A stretch of DNA of 64,000 nt, taken from IMG/VR virus record IMGVR_UViG_3300022750_000002, positions 1-64,000 of that record, one strand, 5' to 3'. Below the pieces are notes generated by a model, which saw only the letters and a program-made list of their open reading frames with translations, made no database searches and was not told where the DNA came from. How positions within the stretch are numbered: position 1 is the first letter of the stretch; every line of letters starts with the position of its first letter. This document shows, in pieces, positions 1 to 64,000 of the stretch. The translations under genes were made by a program, and so were the position numbers. Origin of the DNA: a virus.

Positions 1-103
1 AATGTTCTTCGCCATAGGCGTTAATTAGAAAGTCTTTAATGGACTGGTCACCTTTTTTATAGGCTTCTTGTGCCTTTTCTAGGCTTAGTTTTAAGTTTGT
101 CAT
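1..103 (-). CDS. Small phage protein, 3'-truncated by window edge
   Basis: The reading frame starts with an ATG at position 103 and stays open to the edge for 34 codons. The visible part is charged and helical (SLEKAQEAYKKGD, then a YGEE motif). Its product is not recognised. It is the last visible gene of the leftward small-gene operon, 12 bases after the stop of the neighbour at 115. Confidence 0.6.
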   Translation of the reverse strand, partial: MTNLKLSLEKAQEAYKKGDQSIKDFLINAYGEEH

Positions 104-114
104 ATGTTTTTAAA

Positions 115-459
115 TTATTTTCTTTTCCATTTATTAGAAGATATACGAATTACATCTAATAGTAAAACCATATCCCCTACTTTATTATTCTTATACACTT
201 CTTCATCAATTATGCTGACTACAAATGTTTCATTACCCATGACTAAAACAAACCAGTTAAAGCCATTTCTAACGTATTTAAACGATAATCTTGCGTATAT
301 GTTAATATCTGTAGGTTTCTGTAATTGCGTCTTATATACGCCGTATTGATATACTTTAGGGCTGTCCTGGGCTTTAACATCGCATGACCTAAAAGTAATT
401 ACGAAACAGAATAAGGCGAATACAATAACGCCTATGTTTCTTTTTTGTGCTGGGTTCAT
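115..459 (-). CDS. Small exported or membrane-anchored protein
   Basis: 114 residues. Residues about 8-24 form a hydrophobic segment followed by RSCDVKAQD, which could be a signal peptide cleaved after AQ or an N-terminal anchor. The rest is a short soluble domain. The start overlaps the stop of the upstream gene (ATGA-type coupling at 456-459), so the two are co-translated. Function is not recognised; it is one of several small envelope-type proteins in this arm. Confidence 0.6.
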   Translation of the reverse strand: MNPAQKRNIGVIVFALFCFVITFRSCDVKAQDSPKVYQYGVYKTQLQKPTDINIYARLSFKYVRNGFNWFVLVMGNETFVVSIIDEEVYKNNKVGDMVLLLDVIRISSNKWKRK

Positions 460-776
460 GTTGTTAGCTTTTTAAATGAATAAATCCCTAAACCAATGAA
501 TAAGGCATAAACAGAGGCATCTAAAGGAAGTTGTTCTGTAGGCACCTGATCATTACATTTAAGGTAGTATGTTTGAGGGTTAGTACAATTAGGAGATATA
601 ACCCACATGGAGTATAGAGGCCGTGGAAACTTCCATCCTTGACCATTTGGAGAAGTGTATAAATCATTGCCTTGTATAAAGCCATATTGACATAAACCGC
701 AGTATTGCCGTTCAGGGTTATCCGCAAAAGCATTAAGCCCAACGAATAGAAGCAATATTGTTAATATTCTTTTCAT
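456..776 (-). CDS. Small secreted protein with signal peptide and C-terminal helix
   Basis: 106 residues. The N-terminus (MKRILTILLLFVGLNAFADN) is a classical Sec signal peptide with cleavage expected after AFA. The mature part has six cysteines, including a CGLC pair, suggesting an extracytoplasmic, perhaps disulphide-bonded domain, and ends with a hydrophobic stretch (VYALFIGLGIYSF). It is coupled by ATGA overlaps to both neighbours. No family is recognised; a role at the host envelope is inferred. Confidence 0.65.
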   Translation of the reverse strand: MKRILTILLLFVGLNAFADNPERQYCGLCQYGFIQGNDLYTSPNGQGWKFPRPLYSMWVISPNCTNPQTYYLKCNDQVPTEQLPLDASVYALFIGLGIYSFKKLTT

Positions 777-859
777 CGTCTCAACCCTCCTACATTAGAT
801 GTAGCTACTATTTCTACTCGTGTTACTTTACGTGTTATTCTTGGTCGTTTAGTTTTCAT
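773..859 (-). CDS. Possible 28-residue basic peptide
   Basis: A 28-codon frame rich in Arg and Lys (MKTKRPRITRKVTR at the start). Its stop codon overlaps the start of the secreted-protein gene at 776 in an ATGA arrangement, and an AGGAGGG Shine-Dalgarno-like run for that downstream gene lies inside it. It may be a real small gene or a coupling leader; too short for function to be inferred. Confidence 0.35.
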   Translation of the reverse strand: MKTKRPRITRKVTRVEIVATSNVGGLRR

Positions 860-1017
860 AATGTTTAGTTTAAAAGTGAATTAAAATAACTGTGGAAGGC
901 TAACCACAATTCCTAATCATCCGATATAGGTATAAAGCTAATCCCATTTCATACACTCAAATATGAAGTTTTGCCTTTTTAATGATTTCGTGCCTTTATT
1001 CAGTTTACAATATATTG

Positions 1018-1359
1018 TTATAGAGACAACCAAATTTGATTAAGTTTTTTTTGGTGTTCTTTGAGATATTCAATTATTTTAGGAACGTCTTTATCCTCAA
1101 CTTTATTAATGAATATTGGGTAAAAAATCCCTTTTCTTTGTTGAATTATAAATATTTCCATACAATAATCTTTTGATTTCTCTATCTTTTTAATGTCCCA
1201 TCTAAAACATAGATTCATATCTACATCAGTTTTAAACCATTCTTCGTAAAATTCACTGAAAGTATAATAATCACTTCTTCTTGCAGAATCGTAGTAATTG
1301 TTCTCACTACAATAATAATCATGCTTAACAGCAAGTTGTTTTATTGAATTAATTTCCAT
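1018..1359 (-). CDS. Hypothetical protein, 113 aa
   Basis: A soluble, charged protein without a recognised family. It is rich in aromatic residues (repeated YY and W) and has no membrane segment. It starts three bases after the stop of the 57-codon gene upstream and belongs to the leftward operon. The 160-base gap after it is A/T-rich and I see no gene there other than the 28-codon frame. Confidence 0.6.
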   Translation of the reverse strand: MEINSIKQLAVKHDYYCSENNYYDSARRSDYYTFSEFYEEWFKTDVDMNLCFRWDIKKIEKSKDYCMEIFIIQQRKGIFYPIFINKVEDKDVPKIIEYLKEHQKKLNQIWLSL

Positions 1360-1362
1360 TAT

Positions 1363-1536
1363 TTATAATGCTTTTAAATATTCTGTAATCTGTTTAACGG
1401 TTGCTTTCGGATTAGCTGAAAGGAATATAAATACTTCATCCCTCAACCAACTTGCACCATGTTCAAATCCTGTTTGCCTTTGATATGTTTGTACATAAAC
1501 AGCACCATATTGTTTGGCTCTATCTTCTATCTTCAT
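1363..1536 (-). CDS. Hypothetical small protein, 57 aa
   Basis: Starts with ATG at 1536 and ends in TAA at 1363. The middle, reading TGFEHGASWLRDEVF, and the end, VKQITEYLKAL, look like ordinary folded helical protein. The start overlaps the stop of the upstream small frame as ATGA, supporting translation. Function unknown. Confidence 0.55.
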   Translation of the reverse strand: MKIEDRAKQYGAVYVQTYQRQTGFEHGASWLRDEVFIFLSANPKATVKQITEYLKAL

Positions 1537-1652
1537 TTCTTAAATTGATTAGTAAATTTAACATTATACTCTTTGCCATGATAAGCCATATAAGCTAATA
1601 TTAGCTGTTTTAAGAGAGTTTCTCCTTTGTGGTATGGATTAGTAGCGATCAA
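1533..1652 (-). CDS. Possible 39-residue protein with TTG start
   Basis: This frame would start at a TTG preceded, seven bases upstream, by an AAAGGAGG Shine-Dalgarno run that lies inside the end of the preceding gene; it ends in a TGA that overlaps the next ATG. The peptide (ATNPYHKGETLLKQLILAYMAYHGKEYNV) reads like protein and not like random sequence. The start codon is inferred from the ribosome site; function unknown. Confidence 0.45.
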   Translation of the reverse strand: MIATNPYHKGETLLKQLILAYMAYHGKEYNVKFTNQFKK

Positions 1653-1845
1653 TAGTAACCTCCTTTAGAATTATGTATTTGTCCCATATTCTTTCGTGAT
1701 TAATCAAAGCCTCTATAGCAGCGTCCTCTGTATCAAATGAATTGTGAACCCATCCGTCAAAAAATACCTTTTCTAAGGCTTTATATTTTTCGTTACCTAT
1801 TATGTCATTTAACTCATAAACAACATATTTTTTTCTTATTTCCAT
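1639..1845 (-). CDS. Hypothetical protein, 68 aa
   Basis: A small soluble protein with the sequence DTEDAAIEALINHERIWDKYIILKEV, which resembles the repeated fold of many short phage early proteins, but no family can be named. Its start overlaps the end of the membrane-protein gene upstream by ten bases. Confidence 0.55.
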   Translation of the reverse strand: MEIRKKYVVYELNDIIGNEKYKALEKVFFDGWVHNSFDTEDAAIEALINHERIWDKYIILKEVTIDRY

Positions 1846-2021
1846 TTTTTAAAATCCGAGTTGCTCCAAAAACCAATTAAAACGCAAATACAGGCTATTA
1901 TACCCATTAATAATGCTGCTGGCATCAATCCTTCGTAAAACATAAGATAGAAGCCTATACATGCGCAAATAACCCCTAAAAGGCCAAATACAATTAATGA
2001 TAAAGGATTAGGTATTTTCAT
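1836..2021 (-). CDS. Two-helix membrane protein, 61 aa
   Basis: Two hydrophobic segments, residues about 7-28 (LSLIVFGLLGVICACIGFYLMF) and 33-50, separated by a short EGL turn, followed by a basic tail. It is predicted to sit in the inner membrane. It overlaps its neighbours in an operon of small envelope proteins. The topology is like that of holins, but it is far from the lysis genes, so that assignment is not made. Confidence 0.6.
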   Translation of the reverse strand: MKIPNPLSLIVFGLLGVICACIGFYLMFYEGLMPAALLMGIIACICVLIGFWSNSDFKKWK

Positions 2022-2232
2022 TTTCTTTTAGTTTGTTAATTTTCCTTAATGCTGATTTTTTATTCAATGCTATAACGGTGTAACCATCTATAGTAAATTC
2101 GCTACATCCATTTGGAATTGGTTGTGTTTTAGGCTTTTTTATCTTAGCAGTTGGTCTGTCTAAGTTCATAACGTTTAGGTCACAAATAGCAGCTATACTT
2201 ATTAATGATAATATTGCATTTCTACTCTTCAT
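2008..2232 (-). CDS. Small protein with hydrophobic N-terminus, 74 aa
   Basis: The first 17 residues (MKSRNAILSLISIAAIC) look like a weak signal peptide; the remainder is basic with an ELTIDGYTVIAL-like beta segment and a lysine-rich helix. Function not recognised. It starts two bases after the stop of the preceding gene and overlaps the next by 14 bases. Confidence 0.5.
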   Translation of the reverse strand: MKSRNAILSLISIAAICDLNVMNLDRPTAKIKKPKTQPIPNGCSEFTIDGYTVIALNKKSALRKINKLKENENT

Positions 2233-2234
2233 AA

Positions 2235-2450
2235 TTATCGATTTTTAGCATTGTTAAATCCTATGAAAATAGTATCAGGCGTAACCTTGTATACGATTAA
2301 ACTATCTCCTGTTTTTACCTCACTCCATTCCTCTGGCAGATCAATTACACGTTGTTTGTGTTTATTCGCCCCATTATACAAAAGAAAGAAGCAACAAAAT
2401 GGCATAAAAATACAACAGCCCATAAATAACGAGATTATAAACTTTCTCAT
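2235..2450 (-). CDS. Small exported or anchored protein, 71 aa
   Basis: Residues 4-26 are strongly hydrophobic and rich in cysteine and phenylalanine (IISLFMGCCIFMPFCCFFLLY), giving an N-terminal anchor or an atypical signal peptide. A short soluble domain follows (DSLIVYKVTPDTIFIGF). ATGA overlap links it to the upstream gene at 2447. Family unknown. Confidence 0.55.
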   Translation of the reverse strand: MRKFIISLFMGCCIFMPFCCFFLLYNGANKHKQRVIDLPEEWSEVKTGDSLIVYKVTPDTIFIGFNNAKNR

Positions 2451-2734
2451 AAAGTATCCTTTTTACTTACAGACTTAGTTAAATACTTTCTTTGTGGTTT
2501 ACCTGTTTTAGTAAGCTTACCAGTCTCAAAATACAGTCTTCCGTTCTTAGATTGATATACGGTATACATCTTGCCATCTAATCTGGCTGTATTGGTTGTT
2601 TTAATGCGATCTAAGGCATCTAAATCGTAAAGCTTACCATTTGATTGTCTTGTTTGAGAAAATACGCCTGATGCAGTTAAACTGATTGTCGCAATAATTA
2701 CTATTACTACAATGTAAAATGTTGATTTTTTCAT
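2447..2734 (-). CDS. Small secreted protein, 95 aa
   Basis: The N-terminus (residues 1-27, with hydrophobic core FYIVVIVIIATISLTASG and a probable cleavage site at VFSQ-T) is a typical Bacteroidota Sec signal peptide. The mature domain contains two beta-hairpin-like units (GKLYDLDALDRI and GKMYTVYQSKNGRLYFETG) and a basic tail. It heads the run of small envelope-directed genes from 2734 to 115. Role unknown. Confidence 0.6.
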   Translation of the reverse strand: MKKSTFYIVVIVIIATISLTASGVFSQTRQSNGKLYDLDALDRIKTTNTARLDGKMYTVYQSKNGRLYFETGKLTKTGKPQRKYLTKSVSKKDTL

Positions 2735-3140
2735 TTTTAATGAGTTTTAAGAGGTTTATATTGTTTAGCTATGCTCTACATTTAAATAACGGCTTGCAAC
2801 GTTCATAGGCTGTATTATAGCTTAATTTTTACGCTGAGGCTATTTCAACTCGATACGATTGTTTCGCTACACCTCTATTTGAGTATCGCGGCAGATTTTA
2901 GTTTCCTCCTGGGCTGCACCAGTTTTTTAAGTGTTTAAAGCAACAGTAAGCTATTAGTCATTATTTAAAGATGCTAGGCTAATAAAACATCTATTCAAAC
3001 CGTTATTTATCAATGCAAGATTTGAGATACATTTATCCTGTCTTTTATAATGCAATACAGGCAATACATTTGGCGCTTAGACGTGGGAACGATCCACAAC
3101 ACATATTATTTAAGTGTCTGCCTGCAACTAAGCTGTTTTG
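2735..3140. other. Intergenic region with several hairpins
   Basis: No gene is supported here. On the minus strand it would form the leader of the secreted-protein gene at 2734 and contains short inverted repeats: CGATAC (2850s) with GTATCG (2890s), CTGG with CCAG near 2910-2935, and GTGG/CCAC near 3083-3097. A plus-strand TACATTTG at 3065-3072 resembles the promoter motif seen elsewhere but has no gene behind it. Whether the region makes a structured RNA cannot be told by eye. Confidence 0.3.
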
Positions 3141-3497
3141 TTATTTACTTATATATATTAATGCCTCGGGGTTTTCTTCACAAGCTTTTAAGTAGTCTTC
3201 TAACCAAGGTATAAACTGTTCGTATGTTCCCCAGCCATTAGAAGCGCTGAATTGTTTATAATGCTTTGGTTTATCTTTCATATCCTTTATACCATTTTTT
3301 AATGGCTTTATAGCCTCTTTTGCTTTAGTGTCGTAACAGTCCCACGTATAAGGACTTAATCCTGCCTCATGAGCCATTTTACTAAGGTTGTGCGTAATGT
3401 TTCTATCGTAAACTATTTCGTCTTTTGTTTCTACGTTTTCGCCGCAATGAGGGCATTTTATTGAAATTGTGGAATACAATGCTATATCTAAGCTCAT
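3141..3497 (-). CDS. Zinc-ribbon-like phage protein, 118 aa
   Basis: Near the N-terminus, residues 15-18 form a CPHC pair typical of one half of a zinc ribbon; further conserved-looking elements are a TWDCYDTKAKEAI segment and a C-terminal WLEDYLKACEENPEALIYI helix. Similar small proteins are common in Bacteroidota phages, but I cannot name a function. It stands alone between two untranslated gaps. Confidence 0.55.
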   Translation of the reverse strand: MSLDIALYSTISIKCPHCGENVETKDEIVYDRNITHNLSKMAHEAGLSPYTWDCYDTKAKEAIKPLKNGIKDMKDKPKHYKQFSASNGWGTYEQFIPWLEDYLKACEENPEALIYISK

Positions 3498-3599
3498 AAT
3501 ATTTAATTTAAGGGTGTTTTAAAGCCATTACAGGCATTTATAAATGTTATTGGTGTATTGTGTTGGGTGTGGTGGTAGAGTTGATTAGAAGGGCTTAAA

Positions 3600-3995
3600 T
3601 TAGTCTTCGTTTTGATCGTCTTCTAATTGACTTTCAAGTTCGTCAAAATCAAACATATCAAACTCTGATTGATTATCAACTGCATACTTAGCAATGTTAT
3701 AAGGATAATCCTCTAAATCCGGTACTTCAAAGTAATTGGTACTTTCCAAATTGCCATATCCGTTAAACTGCACATAATTGTCAGAAAACCTATAGTCTCC
3801 AAAATAACAAGCTCTAACCGCATCTGAAGCACTGCTAAAATTTTCATTTAAAAAGTCCTCATCATTGTCGTATACTCTACTTTCAGATCCAATAGAGCCA
3901 CAATAAGCGTTGTTTAATGAAATTAATTCTTGTTCACTCATCTCGTTGATTTGATCAACTATTAAGTCTGTTAGATTTTTTGATTGAGTAGTCAT
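3600..3995 (-). CDS. Highly acidic protein, 131 aa
   Basis: An unusually acidic protein, ending in a run of Asp/Glu (DMFDFDELESQLEDDQNED). The core reads VYDNDEDFLNENFSSASDAVRACYFGDYRFSDNY (quoted in pieces: VYDNDEDFLNEN, then DAVRACYFGDY, then YVQFNGYGNLES), a pattern I associate with small proteins of Bacteroidota mobile elements. The charge is compatible with a DNA mimic such as an antirestriction protein, but that is inference only. Confidence 0.55.
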   Translation of the reverse strand: MTTQSKNLTDLIVDQINEMSEQELISLNNAYCGSIGSESRVYDNDEDFLNENFSSASDAVRACYFGDYRFSDNYVQFNGYGNLESTNYFEVPDLEDYPYNIAKYAVDNQSEFDMFDFDELESQLEDDQNED

Positions 3996-4030
3996 AATAT
4001 GTTTTTTTTAATTAGCGTGTATAAGATTAG

Positions 4031-4204
4031 TTAGTTGTTAAAAGACTCTATATAGTTATTGATTTCTTTTTCTTCTACAATGTCGGACATGTAACCATAA
4101 TTCATTATTAAATTAGATTGTTCAATTTGTGCTTGTCTCAGGCTTGTAAAGTCTTTGCCATTACATAATAGTTTGCCTTCATAAAAAAGATAATATTTTG
4201 CCAT
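4031..4204 (-). CDS. Hypothetical protein, 57 aa
   Basis: Starts with ATG at 4204 and ends in TAA at 4031. The sequence begins MAKYYLFYEGKLLCNGKDFTS, a beta-hairpin-like start, and ends in an acidic helix. The frame lies alone between the acidic protein gene and the 191-residue gene and has ordinary codon use. Function unknown. Confidence 0.5.
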   Translation of the reverse strand: MAKYYLFYEGKLLCNGKDFTSLRQAQIEQSNLIMNYGYMSDIVEEKEINNYIESFNN

Positions 4205-4272
4205 TTTAAAGCTATTTAAAGAGTTTAATTAATTGAGTTGATACTTTGTGTTGGTTAGTTATTTACGTGTGC

Positions 4273-4848
4273 TTAGAACATTTTACCATCAACAGTAAAC
4301 TCGTATTCATTTCCGATAATACAGTCCTTAGCATATTCCTCACTACTTTTATATTCTATTTCTGAATAACCGGTATTTTCAAGTTCAGCACACAAAAACA
4401 TGTATTTGTCTTGAATGTAGATTTTAATGTCATTTACATAGCTTGTAAGCCTATTATATTCAGCGTAGCTATTTGTATCTATATAAAAGCTAACATCTGT
4501 AGCACAAGCGTATGCATAATGACCTGTATTAGCTTCGCAACATCCGTAACAGTTAGCTAAAATAACTTGCAATACACTTTCTTTAATATCCGGCTTACAT
4601 TCTTTAATCAACCTAGGCAAATCTAAATCAGCATCAAACGATAGTCCGTCACCTTGTGAATAAGATAAACTATATCTTACCTTAGCATTATTAAATCCTT
4701 GCTCTGCTGCCCGTTCAGCACATTCATCCTCAAAGTTCCACAACTCAATATTTTCGTAGTTAGTAGACAGATAATTGCTGATAGCCGTTTGTTGTGCTGT
4801 TACGCTTAATTCTTCGAATTTGTAAACCTTTGTTCTAATTGTTCTCAT
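4273..4848 (-). CDS. Hypothetical phage protein, 191 aa
   Basis: The N-terminus reads as the pattern TKVYKFEELSVTAQQTAISNY and a central SLSYSQGDGLSFDADLDL segment follows. This combination (a short helix that says the protein 'should' be processed, then the SYSQGDG motif) recurs in a widespread family of uncharacterised phage proteins. No catalytic residues are recognised. It is preceded by a leader with three strong hairpins at 4863-5040, which may regulate it. Confidence 0.55.
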   Translation of the reverse strand: MRTIRTKVYKFEELSVTAQQTAISNYLSTNYENIELWNFEDECAERAAEQGFNNAKVRYSLSYSQGDGLSFDADLDLPRLIKECKPDIKESVLQVILANCYGCCEANTGHYAYACATDVSFYIDTNSYAEYNRLTSYVNDIKIYIQDKYMFLCAELENTGYSEIEYKSSEEYAKDCIIGNEYEFTVDGKMF

Positions 4849-4862
4849 AATTTGTCCGTCTT

Positions 4863-5040
4863 TTTAATCTGAAGCGGCTAACAGGTTCATAATAAGTAAT
4901 ATCCAGTGTTCTTAAATTGTGGTTATTCACTGGCTTCTACCGCCTAAGCCCCGCCTTTATTTCAGGGCGAGGCAGGCTAACATGTAGCTGGTATTTCAAA
5001 TCAGCATCTTTATACCGCAATTGCAGTAACGGTAATTATT
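4863..5040 (-). promoter_or_regulatory. Hairpin-rich leader of the 191-aa gene
   Basis: Read on the minus strand, three hairpins follow one another: CCTCGCCCT pairing with AAGGCGGGG (one mismatch), GGCTT with AAGCC, and CCAGTG with CACTGG. The stretch is richer in G+C than its surroundings and holds no gene. The stems end about 70 bases before the ATG at 4848. Neither a T-run nor a known riboswitch pattern is visible, so this is called a structured leader of unknown role. Confidence 0.35.
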
Positions 5041-5214
5041 TTAAAGATTAAACCAATTTAATTTTTTATAATCTTCTTCTGTGCAATATTTCTCGGTGCA
5101 TAGTACCGATTTATTAAAACATACTAAACAGACGATAAAAGCGCCCGTTTTGACCGCATAAATAATTTGTGTTTCATCATATTTGGTAACAACACACTCG
5201 TAATAGCTTTTCAT
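5041..5214 (-). CDS. Cysteine-rich small protein, 57 aa
   Basis: Starts at ATG 5214 and ends with TAA at 5041. It contains five cysteines (ECVV, IVCLVCF, VLCTEKYC) in a beta-rich sequence. Function not recognised; possibly metal binding, but the spacing does not match a standard zinc motif. Confidence 0.5.
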   Translation of the reverse strand: MKSYYECVVTKYDETQIIYAVKTGAFIVCLVCFNKSVLCTEKYCTEEDYKKLNWFNL

Positions 5215-5243
5215 CTTATTTCTTAGTTAATTGTTAACGGTAA

Positions 5244-5414
5244 TTATATTAAATCAAATTTCTTAGCTAAACTTTTAACGGCCTTAACCAAATCGTAACC
5301 TCTTATGTATTTAGGTTTTTCTTTAGTGTTGATATTTACGTTTTTATCGCCTCTTAATATATCAGATAAAGCAGCATCTAATACCGCCTTATCTTTTTTG
5401 GTTAATTCAATCAT
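5244..5414 (-). CDS. Hypothetical protein, 56 aa
   Basis: Starts at ATG 5414, overlapping the stop of the upstream gene as ATGA, so the two are translationally coupled. The protein is lysine-rich with two helices (ELTKKDKAVLDAALSDILRG, then GYDLVKAVKSLAKKFDLI). Function unknown. Confidence 0.5.
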   Translation of the reverse strand: MIELTKKDKAVLDAALSDILRGDKNVNINTKEKPKYIRGYDLVKAVKSLAKKFDLI

Positions 5415-5677
5415 TTAGAATTTAAGAATGAATTATTATCGAACATTTCTTTAAAGTGTTTATGAGTAACGCCAGGTGTTAAGTCTCTATTAAAGTCAAT
5501 TCTGAAAGTTTTTTCACCTTTTTTAGTGCTAAACTTAAAATAACCGCCTTGTAAATCCCATACCGCATCTATATCAATAACAATTCCTAAAAATTCGCCT
5601 TGAGTAATTATATCACCTCTTTTAATTTCCTCTATTTGATCTATTGTCATTTCGTAAATGTTAACGTGGGTAGTCAT
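5411..5677 (-). CDS. First gene of the leftward operon, 88 aa
   Basis: A small soluble protein with a beta-rich middle (GDIITQGEFLGIVIDIDAVW, FKFSTKKGEKTFRIDF). No family recognised. As the first gene behind the strong promoter candidate at 5722-5751 it is likely to be expressed early and strongly. Confidence 0.55.
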   Translation of the reverse strand: MTTHVNIYEMTIDQIEEIKRGDIITQGEFLGIVIDIDAVWDLQGGYFKFSTKKGEKTFRIDFNRDLTPGVTHKHFKEMFDNNSFLNSK

Positions 5678-5721
5678 CTTTTCTACAATTTATCAAACAA
5701 CCTTATTGCTGTTTGCTTGAA

Positions 5722-5751
5722 CAAATATAGATATAGTTTCCGTATTACCAA
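5722..5751 (-). promoter_or_regulatory. Promoter of the leftward operon
   Basis: On the minus strand the sequence reads TTG, 19 bases, TATATTTG, matching the Bacteroidota vegetative promoter consensus (TTG, about 19-20 bases, TAnnTTTG). It lies 45 bases upstream of the ATG at 5677. Confidence 0.6.
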
Positions 5752-5788
5752 AACTATTTGCTAAATAAGTTTATGTATTACCATAACC
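5742..5788. promoter_or_regulatory. Direct-repeat operator candidates
   Basis: GTATTACCAAAACT (5742-5755) and GTATTACCATAACC (5775-5788) match in 12 of 14 positions and are 33 bases apart, about three helical turns. The first copy covers the -33 element of the leftward promoter, so a repressor binding both could block it. No binding protein is known. Confidence 0.4.
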
Positions 5789-6199
5789 TACTGTAAATCA
5801 AGCATAAAAAATTAATATAAATACCATTAAACACCTAACAACAACGCAATCAAACCCATACATCCCATCCAATACACCTACAATAACACAACAACCCAAT
5901 TAACCTACAAACAACATTCACAATAACAATCAGCCTTTAACACTTCACAACTCCCATATATATCTATACAACACTACTATTATTCGTATTACAACAACCT
6001 CAATCATATGCTTTATTATACCGAAAATTAGGATTGATACAGAAATTGGAGTTTTTTCGGTGGAATTTGACCCCTCAACACCTCTCTCTATACACACAAA
6101 AACACCGTTTAAACTATCGTGAATTGTTTTCAGGTATAAATATGACTTATGTTGAATTGAATACAATATTTTTGTCTATTTTTAATAAAAACATAAATT
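5789..6199. other. Divergent control region with G-free tract
   Basis: No gene supported. Between 5803 and 5985 there are only two G residues on the plus strand (5846, 5933), a stretch of A, C and T that cannot fold on itself. It separates the leftward operon from the rightward genes. TATTTTTG at 6167-6174 is a possible -7 element for the GIY-YIG gene, without a well-spaced TTG. Confidence 0.4.
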
Positions 6200-6763
6200 A
6201 TGGCATACAAAGGATTTAAAGTAATTAAAATAGATGGTGTTAACTATCGTAAATATCCTAGCGGTACAATAAAATACATTGCTCCGCTAGAGTCTAAGCA
6301 CGCTGCATATAAGAAAGAATCTTGTGTTTATCTCGTTACAGATAAAACTAATGGAAGGCTTTACGTTGGATCAACTGTAAACATGAGAAATAGAATGAGG
6401 GCTTATGAAACTAAGGATTTAAAGAAAGATGTATTTAAGGGGGTTAAGTTTGAAGATCTTTTAATTGAAGTGTTGGAATATTGTGACAACCTCACAACTG
6501 AGCAACGTCTATATAGAGAATATGAATACATAATAAAATTAAACACCATTTACCCAGCAGGAAATAATATTCAATGTCCTGTAAGAAAAATTAAATTCAG
6601 CTTACTTGATATGTCCAACTATAACCCACTTACACATGTTTTTGTAAGAAATAAGGAAGTCTACGATAAGGATAAGTATGAGAAAAGAAAACATATTATA
6701 TCTCAACAAAGAAAAGATAGGTATAGAAAAGCTAATAAAGGAGACAAACAGCCTAACTGTTAA
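6200..6763 (+). CDS. GIY-YIG endonuclease
   Basis: Residues about 42-70 hold the GIY-YIG core in a variant form: CVYLVTDKTNGRLYVGST, with the two tyrosine-containing strands and the invariant arginines downstream (NMRNRMRAYE). An acidic/aromatic helix EQRLYREYEYIIKLNT and an Asn (PAGNN) follow as expected for the family, which cuts DNA as a homing or repair nuclease. The last 60 residues are basic and probably bind DNA. It stands alone, so it may be a free-standing mobile nuclease; a host-DNA role cannot be excluded. Confidence 0.75.
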   Translation: MAYKGFKVIKIDGVNYRKYPSGTIKYIAPLESKHAAYKKESCVYLVTDKTNGRLYVGSTVNMRNRMRAYETKDLKKDVFKGVKFEDLLIEVLEYCDNLTTEQRLYREYEYIIKLNTIYPAGNNIQCPVRKIKFSLLDMSNYNPLTHVFVRNKEVYDKDKYEKRKHIISQQRKDRYRKANKGDKQPNC

Positions 6764-7250
6764 ATATCAATCATAGTTATATGTATTAATTACAATCTAT
6801 TTTAAGGAGTTGTAAGGCGTTTAGTTTATGATCTAACAGATTGTATTGCCTTATCCTTATCTAAGCTTAAACAGGTCGATTTGACTTTATACAATCATAG
6901 GGCAAACAGACAACAACCCAAAGCAAAACAAATGATCATAACTAGGTACCCCAGTGTATAGGATCGGGTTTATTTCGATGGTGATGGGAGGAGAAGGGGA
7001 GGGGATAGACCCATCTATCAAAACATGTAGAAAAAATTTTAAAGTTTTTTATCTAAGTATTACTGCTTACTACTGATAAACAGGTTATTACATGTTGTTT
7101 AAAAAAGAGTCTTACTAATAGAATAGGGAATAAGATAAGGATTAGTCTGAAATACAGATAGTTACAAGCTTTTTACTGCCGGAATACTGCGTAAGTTTGC
7201 GAGAATGTCAGTAAATGTTGCTAGAATGTCAGGAATATCTGTATAAATAT
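6764..7250. other. Intergenic region before the RepL-like gene
   Basis: No gene supported. It contains an inverted pair TAAGGC/GCCTTA (6815-6858), an ATTGTAT/ATACAAT pair (6840-6893), a G-rich purine tract with runs of two to four G at 6986-7004, and two copies of AGAATGTCAG at 7202-7211 and 7223-7232, a spacing of 21 bases. The repeats next to an initiator-like gene suggest an origin or an autoregulatory region. Confidence 0.4.
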
Positions 7251-7281
7251 TTGGTAGTAATAGCAATATATTGTATGTTTG
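7251..7281 (+). promoter_or_regulatory. Promoter of the RepL-like gene
   Basis: TTG at 7251-7253, 20 bases, TATGTTTG at 7274-7281: a full match to the Bacteroidota promoter consensus. It is followed at 7282-7302 by the palindrome TTGTAT-N9-ATACAA, which would overlie the transcription start and looks like an operator. Confidence 0.6.
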
Positions 7282-7308
7282 TTGTATAAATAATTGATAC
7301 AATAAAAT

Positions 7309-7842
7309 GTGTATAACAAGAAAAGAAATGCAAAAAGAAGAACCATTAGGGTTTCAAATGGCGTTGATAGGGTTATTGACGAGAATGGAGAAATTGTTAG
7401 CGAGGTGTTCAAGTTTAAGGATGTGTTGCTACTTGATGAAAGAAGGAGGTGGTGCAGTATGATGTTAGATGATGATTTGTTATTCGACTTTTTAAATGGG
7501 TTGGGGAATCAAGGTAAAGTGTGGGGTTTTGTATTGTTGAAATATGACAAAGATAATTGCGTATTTTACTTTGGGGCTTCGATTAAAGAGATGTGTGAGC
7601 AGATAACTGGATTAAGTGACGGAACTATCAGGTCGGCAATTAGAGGCTTCTGTGATAGTGGCATGTTGCTTAAAATAAGGAATGCCGAATACATGGTCAA
7701 TCCTAAAGCTTTCTATACAGGTAACTTTGATAACAGGCAAAAGATGATAGATGTCTTTGAAGAAAAGCAAAAGGCTTTAGAAACACTTAAAAGTAATAAA
7801 CCTTTAAATGACAAAATAAATGAAGCCGATACTGATAAGTAA
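7309..7842 (+). CDS. repL: RepL-like replication initiation protein
   Basis: 177 residues with a winged-helix core at about 55-135. The signature of the RepL family is visible: a leading helix (LLFDFLNGLGNQGKVWGFVLL), then SIKEMCEQITGLSDGTIRSAIRGFCDSGMLL as helix-turn-helix and wing, then AEYMVNPKAFYTGN, matching the conserved Y-x-N-P-x-x-F-x-G ending. RepL proteins start replication of plasmids and some phages by binding an origin. The start used is GTG at 7309; an ATG at 7307 is in another frame. With the direct repeats upstream this is the best replication-initiator candidate. Some phage relatives may act only as regulators. Confidence 0.65.
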   Translation: MYNKKRNAKRRTIRVSNGVDRVIDENGEIVSEVFKFKDVLLLDERRRWCSMMLDDDLLFDFLNGLGNQGKVWGFVLLKYDKDNCVFYFGASIKEMCEQITGLSDGTIRSAIRGFCDSGMLLKIRNAEYMVNPKAFYTGNFDNRQKMIDVFEEKQKALETLKSNKPLNDKINEADTDK

Positions 7843-8188
7843 ATTAGCAAAAGAATTGGATAGGATTGATTTAGTGCAATATTCAATTGAATGCCCATAT
7901 TGTTTAAAAACAAGAATATACCGATTTGATACAAACATAAAGTCAGGCGTAAAATGTAAATGCTGTCAAGAGTCATTTGCAGTTAGATATTTTACCGAAG
8001 AAGAGGAATATCAATTAGACTGCGAAAATACAGAACTTGTTCAATGTGATAAATGTGAATATGTATGGAATGTAGATGACTTACGTAGCGAACAGAAATT
8101 GGTAAACATTGATGGAAACCTAATAAGTAAAACTATATGTGATTGTGGTAGCGATAAATTTAGCGAGCTAATAATTTTAAATAAATAA
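7820..8188 (+). CDS. Zinc-ribbon protein, 122 aa
   Basis: Three CxxC-type pairs are visible: CPYC (residues about 25-28), CKCC (about 47-50), and CDKC (about 76-79) followed by a terminal CDCG, so one or two zinc ribbons are likely. Zinc ribbons of this size often bind nucleic acid or a partner. It overlaps the end of the RepL-like gene by 23 bases and so is probably co-expressed with it. Function not recognised. Confidence 0.55.
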   Translation: MKPILISKLAKELDRIDLVQYSIECPYCLKTRIYRFDTNIKSGVKCKCCQESFAVRYFTEEEEYQLDCENTELVQCDKCEYVWNVDDLRSEQKLVNIDGNLISKTICDCGSDKFSELIILNK

Positions 8189-8191
8189 AAA

Positions 8192-8338
8192 ATGGAAAGA
8201 AACCTAATTAAAGAAGAAGCAGATAAATATCAGGAGTTATTCAACTTTTTCAGTCAAGAACACAACCTAACACTAACCATTAGTGAAATGGATGAAATAA
8301 TTAGAGAGGTAGATGTATTTAAAAAACAATATAAATAA
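8192..8338 (+). CDS. Small helical protein, 48 aa
   Basis: Begins with ATG at 8192, three bases after the preceding stop. The product is a charged helix pair (KEEADKYQELFNFFSQEHN, then SEMDEIIREVDVFKKQY). Function unknown. Confidence 0.5.
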   Translation: MERNLIKEEADKYQELFNFFSQEHNLTLTISEMDEIIREVDVFKKQYK

Positions 8339-8339
8339 T

Positions 8340-8543
8340 ATGGAAGATTTAAAAAGAGTGTATGTAACACAAGATGATGACGGACATTGGTACGTTATAC
8401 CTTATGAGCTTAGGGCAGACTTTAGAGTAACTATGGCTAACTACGAAACATCAGATGATGCACAAGAACACTTCGACGCTGTATTCTCTCAGTACGCTAC
8501 AGGAGGAGATATTAATTTAATAGAGTTATATGCTAGGATATGA
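8340..8543 (+). CDS. Hypothetical protein, 67 aa
   Basis: The open frame extends further upstream, but the ATG at 8340 directly follows the stop of the 48-residue gene and gives the natural start MEDLKRVYVTQDDDGHWYVIPYE. The DDDGHWYVIP segment and the following FDAVFSQY are typical of a small family of phage proteins without known function. Confidence 0.55.
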   Translation: MEDLKRVYVTQDDDGHWYVIPYELRADFRVTMANYETSDDAQEHFDAVFSQYATGGDINLIELYARI

Positions 8544-8857
8544 AACAACAATTTATAAACGTATTCGATAGCGTAAGTTATGCCGATGGTGTTGATTACT
8601 TAGTTAAATGCCCTATTAAAGAGCATTACGGAGGTAACTATAGGCTTGAATACGATGGTAAGTATATTACTCTGTTTGGTTCTCATACAGGCTATAAAGG
8701 CTTTAAATGGGCTGATGATAATCCTGATTGGTTTGAAGAAATGGTATTAGTTCCTGTTGTGGCCGAATGCAGGAACGCAAGTCCCGAAATAAAAGAAATT
8801 AATGACGAATACATATTGGTGGCACTTAATTTAAAACAAAAACATGAAAAAAATTAA
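8540..8857 (+). CDS. Hypothetical protein, 105 aa
   Basis: ATGA overlap with the preceding gene indicates coupled translation. The beta-rich middle (YLVKCPIKEHYGGNYRLEYDGKYITLFGSH) and a tryptophan-rich segment (FKWADDNPDWF) give a folded soluble protein. Family unknown. Confidence 0.5.
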   Translation: MKQQFINVFDSVSYADGVDYLVKCPIKEHYGGNYRLEYDGKYITLFGSHTGYKGFKWADDNPDWFEEMVLVPVVAECRNASPEIKEINDEYILVALNLKQKHEKN

Positions 8858-8951
8858 ATTAACTGTTGATGATTTACATCAAATAGCATCGTTTCATTGT
8901 ATTGTAAAGAATTATTTAAAAATGAAACGAATTGAAATTAGCAAAATATAA
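8844..8951 (+). CDS. Possible 35-residue protein
   Basis: Starts at an ATG overlapping the end of the previous gene; the peptide MKKIKLTVDDLHQIASFHCIV continues to a basic end. Short, but placed as an operon member with overlapping start. Confidence 0.35.
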   Translation: MKKIKLTVDDLHQIASFHCIVKNYLKMKRIEISKI

Positions 8952-8963
8952 ACCATAAACAAC

Positions 8964-9119
8964 ATGATAGAAATAGAAATCAATGACAGCGAACAAATGG
9001 TAACAATAGAGTGCCATGTAAGTAAAAGACTATTTGAGTTATCAGCAGGGGAACTTGTAGATGCAATATGCCTTTGGCAGGAAACTAAAGCGGAAATGGA
9101 GGGAGATAATGGAAATTAA
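8964..9119 (+). CDS. Small acidic protein, 51 aa
   Basis: Starts with ATG at 8964 (MIEIEINDSEQMVTIECHVSK) and ends overlapping the next gene start by 11 bases. Helical C-terminal half. Function unknown. Confidence 0.45.
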   Translation: MIEIEINDSEQMVTIECHVSKRLFELSAGELVDAICLWQETKAEMEGDNGN

Positions 9120-9486
9120 AGCAAGTGAATTACGGGTAGGAAATTTGGTTTTTTTGTGTAATGATATTGTATCGATTGAAGGTATTGATTCACACGAAAA
9201 TATTAAAGTTTGTGGTTATTATCCTTTAGCTAAACTACAGCCAATACCGATTTCAGAAGAAATACTTTTAAATTTTAAAGCAAAATTTAAAAAAAACATA
9301 CCATTTTTTGATATCCATATGCCACGAAACATTGGATATATATCCATTAACCCAAACAACAATATGATTTGGCTAAGACATCACACAACTAGAGCATCCT
9401 TAAACCCTGGGTCAATACATTACCTACATCAACTTCAAAACCTATACTTCGCATTGACAGGAGAAGAATTGGAGGTTAACCCATGA
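9109..9486 (+). CDS. Member of a three-copy phage family (LRVGNLV...HQLQNLYF), 125 aa
   Basis: The open frame starts at 9061, but the ATG at 9109 follows a GGAGGGA ribosome site and gives MEIKASELRVGNLVF, which aligns with the starts of two other proteins in this window (54901-55344 and 58288-58695). Shared elements are LRxGNxV at the start, PIPxSEEILL in the middle and HQLQNLYFxxTGxEL at the end. The family is frequent in Bacteroidota phages and prophages; its function is unknown to me. Confidence 0.65.
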   Translation: MEIKASELRVGNLVFLCNDIVSIEGIDSHENIKVCGYYPLAKLQPIPISEEILLNFKAKFKKNIPFFDIHMPRNIGYISINPNNNMIWLRHHTTRASLNPGSIHYLHQLQNLYFALTGEELEVNP

Positions 9487-9767
9487 AAACAGCAGAGCAA
9501 ATAGTAGAGGAAAACTTCAAAGGTTTAGACGACTTAATTAAAGATAAAGAGTTGGTTCATTTCTATAAAGGAGTCATCAAAGAATGCTTAAAAAGATTTG
9601 CAGAACAGTTTATTGATTTAGCAGCAGAACAGTCACAAGAAATGATTTATGATAGACAAGATCAACAGCTAATAGAAAGCGGTAAGGGGTTATTATTAAG
9701 AGATTTTCAAGTCTGCTACGCTACACCTAAACAGTCTATTCTTAAACTTAAAGAACTAATCAAATGA
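9483..9767 (+). CDS. Hypothetical helical protein, 94 aa
   Basis: ATGA overlap with the preceding gene. Starts MKTAEQIVEENFKGLDDLI, a pattern shared with the small protein encoded at 58007-58291 (MKTAEEIFKRPNKKNLEDC). Mostly helical and soluble. Function unknown. Confidence 0.5.
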   Translation: MKTAEQIVEENFKGLDDLIKDKELVHFYKGVIKECLKRFAEQFIDLAAEQSQEMIYDRQDQQLIESGKGLLLRDFQVCYATPKQSILKLKELIK

Positions 9768-9970
9768 AGAGAGAATACACGCATTACGCTAAGTTCTACG
9801 GCATACCTTGTTATTTCAACGAGTATACCTCAGAATTAAAAGGAAGAAATAAGGTTTACGAATGGCTATTAGACATAGCTGTTTGGATTGAGGCTAAATA
9901 TCCAAGTAGTGAATATGGTTTTCCTATTGAAATTGGTAAAGCGTTAGATGACAACAACACCTATCACTGA
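9764..9970 (+). CDS. Hypothetical protein, 68 aa
   Basis: Coupled to the gene before it by an ATGA overlap. The text YAKFYGIPCYFNEYTSELKGRNKVYEWLLDIAVWIE is typical of a compact folded domain. Function unknown. After the stop a short AGGCT/AGCCT hairpin lies at 9972-9988. Confidence 0.5.
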   Translation: MKREYTHYAKFYGIPCYFNEYTSELKGRNKVYEWLLDIAVWIEAKYPSSEYGFPIEIGKALDDNNTYH

Positions 9971-10074
9971 TTTAAGGCTAAAATAAGCCTCTCTAAGACC
10001 ATAACTATATTTAAACAATACAATCATTTACTAAACAGTAATAATCGCTCACATAGATTAAAAACAACTTAAAA

Positions 10075-10329
10075 ATGAGAAAGGCACATGAATTAAAAAC
10101 AATACAACCTTACTTTGATGAAATAGTCAACAATGAAAAAGGTTTTGAACTTAGAAAAATGGATAGAGAATATGAAGTAGGAGATACGTTGATTCTTCAA
10201 GAATATGACCCTTATACAAATACCTACTCTGGAAGAGAGATAAATAGGGTTATAGGTTATATTTTGCAAGACGCTGTTAATTTTGGACTTAAAAAGGGTT
10301 ATGGAATACTAGGGTTTTTAAGTTTTTAA
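10075..10329 (+). CDS. ASCH-fold protein, DUF3850 type
   Basis: 84 residues covering a complete small ASCH/PUA-like domain: HELKTIQPYFDEIVNNEKGFELRKMDREYEVGDTLILQEYDP and later GREINRVIGYIL. The H-E-L-K start, F-E-x-R-K and the V-G-D-x-L-x-L-x-E-Y-D strand are the DUF3850 pattern. ASCH domains bind or act on RNA or modified nucleosides; the substrate here is unknown. A second ASCH-like protein is encoded at 55341-55724. Confidence 0.7.
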   Translation: MRKAHELKTIQPYFDEIVNNEKGFELRKMDREYEVGDTLILQEYDPYTNTYSGREINRVIGYILQDAVNFGLKKGYGILGFLSF

Positions 10330-10390
10330 TTATGAAACGTAAACAACTAATTAATCAACTTAACAAGTAACTAAGCTTAAAACGAATATT

Positions 10391-10573
10391 ATGATGATTA
10401 ACAATAACGGAGAAAAATTACAAAATGACGGCATGATGTGTGAAGAGCCAAATTGCAACAGAACTCATGGCGCAGATTATAAACGTAAAAACGCTCCTAA
10501 AGTATGGAAAGATGTGCCAATCTATTTATGTGAAGAGCACGCTAAAGGTTATGAACTTTATGAAGATAAATAA
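10391..10573 (+). CDS. Small zinc-binding protein, 60 aa
   Basis: Residues about 17-52 hold CEEPNC...CEEHAKG, two cysteine pairs with a histidine, suggesting a single zinc site. Either of the first two Met codons may be the start. The stop overlaps the ATG of the NinB-like gene. Confidence 0.5.
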   Translation: MMINNNGEKLQNDGMMCEEPNCNRTHGADYKRKNAPKVWKDVPIYLCEEHAKGYELYEDK

Positions 10574-11061
10574 TGATTAGCCTCCAATATTCATTCAAAA
10601 TCGACTCCGAAGGAAATGTAAGTATACAGAACAGAGAAAAGTTCTTAAAAGACATGTCTAACTTTCCTGATACTCTATTCACAGCAACGTTTAAAAAGGC
10701 ACGTAAGGAGCGATCTAATAAGCAGAATGGTTTCTATTGGTCTAACTTCATTGAATCGCAAATAGAATGCTTTAAAGAGATGTGGGGAGAAACATACGAT
10801 AAGTCTCAAGTACATGACTGGAATAAGGCAAATATTTGGTGTGATGAGGTGATAAAAGGAGATATGGTTTTTAAGATACCGCAGAGTTCAACTAAATATA
10901 ATTCGGTAGAATGGGAAGAAAGACTTGAGTTATGCCGTACATTCTTCTTAAATAGCTTCGATTGGACTTTACCTTACCCTTTACAACAAACAGAACTACC
11001 CATAGACATTGATGCATTACACAATAAAGTCTCGGCAATTCAGCCAAGCAATAACTTTTAA
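10573..11061 (+). CDS. ninB: NinB-like recombination protein
   Basis: 162 residues. Two blocks align with lambda NinB (Orf): RKERSNKQNGFYWSNF corresponds to RNRSLDQNRKLWACL, and the QSSTKYNSVEWEERLEL stretch corresponds to QSTSRMRVGEFAELLEL. NinB binds single-stranded DNA and SSB and assists RecBCD/Red-type recombination. The match is from memory of the lambda protein, so similarity is moderate. The NinG partner is encoded on the other arm at 57.3-57.8 kb. Confidence 0.65.
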   Translation: MISLQYSFKIDSEGNVSIQNREKFLKDMSNFPDTLFTATFKKARKERSNKQNGFYWSNFIESQIECFKEMWGETYDKSQVHDWNKANIWCDEVIKGDMVFKIPQSSTKYNSVEWEERLELCRTFFLNSFDWTLPYPLQQTELPIDIDALHNKVSAIQPSNNF

Positions 11062-11068
11062 ATAAAAA

Positions 11069-11434
11069 ATGAACAAAACAGAAACACAGTATTACGCAAA
11101 TTATATCAATGGACTAAAGTCTATTGTTTACAATCAAAATGTAGAAGCAGGATGGCATTCTAAACCACGTGAAATAGGGACTTGTCTGATGCTAATTGTA
11201 TCTGAGATAGCCGAAGCCATGGAAGGTGATCGCAAAAATTTGAGTGATGATCACTTGCCACACAGAAGCATGTTAGAAGTTGAACTAGCTGATGCCGTAA
11301 TCAGAATTATGGATTTAAGCGGTAGAGAGGGATTAGATTTAGGTGGCGCAATCGTTGAAAAGTTAGAGTATAACAAGCATAGATTGGATCACAAGTTAGA
11401 GAACAGAGAAAAGGAAGGAGGTAAGAAGTACTAA
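11069..11434 (+). CDS. MazG-like nucleotide pyrophosphohydrolase
   Basis: 121 residues, the size of a single all-alpha NTP pyrophosphohydrolase domain. The metal-binding pattern is visible as SEIAEAMEG (ExxE) followed about 35 residues later by EVELADAVIRIMDL (ExxD). Such enzymes hydrolyse NTPs or dNTPs, and phage copies are thought to adjust nucleotide pools or alarmone signalling in the host. The stop overlaps the next start. Confidence 0.75.
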   Translation: MNKTETQYYANYINGLKSIVYNQNVEAGWHSKPREIGTCLMLIVSEIAEAMEGDRKNLSDDHLPHRSMLEVELADAVIRIMDLSGREGLDLGGAIVEKLEYNKHRLDHKLENREKEGGKKY

Positions 11435-11640
11435 TGGAAAACATAGCGGTTTACAGCAATGAAGATAAATTAACCTTTAAGTTAATTAACCATTTCAATA
11501 AACCAAAAATGAAATCTCATCATTTTGAAGGAATGGTTTACTTAATCGATAAGGATATATTTATTTCTCATCTCAATTTAGAAATGCACTATCCTGAATA
11601 CAAACTTATTTACGTAACAGAATACTTAGAAAACAATTAA
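11434..11640 (+). CDS. Hypothetical protein, 68 aa
   Basis: Starts on the last base of the MazG-like gene stop. A small folded domain (FKLINHFNKPKMKSHHFEGMVYLIDKD, then YPEYKLIYVTEYL). Family not recognised. Confidence 0.5.
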   Translation: MENIAVYSNEDKLTFKLINHFNKPKMKSHHFEGMVYLIDKDIFISHLNLEMHYPEYKLIYVTEYLENN

Positions 11641-11666
11641 TTATAAACAATTTAAAAACAATAAAA

Positions 11667-11915
11667 ATGGAAGTATTAAGAAAAAATTTAACATTTAGTG
11701 ACGCTTTACGCGAATTAAAAGAAGGTAGTTGGATTAGAGTTCCTGAATGGACTGGATATTGGTTTTTAAGAGGCGGCAAAATAATTGTAAAAACATGGGA
11801 TGGAAAAGAATTAGATACTCCTTGGCTTTTAGAAAACGTTCTAAGAGAGGACTGGCAAGTAGTAAAAGAAGAACTTTTAACAGATATTGAAATGACGACT
11901 TCATCATCTGAATAA
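11667..11915 (+). CDS. DUF2829 / Tad2-like anti-Thoeris candidate
   Basis: 82 residues matching the DUF2829 plan: LTFSDALRELKEGSWIRVPEWTGYWFLRGG, a short strand with TWDGKELDTPWL, and the closing LREDWQVV, which corresponds to the family's conserved D-L-x-A-x-D-W-x-x-V end. Proteins of this family include Tad2, which sequesters the cyclic nucleotide signal of Thoeris defence. The 15-residue tail after EE is extra. Assignment to the family is fairly good; activity against Thoeris is inference. Confidence 0.6.
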   Translation: MEVLRKNLTFSDALRELKEGSWIRVPEWTGYWFLRGGKIIVKTWDGKELDTPWLLENVLREDWQVVKEELLTDIEMTTSSSE

Positions 11916-11924
11916 ATAATTAAT

Positions 11925-11933
11925 TATATTTAC
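11925..11933 (+). promoter_or_regulatory. Possible -7 element TATATTTAC
   Basis: TATATTTAC lies 27 bases before the start of the 190-residue protein gene. It resembles TACATTTAC, TACTTTTAC and TACCTTTAC found before late genes; all replace the final G of TAnnTTTG by AC. No TTG at the usual distance. Confidence 0.3.
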
Positions 11934-11959
11934 ACACTTAAAAAAAACAAACAGAAATT

Positions 11960-12532
11960 ATGTTAAAATTCAAAAGCCTAGAGCTAAAGAAAAAAGGTAA
12001 AAAGCACACCATTAAAGTCGTTTACACTAAACAAGAAGTAAACAAGCAACAAGACATTTGGGATGCCGAATACTCAAAGAAAACAAATCAATATTTATCC
12101 CAGGAGTTAGATTGGGAGATAATCGGCCTCACGCCGCATTTACTTTGGACGAATGAGCTTATTTCAGCCGATTTAAGCCTAGATAAATCTTTAGACTATA
12201 AAAAGTACTTCGCTGAACATGCGTTCGCTGAGGACGAAAGATTTGATAACATCCACATTAAAAAGATCCTATTCTTTGGGAACGAAAAATTAGACTCTGT
12301 GAAGCTGTTTGGTTATAAAGAGACTACATTGGTTAGCCGAGGGTTTAAAAGTCCTTTAGAGACCCCTCAAATCACTTTAGATAGAGAGAAACAAGACTAT
12401 GCGCTATTAACTATTCTTGATGAACAGATTAATAATCTATTGGTTGAGTTAGAAAGATATTTAGAAGAGGGAGCGACCTTAACTAAAAATCAACAGATGG
12501 CATTATTTGAACAAGTAGAAGCGGAGGCATAA
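11960..12532 (+). CDS. Hypothetical phage protein, 190 aa
   Basis: A soluble protein with a beta-rich N-terminal half (LELKKKGKKHTIKVVYTKQ) and a long C-terminal helix (LLTILDEQINNLLVELERYLEEG). A SRGFKSPLETPQITLDREKQDY segment lies between. Proteins of this layout occur in Bacteroidota phages next to nucleotide genes, but the function is not known to me. Confidence 0.5.
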   Translation: MLKFKSLELKKKGKKHTIKVVYTKQEVNKQQDIWDAEYSKKTNQYLSQELDWEIIGLTPHLLWTNELISADLSLDKSLDYKKYFAEHAFAEDERFDNIHIKKILFFGNEKLDSVKLFGYKETTLVSRGFKSPLETPQITLDREKQDYALLTILDEQINNLLVELERYLEEGATLTKNQQMALFEQVEAEA

Positions 12533-12533
12533 C

Positions 12534-12794
12534 ATGGGAACTATAACAAAATCACTTATTAAAATAATGTTGGATTACGGGATGTATTCAAATATGGTGT
12601 TAGACCCAATTGCTTATCATGGCTACAAAGAAACAATACAAAATTTAGAAGATATTATTGAGGAAATAGACGTAGAGTTGCTTTTAAGACCTCAAAATTC
12701 CGATAGGCTATTAGAACATAGATTCTCTCTTCAAAATAGGTTGGATAAACTCAATAATACTAAAAATATAGAAATGCCAACTGTTAGAGAATAA
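12534..12794 (+). CDS. Coiled-coil-like small protein, 86 aa
   Basis: Starts one base after the preceding stop. Residues 33-80 are predicted helical and charged (TIQNLEDIIEEIDVELLL, HRFSLQNRLDKLNN). It is the last gene before a strong terminator. Function unknown. Confidence 0.5.
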   Translation: MGTITKSLIKIMLDYGMYSNMVLDPIAYHGYKETIQNLEDIIEEIDVELLLRPQNSDRLLEHRFSLQNRLDKLNNTKNIEMPTVRE

Positions 12795-12820
12795 ACAGCA
12801 GAGATTGCTGAACTTTTATG

Positions 12821-12848
12821 AAAGTCAATCTTTAATTAGGTTGGCTTT
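12821..12848 (+). terminator. Intrinsic terminator
   Basis: AAAGTCAATCT pairs along its full length (two wobbles) with AGGTTGGCTTT across a TTAATT loop, followed by a run of T. It ends the 7.3-12.8 kb operon. Confidence 0.7.
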
Positions 12849-12875
12849 TTTTATTTTTATTATAAAAACTATTTA

Positions 12876-12883
12876 TATATTTG
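12876..12883 (+). promoter_or_regulatory. -7 element TATATTTG
   Basis: TATATTTG stands five bases before an ATG (12888), so a transcript from it would be leaderless or nearly so. No TTG at the usual distance upstream. Confidence 0.45.
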
Positions 12884-13025
12884 TGACATGAACAAACAAC
12901 AACAATATTGCTTTTCTTTTAGTTGGTCGATACAGACCGATAGAGGATTGCTATATTTTGATGTTTAGAAACGATTTAAGACACTAAAAACATATAGAAA
13001 GCCTCTGATTAGATTCGGGGGCTTT
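12884..13025 (+). ncRNA. Short transcript unit with 26-codon ORF and terminator
   Basis: Between TATATTTG and the hairpin at 12998-13025 lies a unit of about 140 bases. It holds one short frame, 12888-12968 (MNKQQQYCFSFSWSIQTDRG...), and nothing else. It may be a small RNA, a leader peptide with attenuator in front of the tRNA genes, or both. Transcription is not shown. Confidence 0.35.
12998..13025 (+). terminator. Intrinsic terminator before the tRNA array
   Basis: AAAGCC pairs with GGCTTT (extended by C-G and wobble pairs), loop GATTAGATTC, followed by TTTTT. The tRNA genes begin 11 bases later, so they need read-through or another promoter. Confidence 0.6.
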
Positions 13026-13035
13026 TTGCGTTTAT

Positions 13036-13108
13036 AGCCGTTCATGTACCAAGGTGGCGATAGGGTCTCCAAAACCCAATGAGTAAGGTTCGATTCCTTA
13101 AACGGTTG
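13036..13108 (+). tRNA. tRNA-Trp (CCA)
   Basis: Seven-base acceptor AGCCGTT/AACGGTT, anticodon loop CTCCAAA with CCA, T arm TAAGG-TTCGATT-CCTTA, discriminator G as in bacterial tRNA-Trp. The D stem is weak and the anticodon stem has one A-A mismatch. 3' CCA is not encoded. Confidence 0.8.
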
Positions 13109-13117
13109 CAATAAAAT

Positions 13118-13189
13118 GGAGTAGTAACTCAACGGTAGAGTGCCACACTGAAAATGTGGTGGTTAGTGGTTCAAATCCACTCTATTCCA
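13118..13189 (+). tRNA. tRNA-Phe (GAA)
   Basis: Acceptor GGAGTAG/CTATTCC, D stem ACTC/GAGT, anticodon arm CCACA-CTGAAAA-TGTGG, T arm AGTGG-TTCAAAT-CCACT, discriminator A. All arms pair. Confidence 0.9.
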
Positions 13190-13193
13190 CAAT

Positions 13194-13269
13194 GACCAAG
13201 TACCTAATGTTGGCAAAGGGGTTAGTCTGCAAAACTAATTTAACAACGGTTCAATTCCGTTCTTGGTCT
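13194..13269 (+). tRNA. tRNA-Cys (GCA)
   Basis: Acceptor GACCAAG/CTTGGTC, anticodon arm TTAGT-CTGCAAA-ACTAA, T arm AACGG-TTCAATT-CCGTT, discriminator T as usual for tRNA-Cys. Confidence 0.9.
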
Positions 13270-13272
13270 CAT

Positions 13273-13343
13273 TGCCTTATAGTACAGTGGTAGTACGTAT
13301 GATTTTGGTTCATAATATCTAAGTTCGATTCTTAGTAAGGCAT
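13273..13343 (+). tRNA. tRNA-Gln (TTG)
   Basis: Acceptor TGCCTTA/TAAGGCA, anticodon arm TATGA-TTTTGGT-TCATA, T arm CTAAG-TTCGATT-CTTAG. Confidence 0.85.
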
Positions 13344-13346
13344 CAT

Positions 13347-13434
13347 GGAAAGTTAAACACAGAGGTTGCTGTGTCGCTGTTTGCTAAACAGTTGGTTCAT
13401 TAGATTGGATGGGTTTCGAATACTCAACTTTCCG
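13347..13434 (+). tRNA. tRNA-Ser (GCT)
   Basis: Class II tRNA with a long variable arm. Acceptor GGAAAGT/ACTTTCC, D stem ACAC/GTGT, anticodon arm GCTGT-TTGCTAA-ACAGT, T arm TGGGT-TTCGAAT-ACTCA, discriminator G. Confidence 0.85.
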
Positions 13435-13441
13435 CAAAAAT

Positions 13442-13524
13442 GGTAGATACCGCTTATTGGTAAGCAGACAGTCTTGAAAACTGTTGGGGCGTGAAAACGC
13501 AGGGTTCGATTCCTATATCTACCG
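13442..13524 (+). tRNA. tRNA-Ser (TGA)
   Basis: Acceptor GGTAGAT/ATCTACC, anticodon arm ACAGT-CTTGAAA-ACTGT, variable stem GCGT/ACGC, discriminator G. The T stem is imperfect. TGA here is the anticodon for UCA serine codons; it is not a stop suppressor. Confidence 0.85.
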
Positions 13525-13529
13525 CACAT

Positions 13530-13613
13530 CCTTTAGCGCTAACGTTGGAGTGTTAGGACTGTCTGTAAAACAGTTGTCGAAAGACTTAGTAGGTTCTAAT
13601 CCTACCTATAGGA
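13530..13613 (+). tRNA. tRNA-Tyr (GTA)
   Basis: Class II. Acceptor CCTTTAG/CTATAGG with one T-T mismatch, anticodon arm ACTGT-CTGTAAA-ACAGT, variable stem GTC/GAC, T arm GTAGG-TTCTAAT-CCTAC, discriminator A. Confidence 0.85.
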
Positions 13614-13618
13614 CATAA

Positions 13619-13692
13619 TTGCCCTTAGCTCAGTTGGTCAGAGTGACAGACTCATAATCTGTAGGCCGAAAGTTCGATCCTTTCAGGGCAAA
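13619..13692 (+). tRNA. tRNA-Met (CAT)
   Basis: Acceptor TTGCCCT/AGGGCAA, D stem GCTC/GAGT with a G-T pair, anticodon arm ACAGA-CTCATAA-TCTGT, T arm GAAAG-TTCGATC-CTTTC. The paired first base and absence of the GGG/CCC anticodon stem argue for an elongator; a lysidine-type Ile tRNA is possible. Confidence 0.85.
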
Positions 13693-13706
13693 CTTATTTT
13701 TTATTA

Positions 13707-13714
13707 TATATTTG
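13707..13714 (+). promoter_or_regulatory. -7 element TATATTTG
   Basis: TATATTTG directly after the last tRNA and before a hairpin-terminated unit without a reading frame. No clear TTG upstream. Confidence 0.45.
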
Positions 13715-13717
13715 CAA

Positions 13718-13793
13718 TTCAAAAGCCCTACATCCTAAGTAGGCCATAATAAGAACAGGAGTGAGGTAGTGGTTATCTTGCTCCTTTTTTTTC
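13718..13793 (+). ncRNA. Small RNA candidate, about 75 nt
   Basis: Starting about five bases after TATATTTG, the stretch has a first hairpin CCTAC/GTAGG (13729-13752) and a second long hairpin in which AGGAGTGAGGTAG pairs base for base, with several wobbles, with TTATCTTGCTCCT, followed by eight T. There is no start codon frame of useful length. It has the layout of a stand-alone phage small RNA. Confidence 0.45.
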
Positions 13794-13816
13794 TAAAAAA
13801 TAATTAAAAATAACTC

Positions 13817-13846
13817 TTGCATCTTAAAAATAATTAAATATCTTTG
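13817..13846 (+). promoter_or_regulatory. Promoter of the Xre-type regulator, leaderless
   Basis: TTG at 13817-13819, 19 bases, TATCTTTG at 13839-13846, and the ATG of the regulator at 13851. Transcription would begin at or next to the ATG. Confidence 0.6.
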
Positions 13847-13850
13847 GGTT

Positions 13851-14045
13851 ATGAAACAAAGAAAACAAACAGAACTTTTAGCTAAAATCAAGGATTCGGG
13901 GCTAACGAAAGTTTTCATAGCAGAAAAGATAGGAATTAGCAATGCTCACCTATCAATGATGCTTAATGGAAATGCTACCTTCTCAGAAGAACACAGAAAT
14001 AAAATCAACAGTTTAATTAACCAAGCGCTTAAAATAGCCATTTAG
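13851..14045 (+). CDS. Xre/Cro-type HTH regulator, 64 aa
   Basis: A minimal lambda-repressor-like helix-turn-helix: residues about 18-45, TKVFIAEKIGISNAHLSMMLNG, followed by NKINSLINQAL. Proteins of this kind bind operators as dimers and act as repressors or Cro-like switches. A near-leaderless mRNA, as for lambda CI from PRM, is predicted from the promoter position. No dedicated dimerisation domain is present. Confidence 0.75.
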   Translation: MKQRKQTELLAKIKDSGLTKVFIAEKIGISNAHLSMMLNGNATFSEEHRNKINSLINQALKIAI

Positions 14046-14084
14046 GTTATTTGCGCCTTTATTATTTTAAGAAAAATTAAAAAC

Positions 14085-14858
14085 ATGGCAGAAAGAAAGT
14101 CATTATCAAAGAAAATCAGATTTGAAGTATTTAAAAGAGATAGCTTCACTTGTCAATATTGCGGTTCAAAATCTCCTGATGTTGTTTTAAATGTAGACCA
14201 CATAAATCCTGTTGCAAAAGGTGGTAAGAATGAAATGTTAAACCTTATAACAAGTTGTTTCTCGTGTAACAGTGGCAAATCAGACAGACAATTATCCGAT
14301 AAAACTATTGTAGAGAAGCAAAGAGTTCAAATAGAAGAACTAAACCTACGTAGGCAACAATTAGAAATGTTATTGGAATGGAAAACAGGATTACAAGATA
14401 TTAAATCAGATGAAGCGCAAAAAGTATCAGACTACATAGAAAAAATTACTGGTAAGGTAAGTTTAACTCCTGTAGGACTGAAAAATATGCAAAAACATAT
14501 TAAAAAATTTGGTTTGCAAGAAATATTAGATGCTGTGGATATAGCTTTTGATAAATACTATAAAGAGGATGAAGAGGGAAGTGATGCTATTGCATTCAAA
14601 AAAGTTCCTGCTATTGCTTTTATAAATACTCAACCAAAGCACATGAAAGATATTGCTTATGTAAAGGGTATTTTAAGAAATAGGATTTATTTAAATGACG
14701 CAGTTGCTAGCAAATCTCTTTTAGAATTCCATAATGCAGGCGGTAATATGCAGTCTGTCATAGAGTACGCTAAAAAGGTGAGGAATTGGACTATTTTTAT
14801 CGCAGAAGTTCAAGGGGCTACCGAAAAGATGTTAGAAGAATCTGAACTGGGATTTTAA
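14085..14858 (+). CDS. HNH-domain protein, 257 aa
   Basis: Residues 10-70 form a complete HNH nuclease motif: FKRDSFTCQYCG, LNVDHINPVAKGG, then NLITSCFSCNSGK, with both zinc cysteine pairs and the catalytic DH. A coiled helix (QRVQIEELNLRRQQLEMLLEW) and a helical C-terminal domain follow. The gene lies directly before the replisome-organiser and helicase genes and overlaps none; similar gene pairs suggest a role in replication or recombination, not homing. This function is inferred. Confidence 0.65.
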   Translation: MAERKSLSKKIRFEVFKRDSFTCQYCGSKSPDVVLNVDHINPVAKGGKNEMLNLITSCFSCNSGKSDRQLSDKTIVEKQRVQIEELNLRRQQLEMLLEWKTGLQDIKSDEAQKVSDYIEKITGKVSLTPVGLKNMQKHIKKFGLQEILDAVDIAFDKYYKEDEEGSDAIAFKKVPAIAFINTQPKHMKDIAYVKGILRNRIYLNDAVASKSLLEFHNAGGNMQSVIEYAKKVRNWTIFIAEVQGATEKMLEESELGF

Positions 14859-14860
14859 TT

Positions 14861-15589
14861 ATGGCGTATAGATATTCAGACACGCTAAAGTGGCAAGACG
14901 AATGGTTCGTTGACCTAACAGCAATCGAAAAACTATTATTTTTATATCTCTGCGATAACTGTGATATTGCAGGCTTTTCAGAATTATCTTATAGGAAAAT
15001 AGCTTTTGATTTAAATACTAAAGAGTCGGAAATAAAAGGGGCTGTAAAGGGGCTTGGTAAAGGTGTGTTCGTCTCTGATGATGAAAAGTCTTTACTGGTA
15101 AAGAACTTTATTAAGCATCAGAAAAACTTACCAATTAATCCTGATAATAAGTCCCATCAAGGCATTTTAAAGAGGGTAGCTATTTATTTACCTAAATTCA
15201 AAAATATGGCTTTAGATAACCAAGAAGGCTATTTATATAAAGGGGCTACGAAGCCCCAAGAAAGGGGTACTGGTAATAATATACCTACTACTAGTAATGT
15301 AAAGTCTATAGATACTAGGGTTATAGAATTTAAAAAGCTATTATATACTTATTCCAAGTACGATAAAAACCCTAATGGAATTTATGATTCTTCCTTAGTA
15401 AAAAGTTTTTTTGAGTATTGGAGCGAAGCAAATAAATCCAAAACTAAAATGAAATGGGAAATGGAAAAGACATGGGATTTAAAGTTGAGGTTAGCAAGAT
15501 GGGCTAACAGCCCTTTTAACAAACCAAAAGAAAAAGCTTTTGAATCACAAGAAGCAATGTCTTATGATGATTACACGAGTGGAATTTAA
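14861..15589 (+). CDS. Replisome organiser / DnaD-like winged-helix protein
   Basis: Residues 1-75 read as a winged helix found at the start of many phage replication proteins (TLKWQDEWFVDLTAIEKLLFLYLCDNC, then FSELSYRKIAFDLNTKESEIKGAVKGL, and KSLLVKNFIKHQ). Its position just before a DnaB-like helicase is the usual place of the helicase loader or origin-binding organiser. The C-terminal 90 residues are divergent and I cannot place a second DnaD domain with confidence. Confidence 0.6.
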   Translation: MAYRYSDTLKWQDEWFVDLTAIEKLLFLYLCDNCDIAGFSELSYRKIAFDLNTKESEIKGAVKGLGKGVFVSDDEKSLLVKNFIKHQKNLPINPDNKSHQGILKRVAIYLPKFKNMALDNQEGYLYKGATKPQERGTGNNIPTTSNVKSIDTRVIEFKKLLYTYSKYDKNPNGIYDSSLVKSFFEYWSEANKSKTKMKWEMEKTWDLKLRLARWANSPFNKPKEKAFESQEAMSYDDYTSGI

Positions 15590-15601
15590 TAAAGTAAGAT
15601 A

Positions 15602-16594
15602 ATGATAAAAAAATCAAGTGAAATAAAAAAGAAGCTCGAAACGCTAAGAGCAGTAGGAAATGTCAAGGGTGAACCTACAGGATTTAAAAACCTTGACGAT
15701 GTTTATTCGATTAAATATGGTTCTTATACAAACATACTTGCTGCACCTCATACAGGTAAAACAGAGTTTGGATTAGAGTTAATTGTAAACCAGGTACACC
15801 AAAAAGGTAAAAAGGCATTAATCTATTCTCCTGAAACGGGAAGTGTAGAAGATATTTATGCAGAGTTAATACACAAGCATTATGGTAAGTCGGCTATAAA
15901 ATCAAATAAATTCTCTTTAGACGATGGTAAGTTTGAAAATGCCTTAAACTACGTAGACCACCATTATTCAGTAATTGATAGTGACGAGAGAAGTTATACC
16001 TACTACGACATAATGAATTTGTGTACGGATGAAGATTTAATCTTTGTAGATCCTAATAACGAGGTTAAACACGATTTAAAACCAGAACACAACGGTAGGC
16101 AAGATATTTACATCGAGGATGTATCAGCAGACATTAGGAGATTTTGTAAGAAGGGTAACAAGCACATGATCATTACAATGCACCCTATATCTCAAAAGCC
16201 TTTGTTTGACTTTAAGGTTAAGAGGACTTACTATCCAATGCCAACAGCAAGAGAGGCTGCGGGTGGACAAGCATGGTACAGAAAGGCTATGGGATGGATT
16301 AACATGTGGAGACCACCAACATTCATTAAAGACCCATTTACAAAATCTAATTACGAGGATAACATTGTTCTGATTAATATTCAGAAAGCAAGACCAAAAG
16401 GAATTGGCGCATTGGGTACACGACCGATGTATTGGGATTGGAAGAGAAACAGGTATTATGAAAAATTCTTAGACAGTAGGCAATATTACGCTTATGAGCA
16501 TTTAAACATAAATCCAATGTTAGCGGTAATACCGGAAGAAAGAACTATTGAAATTGATGCTTCACAAGATGAGGGAGATGATATGCCGTTTTAA
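15602..16594 (+). CDS. DnaB-like replicative helicase (RecA-fold ATPase)
   Basis: 330 residues, matching a helicase C-terminal domain without the N-terminal half of full DnaB. Walker A is AAPHTGKTE at about 46-54 (first glycine replaced), the conserved ALIYSPETG strand follows, and LIFVDPN at about 144 is Walker B. A TMHPISQKP sensor segment and GGQAWYRKAMGWINMWR correspond to DnaB motif regions. It probably unwinds DNA at the phage replication fork together with the preceding gene product. Confidence 0.7.
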   Translation: MIKKSSEIKKKLETLRAVGNVKGEPTGFKNLDDVYSIKYGSYTNILAAPHTGKTEFGLELIVNQVHQKGKKALIYSPETGSVEDIYAELIHKHYGKSAIKSNKFSLDDGKFENALNYVDHHYSVIDSDERSYTYYDIMNLCTDEDLIFVDPNNEVKHDLKPEHNGRQDIYIEDVSADIRRFCKKGNKHMIITMHPISQKPLFDFKVKRTYYPMPTAREAAGGQAWYRKAMGWINMWRPPTFIKDPFTKSNYEDNIVLINIQKARPKGIGALGTRPMYWDWKRNRYYEKFLDSRQYYAYEHLNINPMLAVIPEERTIEIDASQDEGDDMPF

Positions 16595-16597
16595 GAT

Positions 16598-17008
16598 ATG
16601 AGAGAAGATTTAGAGTTATACTACAAAAACCTTTCGGATTCTTACTCTATGGCTTTTGAGGACTTACAGCAGTCTTCTATTGCTCTTAGTTTGATAAAGG
16701 GGATTGCTATGGATTTTGAATTTGATATTTTGAAGTACTTGACAGAGCAAGTTTCAAAAGGAAAAACTTATGAAGAGAGGGAAAATATAAAAGCTAACTG
16801 CAATGCTAAGGTTGAGGACAAATTAGAACGCATAAACATAATGCGTAGCGCAATAAAAGTATTCGAGAGGGTAGTTGGAAGGGAAGAGGTTATAAAGTCG
16901 CTCATATCGCTTAAAAATAGGCAAAACGGACTTCTTTTAGATCGCATTAAAGAGTTAGAATTAAAAATTGAAAGCATGGAGAGTTTTATGGCAACAGAAG
17001 ATGAATAA
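16598..17008 (+). CDS. Coiled-coil protein, 136 aa
   Basis: Starts three bases after the helicase stop. Helical throughout, with charged heptad-like segments (AKVEDKLERINIMRSAIKVFERVV, LLLDRIKELELKIESMESF). Position suggests an accessory to replication; no family recognised. Confidence 0.55.
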   Translation: MREDLELYYKNLSDSYSMAFEDLQQSSIALSLIKGIAMDFEFDILKYLTEQVSKGKTYEERENIKANCNAKVEDKLERINIMRSAIKVFERVVGREEVIKSLISLKNRQNGLLLDRIKELELKIESMESFMATEDE

Positions 17009-17270
17009 ATTATTAAATACAGATTATAGCTATGGGTTTATGCAGTTCATAGCAAATGGGGTTAAATATAGGCTGGTAGGCACTAAATGTGAGGAATATG
17101 AAAAGCCAAATATGAGTGAAGATTGCTTTGTGGATGAAAACGGCAAGTTCCACACGTTTGTAAGAGAAATACTGATGGTTAAGCAAAAAGAAAAGAAAAT
17201 AACCCCTATACCAAAAAGTGAAATAAAAATTAACACAGAAAAGAAGAAAACATTAAGGAGAGCAGTATGA
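17001..17270 (+). CDS. Hypothetical protein, 89 aa
   Basis: The frame extends to 16968, but the ATG at 17001 overlaps the stop of the previous gene and gives the natural start MNKLLNTDYSYGFMQFI. The C-terminal 25 residues are basic. Function unknown. Confidence 0.5.
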   Translation: MNKLLNTDYSYGFMQFIANGVKYRLVGTKCEEYEKPNMSEDCFVDENGKFHTFVREILMVKQKEKKITPIPKSEIKINTEKKKTLRRAV

Positions 17271-17518
17271 CAAACATAAAACTATTACAAAGCGGAGTTA
17301 CAACAGATGACTTTATAGCTTTAGGATTTATTGAAGAAAGTGATGGATCAGGTAGTCCTTGGGGAATAGATTGGAATTTCAGGAATGAAAAATTTCACAT
17401 CCTTATCGACTGTACATTTGAAGTTAAATTAACAAGACTTGATGTTGACTCTGACTACATAACTGTTGTAGTTGAGGACAAATTTGAATTAGAACAATTA
17501 TTAGCATTCGTATCATGA
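17267..17518 (+). CDS. Hypothetical protein, 83 aa
   Basis: ATGA overlap with the gene before. The sequence (DDFIALGFIEESDGSGSPWGIDWNFRN) and the beta-rich end suggest a small folded domain. Similar short proteins occur in many phages; function unknown. Confidence 0.5.
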   Translation: MTNIKLLQSGVTTDDFIALGFIEESDGSGSPWGIDWNFRNEKFHILIDCTFEVKLTRLDVDSDYITVVVEDKFELEQLLAFVS

Positions 17519-17664
17519 AAATAGACAGAAAGAAATTAAACGACAAAATAGAATCAATTATTGGGAATGGCGTAATTGAATGTGAAGAGGTGGATGTAAC
17601 TACAAAAAAGGTTATGAAAGCTTTAGAAGAGTTAATATTAGCTGTAGAAAGATTAAGATTGTAA
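17515..17664 (+). CDS. Small protein, 49 aa
   Basis: Starts at ATG 17515, overlapping the previous stop. Helical (KKLNDKIESIIGNG, KKVMKALEELILAVERL). Function unknown. Confidence 0.45.
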   Translation: MKIDRKKLNDKIESIIGNGVIECEEVDVTTKKVMKALEELILAVERLRL

Positions 17665-17683
17665 AATTAAAAATAATAGCAAT

Positions 17684-18592
17684 ATGATTGAACTAAACAA
17701 AATATATAATGAGTCATGCCTAGATACATTATCTCGTATGTCAGATGAAAGCATTGATTGCGTAATAACATCTCCACCATATTGGCAACTTAGGGACTAC
17801 GGATACGAAGGGCAATGGGGATTAGAACCTACGTTTGAATTGTACCTTGAAAATTTATGGTCTATGATGGATGAAATATTTAGGGTTTTAAAAAAGACAG
17901 GGACTGTATGGATTAATTTAGGAGATACATACGGAACTCAATCAGGAAATATGAAGAATCCAGTTAAAAGCAAAGAGAGTGAGCATACTCGTTACCAAAA
18001 AGTTAATCAACCTAAGTCAATTAATAAATCCTTATTACTAATACCTCATAGGTTTGCTATTGGATGTATTGATAGAGGTTGGTTAGTAAGAAATGATATT
18101 GTATGGGCTAAAAGAAATGCTATGCCTGAACCTGTCACGGATAGATTCAGTAAAAAGCACGAATACTTCTTCTTAATGGCGAAGTCAGAAAAATATTTCT
18201 TTGATATAGATGCAATAAGAGATAAGAATATTACTAAAAGCAACATTAGAAATAAAAGAAAAGAAAATTATGGCGCTGAACTTAAAATAGGAGAAGGGGT
18301 AAGAGAGTGGAACAATGAAAATGGAAAAAATCCAGGGGATGTTGCAGATTTTTGGGATATTCCAACAAAAGGCAGTAGTGAAAAACATTATGCAAGCTAT
18401 AATGATGCGCTATTAAGAAAGCCTGTTTTAGCAGGATGCCCTATAGGGGGGATTATTTATGACCCATTCATGGGAACAGGTACAACAGCAAAAATGTGCA
18501 TTAGAACGAATAGGAATTTCATAGGCAGTGAAATGGGTACGGAATATGTACAAATATATGAACGAGGATTATCACAACAAGTTTTATTCTAA
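17684..18592 (+). CDS. DNA N6-adenine or N4-cytosine methyltransferase, beta class
   Basis: 302 residues with the catalytic motif IV at the N-terminus (TSPPYW, residues 29-34) and the SAM-binding motif I near the C-terminus (DPFMGTGTT, about 258-266), the order of beta-class enzymes. A target-recognition region lies between. No restriction enzyme is nearby, so this is a solitary methyltransferase; it probably protects phage DNA from host restriction. Serine in SPPY favours N4-cytosine, but the base cannot be decided from sequence. Confidence 0.85.
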   Translation: MIELNKIYNESCLDTLSRMSDESIDCVITSPPYWQLRDYGYEGQWGLEPTFELYLENLWSMMDEIFRVLKKTGTVWINLGDTYGTQSGNMKNPVKSKESEHTRYQKVNQPKSINKSLLLIPHRFAIGCIDRGWLVRNDIVWAKRNAMPEPVTDRFSKKHEYFFLMAKSEKYFFDIDAIRDKNITKSNIRNKRKENYGAELKIGEGVREWNNENGKNPGDVADFWDIPTKGSSEKHYASYNDALLRKPVLAGCPIGGIIYDPFMGTGTTAKMCIRTNRNFIGSEMGTEYVQIYERGLSQQVLF

Positions 18593-18724
18593 ATGATTAA
18601 AGAAAACCCTAACAACAGAGCCTTACTTCTAAAACTATTTGGAAAGGAATGGTTAAATAAAAGAGATCAATACTTCAAAGATATTTTGGAGATTAGAGAA
18701 ACAAAGCAGTTAAAATTATTTTGA
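18593..18724 (+). CDS. Small protein, 43 aa
   Basis: ATG directly after the methyltransferase stop. Charged helical peptide (ALLLKLFGKEWLNKRDQYF). Function unknown; operon position is the only support. Confidence 0.4.
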   Translation: MIKENPNNRALLLKLFGKEWLNKRDQYFKDILEIRETKQLKLF

Positions 18725-18732
18725 TAACTTTG
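18725..18732 (+). promoter_or_regulatory. -7 element TAACTTTG before groES
   Basis: TAACTTTG 19 bases before the groES start matches TAnnTTTG; no TTG at the expected distance. Confidence 0.35.
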
Positions 18733-18751
18733 ATTAAAAAAAAACGGAAAC

Positions 18752-19021
18752 ATGAGTAAAATGGAACCAGTAAAAGATTATGTAGTTCTTGAGAGAGAAG
18801 AAGCAAAGGAAATGACAGCAGGCGGCTTGTATATACCTGCCCCTAGTCAAGAAAAGCCATTAAGAGGCAAGGTAGTAGCAATGGGCAATGAACTGAGCAA
18901 AGACACTGTCGTTAAAATGGGAAGAACCATGCTGTATAAAAAGTACGGAGGAACAGAAACAAACATTGATGGCATAGATTATGTTATTATAAAAGAGGGA
19001 GATTTACTCTTAGGATTGTAA
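18752..19021 (+). CDS. groES: GroES-type co-chaperonin
   Basis: 89 residues covering the whole Cpn10 fold: VKDYVVLEREEAKEMTAGGLYIPAPS (the mobile loop and following strand), KPLRGKVVAMG, then MLYKKYGGTETNIDGIDYVIIKEGDLLLGL, the classical GroES end. It would cap host GroEL, since no GroEL is in the window. As with T4 gp31, a phage GroES often enlarges or alters the folding cage for the capsid protein. The packaging and capsid genes follow. Confidence 0.9.
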   Translation: MSKMEPVKDYVVLEREEAKEMTAGGLYIPAPSQEKPLRGKVVAMGNELSKDTVVKMGRTMLYKKYGGTETNIDGIDYVIIKEGDLLLGL

Positions 19022-19058
19022 AGAAACAATTGTTAAATAAAAAAAATAAACTAAAGTC

Positions 19059-19454
19059 ATGGCAAAAACACAAACCAAGGAAGTAGCATCAAAAGAGACT
19101 ACTCCTAAAGTAGAGACTAAAGAAATCAACGGAGAGACTATTGGTGATTCACCTGTAGGATTAGCTGATGGTGACGAAACTTACAAATACTCACAAGCTG
19201 TAGAAACTCACGATCTATCTCCTAAAGTAGAAATGGACGATAGTAAAGAAAGCAAAGCGGTGATTAAGGAAGATGAGAAAGTGAAAGAAGCGATTAACGC
19301 AGGAGATGTATCAGGTCTAACGGCATCACAATTAAGCGTTTTACAGAAACCTTTAGTTGCCGACCCTGTTAGCGGTAAGCCAGTTTACGAGACAGCAGAG
19401 CAGTACCATCTAGCAATGGCAGCAGCAGGTAAGTTATCTACCCCATCAGAATAA
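19059..19454 (+). CDS. Acidic low-complexity protein, 131 aa
   Basis: Rich in Lys, Glu and Thr with repeated short elements (KEVASKETTPKVETKEING, LSPKVEMDDSKESK), probably disordered in the first 75 residues. The C-terminal part (GLTASQLSVLQKPLVADPVSGKPVYETAEQYHLAM) is folded-like. It lies between GroES and a terminator. Role unknown; could be a structural or scaffold-associated protein. Confidence 0.5.
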   Translation: MAKTQTKEVASKETTPKVETKEINGETIGDSPVGLADGDETYKYSQAVETHDLSPKVEMDDSKESKAVIKEDEKVKEAINAGDVSGLTASQLSVLQKPLVADPVSGKPVYETAEQYHLAMAAAGKLSTPSE

Positions 19455-19474
19455 AAAAAATCTTATTTAAAAAT

Positions 19475-19506
19475 AAAGCCCCATACTCGAAAGAATAAGG
19501 GGCTTT
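19475..19506. terminator. Bidirectional terminator
   Basis: AAAGCCCC pairs with GGGGCTTT. T-rich sequence follows on both strands. It separates the plus-strand operon ending at 19454 from the convergent minus-strand gene ending at 19527. Confidence 0.7.
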
Positions 19507-19526
19507 CTCTTAAAATAGGTTTTCTA

Positions 19527-19778
19527 CTAAGCGTTAGTAAGAGCCATTACCGCAGCAGCAGTTTCAGTTACAATTAAGTTTACCTGATAGCGAACTTGGT
19601 TGTAAGGCAATTCATATAGAATATTTGTTACACCTGTAGTTTGATAAGCAGTTGGTCTTGTTGTAACCGAAAGAATGTTTCGTGGGTTAATGTAAAGCAA
19701 AGAAGTAGCAGTCGCGCTAGTTTCTTGATTTGATAGCTTAGAAAAGCTATTTACGGGTATCAAATTTGCTGTAGCCAT
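19527..19778 (-). CDS. Lone minus-strand protein, 83 aa
   Basis: The only gene on the minus strand between 6 and 54 kb. The protein has no Lys clusters or membrane segments and is rich in Thr, Ala, Asn and Ser (ATANLIPVNSFSKLSNQETSA, YINPRNILSVTTRP, VRYQVNLIVTETAAAVM), a composition typical of small phage structural proteins. It has its own terminator and a TAACTTTG-type -7 element upstream (minus strand, 19819-19826). It may be a decoration or other abundant virion protein; not proven. Confidence 0.55.
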   Translation of the reverse strand: MATANLIPVNSFSKLSNQETSATATSLLYINPRNILSVTTRPTAYQTTGVTNILYELPYNQVRYQVNLIVTETAAAVMALTNA

Positions 19779-19839
19779 TTTTTTAAATTGATTTAAGTGA
19801 GTAAATATTTGACTTATCCAAAGTTATACAAAAAATATC

Positions 19840-19847
19840 TACATTTG
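19840..19847 (+). promoter_or_regulatory. -7 element TACATTTG before the packaging operon
   Basis: TACATTTG followed by TTATG; the same word occurs before the portal, connector and ejection genes. No TTG at 17-23 bases upstream. Confidence 0.45.
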
Positions 19848-19850
19848 TTA

Positions 19851-19961
19851 TGCTAACAATTAGAATACAATTCAAACATGGTAAACAACTTAACGATATT
19901 CCCATCAGTAGGTGACAATTCTTAAAATTGTATTTCGTTAGCACGTTTACCTATTGGTGGG
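19851..19961 (+). promoter_or_regulatory. Pseudoknot-capable leader RNA
   Basis: TGCTAAC (19851-19857) pairs with GTTAGCA (19937-19943), and GAATACAATT (19863-19872) with AATTGTATTTC (19926-19936) with one bulge. The enclosed loop carries CCCATCAGTAGGT (19901-19913), which pairs in all 13 positions (two wobbles) with ACCTATTGGTGGG (19949-19961) outside the first stem; an alternative GGTAAAC/GTTTACC pairing competes. The element begins four bases after TACATTTG and ends 16 bases before an ATG. It is unlike any riboswitch I know. Folded by eye. Confidence 0.55.
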
Positions 19962-19977
19962 ATTTAATTCAATTCAA

Positions 19978-20112
19978 ATGAACGGCAAGAAAACAAGGCT
20001 TTTAAAGAAGCAAGCAGTACAGATGACACTATCAGACGGGAAAGATGTAAAAAGTGTCTACAAGGGCTTAAAAACAATGTTAAAAGCAGGAATAATTAAA
20101 TTCGATAAGTAA
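19978..20112 (+). CDS. Small basic protein, 44 aa
   Basis: First gene behind the structured leader. Starts at ATG 19978 and its stop overlaps the next ATG. The protein (NGKKTRLLKKQAVQMTLSDG, then KSVYKGLKTMLKAGIIKFDK) is basic and helical. Function unknown. Confidence 0.5.
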   Translation: MNGKKTRLLKKQAVQMTLSDGKDVKSVYKGLKTMLKAGIIKFDK

Positions 20113-20711
20113 TGGAATTAGTAGGACAGAAATTGGGTGTTAAATTCCACGCTAAAGACAAAAAGGAATACGATTTAGGAAACGGCATTATTTTAATACG
20201 TCCCGATGCTTGGGAACATTCAGAAGGAACTAAAGAACAAACAAAGCTTGTTAACGAAAACGTAAACAAAATAGAAGTAAATCCACAGAGAGCCACGGTA
20301 ACTATTGAAGGAGAAGATTGCTTTTTTAAAAAGGGTGATGAAATCTTTACGCATTACATGGCTTATGAGCTTCAAGACCCGATAGAGCTAGACAACGAAA
20401 CCACTGTTATAGATTTGGAATATGCGATATTCAAAATAGAAAATGGAGAAATAAAATTGCCGGATGGATACTATTTGGGAGAACAGATTATGGAAACCGA
20501 AATCACTTCATCATCAGGGCTAATTTTAAACGTTGTAGAGAAGAAAAAGAACTTAACAGTTAAAATTACCCACATTCCACACAAAGTGTCTCATATCTCA
20601 TTAAACGACGTAATACAAAGCATAGATAATTTCAACTATCAATTTGAATATGACGGGAAGTATTATGTTTTTTTAAAGGAAGAGGAAATAGTAGCTAAAT
20701 TAATTGACTAG
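20112..20711 (+). CDS. Diverged tandem GroES-like protein
   Basis: 199 residues. The C-terminal half (about 135-198) aligns with the second half of Cpn10: SSSGLILNVVEKKKN, then ISLNDVIQSIDNFNYQFEYDGKYYVFLKEEEIVAKLID, matching the groES end G-D-x-V-x-x-x-K-Y-x-G-T-x-x-x-x-D-G-x-x-Y-x-I-L-x-E-x-D-I-L. The N-terminal half has the same order more weakly (LGNGIILIRPD, VTIEGEDCFFKKGDEIFTHYMAYE, AIFKIENGEIKL). I infer two GroES-like domains. It may modify the chaperonin cage or be a structural protein of that fold. Confidence 0.45.
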   Translation: MELVGQKLGVKFHAKDKKEYDLGNGIILIRPDAWEHSEGTKEQTKLVNENVNKIEVNPQRATVTIEGEDCFFKKGDEIFTHYMAYELQDPIELDNETTVIDLEYAIFKIENGEIKLPDGYYLGEQIMETEITSSSGLILNVVEKKKNLTVKITHIPHKVSHISLNDVIQSIDNFNYQFEYDGKYYVFLKEEEIVAKLID

Positions 20712-20714
20712 ATT

Positions 20715-21305
20715 ATGCCACCAAAAGGAGTTAAATTACTTCAAGACCTAGAAATTAAGCCATCGGAGAGGTTGTTGGCTAAAAAGGAAAAGACAAAGGC
20801 TAAGAGAAAAAAGGCTGTTTATATCGCTTCGTTAAGGGGTCAGAGATTGGCAACTAAACGAATAGCAAAGACAAAGCCAATATATCAAGCGTCAAACAGC
20901 AACATTTTGTATGCCATTATGGGTGTTCCTATCTTAAATAGGCTTGTTAAAGACGGAAATCTGAGCATAAATGAGATGAGGCTATTGGTGATTGTAAGCT
21001 CATACAATTGGTTCGCAAGAAGACTGGCTTATTTATTTGGTATGTCAGACTACATCGCTATAAAATATGGCGAAATGCTTGTAGAAAAGGGCTACTTCCA
21101 GCGAATCAAAAGTAAGTCTATTAAATACATGACTACAAAAAAGGGGGAAGATGCCTTTATGAATATTTGCAAAGAATATTCAATTTTACATAGGGAAATG
21201 CAAAATTCCTTTAAAAAGAAATCCAGAGTTCAACCTGAAAACAAAATCGTTTCAGGATTTAGGTCAAATAAAAAAGAAAACATAGATGATTTGTTCAAAC
21301 CTTAG
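20715..21305 (+). CDS. Winged-helix protein upstream of terminase, 196 aa
   Basis: A basic N-terminal 60 residues is followed by a MarR-like winged helix (SINEMRLLVIVSSYNWFARRLAYLFGMSDYIAIKYGEMLVEKGYF, then KSIKYMTTKKGEDAF). Its DNA-binding fold and place two genes before TerL make it a possible small terminase or packaging-site binding protein, or a late regulator. Not decided. Confidence 0.5.
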   Translation: MPPKGVKLLQDLEIKPSERLLAKKEKTKAKRKKAVYIASLRGQRLATKRIAKTKPIYQASNSNILYAIMGVPILNRLVKDGNLSINEMRLLVIVSSYNWFARRLAYLFGMSDYIAIKYGEMLVEKGYFQRIKSKSIKYMTTKKGEDAFMNICKEYSILHREMQNSFKKKSRVQPENKIVSGFRSNKKENIDDLFKP

Positions 21306-21711
21306 AAGCGGAAATAAAGAAGTAGATGACTACATAGAGGCTTTGGAGAATAAAGTAAAAAGCTTTAGTGCATCTAATACTAAAAGATTGATAAGGTCAA
21401 TTGATGGTATGGCAGGTAAACTAGCTGACGACCTGGACATGATTAATGAATCTAAGCAGAATGGAGATGGAACAGAGGTTGAACTTAGCAGTAAATTCAT
21501 CAACTCATTTTTAAGTTTAGCAGAAAAAGCAGATAAGATAGAAAAGTTTTCAGAGATAGCAGACAAAATGTACGGTGTCAAAACAGAAGAAACGGAAACT
21601 ATTACCTATACTGAGGAAACTACGACAACAACGACCGAACCAGAAGTAAACTTATTTGAGGTAATGCAGAAAAAAGTAAAAGACAAATTACATAAAAATG
21701 CCAGTAGCTAG
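21286..21711 (+). CDS. Helical protein before TerL, 141 aa (small terminase candidate)
   Basis: Starts at ATG 21286 inside the end of the preceding gene and overlaps the TerL start. Helical segments (DDYIEALENKVKSFSASNTKRLIRSIDGM, FINSFLSLAEKADKIEKFSEIADKMYGV) and a Thr/Glu-rich linker before a C-terminal helix (NLFEVMQKKVKDKL). Small terminase is the usual product here, and its helical oligomer fold is compatible, but no DNA-binding motif is evident. Confidence 0.5.
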   Translation: MICSNLRSGNKEVDDYIEALENKVKSFSASNTKRLIRSIDGMAGKLADDLDMINESKQNGDGTEVELSSKFINSFLSLAEKADKIEKFSEIADKMYGVKTEETETITYTEETTTTTTEPEVNLFEVMQKKVKDKLHKNASS

Positions 21712-23821
21712 AGTATATAAAAAAGGCGAACGCCTTAAATACATGGTGCAAGGCATAGAATACAAATGCCCGCCTCTTCCAGAGCCTTCAACAATTAGAG
21801 GCAGTCATTTACCAAAATCAGAACAAGTTTGGTATAGGCGCACAGAACATGAGCAATGGGATTGGAATATAACACCTTTCGATGAACACAAGAACAAATT
21901 AAAGTTATGGTATGAAAACCCTGCAAAGGGGCAGATGGAATGGTATGAGGAGGAAATAGAAAGACTGCATGTTGGTGATTGGATAATGATTAATGGTGTT
22001 CCTACTTTCTTCAATAAATACGCTTACTTCTTCCATAATTACTTCAAATTATTAATAGAACAGACATATCCAATTTACAAAGAAACCTCATTAGAGTATT
22101 TCAGATTCTACCAACTATGTGAAGATGACCCTTTAACTTTAGGGGATGTAGGAATAAAGGGGAGACGTGTTGGTTTATCATCAATGGCTGCTTCAATAGA
22201 TTTATTAATAGGCATAATAGAAGATAATACGCTCCAAGGTATAGTATCTAAAACAGGAGAGGATGCACAGGAAATGTTCTTTATGATTAAGAATGGTCTT
22301 GAAAATTTACCGTTATTCTTAGTACCTGAATTAAATAAAGTAACAGACAGCGAAATACATATTGCAAAACCTGCTAAAAGAATATCATCCAACAACAGGA
22401 CTATTAATGCTGATAAAGGTAAGAACAATCGTATAAATTGGCTGGATACCTCAGAGAATGCATATGATGGTAGAAAGCTTCGTAGGGCTATTCTAGATGA
22501 AGGCGCGAAATATATAAAAACTAATATTTACATCCTGTTTACGAAGATAGCAGAAACATTAGTAGTTGGGGCATCAGTAAGTGGGCATATTTCGGTATTT
22601 TCTACAGTAAATAAGGGTGACAAAGGTGGAGATAACTTTAGGCAGCTTTGGGATGGTTCTGACCACATAAACGGCAAAAAGGATATGTTCGGTCGTACAC
22701 AAACAAAACTTAAAAGATTCTTTATATCGGGAGATAGGGGGCTTTTAGGGTACGTTGGAAAATATGGAGAAAGCATAATAGATACACCAACAAGAAGTCA
22801 AACAGATTTTCTATCAACTTTCAAAGACCCTTCTACAGGTAAAATAGCTTGCCCTAATCCTAAAATAGGTGCAAGGGCATATTTAGAGGAAACAAGAAAG
22901 ATGAATGCACATGACCCTGAATTATACGCGGAGGTTGTGAGAATGTATCCTTTTGAATGGAAAGAAGTATTTAAAGGCGCTAATAACACTTGTTTGTTTA
23001 ATCTTGACGAATTAAATGATCAAATTGAAAAAATACAAGACGATTTAGATAAAAAAGGGCAAAAGGAAAACGGCAGAAGAATGTCGTTTAGAAAAGAAGA
23101 AAGTGGAGAGGTTAGAGTAATTGATGACCCTAGCGGAATGTGGTACATCCTTGAACTACCTAAAGAACATAATAAATGTATTGTCGTAGGAAGCATTAAA
23201 TGCCCTGACAACACAACATACGGAGTAGCCGGACTAGATACTATTGCAACAACAAAAGTAACGGTAGAAAAAGGTTCAGATGCCTGTTGCATCATTCATA
23301 AACGTTTCGACGCTTTAAATCCAGAAACATCCGGTATGCCAGTGGCGATGTTTGTCGGTAGGCCAAAAACAAAGGATTTATTCCATCAACAAATATATTG
23401 GGGGCTTCAATACTTCGGCATTAAGATGCTTGCAGAACGCTCACCTATTGATTGGGAAGATTACGCCGTACAAAACAAACTAGCATCTCCTGTAGATTAT
23501 GTAAAGAAATACGGGTTCTTAATTACGACTAACCTTTCTAACGGTAGTTCGGTTTACGGAGTTGCACCACAGAGCAAAGAAGGTATAGAACAACATGCTA
23601 CGGAGATGGTAGAATATGCCAACAATAATATCCATAAAATTAAGTTTTTAAGGCTATTAAAGGACATGGTGCACTTTGATCCTAAAGACAGAACGGTTTA
23701 TGATGCATGTATGGCTTGGGGATATGCATTAATGGGATTAAAAGAAGCATTTGTTAAAACGGCTACTGTTAAGAAGGTTCAGAAAATACTTCAAATAAAG
23801 CGCAGTAAAAAATATTATTAA
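21698..23821 (+). CDS. terL: Terminase large subunit
   Basis: 707 residues. The ATPase part contains a Walker-A-like GIKGRRVGLS (about 151-160) and Walker B AILDEGAKY (about 264). The nuclease part has YGVAGLDTIATT (about 510, first acidic metal ligand), MLAERSP (about 577) and HFDPKDRTVYDACMAWGYALMG (about 660, last Asp). This is the packaging motor and headful or cos nuclease. The GRRVG form of the P-loop and the total length resemble terminases of Bacteroidota podoviruses, including crAss-like phages. Confidence 0.85.
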   Translation: MPVARVYKKGERLKYMVQGIEYKCPPLPEPSTIRGSHLPKSEQVWYRRTEHEQWDWNITPFDEHKNKLKLWYENPAKGQMEWYEEEIERLHVGDWIMINGVPTFFNKYAYFFHNYFKLLIEQTYPIYKETSLEYFRFYQLCEDDPLTLGDVGIKGRRVGLSSMAASIDLLIGIIEDNTLQGIVSKTGEDAQEMFFMIKNGLENLPLFLVPELNKVTDSEIHIAKPAKRISSNNRTINADKGKNNRINWLDTSENAYDGRKLRRAILDEGAKYIKTNIYILFTKIAETLVVGASVSGHISVFSTVNKGDKGGDNFRQLWDGSDHINGKKDMFGRTQTKLKRFFISGDRGLLGYVGKYGESIIDTPTRSQTDFLSTFKDPSTGKIACPNPKIGARAYLEETRKMNAHDPELYAEVVRMYPFEWKEVFKGANNTCLFNLDELNDQIEKIQDDLDKKGQKENGRRMSFRKEESGEVRVIDDPSGMWYILELPKEHNKCIVVGSIKCPDNTTYGVAGLDTIATTKVTVEKGSDACCIIHKRFDALNPETSGMPVAMFVGRPKTKDLFHQQIYWGLQYFGIKMLAERSPIDWEDYAVQNKLASPVDYVKKYGFLITTNLSNGSSVYGVAPQSKEGIEQHATEMVEYANNNIHKIKFLRLLKDMVHFDPKDRTVYDACMAWGYALMGLKEAFVKTATVKKVQKILQIKRSKKYY

Positions 23822-23830
23822 TTTTTACAT

Positions 23831-23838
23831 TACATTTG
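23831..23838 (+). promoter_or_regulatory. -7 element TACATTTG before the portal gene
   Basis: TACATTTG 19 bases before the portal ATG; no well-spaced TTG. Confidence 0.45.
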
Positions 23839-23856
23839 TCATAATATATTATAGGC

Positions 23857-26325
23857 ATGGCTGAAAACGATAACACTTTACCGAATATACTTGCAACAGA
23901 TTCAGATAAGAATAGCAAAGAATTTGGACTTAGGTTTATGAAATCTATTTATTCTAAATGGAATGGAGGATTTAATGGTGAAGGAGCAAATGAGAGAGCG
24001 AATAGATACAACTATAATCGTGCTTTTGCTCAAGGTAAACAGCCGATGGAAGAGTATAAGGATATTTTGGACTTAGATGGTGAGATGTCTGTTATAAACC
24101 TAGCCTATGACCCTTTACCAATTGCAATTCCTATTCTAAATAGACTGATCGATCGCTATATGCAGCGAGATGAAAAGATTCAGTGCAACTCTATTGATCC
24201 GGTAAGCCAGTCTAAAAAAGAAAAAGCCAAAGCCGATGCTTTATTCAAACTAAAAAACAAAGAAAAAATTCAAGCTCTACAACAAGAAGCGGGAATAGAA
24301 TTGGAGGAGTTTAGTGATGAAGATCCAAAAAACGAAAGAGAGTTAGAATTACATTTTGGCTTTACCTACAAAGAAAGAGAAGAAGTAATCATGGAGCAAG
24401 GGATAGATCTTGTTTTTTACGATAATGACTTTGGTGGCGTGATCAAGAAAAGAACGTTATGGGACTTGGTTACGGCAGGTATTGCTCAACACAAAATATA
24501 CATTGATGGCAATGGAAGGATAAAAATAAGATTTACCAAGCCAGAGAACATCTTATCTGGTTATAGCGAGTGGGATGACTTTAGAGATGCCCCTTATCAA
24601 GGTGAAGTTTATTACATGGACATTTCAGCTATAAGACTTAAATACCCTAATAAAATCAGTGAAGATAAATTATTTGCGTTGGCTCAAAGTCAGGCAGGTA
24701 AAAACGGCAATTCAAGTCTATTTAATTTCGAATGGAATAACAACTTCTCTCAAGCTATAGCAAGGCCATATGACTCTTGGAGGGTAATGGTAGTTGAGGC
24801 AGATGTAAAAAGCTTATACAACTTGGTATATGAGTCTAAAGAAGATAAATACGGCAAAGAAGTTCTTAATAAGGTTAAAGTAAAAAAGGAGAATAAAAAA
24901 TACATTGAGAAAGCTTATGAAGTTGATTATTGCGGTGTATGGATTGTAGGTACAGATTATCTTTTAGAATGGGGATTAGTAAAGAATCAAGTAAAGGATG
25001 ATAAGAACTTAACAGAAGTTAAACTTCCTTGGGTTACATACATGTACAATAACGATAAGATGCAGAATAAGCCTCTTATTGAAACTATGATTCCTTCTAT
25101 CAAGAAAATGCAATTGGTAGAGTTGCAACAGCAAAAAATCATAGCTAATGCAGCCCCTGATGGATTTAAGGTAGATATTTCTACTATGAGTGACATTACC
25201 TTGGGTGAAGGGATGGAAGACTTAACTCCATTTGATTTAACTAGAATCTATAAGCAGACGGGTATTCAATATTACAAAGCAATTCCTGATGATAGTGTTG
25301 GTGGTCAAAGCAGACAAGAGCCAATTCAACCAATGAACGTTCCATTTTCTGGCAAATTAGAGCAGTTTATGCAAATCTGGAATGCTGAATACGATAAGCT
25401 AATGAGAATCGTTGGTTCTAATAATTTAGACGCAGGTAATATCACCAATCAAGCCACAGGTAAAACAGTGCTTCAAGAGGCAAGACAGATAGGTGAGAGC
25501 GCCTCGAATTATATTTATGAGGGATTCATCAACATGATGACAAGAGCCGCTAAAATAGCTAAAATCATGCTTAAAGACATTCTTGTTCATGGCAAGAAAG
25601 ATGGTATAACGTATTATGATGGTTATGTACAGGCATTAGGTGAAGACAGGGTAAAATACATTAGGGTAGAAGCAAGTGATGATTTTGAAAAAGCTGACTT
25701 TGACGTAAAGGTACAAGCGGTTATAGATGATAAGGAAGCGGCTTTATTTGAGCAAAACATACAAATATCACTAAGTCAAAAATTAATCACTACAAGGGAC
25801 GCTACAGAAGCTAGATTACTTGCTAAGACCAACATCAAGTACGCTATATATTTCTTAGCCTACAGAGAGGAAATGAAGCTAAAACAGGATGCAGAACAAG
25901 CAGAGCGTAATAGCCAAATGAATACTCAACAAGCTATCGCAGCAGCTCAAGAGAAAAATAGAGGCGATATGGAATTGGCACAAATGCAACATAAAAACGC
26001 AATAGAAATAGAAAAAGTTAAGGTAGAGGCAGAGAAATCTAGGGAGCTTATAAAATTCTCTAGTATATTGAAATCTAAAGTTGTTGAGGGAATGTTGGCT
26101 CAAGAGGGTACAACTATACAAATGGTACAGCAACAAGCTCCTTGGGTGTTTGCTAACGTTGGAGAAATTGAGGAAAATACCCATCAAATAATTTCAGAAG
26201 AAATTCAGCTTAACGAAATACAAGAACAACAAATTCAAGAGGAGCAAATGGCTATGCAACAACAAGCGGAGCAAGAGCAAATTCCACAAGAAGAATTACC
26301 TGAACAGCAAATGCAAACTGCATAA
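23857..26325 (+). CDS. Portal protein
   Basis: 822 residues directly after TerL. Early region PLPIAIPILNRLIDRYMQRDEKIQCNS, then a FGGVIKKRTLWDLVTAGIAQHKIYID helix and a IMRIVGSNNLDAGNITNQATGKTVLQEARQIGESASNYIYEGF-like stem region (quoted in parts: MRIVGSNNLDAGNIT, TGKTVLQEARQIGES) match podovirus portals. The last 110 residues are a long helical, glutamine-rich barrel-like tail (QEQIPQEELPEQQMQTA end). The ring forms the DNA entry vertex and the assembly base of capsid and tail. Confidence 0.8.
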   Translation: MAENDNTLPNILATDSDKNSKEFGLRFMKSIYSKWNGGFNGEGANERANRYNYNRAFAQGKQPMEEYKDILDLDGEMSVINLAYDPLPIAIPILNRLIDRYMQRDEKIQCNSIDPVSQSKKEKAKADALFKLKNKEKIQALQQEAGIELEEFSDEDPKNERELELHFGFTYKEREEVIMEQGIDLVFYDNDFGGVIKKRTLWDLVTAGIAQHKIYIDGNGRIKIRFTKPENILSGYSEWDDFRDAPYQGEVYYMDISAIRLKYPNKISEDKLFALAQSQAGKNGNSSLFNFEWNNNFSQAIARPYDSWRVMVVEADVKSLYNLVYESKEDKYGKEVLNKVKVKKENKKYIEKAYEVDYCGVWIVGTDYLLEWGLVKNQVKDDKNLTEVKLPWVTYMYNNDKMQNKPLIETMIPSIKKMQLVELQQQKIIANAAPDGFKVDISTMSDITLGEGMEDLTPFDLTRIYKQTGIQYYKAIPDDSVGGQSRQEPIQPMNVPFSGKLEQFMQIWNAEYDKLMRIVGSNNLDAGNITNQATGKTVLQEARQIGESASNYIYEGFINMMTRAAKIAKIMLKDILVHGKKDGITYYDGYVQALGEDRVKYIRVEASDDFEKADFDVKVQAVIDDKEAALFEQNIQISLSQKLITTRDATEARLLAKTNIKYAIYFLAYREEMKLKQDAEQAERNSQMNTQQAIAAAQEKNRGDMELAQMQHKNAIEIEKVKVEAEKSRELIKFSSILKSKVVEGMLAQEGTTIQMVQQQAPWVFANVGEIEENTHQIISEEIQLNEIQEQQIQEEQMAMQQQAEQEQIPQEELPEQQMQTA

Positions 26326-26326
26326 T

Positions 26327-26356
26327 TTGAAATATTGATAATAAAACATACTTTTG
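26327..26356 (+). promoter_or_regulatory. Promoter before the scaffold-like gene
   Basis: TTG at 26327-26329, 19 bases, TACTTTTG at 26349-26356. Good match to the host consensus. Confidence 0.5.
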
Positions 26357-26373
26357 ATTAAAATTTTCATACA

Positions 26374-27438
26374 ATGGAAAACGAAACAGAACAAGTAGCG
26401 GAAACTACAGATCAAGCAATCCCATCATCGGACTTTAACATTTATGATGCTCCTGTCTATCAGGCACCAGAAGAAAAACCTTCTACGGATGAAATTAAGC
26501 CTGTAGAAGAGGTTAAGCCAGAACCAGTGGTACAAGAACCAGTTAAGCCTGAAAGCGAGGTTGTAGAGCCTGTAATTCAAGAAAAGGTAGTAGAGAAAAT
26601 AGTTGAGAAGCTTCCAGAGTTTAAAGATGAATATTCCAAAAGCTTATTTGAGTCTTTATTAGAAGGAAAAGATTCAGAAGTTTATGAGTACTTAAAAGCT
26701 AAAAACACTGACTACAACACAATGTCTGACGTAGATGTTGTTAAAAGACAAATGAAACTTCAAAACCCAACATGGGGAGATAAGTATATTGATGTTGAGT
26801 TTAAAACTAAATACGGTAATTTAAGCCAACCTAAAGACTTAACACAGATCGACCCAGAGTTAGAACCGGAAGAATATCAAAAAGCTGTAGACTATAATGA
26901 GGCATTAGAAATGAAAGAAGTTCTATTGGGTCAGGCAGCAACGGATGCTAGGATAGCATTAGAAAACACAAAGAAAACCATAGAGTTCCCTAAAATAGCT
27001 AAAGAAGAGGTTGTATCTCAAAAGCCACTTACCCAAGAAGAAGTTGACGAACTTAATCGGCAGTGGGAGGCAAAAGTAGAAGCTGAGATTCCTAATTTAT
27101 CAGATTTAAAGATTAATGTAAACGGTGAGGAAATTGTTTACAAAATCACAGATGAAGACAAGAAGGCGAAGCTTGAATACATGAAAGATTACAACGGTCA
27201 GAAAATGGCTCAAGACAGAGGGTGGATTGATGCAGAAGGTAATGAGAATGTTCTAAAAATTGCAGAGGATTTGTTTATTTTAGAAAACTATCAGAAAGTT
27301 ATTGCATCGGCAGCCACGCAAATGAAAACTACAGCAACCAAGGAAGTGTTAGCTGAAATAAAAAACATTGACCTCAAGCCTGATCCAACATCTCCTGACG
27401 CTCCAAAAGTAGACCTAGGACAACTATTATATGGTTAA
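26374..27438 (+). CDS. Scaffold-like protein
   Basis: 354 residues between portal and capsid genes. The first 100 are acidic and proline-rich (PEEKPSTDEIKPVEEVKPEP, EKVVEKIVEKLPEF), the rest helical (KAVDYNEALEMKEVLLGQAATDARIALENTKKTI in part). Size, charge and position are those of head scaffolds, which assemble with the capsid protein and leave before packaging. No sequence family is recognised. Confidence 0.6.
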   Translation: MENETEQVAETTDQAIPSSDFNIYDAPVYQAPEEKPSTDEIKPVEEVKPEPVVQEPVKPESEVVEPVIQEKVVEKIVEKLPEFKDEYSKSLFESLLEGKDSEVYEYLKAKNTDYNTMSDVDVVKRQMKLQNPTWGDKYIDVEFKTKYGNLSQPKDLTQIDPELEPEEYQKAVDYNEALEMKEVLLGQAATDARIALENTKKTIEFPKIAKEEVVSQKPLTQEEVDELNRQWEAKVEAEIPNLSDLKINVNGEEIVYKITDEDKKAKLEYMKDYNGQKMAQDRGWIDAEGNENVLKIAEDLFILENYQKVIASAATQMKTTATKEVLAEIKNIDLKPDPTSPDAPKVDLGQLLYG

Positions 27439-27467
27439 CTAAACTTAACAATTAAAAGAAAAACACA

Positions 27468-28823
27468 ATGGCAATTACTATTCCAAATAGCACCCCTACT
27501 AATTACAGCGATCCATCGGTAACCCGTTTTGGACTAATTAGTGGCTTGAACATCGTAAACGTTCATGCTTATAACAAGTTTTATGATACTTATGGATTTG
27601 CTCCATATTCGCAATTAGCGATGTTGCAAGGTAACTACCGTAAAGTAGACAACAAACAATTTAAATGGTACCAAGGACACGGACGTACAATGGGTTTTGT
27701 TACAGCAGCAGGAACGGTAGCAGGCGCTAACGGTGCGGCGGTTACTGTAACAGTAGGAGCAGGTTCTTACTCGCAAGCAGGAACTAAATCTCTACCTGCA
27801 TTGGGTTATATTTTTTATAACTCACGTACAGGCGTTAACTCACGTGTATCGGCGGTTCCTAACAAAACTACCCCTAACGCACACACATTTCAATTAACAC
27901 CAGTATTGGCTAACACCAGTGCGGCTGTAAATGCAGGAGATGAATTGTTAGGACGTGGTTTCCTTTACTTGGGTGAGCAATCAGATAAAACTGATACCAT
28001 TATCAAAAACATTGACCAATACACCAACTATGTAACTGAGATTCGTACAGATGATACAATTGGTGATTTGGCTGGTGCTGAGAAAGTAGAGTTTCAAATC
28101 AACGGTAACTATTCATTTACCTACAAACAAATGTTGGATACCGACATGCGTAGAGCTTATGAATTGGATTATCTAATCTTTGAAGGTACACGTACAGACA
28201 ACTTGGGTTATGTTGAAGAGGGATCAAATGGTATCATTAAACAAGTTCAAGCCAATGGTATTAACATGGATTATACTACTTGGTCTTTAGCGACCTTCTC
28301 TACAATCAACAGAGCATTAAACTCAGTTGGTGCGCCTAAAGAGTATGACATTTTATCTGATGATAGCGCAATGACCGAAATGCAAAACTCTATCTTCACT
28401 GAGATTAACAATGGTGGAATTGTATATTCTGCTGCTGGTACTCGCGGAGGTATTGATTTAAACAGAGATTACCAATCAATGACCATTTACAAACGTAAAT
28501 ACAACTTTACTCAGTATGGTTTATTTGATGAGCAGACAGCTTACGGTTCTCAAGGTTTAGGTTTGCGTAACCGTTTCAGCTTATTCATGCCTACAGGTAA
28601 GAAAGAAGTACAATATGGTGAAAACAGCCCTACAGTATCGGCTCCACGTTTCAGTGTTAACTATATGGTTCCTTTCGAGGGTTCTAACAGATGGCATGTG
28701 AAAGAGAATGGTTTATTCTCAGATGGTGGCGGTACAAAAGCAGAGCGTATCATTACTACAATTGGTTATTTTGGTGCTGAGTTAATTGGTGCTCAACAAG
28801 CGTTAATCGCAAAAGGTAACTAG
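27468..28823 (+). CDS. Major capsid protein (candidate)
   Basis: 451 residues after the scaffold-like gene, closed by its own terminator, as expected for the most abundant virion protein. Gly/Ala/Thr-rich, balanced beta and helical segments, e.g. WYQGHGRTMGFVTAAGTVAG, NGNYSFTYKQMLDTDMRRAYELD, and a C-terminal FEGSNRWHVKENGLFSDGG. Codon use is noticeably more biased (frequent CGT, GGT, AAC) than in neighbours, consistent with high expression. The HK97 fold cannot be shown by eye. Confidence 0.7.
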   Translation: MAITIPNSTPTNYSDPSVTRFGLISGLNIVNVHAYNKFYDTYGFAPYSQLAMLQGNYRKVDNKQFKWYQGHGRTMGFVTAAGTVAGANGAAVTVTVGAGSYSQAGTKSLPALGYIFYNSRTGVNSRVSAVPNKTTPNAHTFQLTPVLANTSAAVNAGDELLGRGFLYLGEQSDKTDTIIKNIDQYTNYVTEIRTDDTIGDLAGAEKVEFQINGNYSFTYKQMLDTDMRRAYELDYLIFEGTRTDNLGYVEEGSNGIIKQVQANGINMDYTTWSLATFSTINRALNSVGAPKEYDILSDDSAMTEMQNSIFTEINNGGIVYSAAGTRGGIDLNRDYQSMTIYKRKYNFTQYGLFDEQTAYGSQGLGLRNRFSLFMPTGKKEVQYGENSPTVSAPRFSVNYMVPFEGSNRWHVKENGLFSDGGGTKAERIITTIGYFGAELIGAQQALIAKGN

Positions 28824-28836
28824 AATTACAAACTCT

Positions 28837-28865
28837 AAGCCCTCATCAATCGGTGGGGGCTTTTT
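28837..28865 (+). terminator. Intrinsic terminator after the capsid gene
   Basis: AAGCCCTC pairs with GGTGGGGGCTT and is followed by TTTTT. Probably sets a high capsid to downstream transcript ratio. Confidence 0.65.
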
Positions 28866-28880
28866 AACATTATAAACAAC

Positions 28881-29762
28881 ATGGAAACAGCAACAGAAGA
28901 AAAAGTAACAAGAAAAGGTAACCCAAATTTTGGTAAAAAGGCAGAGCCTAGTACTGGATTTTGGAGGTTTAAATTGGTTAACACGTTTGATTATTTAAAA
29001 CCCAAAGATTCTAAAACGGGACTTATTGAGTCAAACCCATATCCAGACATTTACATTGTAGCAAATGCAGGAGTGGCGGTTGATCAGAAAACAGGTGATT
29101 TTAGGCATTGGAGATATTTGTTTGGGTTCAAATCTATTTGGGTGGATGAACAAGAAACTTTAACGAGTAAACCTAGCAAGAATCAAATTTTCAATGAAAA
29201 GAATGATATTATCTTCACTAAGGGGTTTTTAAGATTCCCTAAGACAAATAAAGCCTTGTATGAGGCATTGACTACCAATGATGCTTTTGCAGGCAATACA
29301 AACCCTGTAAACGACACTCCAAAGGTTTATGAGTTAATTGATGAGGCAAAACAAATCCAGGGCATTAGAAATTCAGCAGATTTAGCTTTTGAAGCGGAGA
29401 GTTTAGCTAGAACATGTAGCGTGGAAGAGATGCTTCCTATTGCGCAGTTATACGGATTTGACACGAATGAAGAGCCTGAGATTATTAGAACTAATTTTAT
29501 TTTAGCTTCCAAAGGTAATCCTAAGCAGTTTATGGAGAACTTCAACAATCCTAAATTTAAAGTGAAGTTTGCAATTTCAACAGCTATTCAAAGAGGATTG
29601 ATTACAGCGACAGAAAATAAGTTGATTTATAATGAGAGTGGCAAGAGCCTATTTCAGGTAAACAGTAATGGAGATGTAGCAGAGCAAATTGCTAACAAAG
29701 TATTAGATGGTGACGAAATCGCTATCAAATTGCTTGAACAGTTAAAAGCAATTCAAGGGTAG
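28881..29762 (+). CDS. Virion-module protein, 293 aa
   Basis: Basic start (RKGNPNFGKKAEPSTGFW), then a beta-rich core (FRHWRYLFGFKSIWV) and helical second half (NSADLAFEAESLARTCSVEEML, GDVAEQIANKVLDGDEIAIKLL). It lies between two terminators, so it can be expressed with the capsid gene. Function unknown; head-associated by position. Confidence 0.55.
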   Translation: METATEEKVTRKGNPNFGKKAEPSTGFWRFKLVNTFDYLKPKDSKTGLIESNPYPDIYIVANAGVAVDQKTGDFRHWRYLFGFKSIWVDEQETLTSKPSKNQIFNEKNDIIFTKGFLRFPKTNKALYEALTTNDAFAGNTNPVNDTPKVYELIDEAKQIQGIRNSADLAFEAESLARTCSVEEMLPIAQLYGFDTNEEPEIIRTNFILASKGNPKQFMENFNNPKFKVKFAISTAIQRGLITATENKLIYNESGKSLFQVNSNGDVAEQIANKVLDGDEIAIKLLEQLKAIQG

Positions 29763-29784
29763 TTTCCGTTTATTCTGTTTGAGG

Positions 29785-29816
29785 CGGGTTGTTCTTAATT
29801 GGGCAATCCGTTTTTT
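29785..29816 (+). terminator. Intrinsic terminator
   Basis: CGGGTTG pairs with CAATCCG across a 12-base loop; followed by TTTTTTG. Confidence 0.65.
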
Positions 29817-29831
29817 GTTGTGTTTATTTCA

Positions 29832-29839
29832 TACATTTG
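29832..29839 (+). promoter_or_regulatory. -7 element TACATTTG before the connector genes
   Basis: TACATTTGTT 23 bases before the ATG at 29863, right after a terminator. No TTG at the expected distance. Confidence 0.45.
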
Positions 29840-29862
29840 TTTTAAGCAATTAATATTACGGT

Positions 29863-30504
29863 ATGGAAGATATTAACTATTGCAAAGAGTTATTGCAATA
29901 CAGGGCAACAAAAGCAGGTTATAATGGAAATTTAAGCCCGAATGATTTCAATAGAATATTTTCAAGTGCAGAAAGAAAGTATTTCAATTTTCTGTATAAG
30001 CAATACGGGATCAATCAGGATAATGTAGATACACTTACAAGGTTCAAATCAGACCCTTTAGTGATTACGATTGATTCTAATGGTAAGTACACCAAAACAA
30101 GCGATTTACTTCACATAGATAGCATTAGGCATACTGTTGGGGGTATTCAAGTGCCTATTACTAAAGTTAATGATGATAGGCTTGGTAGTTATTTATCATC
30201 TAGCTATGATGCTCCTGATGCTAATTACCCTATATATGTTGATTACAAAACTTACATACAGTTCTATCCGATTAATTTAGGCACAGCAACATTGGTTTAT
30301 TTAAAAGATTTAACTCCTTCCAAATGGGCTTATACTATATCGCAAGGTCGTGCCGTGTATGATGCTACAAATTCAGTTCAACCAAATTGGTCATCAGCAG
30401 ACATTGATGAGTTGATTTATATGGCAGGCGTAGATATAGGATTAAATTTGCGAGATCAAACGGTTATGCAAGTAAATGATATTAAAGCTAAAGAAAATGT
30501 ATAA
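29863..30504 (+). CDS. Head-tail connector candidate 1, 213 aa
   Basis: Starts as a helical protein (CKELLQYRATKAGYNGNLSPNDFNRIFSSAERKYFNFLYKQYG in part) followed by beta strands. First of three genes of about 210-250 residues whose starts and stops overlap, the pattern of adaptor and tail-tube genes after the capsid gene in podoviruses. The start overlaps none upstream. Confidence 0.5.
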   Translation: MEDINYCKELLQYRATKAGYNGNLSPNDFNRIFSSAERKYFNFLYKQYGINQDNVDTLTRFKSDPLVITIDSNGKYTKTSDLLHIDSIRHTVGGIQVPITKVNDDRLGSYLSSSYDAPDANYPIYVDYKTYIQFYPINLGTATLVYLKDLTPSKWAYTISQGRAVYDATNSVQPNWSSADIDELIYMAGVDIGLNLRDQTVMQVNDIKAKENV

Positions 30505-31139
30505 TGGCAGCAACAACGTATAAAAAATTAGCAGAATTAATTAGAGATACATATTATGCGTCTCATCCGTCTGATGATGCGGTTAAGTCATTGAGATACT
30601 TTGCTGAGTTGATTGCTACGGCTGTTGCTGAGTGTGCTAATGAGGATGCGATATTAAACTCAAATCAAGGAGAAAATTTCTATGCAAATAACCAATTTAT
30701 ATCCACGTTTAAGGGTGTTCAACTATTGCTCGACACAGACAATACAATTTATAGTGTTTTGCCCTCTACCCCAACGGGTATGCCTAACGGTCGTGAAATA
30801 ATATCTGTAAAGATTGAGGGGAATACGTGTATGGATTGTATCCCGATGAAAGCTCAGGCATCCTTTGCTCAAGACTTAATAGGGTTGCCGTGTGGCATAA
30901 CTTTATATGAGGTAAACGGGACTAAATTAATATTTAAAACATCAAACCCATTATTTGATCCTGCTAATACGGCTACGATAAAAATGGTTGGCGCTGTAAG
31001 CGGTAGTGATTTATTAACTAGCGATTTAACAATTCCTAAGAACTACGAAGGAAGGATATGGGATAAGATTATGGCTAGGATATTGCCTTTAAAACCAATA
31101 CAACAAGATTTGATAAACGACTCAATTAGCAACCCATAA
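30504..31139 (+). CDS. Head-tail connector candidate 2, 211 aa
   Basis: Start overlaps the previous stop by one base. Helical N-terminus (YKKLAELIRDTYYASHPSDDA) and a long beta-rich middle. Probably an adaptor or hub protein; no motif recognised. Confidence 0.45.
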   Translation: MAATTYKKLAELIRDTYYASHPSDDAVKSLRYFAELIATAVAECANEDAILNSNQGENFYANNQFISTFKGVQLLLDTDNTIYSVLPSTPTGMPNGREIISVKIEGNTCMDCIPMKAQASFAQDLIGLPCGITLYEVNGTKLIFKTSNPLFDPANTATIKMVGAVSGSDLLTSDLTIPKNYEGRIWDKIMARILPLKPIQQDLINDSISNP

Positions 31140-31900
31140 TGAAGATAACGTTAAAAGAAATAATAGGACAATTTTTAAACTCATCAGACCAATCGTCTCA
31201 TGAGTTTTTAAGATTATGGAACATTGGTGTTTTTGGGTTAAAGACAGAGTTTAACTTGGATATTACAGGGACATTCAAAACTGCTATATTGGATGTTAAT
31301 CCAAACAGCACCGTCACTTTGCCTTGCGACTACATTAAATATTCTAAAATAGGTGTTGTTAATGGACAGGGAGAGGTTGTAACCTTCAAAAGAAACAATC
31401 AGCTTTCAACATTAGATACAGGGGGACAAAGCAGATTAGTTGGTGCCCCTATTGGTGGGGGTGTAGATTATTCTCCGTTTCCTTATGATGGGCTATATTA
31501 CAACAACTATTATTACGACGGTGTTACTTATAACTTATACGGTTCTAATAGTGGTACCGCAAATATTGGCGAATACAAGGTTGATGAAGGCCAAGGATTA
31601 ATATTCTTAGACCCAAGAACAAGTCACAGCAAAATTGTATTAGAGTATTTATCTGATGGATTTGATGGTAGTTGTGGAGATTACGCTATTGATGTACGTG
31701 CCGCTGAAACAATGATTGCTTATTTGAGATGGAAAGATGCAATAGATTCAAGAAAGAAATTTCCTATGAATGTTGTTGTTGAATTTAAAAAAGAATTTTA
31801 CAGAAATAAGCGTTTAACAAAAATGAGAACCAATCCTTTTGTTTTGAACGAATTAGAGCATTCTATGCGCGTGAGCACTAAATTGGTACCAAAATCATAA
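31139..31900 (+). CDS. Tail-tube/adaptor-like protein, 253 aa
   Basis: Layout like podovirus gp4 / T7 gp11-type tail-tube adaptors: helical start (LKEIIGQFLNSSDQSSHEFLRLWNIGVFGL in part), strands with TLPCDYIKYSKIGVVN, a tyrosine-rich loop (YDGLYYNNYYYDGVTYNLYG), then LEYLSDGFDGSCGDYAIDVRAAETMIAYLRWKDA with a C-terminal helix. The LPCDYIKYxKIGV strand and AAE..IAYLRWKD helix are typical. Function inferred from layout. Confidence 0.55.
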   Translation: MKITLKEIIGQFLNSSDQSSHEFLRLWNIGVFGLKTEFNLDITGTFKTAILDVNPNSTVTLPCDYIKYSKIGVVNGQGEVVTFKRNNQLSTLDTGGQSRLVGAPIGGGVDYSPFPYDGLYYNNYYYDGVTYNLYGSNSGTANIGEYKVDEGQGLIFLDPRTSHSKIVLEYLSDGFDGSCGDYAIDVRAAETMIAYLRWKDAIDSRKKFPMNVVVEFKKEFYRNKRLTKMRTNPFVLNELEHSMRVSTKLVPKS

Positions 31901-31902
31901 TA

Positions 31903-34900
31903 ATGAGTATAGAAGCAAGAAATTTTAAGCAAGGTGGTATGGATTCAGACTCCACTACCGATGATATTCAATCTAACGATTATGTTAGCGCTTATAACTT
32001 TAGGGTAACAGGTACTTCTGAGTCAGAAAGCGGTGATGGAACAAATATAGAAGGCACCAACTTAATATCTTCAACGCTGGGTGGGGGATTAAATAAATGT
32101 ATAGGTGCGGCAGGATTTCCAACATTAAGAAAAGGATATGCTTTTATATACAATTCACAAGGTCTTTGGCAGTTAAAAGAGTTTGACTACGATACATTAA
32201 CTGAAACTGTATTATTCACCAATAAAACAGATAGTGGTGGGATCAGTGTTTTTGATTTAGACCCACAATACTACATAAACGATATTAAGCTCATACAAGA
32301 CCGTTATTTATGTTTTAATGACAGTTACTCAACTCCACATTATATCGACCTTGTACGGCTTAAAAATGGCTCATATGGCTCTTTAATTAGCGAAGATTTC
32401 TCATTGATTAAGGGACAGCCTATAAAAGAACCAAAAGCAGTTTACAATAACGATAGTGGTAGGTCTGTTAATCTTTTAAAGAACAGACTTTTTCAATTTA
32501 GGGAGCAATGGGGTAAGCTTGACAATGAGTCTACTGCATGGGGAACAATAAGTAAAAGAGTAGTTCCTATAGATGAACCAACACCTGCCAAAGGAACTGA
32601 TGTTACTGTAGCTAATAATATGATCGTTAGTGTTGATGCAGGCAACAATAGAACGTCAAAAATCAGGGTTGCCGCTAGATATGATTTATTAGATTGGTTT
32701 TTAATCAAAGACATTTTAAGATCGACAGTAGTTGCATTGCCTAATACTACAGTAAATGTTGCTCAGGAAATTTATGAGGCTTATGACCCTGCTACAAATA
32801 TATATTCATTTGCTTTTTATAACGATGGTAACTATCAAAATGTAAACGTTCTTGAAACTGATTTGCCTTACGATTATGTTCCAAATGTTGCAGAGACAAT
32901 GGAAGTGATTAATGGTAGCATATTAGTGTTAGGGGGCATTACTGAGGGATACGATAGACCTGTGGCTGATGTAAGCATTTCAGTTAACTCGTATGATCCT
33001 AAAATAAATGTTGATAGTGTAGCCCCTGATCCATTAAGAATTACCAGTACTACCAATGACAGAATCCCAAATAGTCACGAGAGATCGGTAAGCATCTATT
33101 TTGCAGGTTTACCTAAAACGGGAGATAAGATTATTATTCAAACTAGGGATATAAGGGATTACGCTTCTGTAAACAACTTACCAGTGTATACGGTACCTAG
33201 TACTCAAAATAATAATTTAACGGCCGTATTGGCTTCTTTAGCGGCTTCTATACCTAATTCATGGGCTACTTCAAATCAAATTAACTTTAAGACAGCGCCA
33301 TATTACGAATTGTCATTTGCAAGGTTAGAATTGGCTAATGCCGGAACAGGAGCATCTAAAAGCATTCACGCATTAAAATCCAATTCAAGTTATCAATTGG
33401 CTTTGGCTAATTATGATGCTAACGGAAAGTACTTCCCTATAGTTACCGATGAAAGGTTTGTTATTAAAACGCCTAGCTATGCTTTAACTCATGGGCTTAC
33501 CTCTCAAATAAATTGGGATTTAAAGAATAGCAAGCCTCCTATAGGCTCTGTAAGCTATCAATGGTTATTAACGCTGAATAACACTCACGCTACAGACTTA
33601 TACGTTAATGGGGCTTATAGTGATGCTAAAAGCGATGCTGACTACTTGGTGTTTAATATTAGTTCCTTATGGAAATTCAATGAGGTTAATTCATCTTCTA
33701 TATTGAACTATGATTATTCAGCAGGAGACAGAGTAACATTGATGTTTACCTTTTCAGGCACAAACACCCCTATTAAGTGGTTTGATTCTCCGGCTATTGA
33801 TGTTGAAGTTGTGGGTTTAGATGTTGAAGTCGATACAAGCGTAACTCCAAATGTAAGTAAGTACTATTTAAAGGTTAGAAAATCTGCTTCCTTAAATGTT
33901 GCTGATATAAACGGTGTAGGGGTTTTAATGGAGATTTACTCACCTAAAAAAAGAGTTACTGTTTCGGATGGTGTTACTACAGATAATCCTCAGCTATTTT
34001 ATGAGATAGGAGAAAGATTTGATGTTGTAAATGGGGAATATAGCGTAAAACAAGGCACTATCAGAGATGGAGACGTTTATTTTAAAACAAGAACATATTC
34101 AGGGGTTTTAGATCCAAACATTGCATTTCAGTTTTTAGTTGAAGATTTTAACTTTAGTGACTTCTATCAAAGCAATTACTATTCTATAGGCAGACCTAGA
34201 ATTTATGATGATGAACAAGGAAAAGTAAAGAAGGGAGCGTCTATAAGATATTCAGATACTTTTATTCAAGGTAGCAAGGTAAATGGCATAACCAGATTTT
34301 ATGGGGAAAGAATTTACGGTGAGGGTGCAGGGGAAACTTCAAGCAACTACGGTTCAATCAAAAAGCTTAGGGTAAGGGATAATTATTTGATATGTATTCA
34401 AGAGTTAAAGGTGGGTCACATTCCTTTAAACATGAGTATTGTAGAAGATCAGGCAGAGCAAAGACAGTATGCTATATCTGATAAGTTATTAAATTACGTA
34501 AGGTATTTATCGGGGAACTTTGGGATTGGTAATGCTAAGGAGAGTTATGGAGAAAGCCAAAATGGAACTATATATTTTGCAGACCCAAACAATAGCCTAC
34601 CTATAAGGGACGGATACGATGGCTTGAAGGTTATATCAGGTAAGATGACCAAGTACTTCCGTAGAGTCTTAAAACAAGCTAAAGCTGATGGATTAAAGAT
34701 CATTGGTTATTACGATAATTTTAATGACGAGTTTAATTTGTCAATAGAGAATAGAAATGGTGTTTTAACAAACTTTGTATTTAATACAACTGATTGGCAA
34801 TTGTTGGATAACTACGTTATTAATCCTGCCGATTTGGTTATTACCAGTAATTCAAATGGAAGTACTGTGTTAAATGGTGATGGCACTGCGACTTTTACCC

Positions 34901-36156
34901 CTACATCAGGTTATACAGGGAACGGAGGTTTTACATTTAGTTTCTTAAACGGAGGTGCTACGGTTACTAAGAACACATGTATAAACATCACTCCTGGAAC
35001 GACTACTATTTATCCTTTTTATTTTATTGATTTAACGGATCAAGAGGTTAATACAATAGTATATTCAAACTCTGTGCTTATAGGTGGAAATAATATTTCT
35101 GTTCCAATCAGTATTACGGGGGGAGAATATCAAATTAACTCAGGTGCTTGGGTTAGTGTGAATGGAATGGTTAATGCAGGGGATACAGTAATTGTTAGGC
35201 AAACAACAAGTTCCTCAAATGAAGTTACGACAAGCGCCGTTTTAACAGTGGGTGCATATTCAGATAGTTTTGATGCTAAAACACAAGTAGCAGTTGATCC
35301 AGCAATTATGTTTTACTACACTACTACATGGGGTAATAACCCTTATACAGAGGCATCTTTTGATATTGAAAGAAATGATGTATTAATAATTCAACAAACA
35401 GCTCAAGAAACAAGCAATGACTTCAATGGTGTGTTTGTAAAAGGGAATAAAATTAAGATTATCCATACAAGTTTACCTGCTAATTATCCTTGGGAAACAC
35501 TTTCAGGAAGTAGGCTGAGAATAGTAAAAAACAGTACAACTGAAATATTCAATAATATAATTGGAACACAAGCAAATCCATTACAAAGCTTTACGGTGAC
35601 TACAGATTCTTCATTTGATAGAATTGACATGTATATAACGGGGGAGAGCACTAAGACGGGAGTTATAACAAAACTATTAAGGCCGTATATATTTTTAAAT
35701 TCAGCAGGTGTTTTTGAATTAGATATAGTAGATAATACTAATTCAGCAACTAAACTGGATGTTGTTCCTGCTGTTGGTGGGGATAATTTCAAGGTTAACT
35801 ATATAAGCGATGGTAATACATTAACATTAAACGTTCAAAATACATCAGGAGTTGGGAAAGGTGTTTATGTTGAGGCAGGAAGTGGGTTTACTTACACAGG
35901 AACAGTAGGGGCTGCTTCAACATTACCTATAACGGGTATACCTAAAACAGGAGATATATATTTCTTTGATGTGGCTAATACGGGATTTATACATAGAGCA
36001 GACTTTACAAGAAATAATTGTGGTGGCGGGGCAACAGGTGGAACCGTTCCATATGTTAAAGGCTATGTAGATTCAGCAGCCGCAACAGCAGATAACGCAA
36101 ACTTTGACATTGAGGGACAAGCTAGGGCTAACTCATTAGGAACTTGTACAATTTAA
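31903..36156 (+). CDS. Giant tail nozzle / stabilisation-like protein, 1417 aa
   Basis: Starts ARNFKQGGMDSDSTTDDIQSN, with the early phrase NLLKNRLFQFREQWGKLDNE, a pattern of the large nozzle or muzzle proteins of Bacteroidota podoviruses. The first 900 residues are beta-rich. Residues about 980-1030 carry an Ig/cadherin-like segment (VLNGDGTATFTPTSGYTGNGGFTF), a second one follows (ISITGGEYQINSGAWVSVNG). The C-terminus is Thr/Gly-rich. It probably forms the tail tip on the adaptor ring; the Ig-like parts may bind glycans. Confidence 0.6.
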   Translation: MSIEARNFKQGGMDSDSTTDDIQSNDYVSAYNFRVTGTSESESGDGTNIEGTNLISSTLGGGLNKCIGAAGFPTLRKGYAFIYNSQGLWQLKEFDYDTLTETVLFTNKTDSGGISVFDLDPQYYINDIKLIQDRYLCFNDSYSTPHYIDLVRLKNGSYGSLISEDFSLIKGQPIKEPKAVYNNDSGRSVNLLKNRLFQFREQWGKLDNESTAWGTISKRVVPIDEPTPAKGTDVTVANNMIVSVDAGNNRTSKIRVAARYDLLDWFLIKDILRSTVVALPNTTVNVAQEIYEAYDPATNIYSFAFYNDGNYQNVNVLETDLPYDYVPNVAETMEVINGSILVLGGITEGYDRPVADVSISVNSYDPKINVDSVAPDPLRITSTTNDRIPNSHERSVSIYFAGLPKTGDKIIIQTRDIRDYASVNNLPVYTVPSTQNNNLTAVLASLAASIPNSWATSNQINFKTAPYYELSFARLELANAGTGASKSIHALKSNSSYQLALANYDANGKYFPIVTDERFVIKTPSYALTHGLTSQINWDLKNSKPPIGSVSYQWLLTLNNTHATDLYVNGAYSDAKSDADYLVFNISSLWKFNEVNSSSILNYDYSAGDRVTLMFTFSGTNTPIKWFDSPAIDVEVVGLDVEVDTSVTPNVSKYYLKVRKSASLNVADINGVGVLMEIYSPKKRVTVSDGVTTDNPQLFYEIGERFDVVNGEYSVKQGTIRDGDVYFKTRTYSGVLDPNIAFQFLVEDFNFSDFYQSNYYSIGRPRIYDDEQGKVKKGASIRYSDTFIQGSKVNGITRFYGERIYGEGAGETSSNYGSIKKLRVRDNYLICIQELKVGHIPLNMSIVEDQAEQRQYAISDKLLNYVRYLSGNFGIGNAKESYGESQNGTIYFADPNNSLPIRDGYDGLKVISGKMTKYFRRVLKQAKADGLKIIGYYDNFNDEFNLSIENRNGVLTNFVFNTTDWQLLDNYVINPADLVITSNSNGSTVLNGDGTATFTPTSGYTGNGGFTFSFLNGGATVTKNTCINITPGTTTIYPFYFIDLTDQEVNTIVYSNSVLIGGNNISVPISITGGEYQINSGAWVSVNGMVNAGDTVIVRQTTSSSNEVTTSAVLTVGAYSDSFDAKTQVAVDPAIMFYYTTTWGNNPYTEASFDIERNDVLIIQQTAQETSNDFNGVFVKGNKIKIIHTSLPANYPWETLSGSRLRIVKNSTTEIFNNIIGTQANPLQSFTVTTDSSFDRIDMYITGESTKTGVITKLLRPYIFLNSAGVFELDIVDNTNSATKLDVVPAVGGDNFKVNYISDGNTLTLNVQNTSGVGKGVYVEAGSGFTYTGTVGAASTLPITGIPKTGDIYFFDVANTGFIHRADFTRNNCGGGATGGTVPYVKGYVDSAAATADNANFDIEGQARANSLGTCTI

Positions 36157-36161
36157 AACAT

Positions 36162-37070
36162 ATGTATACGACATTACAAAATACGCCAATAACAATAAAT
36201 CTTCTTGAGCAAGGTAATTCAAGGGGTTGGAGCATAGAGGGTACTGATGCTGTACATGAAACATGTAATTCAGGAGACTTAGGATTGGTTACATACCCAA
36301 TTACAGCAGGACTCACCTATGAGGTCAGCTATCAGGTTAAAAACATATCAGGAGGCTATGTAGTTCTTTCTTTAGGAGGGGCTACATCAGTGAACAGAAC
36401 TGGTGCAGGTTTTTATACAGATACGCTAACGGCTACAACAAATGCTACAGCTAAATTCTTTTCAAATGCGAATACTAGGTTGAGTGTTTTTGTTCCAAGA
36501 ATTGTAACAAATGTTTTAAATGTAAAATCTCAGGATACTATAGTTTGGAGTGAGAAGAATAATAAATGGAGTGATTGGAGAGGTTATAACCCTGATTGCG
36601 GCTATTCTTTGTTCACAAACCTATTTACGTATAACAATGGCAGTCTATATCGCCACAGCCTCTTAAATACTCGCAACAACTTCTATGGGGTTCAACATCC
36701 AACCATCGTAGATATTCCTTTTAATGCGGGGAAAACGCAACCAAAAACATTTGAGGCTATTAGTTATGAAAGCAACATGCTAATGATAACTACTGCTGAT
36801 GGGATAAAAACCAGTTTAGGCAAAATTAGTGAGTTGATTGATGTTGACTTTTTAAAGGATACGCTAGATGATGGAGTAACTCAAATCGAAATATTTGATG
36901 TAGAGGGGATATATAGTGCAGGATTCATGAAGAGTAAGCCTGATTTAATAAATGGTAGTCCACTTAAAGGAACTTGGATAACAATTGAGCTAATACAGGT
37001 TAATGTTGGAGTATTAAAATTAAGCAATGTTTATGTTCATTCAGAACACAGCGCTATAGGGAGCCGTTAA
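36162..37070 (+). CDS. Tail-tip associated protein, 302 aa
   Basis: The frame opens earlier with a TTG, but the ATG at 36162 follows the nozzle stop by five bases. The N-terminal 110 residues look like a carbohydrate-binding-type beta sandwich (GLTYEVSYQVKNISGGYVVLSLGG). The middle (WSEKNNKWSDWRGYNPDCGYSLFTNLFTYNNG) resembles the end of nozzle proteins of this phage type and may have split from it. Function inferred. Confidence 0.5.
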   Translation: MYTTLQNTPITINLLEQGNSRGWSIEGTDAVHETCNSGDLGLVTYPITAGLTYEVSYQVKNISGGYVVLSLGGATSVNRTGAGFYTDTLTATTNATAKFFSNANTRLSVFVPRIVTNVLNVKSQDTIVWSEKNNKWSDWRGYNPDCGYSLFTNLFTYNNGSLYRHSLLNTRNNFYGVQHPTIVDIPFNAGKTQPKTFEAISYESNMLMITTADGIKTSLGKISELIDVDFLKDTLDDGVTQIEIFDVEGIYSAGFMKSKPDLINGSPLKGTWITIELIQVNVGVLKLSNVYVHSEHSAIGSR

Positions 37071-37071
37071 G

Positions 37072-37344
37072 ATGTTTAAATGCAGTGGATGTGGTTTATG
37101 TTGTAAGAATGTTAAACGTGCGGCAGAAGCCACTAAACACGTTAAAGAATTATCATTTCCCTACAGTTGGGATGAAACAGGGAGATGTGAGAAATTAAAT
37201 AGTGACAATACGTGTTCTGTTTATAATGAAAGACCATTACTTTGCAATGTTGATGAGGTAATAAAATTCTTTAACTTAGATAAGGACAATTTTTACAAAA
37301 TCAATGAGTTAGCTTGTAAAGAGTTACAAGATGAAAATAATTAA
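37072..37344 (+). CDS. YkgJ-type CxxCxxCC metal-binding protein, 90 aa
   Basis: The start MFKCSGCGLCCKN holds the CxxCxxCC signature of the YkgJ/UPF0153 family, completed by C (GRCEKL), C (NTCSVYNERPLLC). The family is thought to bind zinc or an iron-sulphur cluster, and its role is not established. It lies inside the tail module, starting two bases after the previous stop, so it is either a virion-assembly factor or a cargo gene. Confidence 0.7.
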   Translation: MFKCSGCGLCCKNVKRAAEATKHVKELSFPYSWDETGRCEKLNSDNTCSVYNERPLLCNVDEVIKFFNLDKDNFYKINELACKELQDENN

Positions 37345-37352
37345 TACATTTG
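37345..37352 (+). promoter_or_regulatory. -7 element TACATTTG before the ejection genes
   Basis: TACATTTGTT 22 bases before the ATG at 37374; no spaced TTG. Confidence 0.45.
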
Positions 37353-37373
37353 TTAAACTTAAATAAATAATAT

Positions 37374-38039
37374 ATGCCTTTACCATTAGTAGCATCACTA
37401 GGAATTGCCGCCGCGCCATCAATTTTAAAGGGTATCGGAGGCTTAATAGGTATCGGAAAAGGAAACCGGATGGCTAAAGCCAATATTCGTCCTATAGAAC
37501 TAGTTAACTCTAACATAGCTAAAAATGCGGCTATGGCAGAACAAATGGCTGATACAGGATTACCCCAACAACAATACAATCAAGCGGTTCAAAACATTCA
37601 AAGAAATCAAACAGGGGGATATGCTGCATTGGGTAGGAGTGCTAATCCCTCAGCAGGATTAAATTCTTTAGTTAGAGCAGGAAATGATGCCACGCTTAAC
37701 CTAGATGTTCAGGATGCTAACGCAAGACAAAATAATCAAAGGTTTGCTTTTGGTCAAAGAGCACAATTGGCCAACGAACAAAACAGGGTTTGGGACTGGA
37801 ATAATCGTCAAAAATTCAGAGAAAATGCGCAAGCGGCATCTGAGACTATACGTGCAGGAAAGTCAAATGCTTTTGGGGCCTTAAGTGATTTGAGTCAATT
37901 AGGACAAAGTGTTGCTTCTGGGCAATTCGGTAATGGTAGTCAAGACAATACTCCAAATCAATTGGGTGGATTAACCCCTGCTGCTCAACCTAGGGTTTAT
38001 GGATATAATGGTGGATTTAAAACTAACAGACTTTACTAA
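37374..38039 (+). CDS. Ejection-type internal virion protein (small), 221 aa
   Basis: Begins with a glycine- and alanine-rich hydrophobic stretch (LPLVASLGIAAAPSILKGIGGLIGIG) able to insert in a membrane, then an Asn/Gln-rich helical region (QQQYNQAVQNIQRNQTGGYAALG). Together with the next two genes it matches the small-medium-giant order of T7 gp14-gp15-gp16, whose products leave the capsid and form the channel for DNA entry. Position-based call. Confidence 0.55.
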   Translation: MPLPLVASLGIAAAPSILKGIGGLIGIGKGNRMAKANIRPIELVNSNIAKNAAMAEQMADTGLPQQQYNQAVQNIQRNQTGGYAALGRSANPSAGLNSLVRAGNDATLNLDVQDANARQNNQRFAFGQRAQLANEQNRVWDWNNRQKFRENAQAASETIRAGKSNAFGALSDLSQLGQSVASGQFGNGSQDNTPNQLGGLTPAAQPRVYGYNGGFKTNRLY

Positions 38040-39454
38040 TGGCAGATATAGCTGGTGCAAATCTTATTGGAAGCAATGTAATATATGACACAAGTAGACC
38101 TGTAAACCAGTATCTACAAAATGCTGCTAAACTACAGGCTCAGGCTTTGGCTGAACAAAAGGTATTGCAAGATGACTTAAATAAGGTTAAAATAGACGGA
38201 GTAAGGGAGCCGGATAAGCAAGAGTATATCTCAAGGTATAACGATTGGAAAAACACGTTCCATAAAATACAGGCAGAAAGAAACCCTATAAAGAAATCTG
38301 AACTTAAAAGTGCTTTTGATAAGCAAGAGTTGGAATTGCAGGACATGATTAACGACAGTAAGAATCTAGCTAAAGGCGAACAAGAATTTACAAAAGTTTT
38401 GTTAACTAAAGACAGAGACAATTACACGGATGATACTGTTCCTAAATTCCAAGCAAGTAAAACTCTTTCAAGAAACGACCCTAGATACATTAGAGATACT
38501 TTAGCCTATCAAAGACAACCAGATTTAAGTAAGGTAGATGATCAGTTTAGGCAGATTGATACAGATTTAATGAGTCGTCAACAAGAGGCTAATCCTGTTA
38601 CGGGAGCTAAAGTAAAGGTTGGCAATAGAATGGGCACCAATTTGGAGTATAAAACTGTTGTAGACCCTGCAAAACAAATCTACAACTATGGTTTAGCTTA
38701 CGATAACAATAAAGACATTAAATACGCTATAAAACAGCAATACAAACAGTTGTTTGATACTTTGCCGGAAGAAGAGGCTAAAGCACAAGCTATATCTGAT
38801 ATGGTCTCTAAAAGACCTTTATCGAAAGTAAGAAATCAGTTGGTGTTGGATGAGTCTGATTGGAGAGAGAAAATGTTATTTGCGGCAATGCTAAAGAAAG
38901 CAAATGCTGAGGATAAAAAGGCTCAAGACGACGTTGCTTTATATAGACAGAAAACCATTGACGATATGTTGGGTGGGGTTGCAGGAAGCGGAGAAAGGTT
39001 AAAAGCTATTATAAGCGCTATGCCTGGATATGATAAGTCTAAAATCGATGGAATGATTGGTTCTGTAGGTAATTTAATTCAAATTAGAGTTCCTAAAAAA
39101 ACAGTTACTTCTAATAACGGACTTAAACCAGATGATGAAGATTATAAAGAGACCACTAAAGTTATACCAGCCTATAACGTTACTGTTGACAAAACTAAGC
39201 CAAACGCTAAGTTGCAATTGAATCAACTGCTTAATGACATTACGGGTGAAAAAATATCTGAAAGTAAGGTTCAGACAGGACAGCCTAGTGGAAAAGTAAA
39301 AGGACAAATATTTACAGAGTCAGGCAGTACACCTAAATCAACGGCACCTAGGTCAATCAGCAGATCAGAATTAGCGAGTAAAGCAGAGGCATCTGGCTAT
39401 ACAGCAAAAGAATACGAGAAATTATTAAAAGCCAAAGGCATAAAGATAAAGTAA
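38039..39454 (+). CDS. Ejection-type internal virion protein (medium), 471 aa
   Basis: Start overlaps the previous stop. Mostly helical and highly charged (LQNAAKLQAQALAEQKVLQDDLNKVK, ELELQDMINDSKNLAKGEQEF), with a disordered Ser/Lys-rich segment near 410-440. Fits the T7 gp15 place. No motif recognised. Confidence 0.5.
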   Translation: MADIAGANLIGSNVIYDTSRPVNQYLQNAAKLQAQALAEQKVLQDDLNKVKIDGVREPDKQEYISRYNDWKNTFHKIQAERNPIKKSELKSAFDKQELELQDMINDSKNLAKGEQEFTKVLLTKDRDNYTDDTVPKFQASKTLSRNDPRYIRDTLAYQRQPDLSKVDDQFRQIDTDLMSRQQEANPVTGAKVKVGNRMGTNLEYKTVVDPAKQIYNYGLAYDNNKDIKYAIKQQYKQLFDTLPEEEAKAQAISDMVSKRPLSKVRNQLVLDESDWREKMLFAAMLKKANAEDKKAQDDVALYRQKTIDDMLGGVAGSGERLKAIISAMPGYDKSKIDGMIGSVGNLIQIRVPKKTVTSNNGLKPDDEDYKETTKVIPAYNVTVDKTKPNAKLQLNQLLNDITGEKISESKVQTGQPSGKVKGQIFTESGSTPKSTAPRSISRSELASKAEASGYTAKEYEKLLKAKGIKIK

Positions 39455-39455
39455 G

Positions 39456-42400
39456 ATGGCAGAAGACTTAGACGAATTTGGAATACCAATTAAGAAAAAA
39501 GCTCAACCTCAAAAGAGTGCTGATGTGGATGATTTTGGCATCCCAATTAAAAAAAAAATTGGTTTAGAATCTGCCGTATCGCAATCTCCAATTTCTTCTA
39601 CAGATGATATTGCTTACGAGGTAACTCTACCAGAAGAAGTAAATATAAATGCTCAAAGGGTAAATCCATTATTGGGGAATGACCTACAATCACAAATACC
39701 TGTATCAAGACAAAATGAGTTAGTTCAACAGGTTAATGCTCAGGACGCTTCTAATGCCGCTATGTCGGATAAACTCCTCAAAATACAACAAGCATACCAA
39801 GGAGATAAAAAATCCATTAGACAAGCTCAAAATAGCTCTATAGACAACGGAACAATTACTCAAGGAGTTGAAGAATCTGATAGGGCGGGTAATCGAGCTA
39901 CATATCTATACAATGAGTTGTTAAACGGTATTGGAAGGGTGGCTAGTGGAGCAGGTGATCTAGGAGTTCAGTTTACCAATAAGATATACGGAATAGAGAA
40001 TGGGGATGAGGTATTAAAAGCCTATAGAGAAGAGTTCGCTCCTGGATTAAGAAAAGAGTACTCAAATAAACTTGGTGGAGAACTTGATAAAGGTTTAGAA
40101 GCTAAATACCAAAATGAGACTTTTACAAGTGCCTTGGGTGGATTGGCAAACTCAGTTCCGGCTATGGCATTAACTGCGGGTAGTGGTGGATTAGGGGCAG
40201 GCGCAATGTTTCTTCAAAGCTATGATGGTGCTTTAGAATCTATTAACAGTTCAGAAGAGGGGAGAAACCTTGATGAGACAACTAAAAGTGTATTTGCAGG
40301 AGGTGTAGGATTAGTTACATCAGCATTAGAGAAATACGGGTTTGATAAGATATTTAAAGGCGAGACAGGGGCTATATCAAACGCTATAGCTAAAAGGGCT
40401 TTACAACAAGCAGAAAGACAAACAGGGGGTAAGGTAACGGGAGATGTATTTACTAAGTTTTTAGATAAGGAAATTGTTAACCTTTCAAATAACTTCGTTA
40501 AAGGAGGTGCTAAGGCTTTAGATGGGGCATTAGTGGAGTATGGTACGGAGGCTTTACAAGAAGGTGCACAAGCAGGAGCAGAGTTGTTGGTTAATAAAGA
40601 GACTGGTAAGCCTGTATTTGACGTTAGTGAAACTTCTAAATGGGATGGGTTCTTAGCCAGAATGAATAAAGCAGGGATTGCAGGTGCTATTGGTGGAGGT
40701 TTATTAGGAGGTGTTGCGGGAATAGCAAATCTATCTAAATCTCAAGTATCAAATACAGAACAAGCTTTACAAGAGACTAATGCGGCATTGGGTAATGAGA
40801 ATATATCAGATGCTTCTAAAGAGTTATTGGTTCAACGGAAAATACAACTGCAAGATGAACTTCAAGAACATGCAGACAAAATAGATGAGGCATATCAAAA
40901 ACTTAATACTAATCAAAAGGCACAGGTAAACAACTTGGTGGAGCAGAAAGCTAAAATTCAAGAGGCTATTAATGACCCTGAGTTATCTGATGACATTAAA
41001 AAAGATTTAACTGCGCAAAGTAATGAGGTAGACAAACAAATATCAGAAATCAAGCCTGTAGAAAAATCTGCAACATCTCAAGAGGTTTTTAAAGAATATG
41101 ATAAAGTAAAAGAATTTGAGGGGATAAGACCTCAAGCAGATCAACAATTGGCTGAAATAAGAGACAATTTAGCTAAAGAGTATGGTGTAGAAAGCTATGA
41201 TGATATTTATGATAGGTTAAAATCTGAATCTAATAAAGGTAAAGGATTTTTTGCCAAGCTAATGGGTTCAGATTTACAAGTTAGAAATGCGGCAGAAGCT
41301 GAATTTAGAAACAACATTTTAGAAGCTTTAAATGAAAGCAAAAGTGATCAGACAGTAAAACCTACCGCAGAGGCAAAAGACGTTGTTACAGACGAGATAA
41401 ATAAGCTTAATGACCTTGCTAAAGACGGTAAGTTAAGTTCGGAAGAGTTTACTAAGACTCATTTGGACGATAACATGACTGTTGAGGAATTGGCTAGGGC
41501 TAAAAAAGAGATTGATGAAGACCCTATTGCATTTGTAGAAAATTTAAGAAAGGCTAATGAAACAAGTAAATCTAGTACTGAAAGTAAGAATGTGGAAGCA
41601 ACACAAGTTCCTAAGACAGAAGAAACAGTTGCAGAGACAAGAGAAGAAAGCGTAAAGGTTGAAAAGCCTAAATACGTAATTAAAGGAGAAACAGTAACGC
41701 CTAAAGAAGATGTTAATATACCTACAGAGCCTAACGTTGGAGGAGAAGCTAAAGTTCCTTCGGAAGTTGTACAACTTGCCTCAAATGACGGAGGAAGAAA
41801 TGGAGCAGAAGATAAAGGAACTACAGAAAAAGTCAAAGTAAACGACAAAGTTAAAAGCTTAGATCGACTTGCTCATCAAAATATAGAGAGTGAAGATTTA
41901 AACGATACTGCAAGTAATCAAGCCAGAGAAAAGAAGAGAGACTTTACAGATGAGGAGAGACAGTATAACGTTCAAAAGAGAATGGATGCCCTACGTCATG
42001 GTGATGATATTGTTGTAGAAGCTAAGAAAGCCTTTGGTGATGAATATGTAAATGGACTTCTTGACTACATTGATGAGAACGGCAAAACGTTAACTGCTGA
42101 TAAAAAGCAATTGATGTATGTTACGCTTGAAAACGATTTGAATAGGCAATTATTGGCTGACCCTGATAACTTAACGCTAAAGAAGCAAGAGAAGTTAGTT
42201 GCTGACAAGTCAAGAGCATTTGGTAGAGAAACGGGTAGAGCTACATCTATGGGTCAATTAAGACAATTGGCAAGAGTAGGCTATGACAGTACGCAAGTAA
42301 CAGAAGACTTCTTTTCCCCTAAAGAGATTACAGAAAGAAAAAAGGTTGAGAAAGCTGTAAATGCTACTCCTGATGACATAAACAAAGAATATGAAGTTAG

Positions 42401-44945
42401 GCAAGAAAGTAGAACTGATGCTGAAATAGAGAAAGCTATAGAAAGCGGTGTTCAGAAGCGAATAGATGAGATATACGAGGCTTTACCATCTAGCAGACAG
42501 CAAAGGGCAGATAAAACAATTGCGGCGCTTGAGAGGATTCAAAAGAAGCTTAGAAGCAGAACATATGATGCTAGTATTGGGGTTCCTGTAGCTTTAATCG
42601 ATGCGGGTATTTCAACTATTAAGCAAGCTATTAAAACAGGAGTTAAAGTTGCTGATGCTATTGAGTTGGGTATTGCTAAAATCAAAGAGAAGTATGGTAA
42701 GGAATGGAAGAACGAAGATAAGTTCAGACAAGACATGCTTGATGGGTTTAATGAAGAGAAAATTGATGTAGAAGAAGGGACTAATAGTTATAAAAGTGAT
42801 CCTACCGTTAAACAAGCTTTGATTGATGCAGGATATAGTCGAGATATAAACATCAAGAATAAAGATGGTGTAAAAGAGAAACGCTCTATCCTAGATTGGA
42901 AGAAACTCACAGGGCAGGAGGGTAGCTTAGACAACATTAACAAAGTAGTCGATCAAGTGTTGCCCGACAAGGGATATACAAGTGAGGAGATAGCAAAAAT
43001 CAAACAAGCTTTAAAGGACGAGTATAACGACCTTCACGCTTCAATAATTGAAAAGGCTACCAATGACTTAGAAAGACGTAATACTCCAAGAGAAAACAAC
43101 AGTAAAATATTAGCCAGAAGATTAGCAGAGTTATATAACCAAGGAGCATTTGATAAGAATCCTGATACGTACGATAGGTTAATCAATCAAACTTTAGGCG
43201 TTAGTATTAAAGATCAGACCTTATTTGATGAGATTAAGGGCTTACACAAGTCTTTAGCTGACTTAGTTGACTCAAGGGATGCTAATGGCAATAAACTTTC
43301 TGATGTGGCTTTATCTACGGCAGAGGCTAAGATTAAAAACGACATTAAGAAAGTAATTCAAAAGGTTGCATTTAGCAGTGGTAATGGAGCGTATAAGGCT
43401 ACGGTAATTGTTAAGAACCTAGTTAATGGTATGCAGAGACAGTTGTTAAACACTTTAGGACAACTCGTAGAGAATCCGGTATCTGCTGCTTATAACGATT
43501 TACAAGTTAAGGTTCAGGATGCTTTTAAAAAGGGTAAATGGGATACACCTGAATTAAGGGCACAAAGAAGAATGCTTAGTAAGGCCGCTTATAAAAGCGT
43601 GTTATTGGATAAAGGAGAAGAGTACGGGGGTGTGGGTAGTCCATTTACGACTAAAAATGCTTTTGATGACGCTATTAGAAGTGTAACGCCTAATAAATTG
43701 TATCAGGCTTATGTTAGTGCCGTTACAGGTACGGCATTCTTAGATAGTTCAGATAGTGCATTTAAGATTAAAAGAACTGAATTAGAGTTTACACACAATT
43801 TAATTAGAGTGCTTACGGATAAGTCAAACCCAAATGCTATGAGTCAGCAAGAGGCACTTCAATATGTTAATGAGAAATTAACAGGACAAAGTTTTGAAGA
43901 TGCTAAGAACACCGCTAAAGATATTATTGAAAGCGTAAATAAGAAAGCAGGTAAGCAGATATTATCTCCAAGTGATACCAACATAGCTAGAATGGCTAAT
44001 GATATTGTAAAGGATGGATTGATAAGGGGAGAGAAGATTACAAAGGATTTAGTTGAAGCTTCATTTAAGGCGGCATACACGACAGCAGGGACAGGATTAG
44101 GTCATGAGTCTAATAACTTTATCACTAAAGGTTTGGGTGCCTTAAATCGAAGCATAGAGGCTGATTTGAATGATGCTATAAGACGTAAAGAATGGGGAAG
44201 GGCGTCATGGTTAAATATGTACAGCATTCTAAGCAAGAATGTGCTTAATCCTTTTGCAGGTGGTGGTGCCAACTGGACTGTTATTGGACTACAGAAAATG
44301 GGCTTGCCCTTACAATGGTTAGATACAAACCTAATGAAGAATAAGGCGCTTGATTTAAGTACGGTACAAGGGCTTAAAGACGCTCAGACAGCTTTACAAA
44401 CTAAGGCATCACTTAATCGGGCTAATGGCAGAACGCTTATTGCAGGTACAACAGGATTAATTATAGCAGGAGCAGTTTATGGTTCGGGTACAGATGATGA
44501 CATTAAGAAGTTTAGAAAGAAACATCCGGTGTTGGATAAGTATTTATATAAAGTTGTACCCCCTATGCTTGCGTTATTAACTGATCCTAACCAAAAAGCA
44601 GAGGGAAGAGTAAGGGCTATAGGTACTTTGCTTGGAGATAGAGCAGGGGGCTTTGGGGATAAGGAGAGAATGTACCTTATTGCTAAGGACTTGGCTAAAG
44701 GAAAAGAGAAGTCTGCTGCGGGGAGAACGGGTGATTTGGTTGGGGGTAGATTCAATGTTCCTTATTCACCTGTAGGTTCATCTCAAATGGCTTATCAGGT
44801 TAGGGATTTGTACAGAGAGTTTATGGGACTTCCACCTATTAAATCAGACTTCAAGAACAATAAGGGATTTGTTAAAGGATTCTTTAAAAGAGGTTGGTGG
44901 GATTACATTACATACGACGATAAAAATAGTAACGACAAGAAATAA
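39456..44945 (+). CDS. Giant internal virion / ejection protein, 1829 aa
   Basis: The largest gene. Two copies of a short element open it (DLDEFGIPIKKKAQ and DVDDFGIPIKKKIG), possibly a packaging or binding tag. A Gly/Ala-rich, membrane-compatible region lies at about 225-270 and 400-430 (IAGAIGGGLLGGVAGIANLS), then a long charged coiled-coil part (about 450-900), then helical domains, and a hydrophobic patch near 1675 (TLIAGTTGLIIAGAVYGSG). Such giants form the periplasm-spanning DNA ejection channel. No lytic transglycosylase motif is evident. Confidence 0.6.
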   Translation: MAEDLDEFGIPIKKKAQPQKSADVDDFGIPIKKKIGLESAVSQSPISSTDDIAYEVTLPEEVNINAQRVNPLLGNDLQSQIPVSRQNELVQQVNAQDASNAAMSDKLLKIQQAYQGDKKSIRQAQNSSIDNGTITQGVEESDRAGNRATYLYNELLNGIGRVASGAGDLGVQFTNKIYGIENGDEVLKAYREEFAPGLRKEYSNKLGGELDKGLEAKYQNETFTSALGGLANSVPAMALTAGSGGLGAGAMFLQSYDGALESINSSEEGRNLDETTKSVFAGGVGLVTSALEKYGFDKIFKGETGAISNAIAKRALQQAERQTGGKVTGDVFTKFLDKEIVNLSNNFVKGGAKALDGALVEYGTEALQEGAQAGAELLVNKETGKPVFDVSETSKWDGFLARMNKAGIAGAIGGGLLGGVAGIANLSKSQVSNTEQALQETNAALGNENISDASKELLVQRKIQLQDELQEHADKIDEAYQKLNTNQKAQVNNLVEQKAKIQEAINDPELSDDIKKDLTAQSNEVDKQISEIKPVEKSATSQEVFKEYDKVKEFEGIRPQADQQLAEIRDNLAKEYGVESYDDIYDRLKSESNKGKGFFAKLMGSDLQVRNAAEAEFRNNILEALNESKSDQTVKPTAEAKDVVTDEINKLNDLAKDGKLSSEEFTKTHLDDNMTVEELARAKKEIDEDPIAFVENLRKANETSKSSTESKNVEATQVPKTEETVAETREESVKVEKPKYVIKGETVTPKEDVNIPTEPNVGGEAKVPSEVVQLASNDGGRNGAEDKGTTEKVKVNDKVKSLDRLAHQNIESEDLNDTASNQAREKKRDFTDEERQYNVQKRMDALRHGDDIVVEAKKAFGDEYVNGLLDYIDENGKTLTADKKQLMYVTLENDLNRQLLADPDNLTLKKQEKLVADKSRAFGRETGRATSMGQLRQLARVGYDSTQVTEDFFSPKEITERKKVEKAVNATPDDINKEYEVRQESRTDAEIEKAIESGVQKRIDEIYEALPSSRQQRADKTIAALERIQKKLRSRTYDASIGVPVALIDAGISTIKQAIKTGVKVADAIELGIAKIKEKYGKEWKNEDKFRQDMLDGFNEEKIDVEEGTNSYKSDPTVKQALIDAGYSRDINIKNKDGVKEKRSILDWKKLTGQEGSLDNINKVVDQVLPDKGYTSEEIAKIKQALKDEYNDLHASIIEKATNDLERRNTPRENNSKILARRLAELYNQGAFDKNPDTYDRLINQTLGVSIKDQTLFDEIKGLHKSLADLVDSRDANGNKLSDVALSTAEAKIKNDIKKVIQKVAFSSGNGAYKATVIVKNLVNGMQRQLLNTLGQLVENPVSAAYNDLQVKVQDAFKKGKWDTPELRAQRRMLSKAAYKSVLLDKGEEYGGVGSPFTTKNAFDDAIRSVTPNKLYQAYVSAVTGTAFLDSSDSAFKIKRTELEFTHNLIRVLTDKSNPNAMSQQEALQYVNEKLTGQSFEDAKNTAKDIIESVNKKAGKQILSPSDTNIARMANDIVKDGLIRGEKITKDLVEASFKAAYTTAGTGLGHESNNFITKGLGALNRSIEADLNDAIRRKEWGRASWLNMYSILSKNVLNPFAGGGANWTVIGLQKMGLPLQWLDTNLMKNKALDLSTVQGLKDAQTALQTKASLNRANGRTLIAGTTGLIIAGAVYGSGTDDDIKKFRKKHPVLDKYLYKVVPPMLALLTDPNQKAEGRVRAIGTLLGDRAGGFGDKERMYLIAKDLAKGKEKSAAGRTGDLVGGRFNVPYSPVGSSQMAYQVRDLYREFMGLPPIKSDFKNNKGFVKGFFKRGWWDYITYDDKNSNDKK

Positions 44946-44956
44946 TATTTTATAAC

Positions 44957-44965
44957 TACATTTAC
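44957..44965 (+). promoter_or_regulatory. Possible -7 element TACATTTAC
   Basis: TACATTTAC 20 bases before the start at 44985; variant of TACATTTG. Confidence 0.3.
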
Positions 44966-44984
44966 AACATTAAATCTATACACA

Positions 44985-45452
44985 ATGGCTTTGAAAGTAA
45001 CACAATCACAATCTGCTGATGCTAAAACACTAACATTTAAGGATGAAAGTGTTATCTCAGACCCCATTTCAAATTATGTAAGAACGGTTCAGATTTGGGA
45101 TAACATTGATGCCACAGGAAGTTTAATAACAACCATAACATTTTCAGGGAGTAGTTTAACTGTTGATTATGCCGTTTCAACTGATCAATATTTTTCCGCA
45201 AAGTTAATCTACACAGGAAGCCCTAGTGTTGCGGCGAGTCCTCCAATTAATTTCGTGACAACTCAGTATGAGTATAACCTTTTAGATCAAAAACTTTTAG
45301 TTAATTGTGGATGCGGTTCTAAATGCAAAGGTTGTGATAATCTAACTATGGGGGCATTATACTTATCAGGCGCTCAAAAGGCAGTGTTAAACAGTAATCC
45401 CGCTAAAGCCAATAACTACATCAGTGCAAGCTATAAATTCCTTAAAGCATAA
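44985..45452 (+). CDS. Beta-domain protein with cysteine cluster, 155 aa
   Basis: Residues 1-95 look like a fibronectin- or Ig-type beta sandwich (SNYVRTVQIWDNIDATGSLITTITFSGSSLTVDYAVS in part). It is followed by a C-x-C-x3-C-x2-C cluster (NCGCGSKCKGC), a likely metal site, and a C-terminal helix. It precedes a protein with a CxxC pair (SGCMDC). Both may be subunits of the same appendage. Function unknown. Confidence 0.5.
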   Translation: MALKVTQSQSADAKTLTFKDESVISDPISNYVRTVQIWDNIDATGSLITTITFSGSSLTVDYAVSTDQYFSAKLIYTGSPSVAASPPINFVTTQYEYNLLDQKLLVNCGCGSKCKGCDNLTMGALYLSGAQKAVLNSNPAKANNYISASYKFLKA

Positions 45453-46351
45453 TGATAACACCTCAACAAATACAGGATACAATATTACTTGCTCAGGCAT
45501 ACACACTTGATCTTATAGAAGATATTTATGTATCTCAAAAGAGCGGCTGTATGGATTGCAAAGATGCTAGTGAGGTATTTAGAATAGACAATCTTATTTA
45601 TTCGTTAGAAGGGAGCTTACAGCGTAATTTAATAGATGATAAGACTGCTAAGATATACTCATGCTTACAGACGGCTATAGCCAATTATAGTGGGGTTGCT
45701 ACAATAGACCCTAATGCTGTAGTTGATGGAGTTACCATTATAATTGAAGAGGGTGGAGGAGATAACAGACCTGATCCTTTGTTGATTGAATGGAGTGACT
45801 TGGCATCTACAGGCGGAGATGGAAGAGTAAGATATGATAATCCATTGTGGGCAGGTTGGTTACCTTTCTTAGAAGTTGATAATAGCCCTTGGCTAACTGA
45901 AGGTGTTGATTTTATTAATTTAAGTACGGGAGGTTTTATCTTAATCAATCCTATTTACGATGGGCAGGTTATAAGGGCGGTTAACTATGCTAAATCAGGT
46001 GTTGTACCACCTACTCCAATTACGCCAACCGTAGAGTTTACACAACCCTCTCCAATGACTGTAGGAGATGCTGATCAGACTTTAATAGCTACAACTACCA
46101 ACCCATTAGGAATAATCGTTTACACAAGCCTAAATACAGCCGTAGCTACTATTGTTAGTGGTAAGTTACATGCTGTTAGTGCAGGGAGTGTAGTGGTTAG
46201 AGCATCAAGTCCTGCAAGTACAGGATATAATGAAGCACATGTTGATCGGACGGTTGTGATTAGCGGAGGTAGTGTTACACCTAATCCACCATATGGTCCA
46301 ATTACTGATGATGAAAACGATTTATTTAAAGCAACCTTACCTGATTTGTAA
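45452..46351 (+). CDS. Tail appendage protein with Ig-like domain, 299 aa
   Basis: Helical N-terminus with YVSQKSGCMDCKDASE (CxxC), a middle beta domain, and at about 185-270 a bacterial Ig-like (BIg2-type) domain: VEFTQPSPMTVGDADQTL, ATVATIV-like strand, LHAVSAGSVVVRASSP. BIg2-like domains are common on phage surface proteins and bind glycans weakly. Start overlaps the previous stop. Confidence 0.6.
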   Translation: MITPQQIQDTILLAQAYTLDLIEDIYVSQKSGCMDCKDASEVFRIDNLIYSLEGSLQRNLIDDKTAKIYSCLQTAIANYSGVATIDPNAVVDGVTIIIEEGGGDNRPDPLLIEWSDLASTGGDGRVRYDNPLWAGWLPFLEVDNSPWLTEGVDFINLSTGGFILINPIYDGQVIRAVNYAKSGVVPPTPITPTVEFTQPSPMTVGDADQTLIATTTNPLGIIVYTSLNTAVATIVSGKLHAVSAGSVVVRASSPASTGYNEAHVDRTVVISGGSVTPNPPYGPITDDENDLFKATLPDL

Positions 46352-47790
46352 TGGCAAAAAGACCGATAACAGACATTGAATATCAAATACTATCAGAAGC
46401 GATTACCGGATGCGACAGTAGTAACCAAGATGGAGTGGACGGAATTAAGATTTATGTAGGCGACAGGGATATACCTATTGGTGGAGTCAAGATGCGTGTT
46501 AAAGCTATTGGAGGTAATCCACCTAGCGATTGGTTAAGTAATACAGTTGCTTTTACTGGATCTGTAGACCCAGACACGACTTTAGGGGTTCTTTATGATA
46601 AACAGAGTTGGAATAACTTTGATGATTTCGACATTGCTTTAGGTGAAGATACAAAATGGGAGATTGATGGAGATATCCTGTCATCGAATCCAACTCTTGT
46701 TAACTTTGGAGCCGAAACCGGGCAGCCAGGATATTTGTTTTTAGATTATTTAGTTTTAAAGAAGATAAGATATTGTAATGACGTTACTCTAAAAATAGAG
46801 GTTAACTATCAAGTAACAGATTATATAAATAGCACAAGAAACCCAGTTCCACCCGAATCTAATTCAAGAGGCGGTTTTGTAATGTCTTTGGTAGGAGCAA
46901 ACCCAATTTCTCCAAATACATCAAGGTTTATAAAAGGCTATATATCTAGTAACGACACGTATGATGATCTATTTACACAATTAAAAGTTGATAATTCTAG
47001 AACAACCAGCGATCTGTCAGAATCATTAATGGATTTCGATATCGGCGATTTTTTCAAAATAACTATTGAATTATTTCCAGATGGAAGTAAAAAATTTACT
47101 TATGAAAATGTAACCAAAAATTTATCTTCAGAAGTAGTGTTAACTATGGCTCAAGTAGATTTCAATATCATACAACCTCAATTCGCATATGTACCTGCTA
47201 GAGGCGATTTATCTGGTACATATAAAATAAATTACAATAATATAAAGATAACTTCTAGTATGCTTAAAAATCCATATATTTTATGTGTTGGAGACAGTAA
47301 GACTTTTGGCGGTACAATAGGAATAAGATATGGTGAGAAGCTCGCTGATTTGTTGGGAAGAACAAGATTGATTTATGGGGGTAGCTCCAATAGGACTCTA
47401 GAGACAATAAGACTTACTGATTATTTAACCGAGTTCGAGGTTTCTCCTCAAATTATAACTTTGAATATTGGTAGAAATGATTTAGCTTTTTCTGTGCCAA
47501 CATATGAGTGGCAAGATAATTATGTACAATTAGTTGCGGATTTAAAGAACTTAAATCCTTCAGCTACATTCATACATGTCTTACCTATAAGAGAAGTTAT
47601 AGATGGGAATACTACTGATCAAACAGTTTTATTAGATTTTATTAATACAACATTTCCTTCTGATTTAAGATATGATCCAGATGATTACGGATGGAATCCT
47701 GAAACTATGACAAACGATAACGTACATCCAAATTCTATTGGAACTGATAATCTTTCTCAAGGGCTTTTTACGTTTATTAATTCTATTTAA
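46351..47790 (+). CDS. Receptor-binding or depolymerase protein with SGNH hydrolase domain, 479 aa
   Basis: The N-terminal 100 residues continue the appendage theme, a beta domain fills about 105-300, and an SGNH hydrolase occupies about 305-475. Visible blocks are ILCVGDSKTFGG (catalytic Ser in GDS), LNIGRNDL (Asn block) and TNDNVHPNSIG (catalytic Asp-His). It would remove ester groups, for example acetyl groups from capsule or LPS. It probably cuts or deacetylates surface polysaccharide during adsorption. Confidence 0.75.
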   Translation: MAKRPITDIEYQILSEAITGCDSSNQDGVDGIKIYVGDRDIPIGGVKMRVKAIGGNPPSDWLSNTVAFTGSVDPDTTLGVLYDKQSWNNFDDFDIALGEDTKWEIDGDILSSNPTLVNFGAETGQPGYLFLDYLVLKKIRYCNDVTLKIEVNYQVTDYINSTRNPVPPESNSRGGFVMSLVGANPISPNTSRFIKGYISSNDTYDDLFTQLKVDNSRTTSDLSESLMDFDIGDFFKITIELFPDGSKKFTYENVTKNLSSEVVLTMAQVDFNIIQPQFAYVPARGDLSGTYKINYNNIKITSSMLKNPYILCVGDSKTFGGTIGIRYGEKLADLLGRTRLIYGGSSNRTLETIRLTDYLTEFEVSPQIITLNIGRNDLAFSVPTYEWQDNYVQLVADLKNLNPSATFIHVLPIREVIDGNTTDQTVLLDFINTTFPSDLRYDPDDYGWNPETMTNDNVHPNSIGTDNLSQGLFTFINSI

Positions 47791-47793
47791 CAC

Positions 47794-48831
47794 ATGAAAA
47801 TAAAACTATTAATAATCCTTTTAAGCTTTTGCGCCCTACAAGTTGGGGCGCAAACTAATGATGTTATTGTTACTAAGCCTGTTCCCTTAACCGGATCAAA
47901 TGCTAATAACCAAACTCAATCATACGCTAATTTAAAGGCGTATCTAACGTTATACGTCCCTAAAGGCAATACATGGACTCTTAATGGAGGAAAAGATACT
48001 GTAGGTGCTATAAGATACAATACAGCGTTAGGTAAGCTTGGTGTTTATAAAGGAAGTAATAATTGGGAGGTATTAGGAGGAGGCGGTACATGGGGATCAA
48101 TAACAGGCAATTTAAGCGACCAAACAGACCTTCTAACAGCTTTAAATGCTAGACAGTATATAACTAACCTTTCAAATGATTTAACCGCCTCAGCGATCAA
48201 ATATCCTAGTGTTAACGCTGTTAATACAGGACTTGCTTTAAAGGCTAATGATAATGCAGTTGTACACTTGAGTGGAACTGAACAGATATATGGCAGTAAG
48301 TATTGGTATGATCCTGCTTTATATATAAATAGCACTAACACAACAGGTATTGAACCAGGAGTCATATTGGTGGGTGGGATAGGTAAGCAGACGAAATATT
48401 TAAATACAGGTTTTCAATTTGCTAATGGTGGGTTCGAACTAAATGTACTACAACCTAATTTAACTACAAACGTTACACAAACATTTCAGGCTAAGAGCGG
48501 AAATATAGCTTTATTAGAAGACATTACGTCCGCTTTAGGGGTTACAATGAATACAACATCTACTACACTAATGTTGAGTGAAAGAGGTTACTATAATTTC
48601 AAAGGTAGCGAAGATGCTTCATGGACTTTACCTTCTGCCCCAGCTACAGGTCGTTTTTATAGAATATATAATAAAGCTACAGGTAGTGACCCTATATTAA
48701 CAATTACAGCAGGTGGAACAGATGCCTTTTATAAAGGTGGTACTGTTACTACTTCTATTAGCTTGATGCAAGGAGAAAACTTAACAATTCAATATGATGG
48801 AGCGGGTCAGTGGAACGTATATGGCTCATAG
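47794..48831 (+). CDS. Tail-fibre-like protein with Sec signal peptide, 345 aa
   Basis: Starts with MKIKLLIILLSFCALQVGAQ, a typical signal peptide with cleavage after AQ, which is unexpected for a virion protein. The rest resembles phage fibre ends: beta repeats (GKLGVYKGSNNWEVLGGGG, WGSITGNLSDQTDLLTALNARQ), and a C-terminal WTLPSAPATGRFYRIYNKATG...WNVYGS part typical of fibre tips. It follows the SGNH gene after three bases. Either the gene was taken from a host surface protein or the phage exports this fibre. Confidence 0.6.
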   Translation: MKIKLLIILLSFCALQVGAQTNDVIVTKPVPLTGSNANNQTQSYANLKAYLTLYVPKGNTWTLNGGKDTVGAIRYNTALGKLGVYKGSNNWEVLGGGGTWGSITGNLSDQTDLLTALNARQYITNLSNDLTASAIKYPSVNAVNTGLALKANDNAVVHLSGTEQIYGSKYWYDPALYINSTNTTGIEPGVILVGGIGKQTKYLNTGFQFANGGFELNVLQPNLTTNVTQTFQAKSGNIALLEDITSALGVTMNTTSTTLMLSERGYYNFKGSEDASWTLPSAPATGRFYRIYNKATGSDPILTITAGGTDAFYKGGTVTTSISLMQGENLTIQYDGAGQWNVYGS

Positions 48832-48854
48832 GTCTTCCGTTTATTTAAAATATA

Positions 48855-48887
48855 GGGGATGATCTTAACAGGTTGTCCCTTTTTTAT
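48855..48887 (+). terminator. Intrinsic terminator
   Basis: GGGATGATC pairs with GGTTGTCCC (with wobbles) and is followed by TTTTTT. Confidence 0.6.
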
Positions 48888-48923
48888 TAACCATTAATTA
48901 TTCACATTTAAAACAATTAGATT

Positions 48924-50588
48924 ATGAAAAAACTTTACTTTTTTGTTATTGCTGTATTTTTTTGCTTAAAAGGCTACAGCCAGTCAACAACCTTGTTGCC
49001 TATTCAGGCGATTCCTCAAAACAAATTGGTGCCGAATGTCATATGGGTAGACCCTATTACTTATAGGATGTGGGCAGGTAAATTAGATAGTATAAAATTA
49101 AATCCTGTAAGTATTGGATGGTGGAGAGATTCTACAATTAATGTAGGGGATAATAGGTATGTTAAATTGTTGGGTTCATATTCTAATCCTTCTTGGATAA
49201 CTTCTTTACCATCAAACAAGGTAACGGGCTTGAGTACGGTGTCAACAACTGGTAATTATAATGATTTAAGTAATAGACCAGTAATACCATCTGCTCAGAT
49301 TCAGAGTGACTATACGCAAGTGAATACCTCTTCATTAGATTATATAAAAAACAAGCCTAATTTAAGCCTATATGAGACAATTTCTCACGCTAATGCTACT
49401 TATTATCCACTTAGTAATCCAAATAGCTTTATATCGTCTTATACTGAAACAGACCCTGTATGGTCGGGCGTTAGTGGGAGCTATCGAACTAAGGTTCAGA
49501 ATGATGGGTTGTATTATCCTTTAACGGGGAACCCAAGTAATTTCCTAACTAGTTTTACAGAAATTGATCCTACTGTGCCTGCTTATTCAAAAACATTAAG
49601 CTCCTTTGACATTATTAAGTCTTCTACAGATCCTTTGTATAAGTCTATAGGTTACACGCCATCAAGTGCTGAAATTATCTCTGGACTAGGATATACACCT
49701 TATAATGGGGCAACAAATCCTAATGGATATATTTCAAGTGTTCCTGCACAGTCCTTTGCTTCATTAAGTGGTAAGCCAACTACGCTTAGTGGTTATGGAA
49801 TTACAGACGGTGTACCAAGTGGTAGAACAATCACAATAAACGGAAGTACTTTTGATTTATCTTCAAACAGGTCTTGGACAGTAGGAGATGTTACTTCGGC
49901 AAGTTTGTCTACAACATTATCAAATTACCCTACTAATAGTTCATTATCGACCACTTTAAGCGGGTATGCGACAACTTCTGCTTTAACAAGTGGTTTAGCC
50001 TCAAAACAGAACACATTGTCTCTTACAACCACAGGGACGGGAGCAGCGACGTTGGTGGGATCTACTTTAAATATCCCTACGCCTGTGGTTAATACGTATA
50101 CAGCAGGAACGGGTATAGGAATAGCTAGTAATGTTATAACTAATACTGCACCTGATCAAACAGTAAGCTTAACGGGTTCTAATGGAATAACAACAGGAGG
50201 CACATATCCTAACTTTACGATACAACAAACAACTCCTACGTACAATAATGCTCCTGCAAGAACATTAGGGACTTCCTTTAGACCTAGTACTACTAGACCA
50301 ACTAGGGTATCTTATACGGTTTCTATAGCAACGACATTGAGTCTGTTAAATTTGAACTCAGCAGGGACAGTACAACTTCAAATAAGTTCTGATAACGTCA
50401 ACTTTTCTACGATTAACTCAGCAGGGATAACTCGTACATTAGCGGTTAGTATTAGTGTGGGATTGAACGATACATCTATGTTGAATATACAAGGAGAAAT
50501 ACCTGCTGGATATTATTGCAGGCTATTAAGTACAACTTCTGGGGGGAGTACTGTAACGTTTACTTCTGGTCAAGAGGTAACATATTAA
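48924..50588 (+). CDS. Tail-fibre-like protein with Sec signal peptide, 554 aa
   Basis: Begins MKKLYFFVIAVFFCLKGYSQ, a second Bacteroidota-type signal peptide ending in SQ. The body consists of short fibre repeats: GYTPSSAEIISGLGYTPYNGATNPNGYISSV, LSGYGITDGVPSGRTITINGSTFDLSSNRSWTVGDV (in part), and TTLSGYATTSALTSGLASKQN. These occur in phage fibre and collar proteins. The C-terminal 130 residues may be the binding head. Expressed behind its own terminator-delimited gap. Confidence 0.65.
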   Translation: MKKLYFFVIAVFFCLKGYSQSTTLLPIQAIPQNKLVPNVIWVDPITYRMWAGKLDSIKLNPVSIGWWRDSTINVGDNRYVKLLGSYSNPSWITSLPSNKVTGLSTVSTTGNYNDLSNRPVIPSAQIQSDYTQVNTSSLDYIKNKPNLSLYETISHANATYYPLSNPNSFISSYTETDPVWSGVSGSYRTKVQNDGLYYPLTGNPSNFLTSFTEIDPTVPAYSKTLSSFDIIKSSTDPLYKSIGYTPSSAEIISGLGYTPYNGATNPNGYISSVPAQSFASLSGKPTTLSGYGITDGVPSGRTITINGSTFDLSSNRSWTVGDVTSASLSTTLSNYPTNSSLSTTLSGYATTSALTSGLASKQNTLSLTTTGTGAATLVGSTLNIPTPVVNTYTAGTGIGIASNVITNTAPDQTVSLTGSNGITTGGTYPNFTIQQTTPTYNNAPARTLGTSFRPSTTRPTRVSYTVSIATTLSLLNLNSAGTVQLQISSDNVNFSTINSAGITRTLAVSISVGLNDTSMLNIQGEIPAGYYCRLLSTTSGGSTVTFTSGQEVTY

Positions 50589-50643
50589 TGTAGGAGAATG
50601 TAATATTCTAATTTTTATATATTTTTGAATAAAAAAAGACATT

Positions 50644-50829
50644 ATGAAAAAAATCGTACTAACAAAAGAAATTTTAGATTTACCCGTTAACAAACATCTT
50701 AACTTCAAAGAGGGTGAATATGAATACAAGACTAATCAGATTGATTGCTCAACTTTAACACCTCCTGTGGGGATGATTGGGGAGTACATTGAGATAAATG
50801 GTAAATGTGTATTTGTTCAAGCAGGGTAG
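50644..50829 (+). CDS. Small protein, 61 aa
   Basis: Begins the cluster of small late genes after a TATTTTTG element (50620-50627). A short beta-rich domain (LPVNKHLNFKEGEYEYKTNQIDC). Function unknown; possibly fibre-associated. Confidence 0.5.
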   Translation: MKKIVLTKEILDLPVNKHLNFKEGEYEYKTNQIDCSTLTPPVGMIGEYIEINGKCVFVQAG

Positions 50830-50832
50830 TCT

Positions 50833-51231
50833 ATGACTTACAAAAGATTCATTCAAGATAGCGGCCTAAAAGCCGCTTTTTGGCTTTATTACATTTCTTA
50901 TGGGCTATTACTTATTTCTATGATATTCAAATTGCCTTTAGACCCGAGACTAGGGTTATTTTTAAATTATTTGACATTTATATTTATTGCTTGGGCACCT
51001 AGTCATGTGTATAAGGTATCGTTTGTAGAATACAAGGAAAAGATAATGTTTGATACAATAATGAGGTATGAGGACTTATGTAGGTTTGCATTGTATAGTA
51101 GAATAGGGTTGTTTGCATTTATATGCGCAGGGTTAAATAAGCCTTTAATTTCTATGGGACTTACGTTTACATCCTTGATTATCTACGTTATGTTGTTTAG
51201 ACCTAGTTATAAGCACTATTTTAAATATTAA
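50833..51231 (+). CDS. Multi-pass membrane protein, 132 aa
   Basis: Four hydrophobic segments, roughly residues 15-33, 42-60, 88-103 and 106-122, with short loops. It starts three bases after the previous gene. Possible inner-membrane phage factor such as holin or exclusion protein; not determined. Confidence 0.55.
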   Translation: MTYKRFIQDSGLKAAFWLYYISYGLLLISMIFKLPLDPRLGLFLNYLTFIFIAWAPSHVYKVSFVEYKEKIMFDTIMRYEDLCRFALYSRIGLFAFICAGLNKPLISMGLTFTSLIIYVMLFRPSYKHYFKY

Positions 51232-51240
51232 AATAATAAT

Positions 51241-51249
51241 TACCTTTAC
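51241..51249 (+). promoter_or_regulatory. Possible -7 element TACCTTTAC
   Basis: TACCTTTAC 31 bases before the ATG at 51280; variant of the TAnnTTTG motif. Confidence 0.25.
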
Positions 51250-51279
51250 GAAAACAAATATACTTGAGAGCCTATCGAA

Positions 51280-51762
51280 ATGAACTCTACATCAAATTTT
51301 ATGTTATGGTTTATGGCTATACTTGAAAAAGTTGACGATACTAATATGGTCAATCTAATCATTAAATGGATGGGTGCATTAATACTGTTATCAGGAGCAT
51401 TTGCGGGTTTAAACTCAGAAAACGCTTTGTTTAATCTTGGTTGCTCTGCATCCATTATCTTTGGTTTTATGCTTCAAACAGCTCATTTGAGGCGGCGTAA
51501 GAAACTTACTTTAGCTTTAGTTTTCTGGAATGCAATGACTACTGGCAGTGTATGTTGGTTGGCTATGGCCTTATGGAATGCTAAGTTGATAAAAAACTAT
51601 AGTGAGTGGATTATGGTTTATTTATTTATATGTTCATTTATGGCTGTAGTTATTTCGGAGTTGCTATTTAGCTTTAGCCGTATGAGCTTTAAAGAGTTTT
51701 TAAGAATGATGGCACGGAAATTTCTATCTGAGTCTGACAAAGAAGAAGGAGAACAGCTATGA
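51280..51762 (+). CDS. Multi-pass membrane protein, 160 aa
   Basis: Four predicted helices: LIIKWMGALILLSGAFAGL, NLGCSASIIFGFMLQTAHL, MTTGSVCWLAMALWNA and WIMVYLFICSFMAVVISELLF. A conserved-looking HLRRRKK loop is cytoplasmic. The stop overlaps the next start. Function not recognised. Confidence 0.55.
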   Translation: MNSTSNFMLWFMAILEKVDDTNMVNLIIKWMGALILLSGAFAGLNSENALFNLGCSASIIFGFMLQTAHLRRRKKLTLALVFWNAMTTGSVCWLAMALWNAKLIKNYSEWIMVYLFICSFMAVVISELLFSFSRMSFKEFLRMMARKFLSESDKEEGEQL

Positions 51763-52106
51763 CGATTATACATTGGTTAAACTACGTATCGATAATCATT
51801 ATCATGGGGTTGTGTGTCTGGCTCACTTATTTTATATCAGGGGCTAAATATAGTTTGGTAAAGGCTATTTTTAAAGCTTGTACGCTTGATTTTTGGTACA
51901 TTAGATGGTATTGGAAGAATCGCATATATGTATGGTGTGTTACTGCTAGAATGTTCCTTATATGTACTGCATTAACTTTGATTACTATGTTCTCAACTGA
52001 TAGTATTTTTCAAAAGCCACTGTTCATGTTTGTGGTCAGTCCATTATTGTGGATTTCCTTGTTTGGCGTTATATCATTGTCTCTTATGGCATATTCAAAA
52101 AAATAA
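51759..52106 (+). CDS. Membrane protein, 115 aa
   Basis: Three hydrophobic segments (YVSIIIIMGLCVWLTYFIS, MFLICTALTLITMF, LFMFVVSPLLWISLFGVISLSL) with an aromatic, basic stretch between (FWYIRWYWKNRIYVW). ATGA overlap with the upstream membrane gene. One of three adjacent membrane proteins before the lysis amidase. Confidence 0.55.
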   Translation: MTIIHWLNYVSIIIIMGLCVWLTYFISGAKYSLVKAIFKACTLDFWYIRWYWKNRIYVWCVTARMFLICTALTLITMFSTDSIFQKPLFMFVVSPLLWISLFGVISLSLMAYSKK

Positions 52107-52132
52107 TTCTTCATAATAAGTTTGTTTGGTTT

Positions 52133-52162
52133 AAGCCTTATGTCTGGATGGATGTAAGGCTT
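52133..52162 (+). terminator. Intrinsic terminator
   Basis: AAGCCTTA pairs with TAAGGCTT across a 14-base loop; followed by TCTTCG. The T-run is weak. Confidence 0.5.
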
Positions 52163-52187
52163 TCTTCGTTTATTATCAATTAGTTAT

Positions 52188-52196
52188 TACTTTTAC
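52188..52196 (+). promoter_or_regulatory. Possible -7 element TACTTTTAC
   Basis: TACTTTTAC 18 bases before the amidase ATG; variant of the phage late-type motif. Confidence 0.3.
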
Positions 52197-52213
52197 AATA
52201 AAAAACAAGTATT

Positions 52214-52903
52214 ATGAAAGTCCAAAACAATTTTCTATTTGGTGATGATGGTAAGCAAGTTGCGTATAAGGCATCTCCCAACATCGGTAAGGCAAAAAAA
52301 GGCTACAAGCTAATGGTAATACATTTTGACGGCGCAAGTGGCACACAGGGCTTAAATTGGCTATTAGATAAAACATCTAAAGTATCATCAGAATTATGGT
52401 TGTCTAGGGAGGGTAAAGTTATTCAGTTAGCGCCGTTTAATGTTACTTGTTGGCATGCAGGTGTAAGTGTGTGGAGAGGTTTAGAGGGTATTAATAGCTA
52501 CGGGATAGGTATTGAGGTTCAGAATACAGGAGGACAGGCTTACACGGATATTCAGATGGATGAATTGGGTAAGGTTGTGAAATCTCTTGTAGAAACTTAT
52601 AAGCTAGAGATTGTTGGGCATGAGGATATTGCCCCTATTAGAAAGAGTGATCCATCAGGAACTAAACTTTTGTTATTTGACTGGAAGAGGTTGTTTGATG
52701 CTGTTGGGGTTCATACAGAGCTTTACAACACTACAGCAGACCTAAATGTACGTAGAGGTCAAGGAACAGATTATCCTGCCGTTACGAAGCTTAAATTAGG
52801 CACAGAGGTATATGAGTTGAATAGAGTCGGAGAGTGGAGTAAGATTCAGGTGAAGGGTAGCATGCAGAGTGGTTGGGTAAGCAATAAATATTTAACTAAA
52901 TAA
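52214..52903 (+). CDS. Endolysin: N-acetylmuramoyl-L-alanine amidase with SH3 domain
   Basis: Residues 1-160 are an Amidase_2 (PGRP-like) domain. Zinc ligands are H37 (VIHFDG), H136 (VGHEDIAP) and D146 in the RKSDPS motif, with the family's CWHAG (H81) and NSYGIGIEVQ strand. A bacterial SH3 domain follows (about 172-229: NVRRGQGTDYPAVTKLKLG, WSKIQVKGSMQSGWVSNKYL). It hydrolyses peptide stems from peptidoglycan at the end of infection. No signal peptide, so it needs a holin to reach the wall. Confidence 0.9.
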   Translation: MKVQNNFLFGDDGKQVAYKASPNIGKAKKGYKLMVIHFDGASGTQGLNWLLDKTSKVSSELWLSREGKVIQLAPFNVTCWHAGVSVWRGLEGINSYGIGIEVQNTGGQAYTDIQMDELGKVVKSLVETYKLEIVGHEDIAPIRKSDPSGTKLLLFDWKRLFDAVGVHTELYNTTADLNVRRGQGTDYPAVTKLKLGTEVYELNRVGEWSKIQVKGSMQSGWVSNKYLTK

Positions 52904-52906
52904 ATT

Positions 52907-53185
52907 ATGAAACAGATTAAAGAATTTTTCCCTGAGTTGTTTACGATACTAGCTTGGGTTACATTATTAGGTTTTGTGTTTTACTGTACGGTAACATTAA
53001 ATAAGACGGATAGCGTTAGAGATGCTTGGAACATACTTATTCTTATTGCAGGCTTTGTATGGGGAAGTAAACACCAGAAGAATCAAGATCAGCAGAAAGT
53101 AACTACAGAGGTTAGCGAAGACTTAACTAAGGTTACTACTGAACCTGTTGTGGGAGAAACCAAAGGAGGTACAGATGCAGGTTAA
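52907..53185 (+). CDS. Holin candidate, two-helix membrane protein, 92 aa
   Basis: Two segments, residues about 12-30 (LFTILAWVTLLGFVFYCTV) and 39-55 (AWNILILIAGFVWGSKH), then a charged, disordered C-terminus. Starts three bases after the amidase gene and is followed by a spanin candidate, so holin is the best guess. No holin family can be named. Confidence 0.6.
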   Translation: MKQIKEFFPELFTILAWVTLLGFVFYCTVTLNKTDSVRDAWNILILIAGFVWGSKHQKNQDQQKVTTEVSEDLTKVTTEPVVGETKGGTDAG

Positions 53186-53702
53186 GAATCCATTGTTCGT
53201 ATTAATAGGCGGTTATGTTGTTCTTATTGCAGGAGCATTGTTATTTGCGATTATGCTTAATAGCTGTGGTACACGTAAGGTATCAACCCAAATTAACAAG
53301 ACTGAACAGAAAGCAGAAGAAAAGACTACTGAGAAAGGTACGGAGACAAGTCAAACAAGCTCAACTACAGTTAACAAAGTAGAAGAAAAGACTGAAAAAG
53401 TTGATGAGAAACAGAATCAGCGTATCGAAGAGTTATTTAGTGAAAACGGACAGCTAATTAAGCGAATTACAGAGCTTACAAGCCAAAAGAGTACTGATAA
53501 TTCATCTAAGACTCAAAGTGCCTCAGAAAGCCTGTATTCGTTCCAATATAAGACGTTTGAAAAGACATTCTATAAGATAATCACTATAAGGACTAAAGAG
53601 AAGATAAAGAATAGTGAGGTAAGTAATTCGAGTTTATATTGGGTGATATTTGGATTGGGGTTAGCTGTATTGTTTTTGGTGTATTTAAAGTTTAGGAAGT
53701 AA
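53175..53702 (+). CDS. Unimolecular spanin (u-spanin) candidate, 175 aa
   Basis: Start at the ATG at 53175, behind the strong ribosome site AAAGGAGGT, not the earlier ATG. Residues 1-31 form a lipoprotein signal ending in the lipobox MLNSC (C31), as in Bacteroidota. Residues about 35-140 are a Thr/Glu/Lys-rich periplasmic linker and helical part. Residues about 153-172 are a transmembrane helix (LYWVIFGLGLAVLFLVYL) with a basic C-terminus. An outer-membrane lipid anchor plus an inner-membrane helix is the u-spanin plan, which fuses the two membranes at lysis. Confidence 0.65.
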   Translation: MQVKNPLFVLIGGYVVLIAGALLFAIMLNSCGTRKVSTQINKTEQKAEEKTTEKGTETSQTSSTTVNKVEEKTEKVDEKQNQRIEELFSENGQLIKRITELTSQKSTDNSSKTQSASESLYSFQYKTFEKTFYKIITIRTKEKIKNSEVSNSSLYWVIFGLGLAVLFLVYLKFRK

Positions 53703-54226
53703 TGGCAGAAGATAAGTTTTACAGCAATGTGCTGAACTCAATAAGGAATAAGTTTGGAGGTGAAGACCCTAAGCCTAAAAGGCTACCGCTAACACAAGAG
53801 GAAAGGGCGCATTGGAATGGCTTTGCAGACTTTGTTAAGTCTAAAGGATTTGAGGGGAGTAATAAGCTTGATGCTAGGGATACTAATTTAAGCAGACAGC
53901 TATTTGAAGAGTATAATAAGGGAAAGGGAACAAGTGAGTATAAGTATGATGCTTATGTTCCTGCTGTTCAAGAGGAGATTGCTGATTATAGGAATACGCT
54001 AATCAATAAGATTAAGGCAGGGCAAATGCAATTGCAGGATAAAGCATTTACAGGGGATTTAAGCACCTATGACTTTGATAAGAACTTTCTGCCAGGACTT
54101 AGTAATGTAGATGGGTGGGCAGGTAGTAAAACTACTGGTTTTAGATTTGCAGGTGTTGATAGGGGGGCAAATGAGATTAGTCCTCAAGCATATCAACAGT
54201 TGTATGGGTCTATTCCAAAGAAGTAA
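53702..54226 (+). CDS. Last late gene, 174 aa, function unknown
   Basis: Start overlaps the spanin stop by one base. The product is soluble (KPKRLPLTQEERAHWNGFADFVKSKGFEG, LFEEYNKGKGTSEYKYDAYVPAV), and opens MAEDKFYSNVLNSI. Similar in composition to internal virion proteins encoded at 38-45 kb. The operon ends here. Confidence 0.5.
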   Translation: MAEDKFYSNVLNSIRNKFGGEDPKPKRLPLTQEERAHWNGFADFVKSKGFEGSNKLDARDTNLSRQLFEEYNKGKGTSEYKYDAYVPAVQEEIADYRNTLINKIKAGQMQLQDKAFTGDLSTYDFDKNFLPGLSNVDGWAGSKTTGFRFAGVDRGANEISPQAYQQLYGSIPKK

Positions 54227-54230
54227 TGTA

Positions 54231-54259
54231 AAAGGCGATTCGGATTATGAGTCGCCTTT
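54231..54259. terminator. Bidirectional terminator between the two arms
   Basis: AAAGGCGATTC pairs with GAGTCGCCTTT around a seven-base loop GGATTAT. It overlaps the 3' end of the HNH gene on the minus strand, so it closes both convergent operons. Confidence 0.75.
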
Positions 54260-54625
54260 ATTGTTAAATTTCTCAAAATAAAATACTACTCTTTGGGGTT
54301 TACATTCTATCAATCCAAAACGCTCCGCAACTCTAAACGTGGGTCTGTCCCTTCTTAATGTCTCTATTTGTGATTCAATATGCTTTCTAAATCCTTCAAT
54401 ACCATTGCCAGACTTAAACAAATTACAACTTCTGCAAGATGGCATATAGTTTTCAAAACAATGTACGTCATTAAAGTTAGCTATAGGTATTTTACCCTCG
54501 CAGTGCCATTTTGGTATTGCATGGTCTAAGTTCCATCCTTTTTCCAATATAGAACCACAGTAAGCGCATTTTCCTGAAAACCTATCGAATACTGATTGTC
54601 TGTCTATCTTCATATCCTTTAGCAA
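54245..54625 (-). CDS. HNH endonuclease, 126 aa
   Basis: One compact HNH domain: FSGKCAYCGSILEKGWNLDHAIPKW, then CFENYMPSCRSCNLFKSG, with two CxxC zinc pairs and the catalytic Asp-His (LDH). It is single-domain and small, as free-standing phage HNH nucleases are. Possible functions are packaging (cos) nuclease or homing enzyme. Confidence 0.75.
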   Translation of the reverse strand: MLKDMKIDRQSVFDRFSGKCAYCGSILEKGWNLDHAIPKWHCEGKIPIANFNDVHCFENYMPSCRSCNLFKSGNGIEGFRKHIESQIETLRRDRPTFRVAERFGLIECKPQRVVFYFEKFNNKGDS

Positions 54626-54655
54626 GCTTCCTTAAACTCTATCTTTATCATTTGG

Positions 54656-54904
54656 TTAAATTAATGGATAGCGATCACGTAAATCCTTTGCTAATTGTGG
54701 GATAGTAGATTCAATAGCATTAGCATAGGCATGAATACCGATTCTACAGGCCTTAATGTGGTTAAGGTCTGAACCATAATCATCAAGCCTCAAGACAAAG
54801 TATTCTGCAAATTCATCTATAGGGATTAACTTACCATTTTTGTCTATTTTTTTAATAAAGTACCTTTTATGTAATCCTTTCGGATTTTGCTTTTGTGTTT
54901 TCAT
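54656..54904 (-). CDS. Hypothetical protein, 82 aa
   Basis: Basic start (KTQKQNPKGLHKRYFIKKID) and a helical second half (VLRLDDYGSDLNHIKACRIGIHAYANAIE). Coupled to the upstream gene by overlapping ATGA at 54901. Small protein of unknown function that recurs in phages. Confidence 0.5.
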   Translation of the reverse strand: MKTQKQNPKGLHKRYFIKKIDKNGKLIPIDEFAEYFVLRLDDYGSDLNHIKACRIGIHAYANAIESTIPQLAKDLRDRYPLI

Positions 54905-55344
54905 AATTCCGATGTATTAAGTTCTTGGCCTGTATTGAAATAATAAAAATTTTGAAGTTGATGTAAGTTGACAATTAAACCTTTTTTGATGTGTTTAACA
55001 TTTTTATGAAGCATTTCTTCTTTACCATCCATTACATAGCAAGTAAAAGCTATAATATCATCTTTGTACCATCTTATCATCAAATGTGAATCGTTATATT
55101 TTATGTAAGCCCCTTCAAACCATGGATATTCTTTAAATCCAATCTTTAATAATATTTCTCCTATCAAAGGCACTCCTTTAAGCTTACCAATATCTCCACT
55201 GATTATAAGGTCTTTCTGATACTTATCTGTGCCTCCTGAGTCATTCTTTAGCCCTATTGTATCTCCAATATAGGCTACTTCCCTAATAGTCCCTGTATGG
55301 TCTAATATTAGGTTTCCTATGCGTAATGATTTAATGTCTATCAT
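54901..55344 (-). CDS. Member of a three-copy phage family, 147 aa
   Basis: Starts MIDIKSLRIGNLILDHTG and ends NLHQLQNFYYFNTGQELNTSEL, matching the proteins at 9109-9486 and 58288-58695 (LRxGNxV ... HQLQNxYF). Function unknown. Its presence on both arms indicates duplication. Confidence 0.6.
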   Translation of the reverse strand: MIDIKSLRIGNLILDHTGTIREVAYIGDTIGLKNDSGGTDKYQKDLIISGDIGKLKGVPLIGEILLKIGFKEYPWFEGAYIKYNDSHLMIRWYKDDIIAFTCYVMDGKEEMLHKNVKHIKKGLIVNLHQLQNFYYFNTGQELNTSEL

Positions 55345-55724
55345 GATACATTAATTATTTTTCCAATATGAAGAATAAAATATTTAACGCCTGGTTCTGC
55401 TCCCCATTCAGGCTTCCCTTCTCCAATAGATGTACCTTCATGTTCCCAAACGACTAAAGGAGAATCAGTATTGTATCCGTTACGGCAAGTAACAGTATCA
55501 AAAGTAGTATTAAATATAGATGGCATTTTGAATATAGAATTGCTTTCTGAAAGCTCATATATGGCATCTTCAAGGCTATTTAAGCAAACTACATCTTTGC
55601 GAAATTCATGCCAAAGCAGTCGATTAATCCAATAAGGTTTAATCTCTAAGTATTCATGTTTCTTTTCGCCTGAAACTATCATATCAAACCATTTTCTCTT
55701 AATTGTTTTATGTAGTGTTTTCAT
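55341..55724 (-). CDS. ASCH-domain-like protein, 127 aa
   Basis: Opens with the ASCH strand-helix-strand LHKTIKRKWFDMIVSGEKKHEYLEIKPYW, and ends with KPEWGAEPGVKYFILHIGKI, both typical of ASCH/PUA-fold phage proteins. May bind RNA or nucleosides. Related in fold, not closely in sequence, to the DUF3850 protein at 10075. Confidence 0.65.
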   Translation of the reverse strand: MKTLHKTIKRKWFDMIVSGEKKHEYLEIKPYWINRLLWHEFRKDVVCLNSLEDAIYELSESNSIFKMPSIFNTTFDTVTCRNGYNTDSPLVVWEHEGTSIGEGKPEWGAEPGVKYFILHIGKIINVS

Positions 55725-55978
55725 CTGTTTTCTAGTTTATCTCTTATCTCCTCATTGTTATAAGTTCTTTTCTTATATCCAAAGGGGTTGCAGAGGTGTT
55801 CTGTAAATAGTTTTCTTTCAAAGTAATCCGGGTCTGATGCTTTTACTCTTATCACAGTAGGTATTTCTGATTCTTCTTTAGGCTTTTCAGGGATTCTTTC
55901 TTTTAGCCTACCGTTTAGGTAGTAGTACTTAGCATCTATTCTTGATACAACCTTGTTCATTTGAGTAGGTCTAGGCAA
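55721..55978 (-). CDS. Hypothetical protein, 85 aa
   Basis: Basic protein (KYYYLNGRLKERIPEKPKEES, NPFGYKKRTYNNEEIRDKLENR) overlapping both neighbours. Function unknown. Confidence 0.5.
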   Translation of the reverse strand: MPRPTQMNKVVSRIDAKYYYLNGRLKERIPEKPKEESEIPTVIRVKASDPDYFERKLFTEHLCNPFGYKKRTYNNEEIRDKLENR

Positions 55979-56235
55979 GCATCAGCTTTTAAAGCGTAGT
56001 TAATGTCTCTTTCTCTAAGTTCATCATATTTTTCTCTTGAATGTATGAGAGTACTATGGTGCCTGTTGAATTGGGCACCTAACTTCTTTAAGGTTATGTC
56101 TGTATTCTTTAATATAAGGGCTACAGCGATTGATCTGGCATCCGATACATCTCTATGTCTATCTTTAGATTTAAGTTGCTCATAGGGGATATTTAGGGCT
56201 GTAGATACTGCGTTTACTATTTGTTTATTTGTCAT
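55957..56235 (-). CDS. Free-standing DnaA domain IV (DnaA-box-binding fold)
   Basis: 92 residues that match only the C-terminal DNA-binding domain of DnaA: LKSKDRHRDVSDARSIAVALILKNTDITLKKLGAQFNRHHSTLIHSREKYDEL. The R-D-V-S-D-A-R-S-I-A helix and G-x-x-F-x-x-x-H-S-T-L-I-H signature are both visible. There is no ATPase part. It could compete with or guide host DnaA at DnaA boxes. Confidence 0.75.
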   Translation of the reverse strand: MTNKQIVNAVSTALNIPYEQLKSKDRHRDVSDARSIAVALILKNTDITLKKLGAQFNRHHSTLIHSREKYDELRERDINYALKADACLDLLK

Positions 56236-56594
56236 ACCTCTATTAATGTTGGAGTGTTTACTTGTGAGTCGGGAATAAGGGCTAGTTTCTCGTTATACTT
56301 TTTGAGTTGCTCAAGTTCTACAGATGATAACCATGTGAAGGCTTTGAGTTGTTGTTCAGCGAGTTCATAGTTAACCGTATCAGCGTCGTCTGTGAGCTTA
56401 AATAAGCTTCCTAGAAGAGACTTTTTAATGTCTTCGGCAAATTCCTTTATCTTCTTACTTTTTTGATTTAGGATGGGCATACCAAGCCCGTATCCATTTA
56501 GGTTTTCATGGTACTTTAAAGAGATCATGTTGGCTAATGAAATAATTACATGAGCATCTTCTGATAGTTGGTGAATGAATTTTTCCTTGTTCAT
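56232..56594 (-). CDS. Hypothetical protein, 120 aa
   Basis: Mainly helical (QLSEDAHVIISLANMISLKYHENLNG, LEQLKKYNEKLAL). Overlaps the DnaA-like gene by four bases. Function unknown. Confidence 0.5.
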   Translation of the reverse strand: MNKEKFIHQLSEDAHVIISLANMISLKYHENLNGYGLGMPILNQKSKKIKEFAEDIKKSLLGSLFKLTDDADTVNYELAEQQLKAFTWLSSVELEQLKKYNEKLALIPDSQVNTPTLIEV

Positions 56595-56595
56595 G

Positions 56596-56877
56596 TTAAT
56601 CCTCCGTTTTTTCTATCGTGATTGATACAGAATTATAATTACCTACCCATTGAGCAATAGTACTGTTGTCAACAAGTTTAATCTGTTCCATATTATTTTT
56701 ATAGTTTTCATAGTTCATATTGTCCTTTAGGCAAAATTTTCTCATTTCAATGATTTCATCTTGAACTCGGTTTACAGCTTTAATTGCTGCTGAATATGCG
56801 TTCTCTACTTTAGAAAAGTATCCGTGATGCCTTGCAAAGTCGCCATGCTCGTATTGTGTTACTGAATAGAATTTCAT
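56596..56877 (-). CDS. Hypothetical protein, 93 aa
   Basis: Opens FYSVTQYEHGDFARHHGYFS, a beta segment plus helix, and ends in SVSITIEKTED. Coupled to the gene upstream by overlap at 56874. Small phage protein without known family. Confidence 0.5.
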   Translation of the reverse strand: MKFYSVTQYEHGDFARHHGYFSKVENAYSAAIKAVNRVQDEIIEMRKFCLKDNMNYENYKNNMEQIKLVDNSTIAQWVGNYNSVSITIEKTED

Positions 56878-57077
56878 TTTATTCGAGTTATTTTGAATAC
56901 AAATTTAAAGTACGTTTGAATGTAGCATTTTGGTGCATTTTTTCTTGTTCTCCTAACAACATTACGGTCATCTATCGTAAACATATCTCCTTTTCCCATA
57001 ATAATACCAGTCGTACATTTAGTATACCAAAAGTGCCCATCTCTTATAAATCCTTGTGTTGCTTCAATATTGTTCAT
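56874..57077 (-). CDS. Hypothetical protein, 67 aa
   Basis: Small basic protein (GFIRDGHFWYTKCTTGIIMGKGDMFTIDDRNVV). The central part resembles a beta barrel fragment. Function unknown. Confidence 0.45.
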   Translation of the reverse strand: MNNIEATQGFIRDGHFWYTKCTTGIIMGKGDMFTIDDRNVVRRTRKNAPKCYIQTYFKFVFKITRIK

Positions 57078-57107
57078 GTTATAATAAGCTAGTGTTAATT
57101 TATGTTT

Positions 57108-57323
57108 TTATGGGGTATCGTATTTCTTTGAATATAGATTGTACATTCGGGAGATAGCGCGTTGTATGCATTCGTAATCGTGAAGGGTCTTTAGCATTAC
57201 TTTTTTATCTTTAGTTAACGCGGCATGATCTAAATCTACGCTGTAAAATGTCATTTGATTATCTAACTCTAGTATCCTTTCGAAAATTATTTGTTGTCTG
57301 GTTTTAAAACATTTCCATTTCAT
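57108..57323 (-). CDS. Hypothetical protein, 71 aa
   Basis: Helical (TRQQIIFERILELDNQMTFYSVDLDHAAL). Its ATG overlaps the NinG stop region. Function unknown. Confidence 0.5.
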   Translation of the reverse strand: MKWKCFKTRQQIIFERILELDNQMTFYSVDLDHAALTKDKKVMLKTLHDYECIQRAISRMYNLYSKKYDTP

Positions 57324-57826
57324 TTGTATTTCTTTATAATGTCTAATAAAAATTCTCTATCCCACTTGTAAGGAAGATTTGCTGATTCTTCTAAAGCCTC
57401 TACTGCAACTTCTCCAATCTTTTTTATTAATCCAACTCGGTATTCTTTCTGGTTGCCCTCTTTCATGCAATTACACTCTATACATTGACCGTTTACATTC
57501 CAATCGTTAAACCTTATACTTGAATTGCTACCCGCGGACAGATAATGTCCTGCTTGCATTACATCTACTGATTTTATTCTATGACATGATATACATACAA
57601 AGCTTTTACCATTGATGGTGTCACGTTGGCGTATCCATTTATTAAAGACTATTGTAGCGAGTTTTATTAATTCTGGTATAGATTTATCTTCTTTTGGAGT
57701 TCTCTTCTCTACGGGCTTTATATCGCTTGATACAGGCTTTGATTTGATAGGCTTACGTTGTGTTGAACATTGAAATGAGTAATGAGAATTAATAGCCCCA
57801 CAGTGTTTACATATCGTCTGTTTCAT
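57320..57826 (-). CDS. ninG: NinG-like recombination nuclease (Rap family)
   Basis: The open frame starts at 57886, but the ATG at 57826 gives MKQTICKHCGAINSHYSFQC, beginning with a zinc pair as expected. The core FNKWIRQRDTINGKSFVCISCHRI, MQAGHYLSAGSNSSIRFNDWNVNGQCIECNCMKEGN, YRVGLIKKIG is the NinG/Rap signature (cited in parts). Lambda Rap is a Holliday-junction endonuclease. Pairs functionally with the NinB-like protein at 10.6 kb. Confidence 0.8.
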   Translation of the reverse strand: MKQTICKHCGAINSHYSFQCSTQRKPIKSKPVSSDIKPVEKRTPKEDKSIPELIKLATIVFNKWIRQRDTINGKSFVCISCHRIKSVDVMQAGHYLSAGSNSSIRFNDWNVNGQCIECNCMKEGNQKEYRVGLIKKIGEVAVEALEESANLPYKWDREFLLDIIKKYK

Positions 57827-58001
57827 ATTCTTCATCCATATCGTCATCAAAACTTCTTTCATGATTACAAATACATTCTTGCTCAATTAAAGCTTGGCAT
57901 TCTACACAATACATAGCGTTATTCATGCCATCTGCATATTCCTGCTCCTCATATTCTTCAACTATCTTTTTAGCTTTTAAATATTCTTCTTGAGTAATCA
58001 T
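57807..58001 (-). CDS. Acidic small protein with CxxC pairs, 64 aa
   Basis: Acidic helix (KKIVEEYEEQEYADG) followed by CVECQALIEQECIC and an acidic end (FDDDMDEEYETDDM). The four cysteines suggest one zinc site. Its end overlaps the NinG start by 20 bases. Confidence 0.5.
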   Translation of the reverse strand: MITQEEYLKAKKIVEEYEEQEYADGMNNAMYCVECQALIEQECICNHERSFDDDMDEEYETDDM

Positions 58002-58006
58002 ATCTG

Positions 58007-58291
58007 TTATACTTCGTCTTTAAGTGAGATAATTGACATTTGTATCTCTATTGATGAGTGGTTCGTTCTAGCGGTATTAAATGACTTTTCCGCTGCCTCG
58101 TCAAGTTTAGCGTGGGCGTACATAATTACTAAATCATCTATAACTGATTCGATAACGTTTGCTGGCAATGATTTTAAAGACACGCAAAGCTCTTTAAAGC
58201 TTGGATGAGCATATCTTAACATTATTTCTTTTTTGCAATCTTCAAGGTTTTTCTTATTTGGTCTTTTAAATATTTCTTCTGCTGTTTTCAT
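58007..58291 (-). CDS. Hypothetical helical protein, 94 aa
   Basis: Starts MKTAEEIFKRPNKKNLEDC, similar to the start of the protein at 9483 (MKTAEQIVEENFKGLDDLI). ATGA overlap with the following family member at 58288. Function unknown. Confidence 0.5.
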   Translation of the reverse strand: MKTAEEIFKRPNKKNLEDCKKEIMLRYAHPSFKELCVSLKSLPANVIESVIDDLVIMYAHAKLDEAAEKSFNTARTNHSSIEIQMSIISLKDEV

Positions 58292-58695
58292 AGTTGTGAC
58301 GTGTTAAGTTCGTTTCCTGTTGATGCGAAATACAGGTTTTGTAATTGGTGTAAATATTTAAGTTCTATCTTTAACATTGGGTGCGAATAAAAAAATAATT
58401 TACCCCCATCTTCATAAATAAGTCTAAAATAACCTATTTTCTGAACAGACCCTGATAATTCAAACCCACATTTCAAAAGTATTTCTTCCGATAATGGGAT
58501 TGGCTCAATTTCCCATGGCTTGTATTGATTACCGTTTTGATGGCATAAAATCAAATGAGAATACATTAATCTATGTTCATCACTTGAATAATTACACATG
58601 CCTCTATCGGTATTTTCTTCTAAAGACAAAACGGTTTGAATGCCTCCGATTCCTTTGAAAACATTACCTATTCTTAATTCGGATGCTAATATCAT
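58288..58695 (-). CDS. Member of a three-copy phage family, 135 aa
   Basis: MILASELRIGNVFKGIGGI at the start, IEPIPLSEEILLKCGFEL in the middle and YLHQLQNLYFASTGNELNTSQL at the end match the two related proteins at 9109 and 54901. The SEEILLKCGF phrase is the most recognisable part. Function unknown. Confidence 0.65.
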   Translation of the reverse strand: MILASELRIGNVFKGIGGIQTVLSLEENTDRGMCNYSSDEHRLMYSHLILCHQNGNQYKPWEIEPIPLSEEILLKCGFELSGSVQKIGYFRLIYEDGGKLFFYSHPMLKIELKYLHQLQNLYFASTGNELNTSQL

Positions 58696-58856
58696 ATCCT
58701 TTGTTCTCCTTTTACCTCTTTAAATATTGTACCTACAACAGTAGGAGAGTTAAACCATTCTTTATTATGTACTCCACATTTAGATAGCCTTTCTGATTGT
58801 TTTGCTTCTAATGATTTGAAGTAGGTATTGCTTTTACGCCATTTGATTGTTTTCAT
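58692..58856 (-). CDS. Small basic protein, 54 aa
   Basis: Starts ATG 58856 and its stop overlaps the next start as ATGA. Sequence KTIKWRKSNTYFKSLEAKQSERLSKCGVHN. Function unknown. Confidence 0.5.
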   Translation of the reverse strand: MKTIKWRKSNTYFKSLEAKQSERLSKCGVHNKEWFNSPTVVGTIFKEVKGEQRI

Positions 58857-59199
58857 CGTTGTATACCTTTATAAATTCTACTACAGCACTATAAACAGCA
58901 TCTATTTTTGATTTGTAAGATGTTTCGCATGCCATTTGTTTATTTTCAATATCAACAAAGTCACATAAAAATCCTCCATCAGAGTTGTTGCCTTCAATAC
59001 GGGAATCATAGCCTAGAGTTTCGATTTTACTTACTACGGGCATCAATTGATTCCATTCTTCATGGTATTTACAGTCTGCTAAATGCATTCTAATCTCGCC
59101 ACTGCCAATATCTTTATGAAGTGTCCTTGGCAAGTTTTCATACCTACCCAATTCCCATCCCATGAAATTAGCTATTAATACATTTTTACTTTTTTCCAT
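58834..59199 (-). CDS. Hypothetical protein, 121 aa
   Basis: Residues IANFMGWELGRYENLPRTL, CKYHEEWNQLMPVVSKIETLGYDSRI, and AVYSAVVEFIKVYN form a small alpha/beta domain found in many Bacteroidota phage proteins. Function unknown. Overlaps the next small gene by 23 bases. Confidence 0.55.
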   Translation of the reverse strand: MEKSKNVLIANFMGWELGRYENLPRTLHKDIGSGEIRMHLADCKYHEEWNQLMPVVSKIETLGYDSRIEGNNSDGGFLCDFVDIENKQMACETSYKSKIDAVYSAVVEFIKVYNDENNQMA

Positions 59200-59341
59200 A
59201 TTCGTGTATCAATGAATGGTCTAAAATTGATTTAAGATGGCTTTTTGCTAAGTGTGCATCTTTAGGAAAGCATAGGTCAATCATTTGCTTGTACTCCTCG
59301 ATTATTTCTTCGTAGTTTTTACGAAACATTTTACTTCCCAT
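59186..59341 (-). CDS. Small helical protein, 51 aa
   Basis: ATG at 59341, TAA at 59186, overlapping the next gene by 14 bases. Helical (RKNYEEIIEEYKQMIDLCF). Function unknown. Confidence 0.45.
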   Translation of the reverse strand: MGSKMFRKNYEEIIEEYKQMIDLCFPKDAHLAKSHLKSILDHSLIHEYGKK

Positions 59342-59358
59342 ATGTATTTATATTTTAA

Positions 59359-59571
59359 TTATTTATATTCAGTCATTATTTCAAAACCCACAAATCTTAC
59401 TTGCAAAGACTCAATAATAGCGTCAAACCAGCCTTGACTAAACAGATGCCTTATAACTTGGATCTGACCTGTTTCAGCCACACTATTATCAACCCTTACA
59501 CAGTATATCACCTTAACATCGTATTCTGTTTCTTGAATTGAAACTCCAATTATTTTATTTTGATATTTCAT
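59359..59571 (-). CDS. Hypothetical protein, 70 aa
   Basis: A beta-rich small protein (NKIIGVSIQETEYDVKVIYCVRVD) of unknown function. Confidence 0.5.
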   Translation of the reverse strand: MKYQNKIIGVSIQETEYDVKVIYCVRVDNSVAETGQIQVIRHLFSQGWFDAIIESLQVRFVGFEIMTEYK

Positions 59572-59615
59572 GATGTTTAGTTTTTATTGCATTTGCTATT
59601 AATTCTTGTCATCAG

Positions 59616-59960
59616 TTAATAAGTTCTTAGTAACTCAAATTTTCCTCCTAATACCTCATTTTTACCGTTTACGATTGCTTTGAGGAAGTTGAAAGAATCA
59701 GAGTCAAAATACATTACTTCTTCCTTTAAAACCCCATCCATGCCTTCAGTCTGTCTTATAATAGCACAGCTTTCGTGTTTTGTATTTTCACACATCATCA
59801 ACCTAGTCCAACCATAAGGGTTATTCCCTCCGTGGTCTACGTATTCCACTGACTCTATTATTCCATCTCTACAATCGAAGTATTGATTAGCATGAGATTC
59901 AATTGTATTTTCTTTGTCGAGGTACATTTTGTAACCACGTTGATATTTTGCTGTTTCCAT
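59616..59960 (-). CDS. Hypothetical protein, 114 aa
   Basis: KYQRGYKMYLDKENTIESHANQYFDC and WTRLMMCENTKHESCAIIRQTEGMDG suggest a folded soluble domain. It is separated by 10 bases from the gene upstream. Function unknown. Confidence 0.5.
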   Translation of the reverse strand: METAKYQRGYKMYLDKENTIESHANQYFDCRDGIIESVEYVDHGGNNPYGWTRLMMCENTKHESCAIIRQTEGMDGVLKEEVMYFDSDSFNFLKAIVNGKNEVLGGKFELLRTY

Positions 59961-59970
59961 TTTTAATATT

Positions 59971-60198
59971 TTATTTAAATAAAGTTTGTAATGAAATTAA
60001 ATCTGATAGATGTTTTGCATTTGGGACTTGCATACTATCATTAAGGCATTCAATTTCCACATAAGGTGTTTCTGTAGATATATCTACTGTAATTGTATTG
60101 AAATTTTCTTCTTGGTAATATCTCCACTTTTTCATACCCAATCTTTTAAAACCTATCATTTTTAGATTCTCTTTTGTTATTTCTCCTAATCCATACAT
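59971..60198 (-). CDS. Hypothetical protein, 75 aa
   Basis: Starts MYGLGEITKENLKMIGFKRLGMKKWRYY and ends LSDLISLQTLFK. The phrase NLKMIGFKRLGMKKW... resembles the 'ILLKCGF' phrase of the three-copy family, and the final part the 'HQLQNLYF' phrase (LSDLISLQTLFK), so it may be a shortened relative. This is a guess. Confidence 0.45.
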   Translation of the reverse strand: MYGLGEITKENLKMIGFKRLGMKKWRYYQEENFNTITVDISTETPYVEIECLNDSMQVPNAKHLSDLISLQTLFK

Positions 60199-60253
60199 AT
60201 CTATTTATATTTTATCTTCTAAATCAAAAAGGTATTTGTTCATAGGACGGTGT

Positions 60254-60751
60254 TTAATTCTTTTCATTGGGCTTAAATAAAACGAGCCATGATCCAGTTC
60301 TTTCTTCTGCTGTATCGAAATCTTTGCAATCTCCTTCGTATTGAATTTGAGAAGAATAATCGAAATATTTTGGTCTACAATCACCGTAAGGATTAACCTC
60401 ATACACTTGTAACTTTTGCATTAGGGATTTGAAGGATTGTATAGGTTCTAAATGATATTTGCCTTTTACATAGTCTTTAAATATAGGTGATTGATGCTCA
60501 TCATTATCGCTTTGATAATCTAACATATTCATGGATTGCAATTCTGTAACATCGCTTGTAAGGCCGATATATTCGAAACCAACATCAGGTAAGCTTATTG
60601 AAATATAATTATCTTCTTCATGCTTAGATTGCACTTTAGTTTGAAAATACAAATCAATAATACCTATTTTTGGACAGGTTAAATCACTTGCATCATCCGG
60701 AACCTTTACAAAAAGCACCACTCCTTTGTCTGTTTTCTGTTCTACTTGCAT
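60254..60751 (-). CDS. Hypothetical phage protein, 165 aa
   Basis: Contains the SFKSLMQKLQVYEVNPYGD segment and YSSQIQYEGDCKDFDTAEERTGSWLVLFKPN, a combination that recurs in small phage proteins of Bacteroidota. Mixed alpha/beta, no membrane part. Function unknown. Confidence 0.5.
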   Translation of the reverse strand: MQVEQKTDKGVVLFVKVPDDASDLTCPKIGIIDLYFQTKVQSKHEEDNYISISLPDVGFEYIGLTSDVTELQSMNMLDYQSDNDEHQSPIFKDYVKGKYHLEPIQSFKSLMQKLQVYEVNPYGDCRPKYFDYSSQIQYEGDCKDFDTAEERTGSWLVLFKPNEKN

Positions 60752-60897
60752 AATTCAACCTTTATTCTAATTAAATGGCTTAACCTAGGGTGGTTGCTTT
60801 CTCTTGCAATCATTTCAGCTTCTTTTTTATCATAAGCCTCTATATAATAAACCTCGTGTATTACCCTTGTTAATTTATAATCTTTTCTCTTTTTCAT
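60742..60897 (-). CDS. Small protein, 51 aa (DpnD/PcfM-like pattern)
   Basis: Starts MKKRKDYKLTRVIHEVYYIEAYDKKEAEMIARES; the 'x-IEAxDKKEAxxIA' pattern is like the short beta-alpha unit of DpnD/PcfM proteins. Its TAG stop overlaps the following gene start. Weak family call. Confidence 0.45.
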   Translation of the reverse strand: MKKRKDYKLTRVIHEVYYIEAYDKKEAEMIARESNHPRLSHLIRIKVELCK

Positions 60898-60922
60898 AAT
60901 AATTATTTTAGGTTTTGTTTTT

Positions 60923-61042
60923 TCAATTATTGAATAAGTTATAAAAGCAATAAGTACTTAATCCCTCTACTGTAATGTCTCTAATGAATAGATCATTTTC
61001 TTTTATTCTGTTGTAGGTGGTGGCTGTTAGTTGTATGGTCAT
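60923..61042 (-). CDS. Small protein, 39 aa
   Basis: ATG at 61042, TGA at 60923. TIQLTATTYNRIKENDLFI. Supported only by operon position and ordinary composition. Confidence 0.35.
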   Translation of the reverse strand: MTIQLTATTYNRIKENDLFIRDITVEGLSTYCFYNLFNN

Positions 61043-61068
61043 GGTTGGTTAATTTAAGGGTGTTTCAT

Positions 61069-61863
61069 TTACTGTATTGTACTTACTTGCATGTGTATTA
61101 TAGTAATCTTGTTAGGCTTACGTTTACGAACAAGTCCGTCCTTACCCAAGAAGTAGTTTGACGTATAACACAACTCATAAAAAGCCCTGATATTAATTTT
61201 GTCCTTAGAAACTATCTCAATATTCTTTTGTGATTTGATCAGTCCAACGGCATTTAACTTCTTTTGTATTTTGTTGCCAGTAGTTGTACTTCTTCTATTT
61301 ATTAGATTGGCTAATCCTTTATTGCTTATGCTATAATAATCCTCTGACTTTTCGGTTTTGTTTTGCAGATAGGTATTTCTCTTTTTAAGTAGTTTCTTGG
61401 CTTCTTTTGTAGAAATGAATTTATCCTCTTGCAGTTTAATGATTTCAGTTTTGAGGTTGGTAATATAGTGTTGTTGCCTAAAGTTTTTTAGTAATCGTGT
61501 AAATTGAATATTTAATATCTGTTTGTTTTTGTCTTTGTCGTATTCTACGGCAATTAGAGGCGATTGGAGCGACTTTCTAAGTTTAGTTGACCCAACTATA
61601 CAAAGATTGCCGTTATGCATTGTAATAAGCCCTAATTCGGTAAGCTTCTTTATGTGCCTTTGTAGTGTAGAAATTGATAACCCTGTTTTCTTAGCTGTCT
61701 TTCTATATGAAAAGTTATAGAATTTAGGGTTGGTATAAGTTTTTCTTAGGATGATTAGTATTGAAAGCGAACGTTCCCATTTTTGATCAATAGCGGATTG
61801 TATTACCGCTTCGGGTAGCCAAGTGTATTTATCATAATGGATATTAATTTGTTTCAAAAGCAA
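61069..61863 (-). CDS. Winged-helix replication or regulatory protein, 264 aa
   Basis: Contains a helix-turn-helix with wing at about 45-90 (YNFSYRKTAKKTGLSISTLQRHIKKLTELGLITMHNG) and a second HTH-like segment near 180-210 (YYSISNKGLANLINRRSTTTGNKIQKKLNAVGLI). Two winged helices in one chain are typical of plasmid and phage replication initiators. No ATG is near the start; a TTG at 61863 is assumed, and the same frame stays open to 61944 upstream without an ATG. This leaves the real start uncertain. Confidence 0.55.
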   Translation of the reverse strand: MLLKQINIHYDKYTWLPEAVIQSAIDQKWERSLSILIILRKTYTNPKFYNFSYRKTAKKTGLSISTLQRHIKKLTELGLITMHNGNLCIVGSTKLRKSLQSPLIAVEYDKDKNKQILNIQFTRLLKNFRQQHYITNLKTEIIKLQEDKFISTKEAKKLLKKRNTYLQNKTEKSEDYYSISNKGLANLINRRSTTTGNKIQKKLNAVGLIKSQKNIEIVSKDKINIRAFYELCYTSNYFLGKDGLVRKRKPNKITIIHMQVSTIQ

Positions 61864-61994
61864 AAGGGTTAGCGAATGTAACTTATTACCTTGATTGACG
61901 CTGTGGTAGGGCTTATCGGTAATCTCTGTTAACTCACTAACCCTTTAGGGGTATATCTTGATGTTGTTGTATGATTGTCCTGCCTACCACAGCG
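61863..61994 (-). promoter_or_regulatory. Crossing inverted repeats in the leader of the winged-helix gene
   Basis: On the minus strand the order is A CGCTGTGGTAGG (61994-61983), B AAAGGGTTAG (61946-61937), A' CCTACCACAGCG (61910-61899), B' CTAACCCTTT (61872-61863). Both pairs are perfect (12 and 10 bases), and they interlock. B' touches the assumed TTG start. A 22-codon frame begins in front of A. The arrangement could form a pseudoknot or two mutually exclusive hairpins. Confidence 0.5.
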
Positions 61995-62004
61995 GTTTCA
62001 ACCA
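61940..62004 (-). CDS. Possible 22-codon leader peptide before the winged-helix gene
   Basis: ATG followed by GTT GAA ACC reads MVETAVVGRTIIQQHQDIPLKG and stops in the B repeat. A +1 shift at the CTA AAG GGT codons would join this frame to the open frame RVSELTEITDKPYHSVNQGN that runs into the winged-helix gene. Coordinates are approximate to a few bases. It may be a real leader, the true N-terminus after a frameshift, or a sequencing error. Confidence 0.35.
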
Positions 62005-62029
62005 TTACATCAAAGATATGAATATTATT

Positions 62030-62200
62030 TTATAAGTAACCAAAAGCTATGGCGCAAATTTCTCCAATATCGGCTAAATCTGTTTCTTGTTCATTGTCAT
62101 CATCACCCTCGCCATATATTTCGGCTAACTGATTATCCAAAGCATCCCATTTGTCAGCCTTTATTTTCAAGGCATTGTATTCTTCTTGTGAAATTTCCAT
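62030..62200 (-). CDS. Small acidic protein, 56 aa
   Basis: The open frame begins at 62251, but the ATG at 62200 (MEISQEEYNALKIKADKWDAL) is the natural start. Helix followed by acidic segment (AEIYGEGDDDNEQETDLADIGE). Function unknown. Confidence 0.5.
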   Translation of the reverse strand: MEISQEEYNALKIKADKWDALDNQLAEIYGEGDDDNEQETDLADIGEICAIAFGYL

Positions 62201-62227
62201 GTTATTTTCTTTAAATTTTTCTAAATA

Positions 62228-62264
62228 AAAAACGGTAGATACCTCATCCAAGAATATCTACCGT
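62228..62264 (-). terminator. Strong intrinsic terminator
   Basis: On the minus strand ACGGTAGATA pairs with TATCTACCGT over a 13-base loop and is followed by TTTTTATT. It ends transcription from the right before the gene at 62200. Confidence 0.75.
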
Positions 62265-62363
62265 ATCTAAATTAACGCATCTCAATGAATGAACACTGAT
62301 TACAAGGCTCTCACCCCTTGTAGAGATGGATGCCGAGTCGAACGGCTTTATCCACTTCCATCT
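62265..62363 (-). ncRNA. tRNA T-arm-like structured element
   Basis: On the minus strand AGATGGA (62363-62357) pairs perfectly with TCCATCT (62330-62324). Between them lie a nine-base linker AGTGGATAA and a T-arm look-alike, GCCG-TTCGACT-CGGC with the consensus GTTCGANTC. A second hairpin TACAAGG/CCTTGTA follows directly. No D or anticodon arm exists. The linker read on the other strand, TTATCCACT, is one base off a DnaA box. The strong terminator follows about 35 bases later. Confidence 0.4.
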
Positions 62364-62974
62364 TATTTATGTTTTAGTAAAAGTTCTTCAAACTCATATT
62401 TCGGCAAAGACATTAAATACTCAGCCCTATAAGCAGCAATACAGCCTCGCAATCCAAACAATATAGTTTTAGACCATTCTCCTTCATGCCATGTAAAACC
62501 ATTCTTTTTAAGCTTGTTTTTACGCTGTGTAGCGGCACTTTCTGTCAACGGCTCTGCAAGTACCCACCCCGTCTTTAAACACTCTATAATAGCCCTACAA
62601 GCTTTCTGTGATGAAGGCATTTCTATTCTAGGTTCTTTACCTTCTAAAAACAATTTATGTTTAAGTAATTTATACCTAACAGGAGCTAATTCATTCGCAA
62701 AACCTTTGCAATCTATTAACACATCGTAGTCAGGCAAATAGTAATCTGGGGTACACTTCATGCCTAAAACAGTCTCGTGTCTATACGTGAAACTTGGTTG
62801 TAATTCGTATACAGGTTTTATATCAAAATTAATGTTATTTTCTTTAAGAAGGTTGTATAAGTAATTTTCGAGTTTACTATCAAAGACTATCCCGTCTTGT
62901 TCTACTTTGGTTGATTTTATCTTTCGCTTATCCGGTTCTGAACCGTCTTTAGCTTTAAATCTTTGTCTGAACAT
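62363..62974 (-). CDS. PDDEXK nuclease, DUF1064-like
   Basis: 203 residues with the nuclease triad: E36 in FDSKLENYLY, D77 in CTPDYYLPDYDV and D88-x-K90 in LIDCKG. The DGIVFDSKLE start and the PDYYL / DCKG strand pattern match DUF1064-type phage endonucleases, some of which act as Holliday-junction resolvases. The C-terminal 100 residues are basic. Likely resolves or trims phage DNA branches before packaging. Confidence 0.75.
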   Translation of the reverse strand: MFRQRFKAKDGSEPDKRKIKSTKVEQDGIVFDSKLENYLYNLLKENNINFDIKPVYELQPSFTYRHETVLGMKCTPDYYLPDYDVLIDCKGFANELAPVRYKLLKHKLFLEGKEPRIEMPSSQKACRAIIECLKTGWVLAEPLTESAATQRKNKLKKNGFTWHEGEWSKTILFGLRGCIAAYRAEYLMSLPKYEFEELLLKHK

Positions 62975-63241
62975 TTAATCTAATATTTCTAATTCAAATT
63001 TTTCTACTTCCCACATTTGGAATTTACCAAATTTAGAAGGCTTATATTTAAAGCCATTACTCTCTGAAAATTCTTTATTCCATTCTTCTGATTTAAGATG
63101 TTCTTCATATTCTAAAGCTTTATGTGCTTTCATAGTGGCTATAGCTCCTTTCTTAGTTTTGTGATAAGAGATTGGAAAAGATGAGCTTTCGTAAACCATA
63201 CTATTATACCAAAATACCCATAAGTTTAACTTTCTTTCCAT
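62975..63241 (-). CDS. Hypothetical protein, 88 aa
   Basis: Begins MERKLNLWVFWYNSMVYESSSFPISYHKTKKGAIATM and is basic with a FGKFQMWEVEKFELEIL end. Starts and ends adjoin neighbours tightly (stop of this gene and start of the nuclease gene are adjacent). Function unknown. Confidence 0.5.
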   Translation of the reverse strand: MERKLNLWVFWYNSMVYESSSFPISYHKTKKGAIATMKAHKALEYEEHLKSEEWNKEFSESNGFKYKPSKFGKFQMWEVEKFELEILD

Positions 63242-63256
63242 TTGCTGTTGGTTTAG

Positions 63257-63490
63257 TTATTTCTTTTTATACAACCTACCATCTAAAGTAGTATTGCCTA
63301 GTGATTTAAGCTTTTCAAGTGTTTTAAGCCTTTCTGAGACACTATCTTCTCTGTATGGGTCAATGCCTGCCTTAAAGTACTTAGATTCGTCAGGCACGTT
63401 ATTTACTAAGCTCCATCTCCCGTCTTCTGATGACTGCCAAACTACTTTGCCATTATCATCATATTTAAAGTTTCCTTTTTCTGTTTTCAT
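63257..63490 (-). CDS. Hypothetical protein, 77 aa
   Basis: KGNFKYDDNGKVVWQSSEDGRW and KYFKAGIDPYREDSVSERLKTLEKLKSLG suggest a soluble protein. The ATGA overlap with the upstream gene couples them. Function unknown. Confidence 0.5.
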   Translation of the reverse strand: MKTEKGNFKYDDNGKVVWQSSEDGRWSLVNNVPDESKYFKAGIDPYREDSVSERLKTLEKLKSLGNTTLDGRLYKKK

Positions 63491-63834
63491 AGTCGGTTAA
63501 GTTTTTCCACAATGTAATCGGCTAAATCATCCTGAATATCTGCTGCGGTTTCTGAATCTAAATTCAATCCTCCTGTGCCAGTTAAATAACCCCAACCTCT
63601 CATGAGAATAAGTTGTTTCCCGTTTATACTTATTACTCCTTCCTCATGTTTGTATTCATTTTTAATTTTTGGTTTAGCATTGCCGTTAATTATATTCTCA
63701 AACTCTCTTGCTTTATCTTTAGGCAGGTTTATTAAGAATTGAAAGGCAAAGTTATGATTGGCATCCCAAACCCAACCAAGCATATCATCTACCTTAAATG
63801 GTGGCGTAAAAGCCTTTTCAAATATTCTTTTCAT
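63487..63834 (-). CDS. Hypothetical protein, 115 aa
   Basis: WVWDANHNFAFQFLINLPKDKAREFENIINGNAK and the final helix LDSETAADIQDDLADYIVEKLNRL. The pattern resembles small phage proteins of unknown role. Start at ATG 63834. Confidence 0.5.
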   Translation of the reverse strand: MKRIFEKAFTPPFKVDDMLGWVWDANHNFAFQFLINLPKDKAREFENIINGNAKPKIKNEYKHEEGVISINGKQLILMRGWGYLTGTGGLNLDSETAADIQDDLADYIVEKLNRL

Positions 63835-63928
63835 CTTTCTTAGCTTTAATGTTATAAACCACCCATGCTACATAAGCTACACTCCACCAGAATAGAGTAG
63901 TGTATATTGCTGTTTCAATTACTGTCAT
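63818..63928 (-). CDS. Single-helix membrane peptide, 36 aa
   Basis: ATG at 63928. The hydrophobic segment ETAIYTTLFWWSVAYVAWVVY spans a membrane once, followed by a basic tail KAKKDEK. Overlaps the next gene by 17 bases. Membrane location is clear, function unknown. Confidence 0.45.
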   Translation of the reverse strand: MTVIETAIYTTLFWWSVAYVAWVVYNIKAKKDEKNI

Positions 63929-63929
63929 A

Positions 63930-64000
63930 TCAATATAAGTTTTCACTGATTAACATTGGATTATCTTTATCTTCCATTCCTGCTCCATAAACTATCTGTC
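63930..64000 (-). CDS. 3' end of a gene cut by the window edge
   Basis: The last 22 codons of a frame (IVYGAGMEDKDNPMLISENLY) end in TGA at 63930. Its 5' part lies outside the window. No family can be named. Confidence 0.45.
   Translation of the reverse strand, partial: QIVYGAGMEDKDNPMLISENLY

Follow-up and report, generated by a model that had tools for sequence, protein, structure and literature searches.

The question raised by this locus is whether the non-coding stretch in front of the late operon gives rise to a pseudoknotted RNA leader and, if so, whether such a leader is peculiar to that operon. The window, i.e. the whole stretch of 64,000 nucleotides analysed here, belongs to a virus record of 73,024 bp. 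In a TerL comparison, the named relatives were phages of Cellulophaga, Maribacter and Flavobacterium (below 30% identity among the matches listed). The element, referred to as copy 1, is flanked by a small opposite-strand gene (19527-19778) on one side and by the late operon on the other, where a gene of 44 aa is followed by a GroES-like gene, TerL (21698-23821) and the portal gene; no change of strand occurs over ~34 kb downstream. Two genes of the window are similar to GroES, the co-chaperonin (18752-19021 and 20112-20711); in the second, found upstream of TerL in many relatives, the match is confined to the C-terminal part. The components of copy 1 are as follows.

19840-19847, plus strand: promoter -7 box TACATTTG (consensus TAnnTTTG)
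19851-19962, plus strand: whole pseudoknot leader, its arms located in the sequence
19851-19857, plus strand: P1a 5' arm TGCTAAC, starting at predicted transcript base -1/+1
19863-19872, plus strand: P1b 5' arm GAATACAATT, read from the sequence
19873-19899, plus strand: loop L1, A-rich, containing ACTTAACGATAT, near the shared L1 motif ACWU-AA--AUAU
19900-19915, plus strand: S2 5' arm TCCCATCAGTAGGTGA, from the crossing-helix search
19926-19936, plus strand: P1b 3' arm AATTGTATTTC, pairing with GAATACAATT with one bulge
19937-19943, plus strand: P1a 3' arm GTTAGCA, also present in the relative L001
19947-19962, plus strand: S2 3' arm TTACCTATTGGTGGGA, from the crossing-helix search
19978-20112, plus strand: first gene downstream, 44 aa, no family match, missing in L001

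Every arm that an earlier note on this DNA had placed was found at its position. The outer stem described there, TGCTAAC/GTTAGCA plus a second pairing, is present and resolves into two helices, P1a and P1b, whose 5' arms are 5 nt apart and whose 3' arms adjoin. S2 (TCCCATCAGTAGGTGA/TTACCTATTGGTGGGA), which crosses them, also exists, but the 13 pairs assigned to it were too few: it comprises 16 bp, two G.U pairs included. The distance from the 3' end of S2 to the ATG at 19978 was measured as 15-16 nt, in agreement with the 16-base gap given previously. The third pairing, GGTAAAC/GTTTACC, can likewise be located, but its suggested role as a competing switch did not hold up, as a 7-bp helix of this kind occurs in 27% of shuffles and has no equivalent in relatives.

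Could such a fold arise by chance? A simple home-made scorer, which looks for a pair of helices that cross, uses Turner stacking energies and tolerates small bulges, gave -39.7 for copy 1 (19848-19965) versus -19.9 ± 2.8 in dinucleotide shuffles, none of 3000 being as low; in a separate shuffle run, 0/300 reached the crossing-helix score of copy 1. Folded without the knot, the sequence stands out only a little (z = -2.0), and therefore the signal resides in the crossing. The plus strand folds better than the minus strand (-39.7 and -32.4, respectively), as expected of an RNA with G.U pairs. Thus, the view of the locus as a pseudoknot-capable RNA leader right behind a promoter was borne out, the crossing fold beating all shuffles and the box TACATTTG adjoining it. 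When both strands of the window were scanned in 125-nt stretches, copy 1 ranked third, and the first rank was taken by a second leader. High-scoring folds at 27955 (minus strand), 50026 and 35821 were rejected as lying inside protein genes, and one at 13441 as part of a tRNA cluster.

The phage carries three leader copies with different helix sequences, each at the head of a different operon and all directly behind TAnnTTTG. A restriction to the packaging operon was therefore not supported, since leaders of this kind, in this phage and in relatives, also head wHTH and replication operons.

62011-62018, minus strand: copy 2 promoter -7 box TATCTTTG, read from the sequence
62004-61863, minus strand: copy 2 leader, top-ranked in the window scan (z = -13.4), two near-perfect interlocking helices
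62004-61998 with 61898-61892, minus strand: copy 2 P1a TGGTTGA/TCAATCA, from the crossing-fold search
61994-61983 with 61910-61899, minus strand: copy 2 P1b CGCTGTGGTAGG/CCTACCACAGCG, from the crossing-fold search
61892-62004, minus strand: overall span of copy 2 P1, from the crossing-fold search
61946-61932 with 61877-61863, minus strand: copy 2 S2 AAAGGGTTAGTGAGT/ATTCGCTAACCCTTT, from the crossing-fold search
61069-61857, minus strand: winged-helix-type gene behind copy 2, domain type judged by eye
70803-70654 of the record: copy 3 leader; BLAST with copy 2 matches 70724-70776, and crossing helices fold

S2 of copy 2 is lengthened by TAAC/GTTA and ATTACC/GGTAAT. The winged-helix-type gene behind it has an apparent TTG start ~5 nt past the S2 3' arm and is 87% identical to the gene behind leader L045a. 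An S2 core (AAAGGGTTAG/CTAACCCTTT) is common to copies 2 and 3, as is a section of L1; their P1 helices are unlike (CGCTGTGGTAGG/CCTACCACAGCG versus CACCGTTGCAAAG/CTTTGCAACGGTG). A search within the phage for antisense partners of at least 12 nt yielded a few short scattered matches, in our judgement no more than chance would give, plus the S2 end common to copies 2 and 3.

A further question is how widely such leaders are distributed. The family was defined by two features, P1 and an S2 that crosses it, located in non-coding DNA behind a TTTG-type box, and 13 members with a box conform to this definition, several of them having been found by the same criterion by which they were later counted. 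Among 742 scanned TAnnTTTG sites, leader members account for most of the top-ranked folds. The relatives come from uncultured phages as well as cultured Cellulophaga, Flavobacterium and Olleya phages and mostly lie directly after a TAnnTTTG promoter. The cultured members are the following.

Cellulophaga phi18:3, ~3171-3075: leader
Cellulophaga phi13:2, phi46:3 and phi19:3: leaders
Flavobacterium phages elemoE and elemoA: leaders
Olleya phage Harreka_1: leader

The match tables for phi18:3 and Harreka_1 contain no annotated feature under either leader. The truncated contig L001 (TerL 86% identical) begins inside the element, keeps GTTAGCA, has GCCCACC/GGTGGGC where the window has CCCATC/GGTGGG, and carries the GroES-like gene directly 3' of the element. 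Crossing helices also head the late operon in L005 and L011/L012 (TerL about 60-64%), and L063 (record G007) has a crossing-helix leader with the helices present and no clear box. L045 contains two leaders, each preceding one of two related winged-helix-type genes, and L090 contains one. In L002 (TerL 62%), no significant crossing fold was found (21/300 shuffles equal it).

Several candidates were discarded. The pattern TGCTAAC..GTTAGCA..GGTGGG gave 23 matches in viral contigs with no second crossing helix like that of the element, mostly repeats of one related, probably coding sequence. The fold upstream of TerL in Maribacter phage Panino spans the promoter instead of following it, a match behind a TAnnTTTG box in record G002 appears coding, and the phi18:3 fold at 14687 is not claimed as a member. 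Among genomes, the pattern CTATAAGGAT..TTATAGGGTTTT had 4 matches and zero members; BLAST of the phi13:2 leader against 396 genomes of one order returned two 27-29 nt pieces only, and TerL alignment against bacterial genomes found none.

The members share the order promoter, P1a, P1b, L1, S2 5' arm, L2, P1 3' arms, short linker and S2 3' arm. P1a comprises 4-10 bp (absent or weak in a few members) and P1b 7-15 bp; L1 is ~20-37 nt long and A-rich (47% A), and L2 ~7-15 nt. The strict L1 motif AC(A/T)T-AA-ATAT occurs in 4/14 loops versus 0.06 expected in shuffles (shuffle maximum 2); the late-operon members L005, L011 and L063 do not have it, and neither does copy 1 as trimmed, where it is present if one base more is counted. 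The end of S2 is usually 4-25 nt from the start codon, with the exception of phi18:3 (~50 nt to the annotated start) and of copy 3 and L090, in which an 8-codon frame comes first. Behind copy 3 (L044:6400-6755, record ~70300-70654, minus strand) and the L090 leader (L090:10612-10810), this frame (MQLNPIPT and MQSTPNTT, respectively) leads into non-coding DNA that is similar in the two, ACCGAGCCTGT.., and contains a stem differing in both arms; the stretch may be another structured RNA, and an Rfam search of L043 and L090 gave no match for it.

The transcript start was predicted from the position of the -7 box, mapped in F. psychrophilum at -12 to -5 with the consensus TAnnTTTG (PMC9723704). 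Relative to this prediction, the first paired base of P1 lies at -1 to +3 in 9/13 members and at or before +11 in all 13, beginning only at ~+11 in elemoA and Harreka_1. The element is thus almost the entire 5' UTR, and the leaders exceed the median 5' UTR of F. psychrophilum, 24 nt (PMC9723704), several-fold.

Is it the shape rather than the sequence that is conserved? Own-arm pairing of P1b and S2 is complete in 14 members, which is true by selection; when 5' and 3' arms were exchanged between members, only 38-47% of pairs were left. Helix sequences differ almost completely between members, both arms changing together. Compensatory changes were found in S2 of L011/L005 (ACCCAACGGCAGATG/CATTTGTCGTTGGGT against ACCCAACGTCAGAAG/CTTTTGGCGTTGGGT), in P1 and S2 of elemoE/Harreka/elemoA and in P1 of copy 2/L090; changes are therefore compensated in both helices, the opposite of the uncompensated breakage that the earlier note had named as speaking against its reading. 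Orthologous places provide a better control than the arm swap. The flanks upstream of the leader are identical at 204/208 bases between phi18:3 and phi13:2 and at 205/208 between elemoE and elemoA; despite these 98% flanks, the leaders of each pair are not sensibly alignable and form the same fold. The two Cellulophaga phages also have different replication genes 3' of the leader (DnaD-like versus COG1484), which suggests that a leader is exchanged along with its gene. G.U pairs make up 10/145 pairs of P1b and 18/173 of S2 (28/318 together) and, with the better fold on the transcribed strand, they indicate RNA. We conclude that the leaders very probably constitute a conserved structured RNA family.

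In Rfam 15, no family (riboswitch, T-box, ribozyme or phage RNA) matches the leaders at the gathering score, and at E <= 10 only two microRNA hits appeared, at chance level and far under their thresholds; this agrees with the initial impression that the element is not a known riboswitch, T-box or packaging RNA. A literature search found no paper on such a leader. It is well supported that these cis-acting 5'-terminal pseudoknot leaders, found at operon heads in Flavobacteriia phages and in phages of related Bacteroidota, form a so far undescribed family.

What could such a leader do? Our preferred reading, to which we give a probability of only about 0.4, is that the 5'-terminal leader locks the mRNA 5' end, protects it from decay and gates operon expression. 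Transcription would begin at the edge of the fold; in the emerging RNA, P1 (P1a and P1b) would close on the first nucleotides, and the crossing S2 would then lock P1. The paired, knotted 5' end would shield the mRNA from 5'-end-dependent decay, and S2, next to the start codon, would control ribosome access and the timing of first-gene translation, since it usually ends within one ribosome footprint of that codon. The non-randomness of the fold, its compensated variation, its position and its multiple copies are what the data show; helix formation in cells, decay protection, translation gating and any trans-acting factor are inferred. No relation exists among the first genes that follow the leaders, which are of wHTH, glycosyltransferase-like or GroES-like type or encode small unknown proteins; this argues for a general mRNA role and not for the operator of one gene; a structural 5'-end role fits best because the first pair lies at the transcript start, the helices are indifferent to sequence and the genes behind them vary. 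Against this reading, a simple hairpin would suffice to hide a 5' end, so S2 needs another reason; P1 is late (~+11) in elemoA and Harreka_1, and L002 has no significant fold.

A translational operator is less likely and yet the most serious alternative. Here the pseudoknot would be bound by the ribosome itself or by a protein of phage or host, and S2 would either prevent or attract initiation at the start codon beside it, the model being the T4 gene 32 leader. S2 ends 4-25 nt from the start codon in nearly all members, the phi18:3 and phi13:2 leaders differ along with the replication genes behind them, and the T4 gp32 pseudoknot is a precedent (PMC535899), but a single autogenous repressor cannot serve unrelated first genes, and the shared loop motif is weak. 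In the T4/RB69 gene 32 leader, too, the translation-initiation region of a phage mRNA has a pseudoknot at its 5' end, a description that the predicted fold and position of our leaders match, and the sequence of that leader diverges among relatives while its shape matters. The T4 pseudoknot is ~28 nt plus UUAAA repeats and serves one gene, whose product is the repressor (PMC535899), whereas the leaders described here are ~80-150 nt, have long helices, occur at several operons per phage and lie at the very transcript start; the T4 arrangement, an SSB that represses the mRNA encoding it and UUAAA repeats following the knot, was not found, as the first genes seen are not SSB genes. Processive antitermination, in which the nascent pseudoknot would act on RNA polymerase and cause read-through of downstream terminators, appears rather unlikely. 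The presumed models, put RNA (HK022) and EAR (Bacillus), are promoter-proximal structured RNAs heading long operons, as are our leaders; put is present in more than one copy per phage, and a pseudoknot has been reported for EAR. Multiple copies per phage, placed right after promoters and heading long operons, and the uninterrupted ~34 kb behind copy 1 would suit such a role, but no strongly conserved sequence able to contact polymerase is present, and no sequence or covariance-model relation to put or EAR was found.

We consider it improbable that the leaders are attenuators or riboswitches. S2 plus a T run would then act as intrinsic terminator, its formation depending on P1 or on whatever ligand or factor L1 binds. 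The 6-9 T after S2 in phi13:2/46:3/19:3, elemoA, elemoE and Harreka do look like an attenuator, which counts against the 5'-end lock, and 4 T follow S2 in copies 2 and 3, L045 and L090, but the T run is missing in copy 1, L005, L011 and L063, so a U run after the stem is not a property of all members. S2 as a terminator would, moreover, have a 25-70 nt loop, and neither a conserved ligand core nor an Rfam match was found. In copies 1 and 2, the P1a-S2 linker is 1-3 nt and cannot span a complete P1 of ~17-19 bp (P1a plus P1b), so steric hindrance would seem to keep P1a and the full S2 from forming together, a point in favour of attenuation; judging from this geometry, the two may alternate as a switch, more plausibly than through GGTAAAC/GTTTACC. 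It is very improbable that, in place of an mRNA leader, the element works as DNA, whether as a packaging or replication site or as protein-binding palindromes, or that it is a self-cleaving ribozyme. In favour of this, TerL follows copy 1, replication genes follow some copies, and leaders seem exchanged as units. The G.U pairs and the better crossing fold on the transcribed strand speak against it, as do the occurrence of three copies in one phage at operons that are unrelated and the absence of a conserved catalytic core or ribozyme-family match. The preQ1, SAM-II, pistol and HDV-like RNAs have the same crossing two-helix topology and an A-rich loop, but the helices of our leaders are much longer, and no binding or catalytic core was recognised.

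To our knowledge, little has been established about the timing and protection of transcripts in Bacteroidota phages, and their hosts do not depend on Shine-Dalgarno signals. A multi-copy leader of constant structure and changing sequence, placed where early and late operons are predicted to start transcription, would give these phages a general means of control. A more speculative and doubtful extension regards the knotted 5' end as the functional unit of a new phage regulatory RNA class, its hypervariable helices being exchangeable specificity tags, each leader fitting one particular operon or trans partner, or the variation being a product of phage competition or host defence. Direct testing is possible because infectable phages in culture carry the leader (Cellulophaga phi18:3, Flavobacterium elemo, Olleya Harreka_1).

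Some additional observations concern the genomes that carry these leaders. G000 and G001 (L049-L052) have the copy 2 leader and gene in common at 87%, and their portal proteins are only 24% identical; this sharing despite divergent portals may be read as a sign of module exchange. In phi46:3 (L097, 2400-2849), an HNH endonuclease gene lies directly behind a leader that is the same as that of phi13:2, which has another gene there. Record G002 contains a long tandem repeat of GGCTATGGCT units (L056:4351-4600). In L010, L011, L012 and L013, TerL is split by ~1 kb between residues 262 and 268, possibly by an intein or by an intron with a homing gene.
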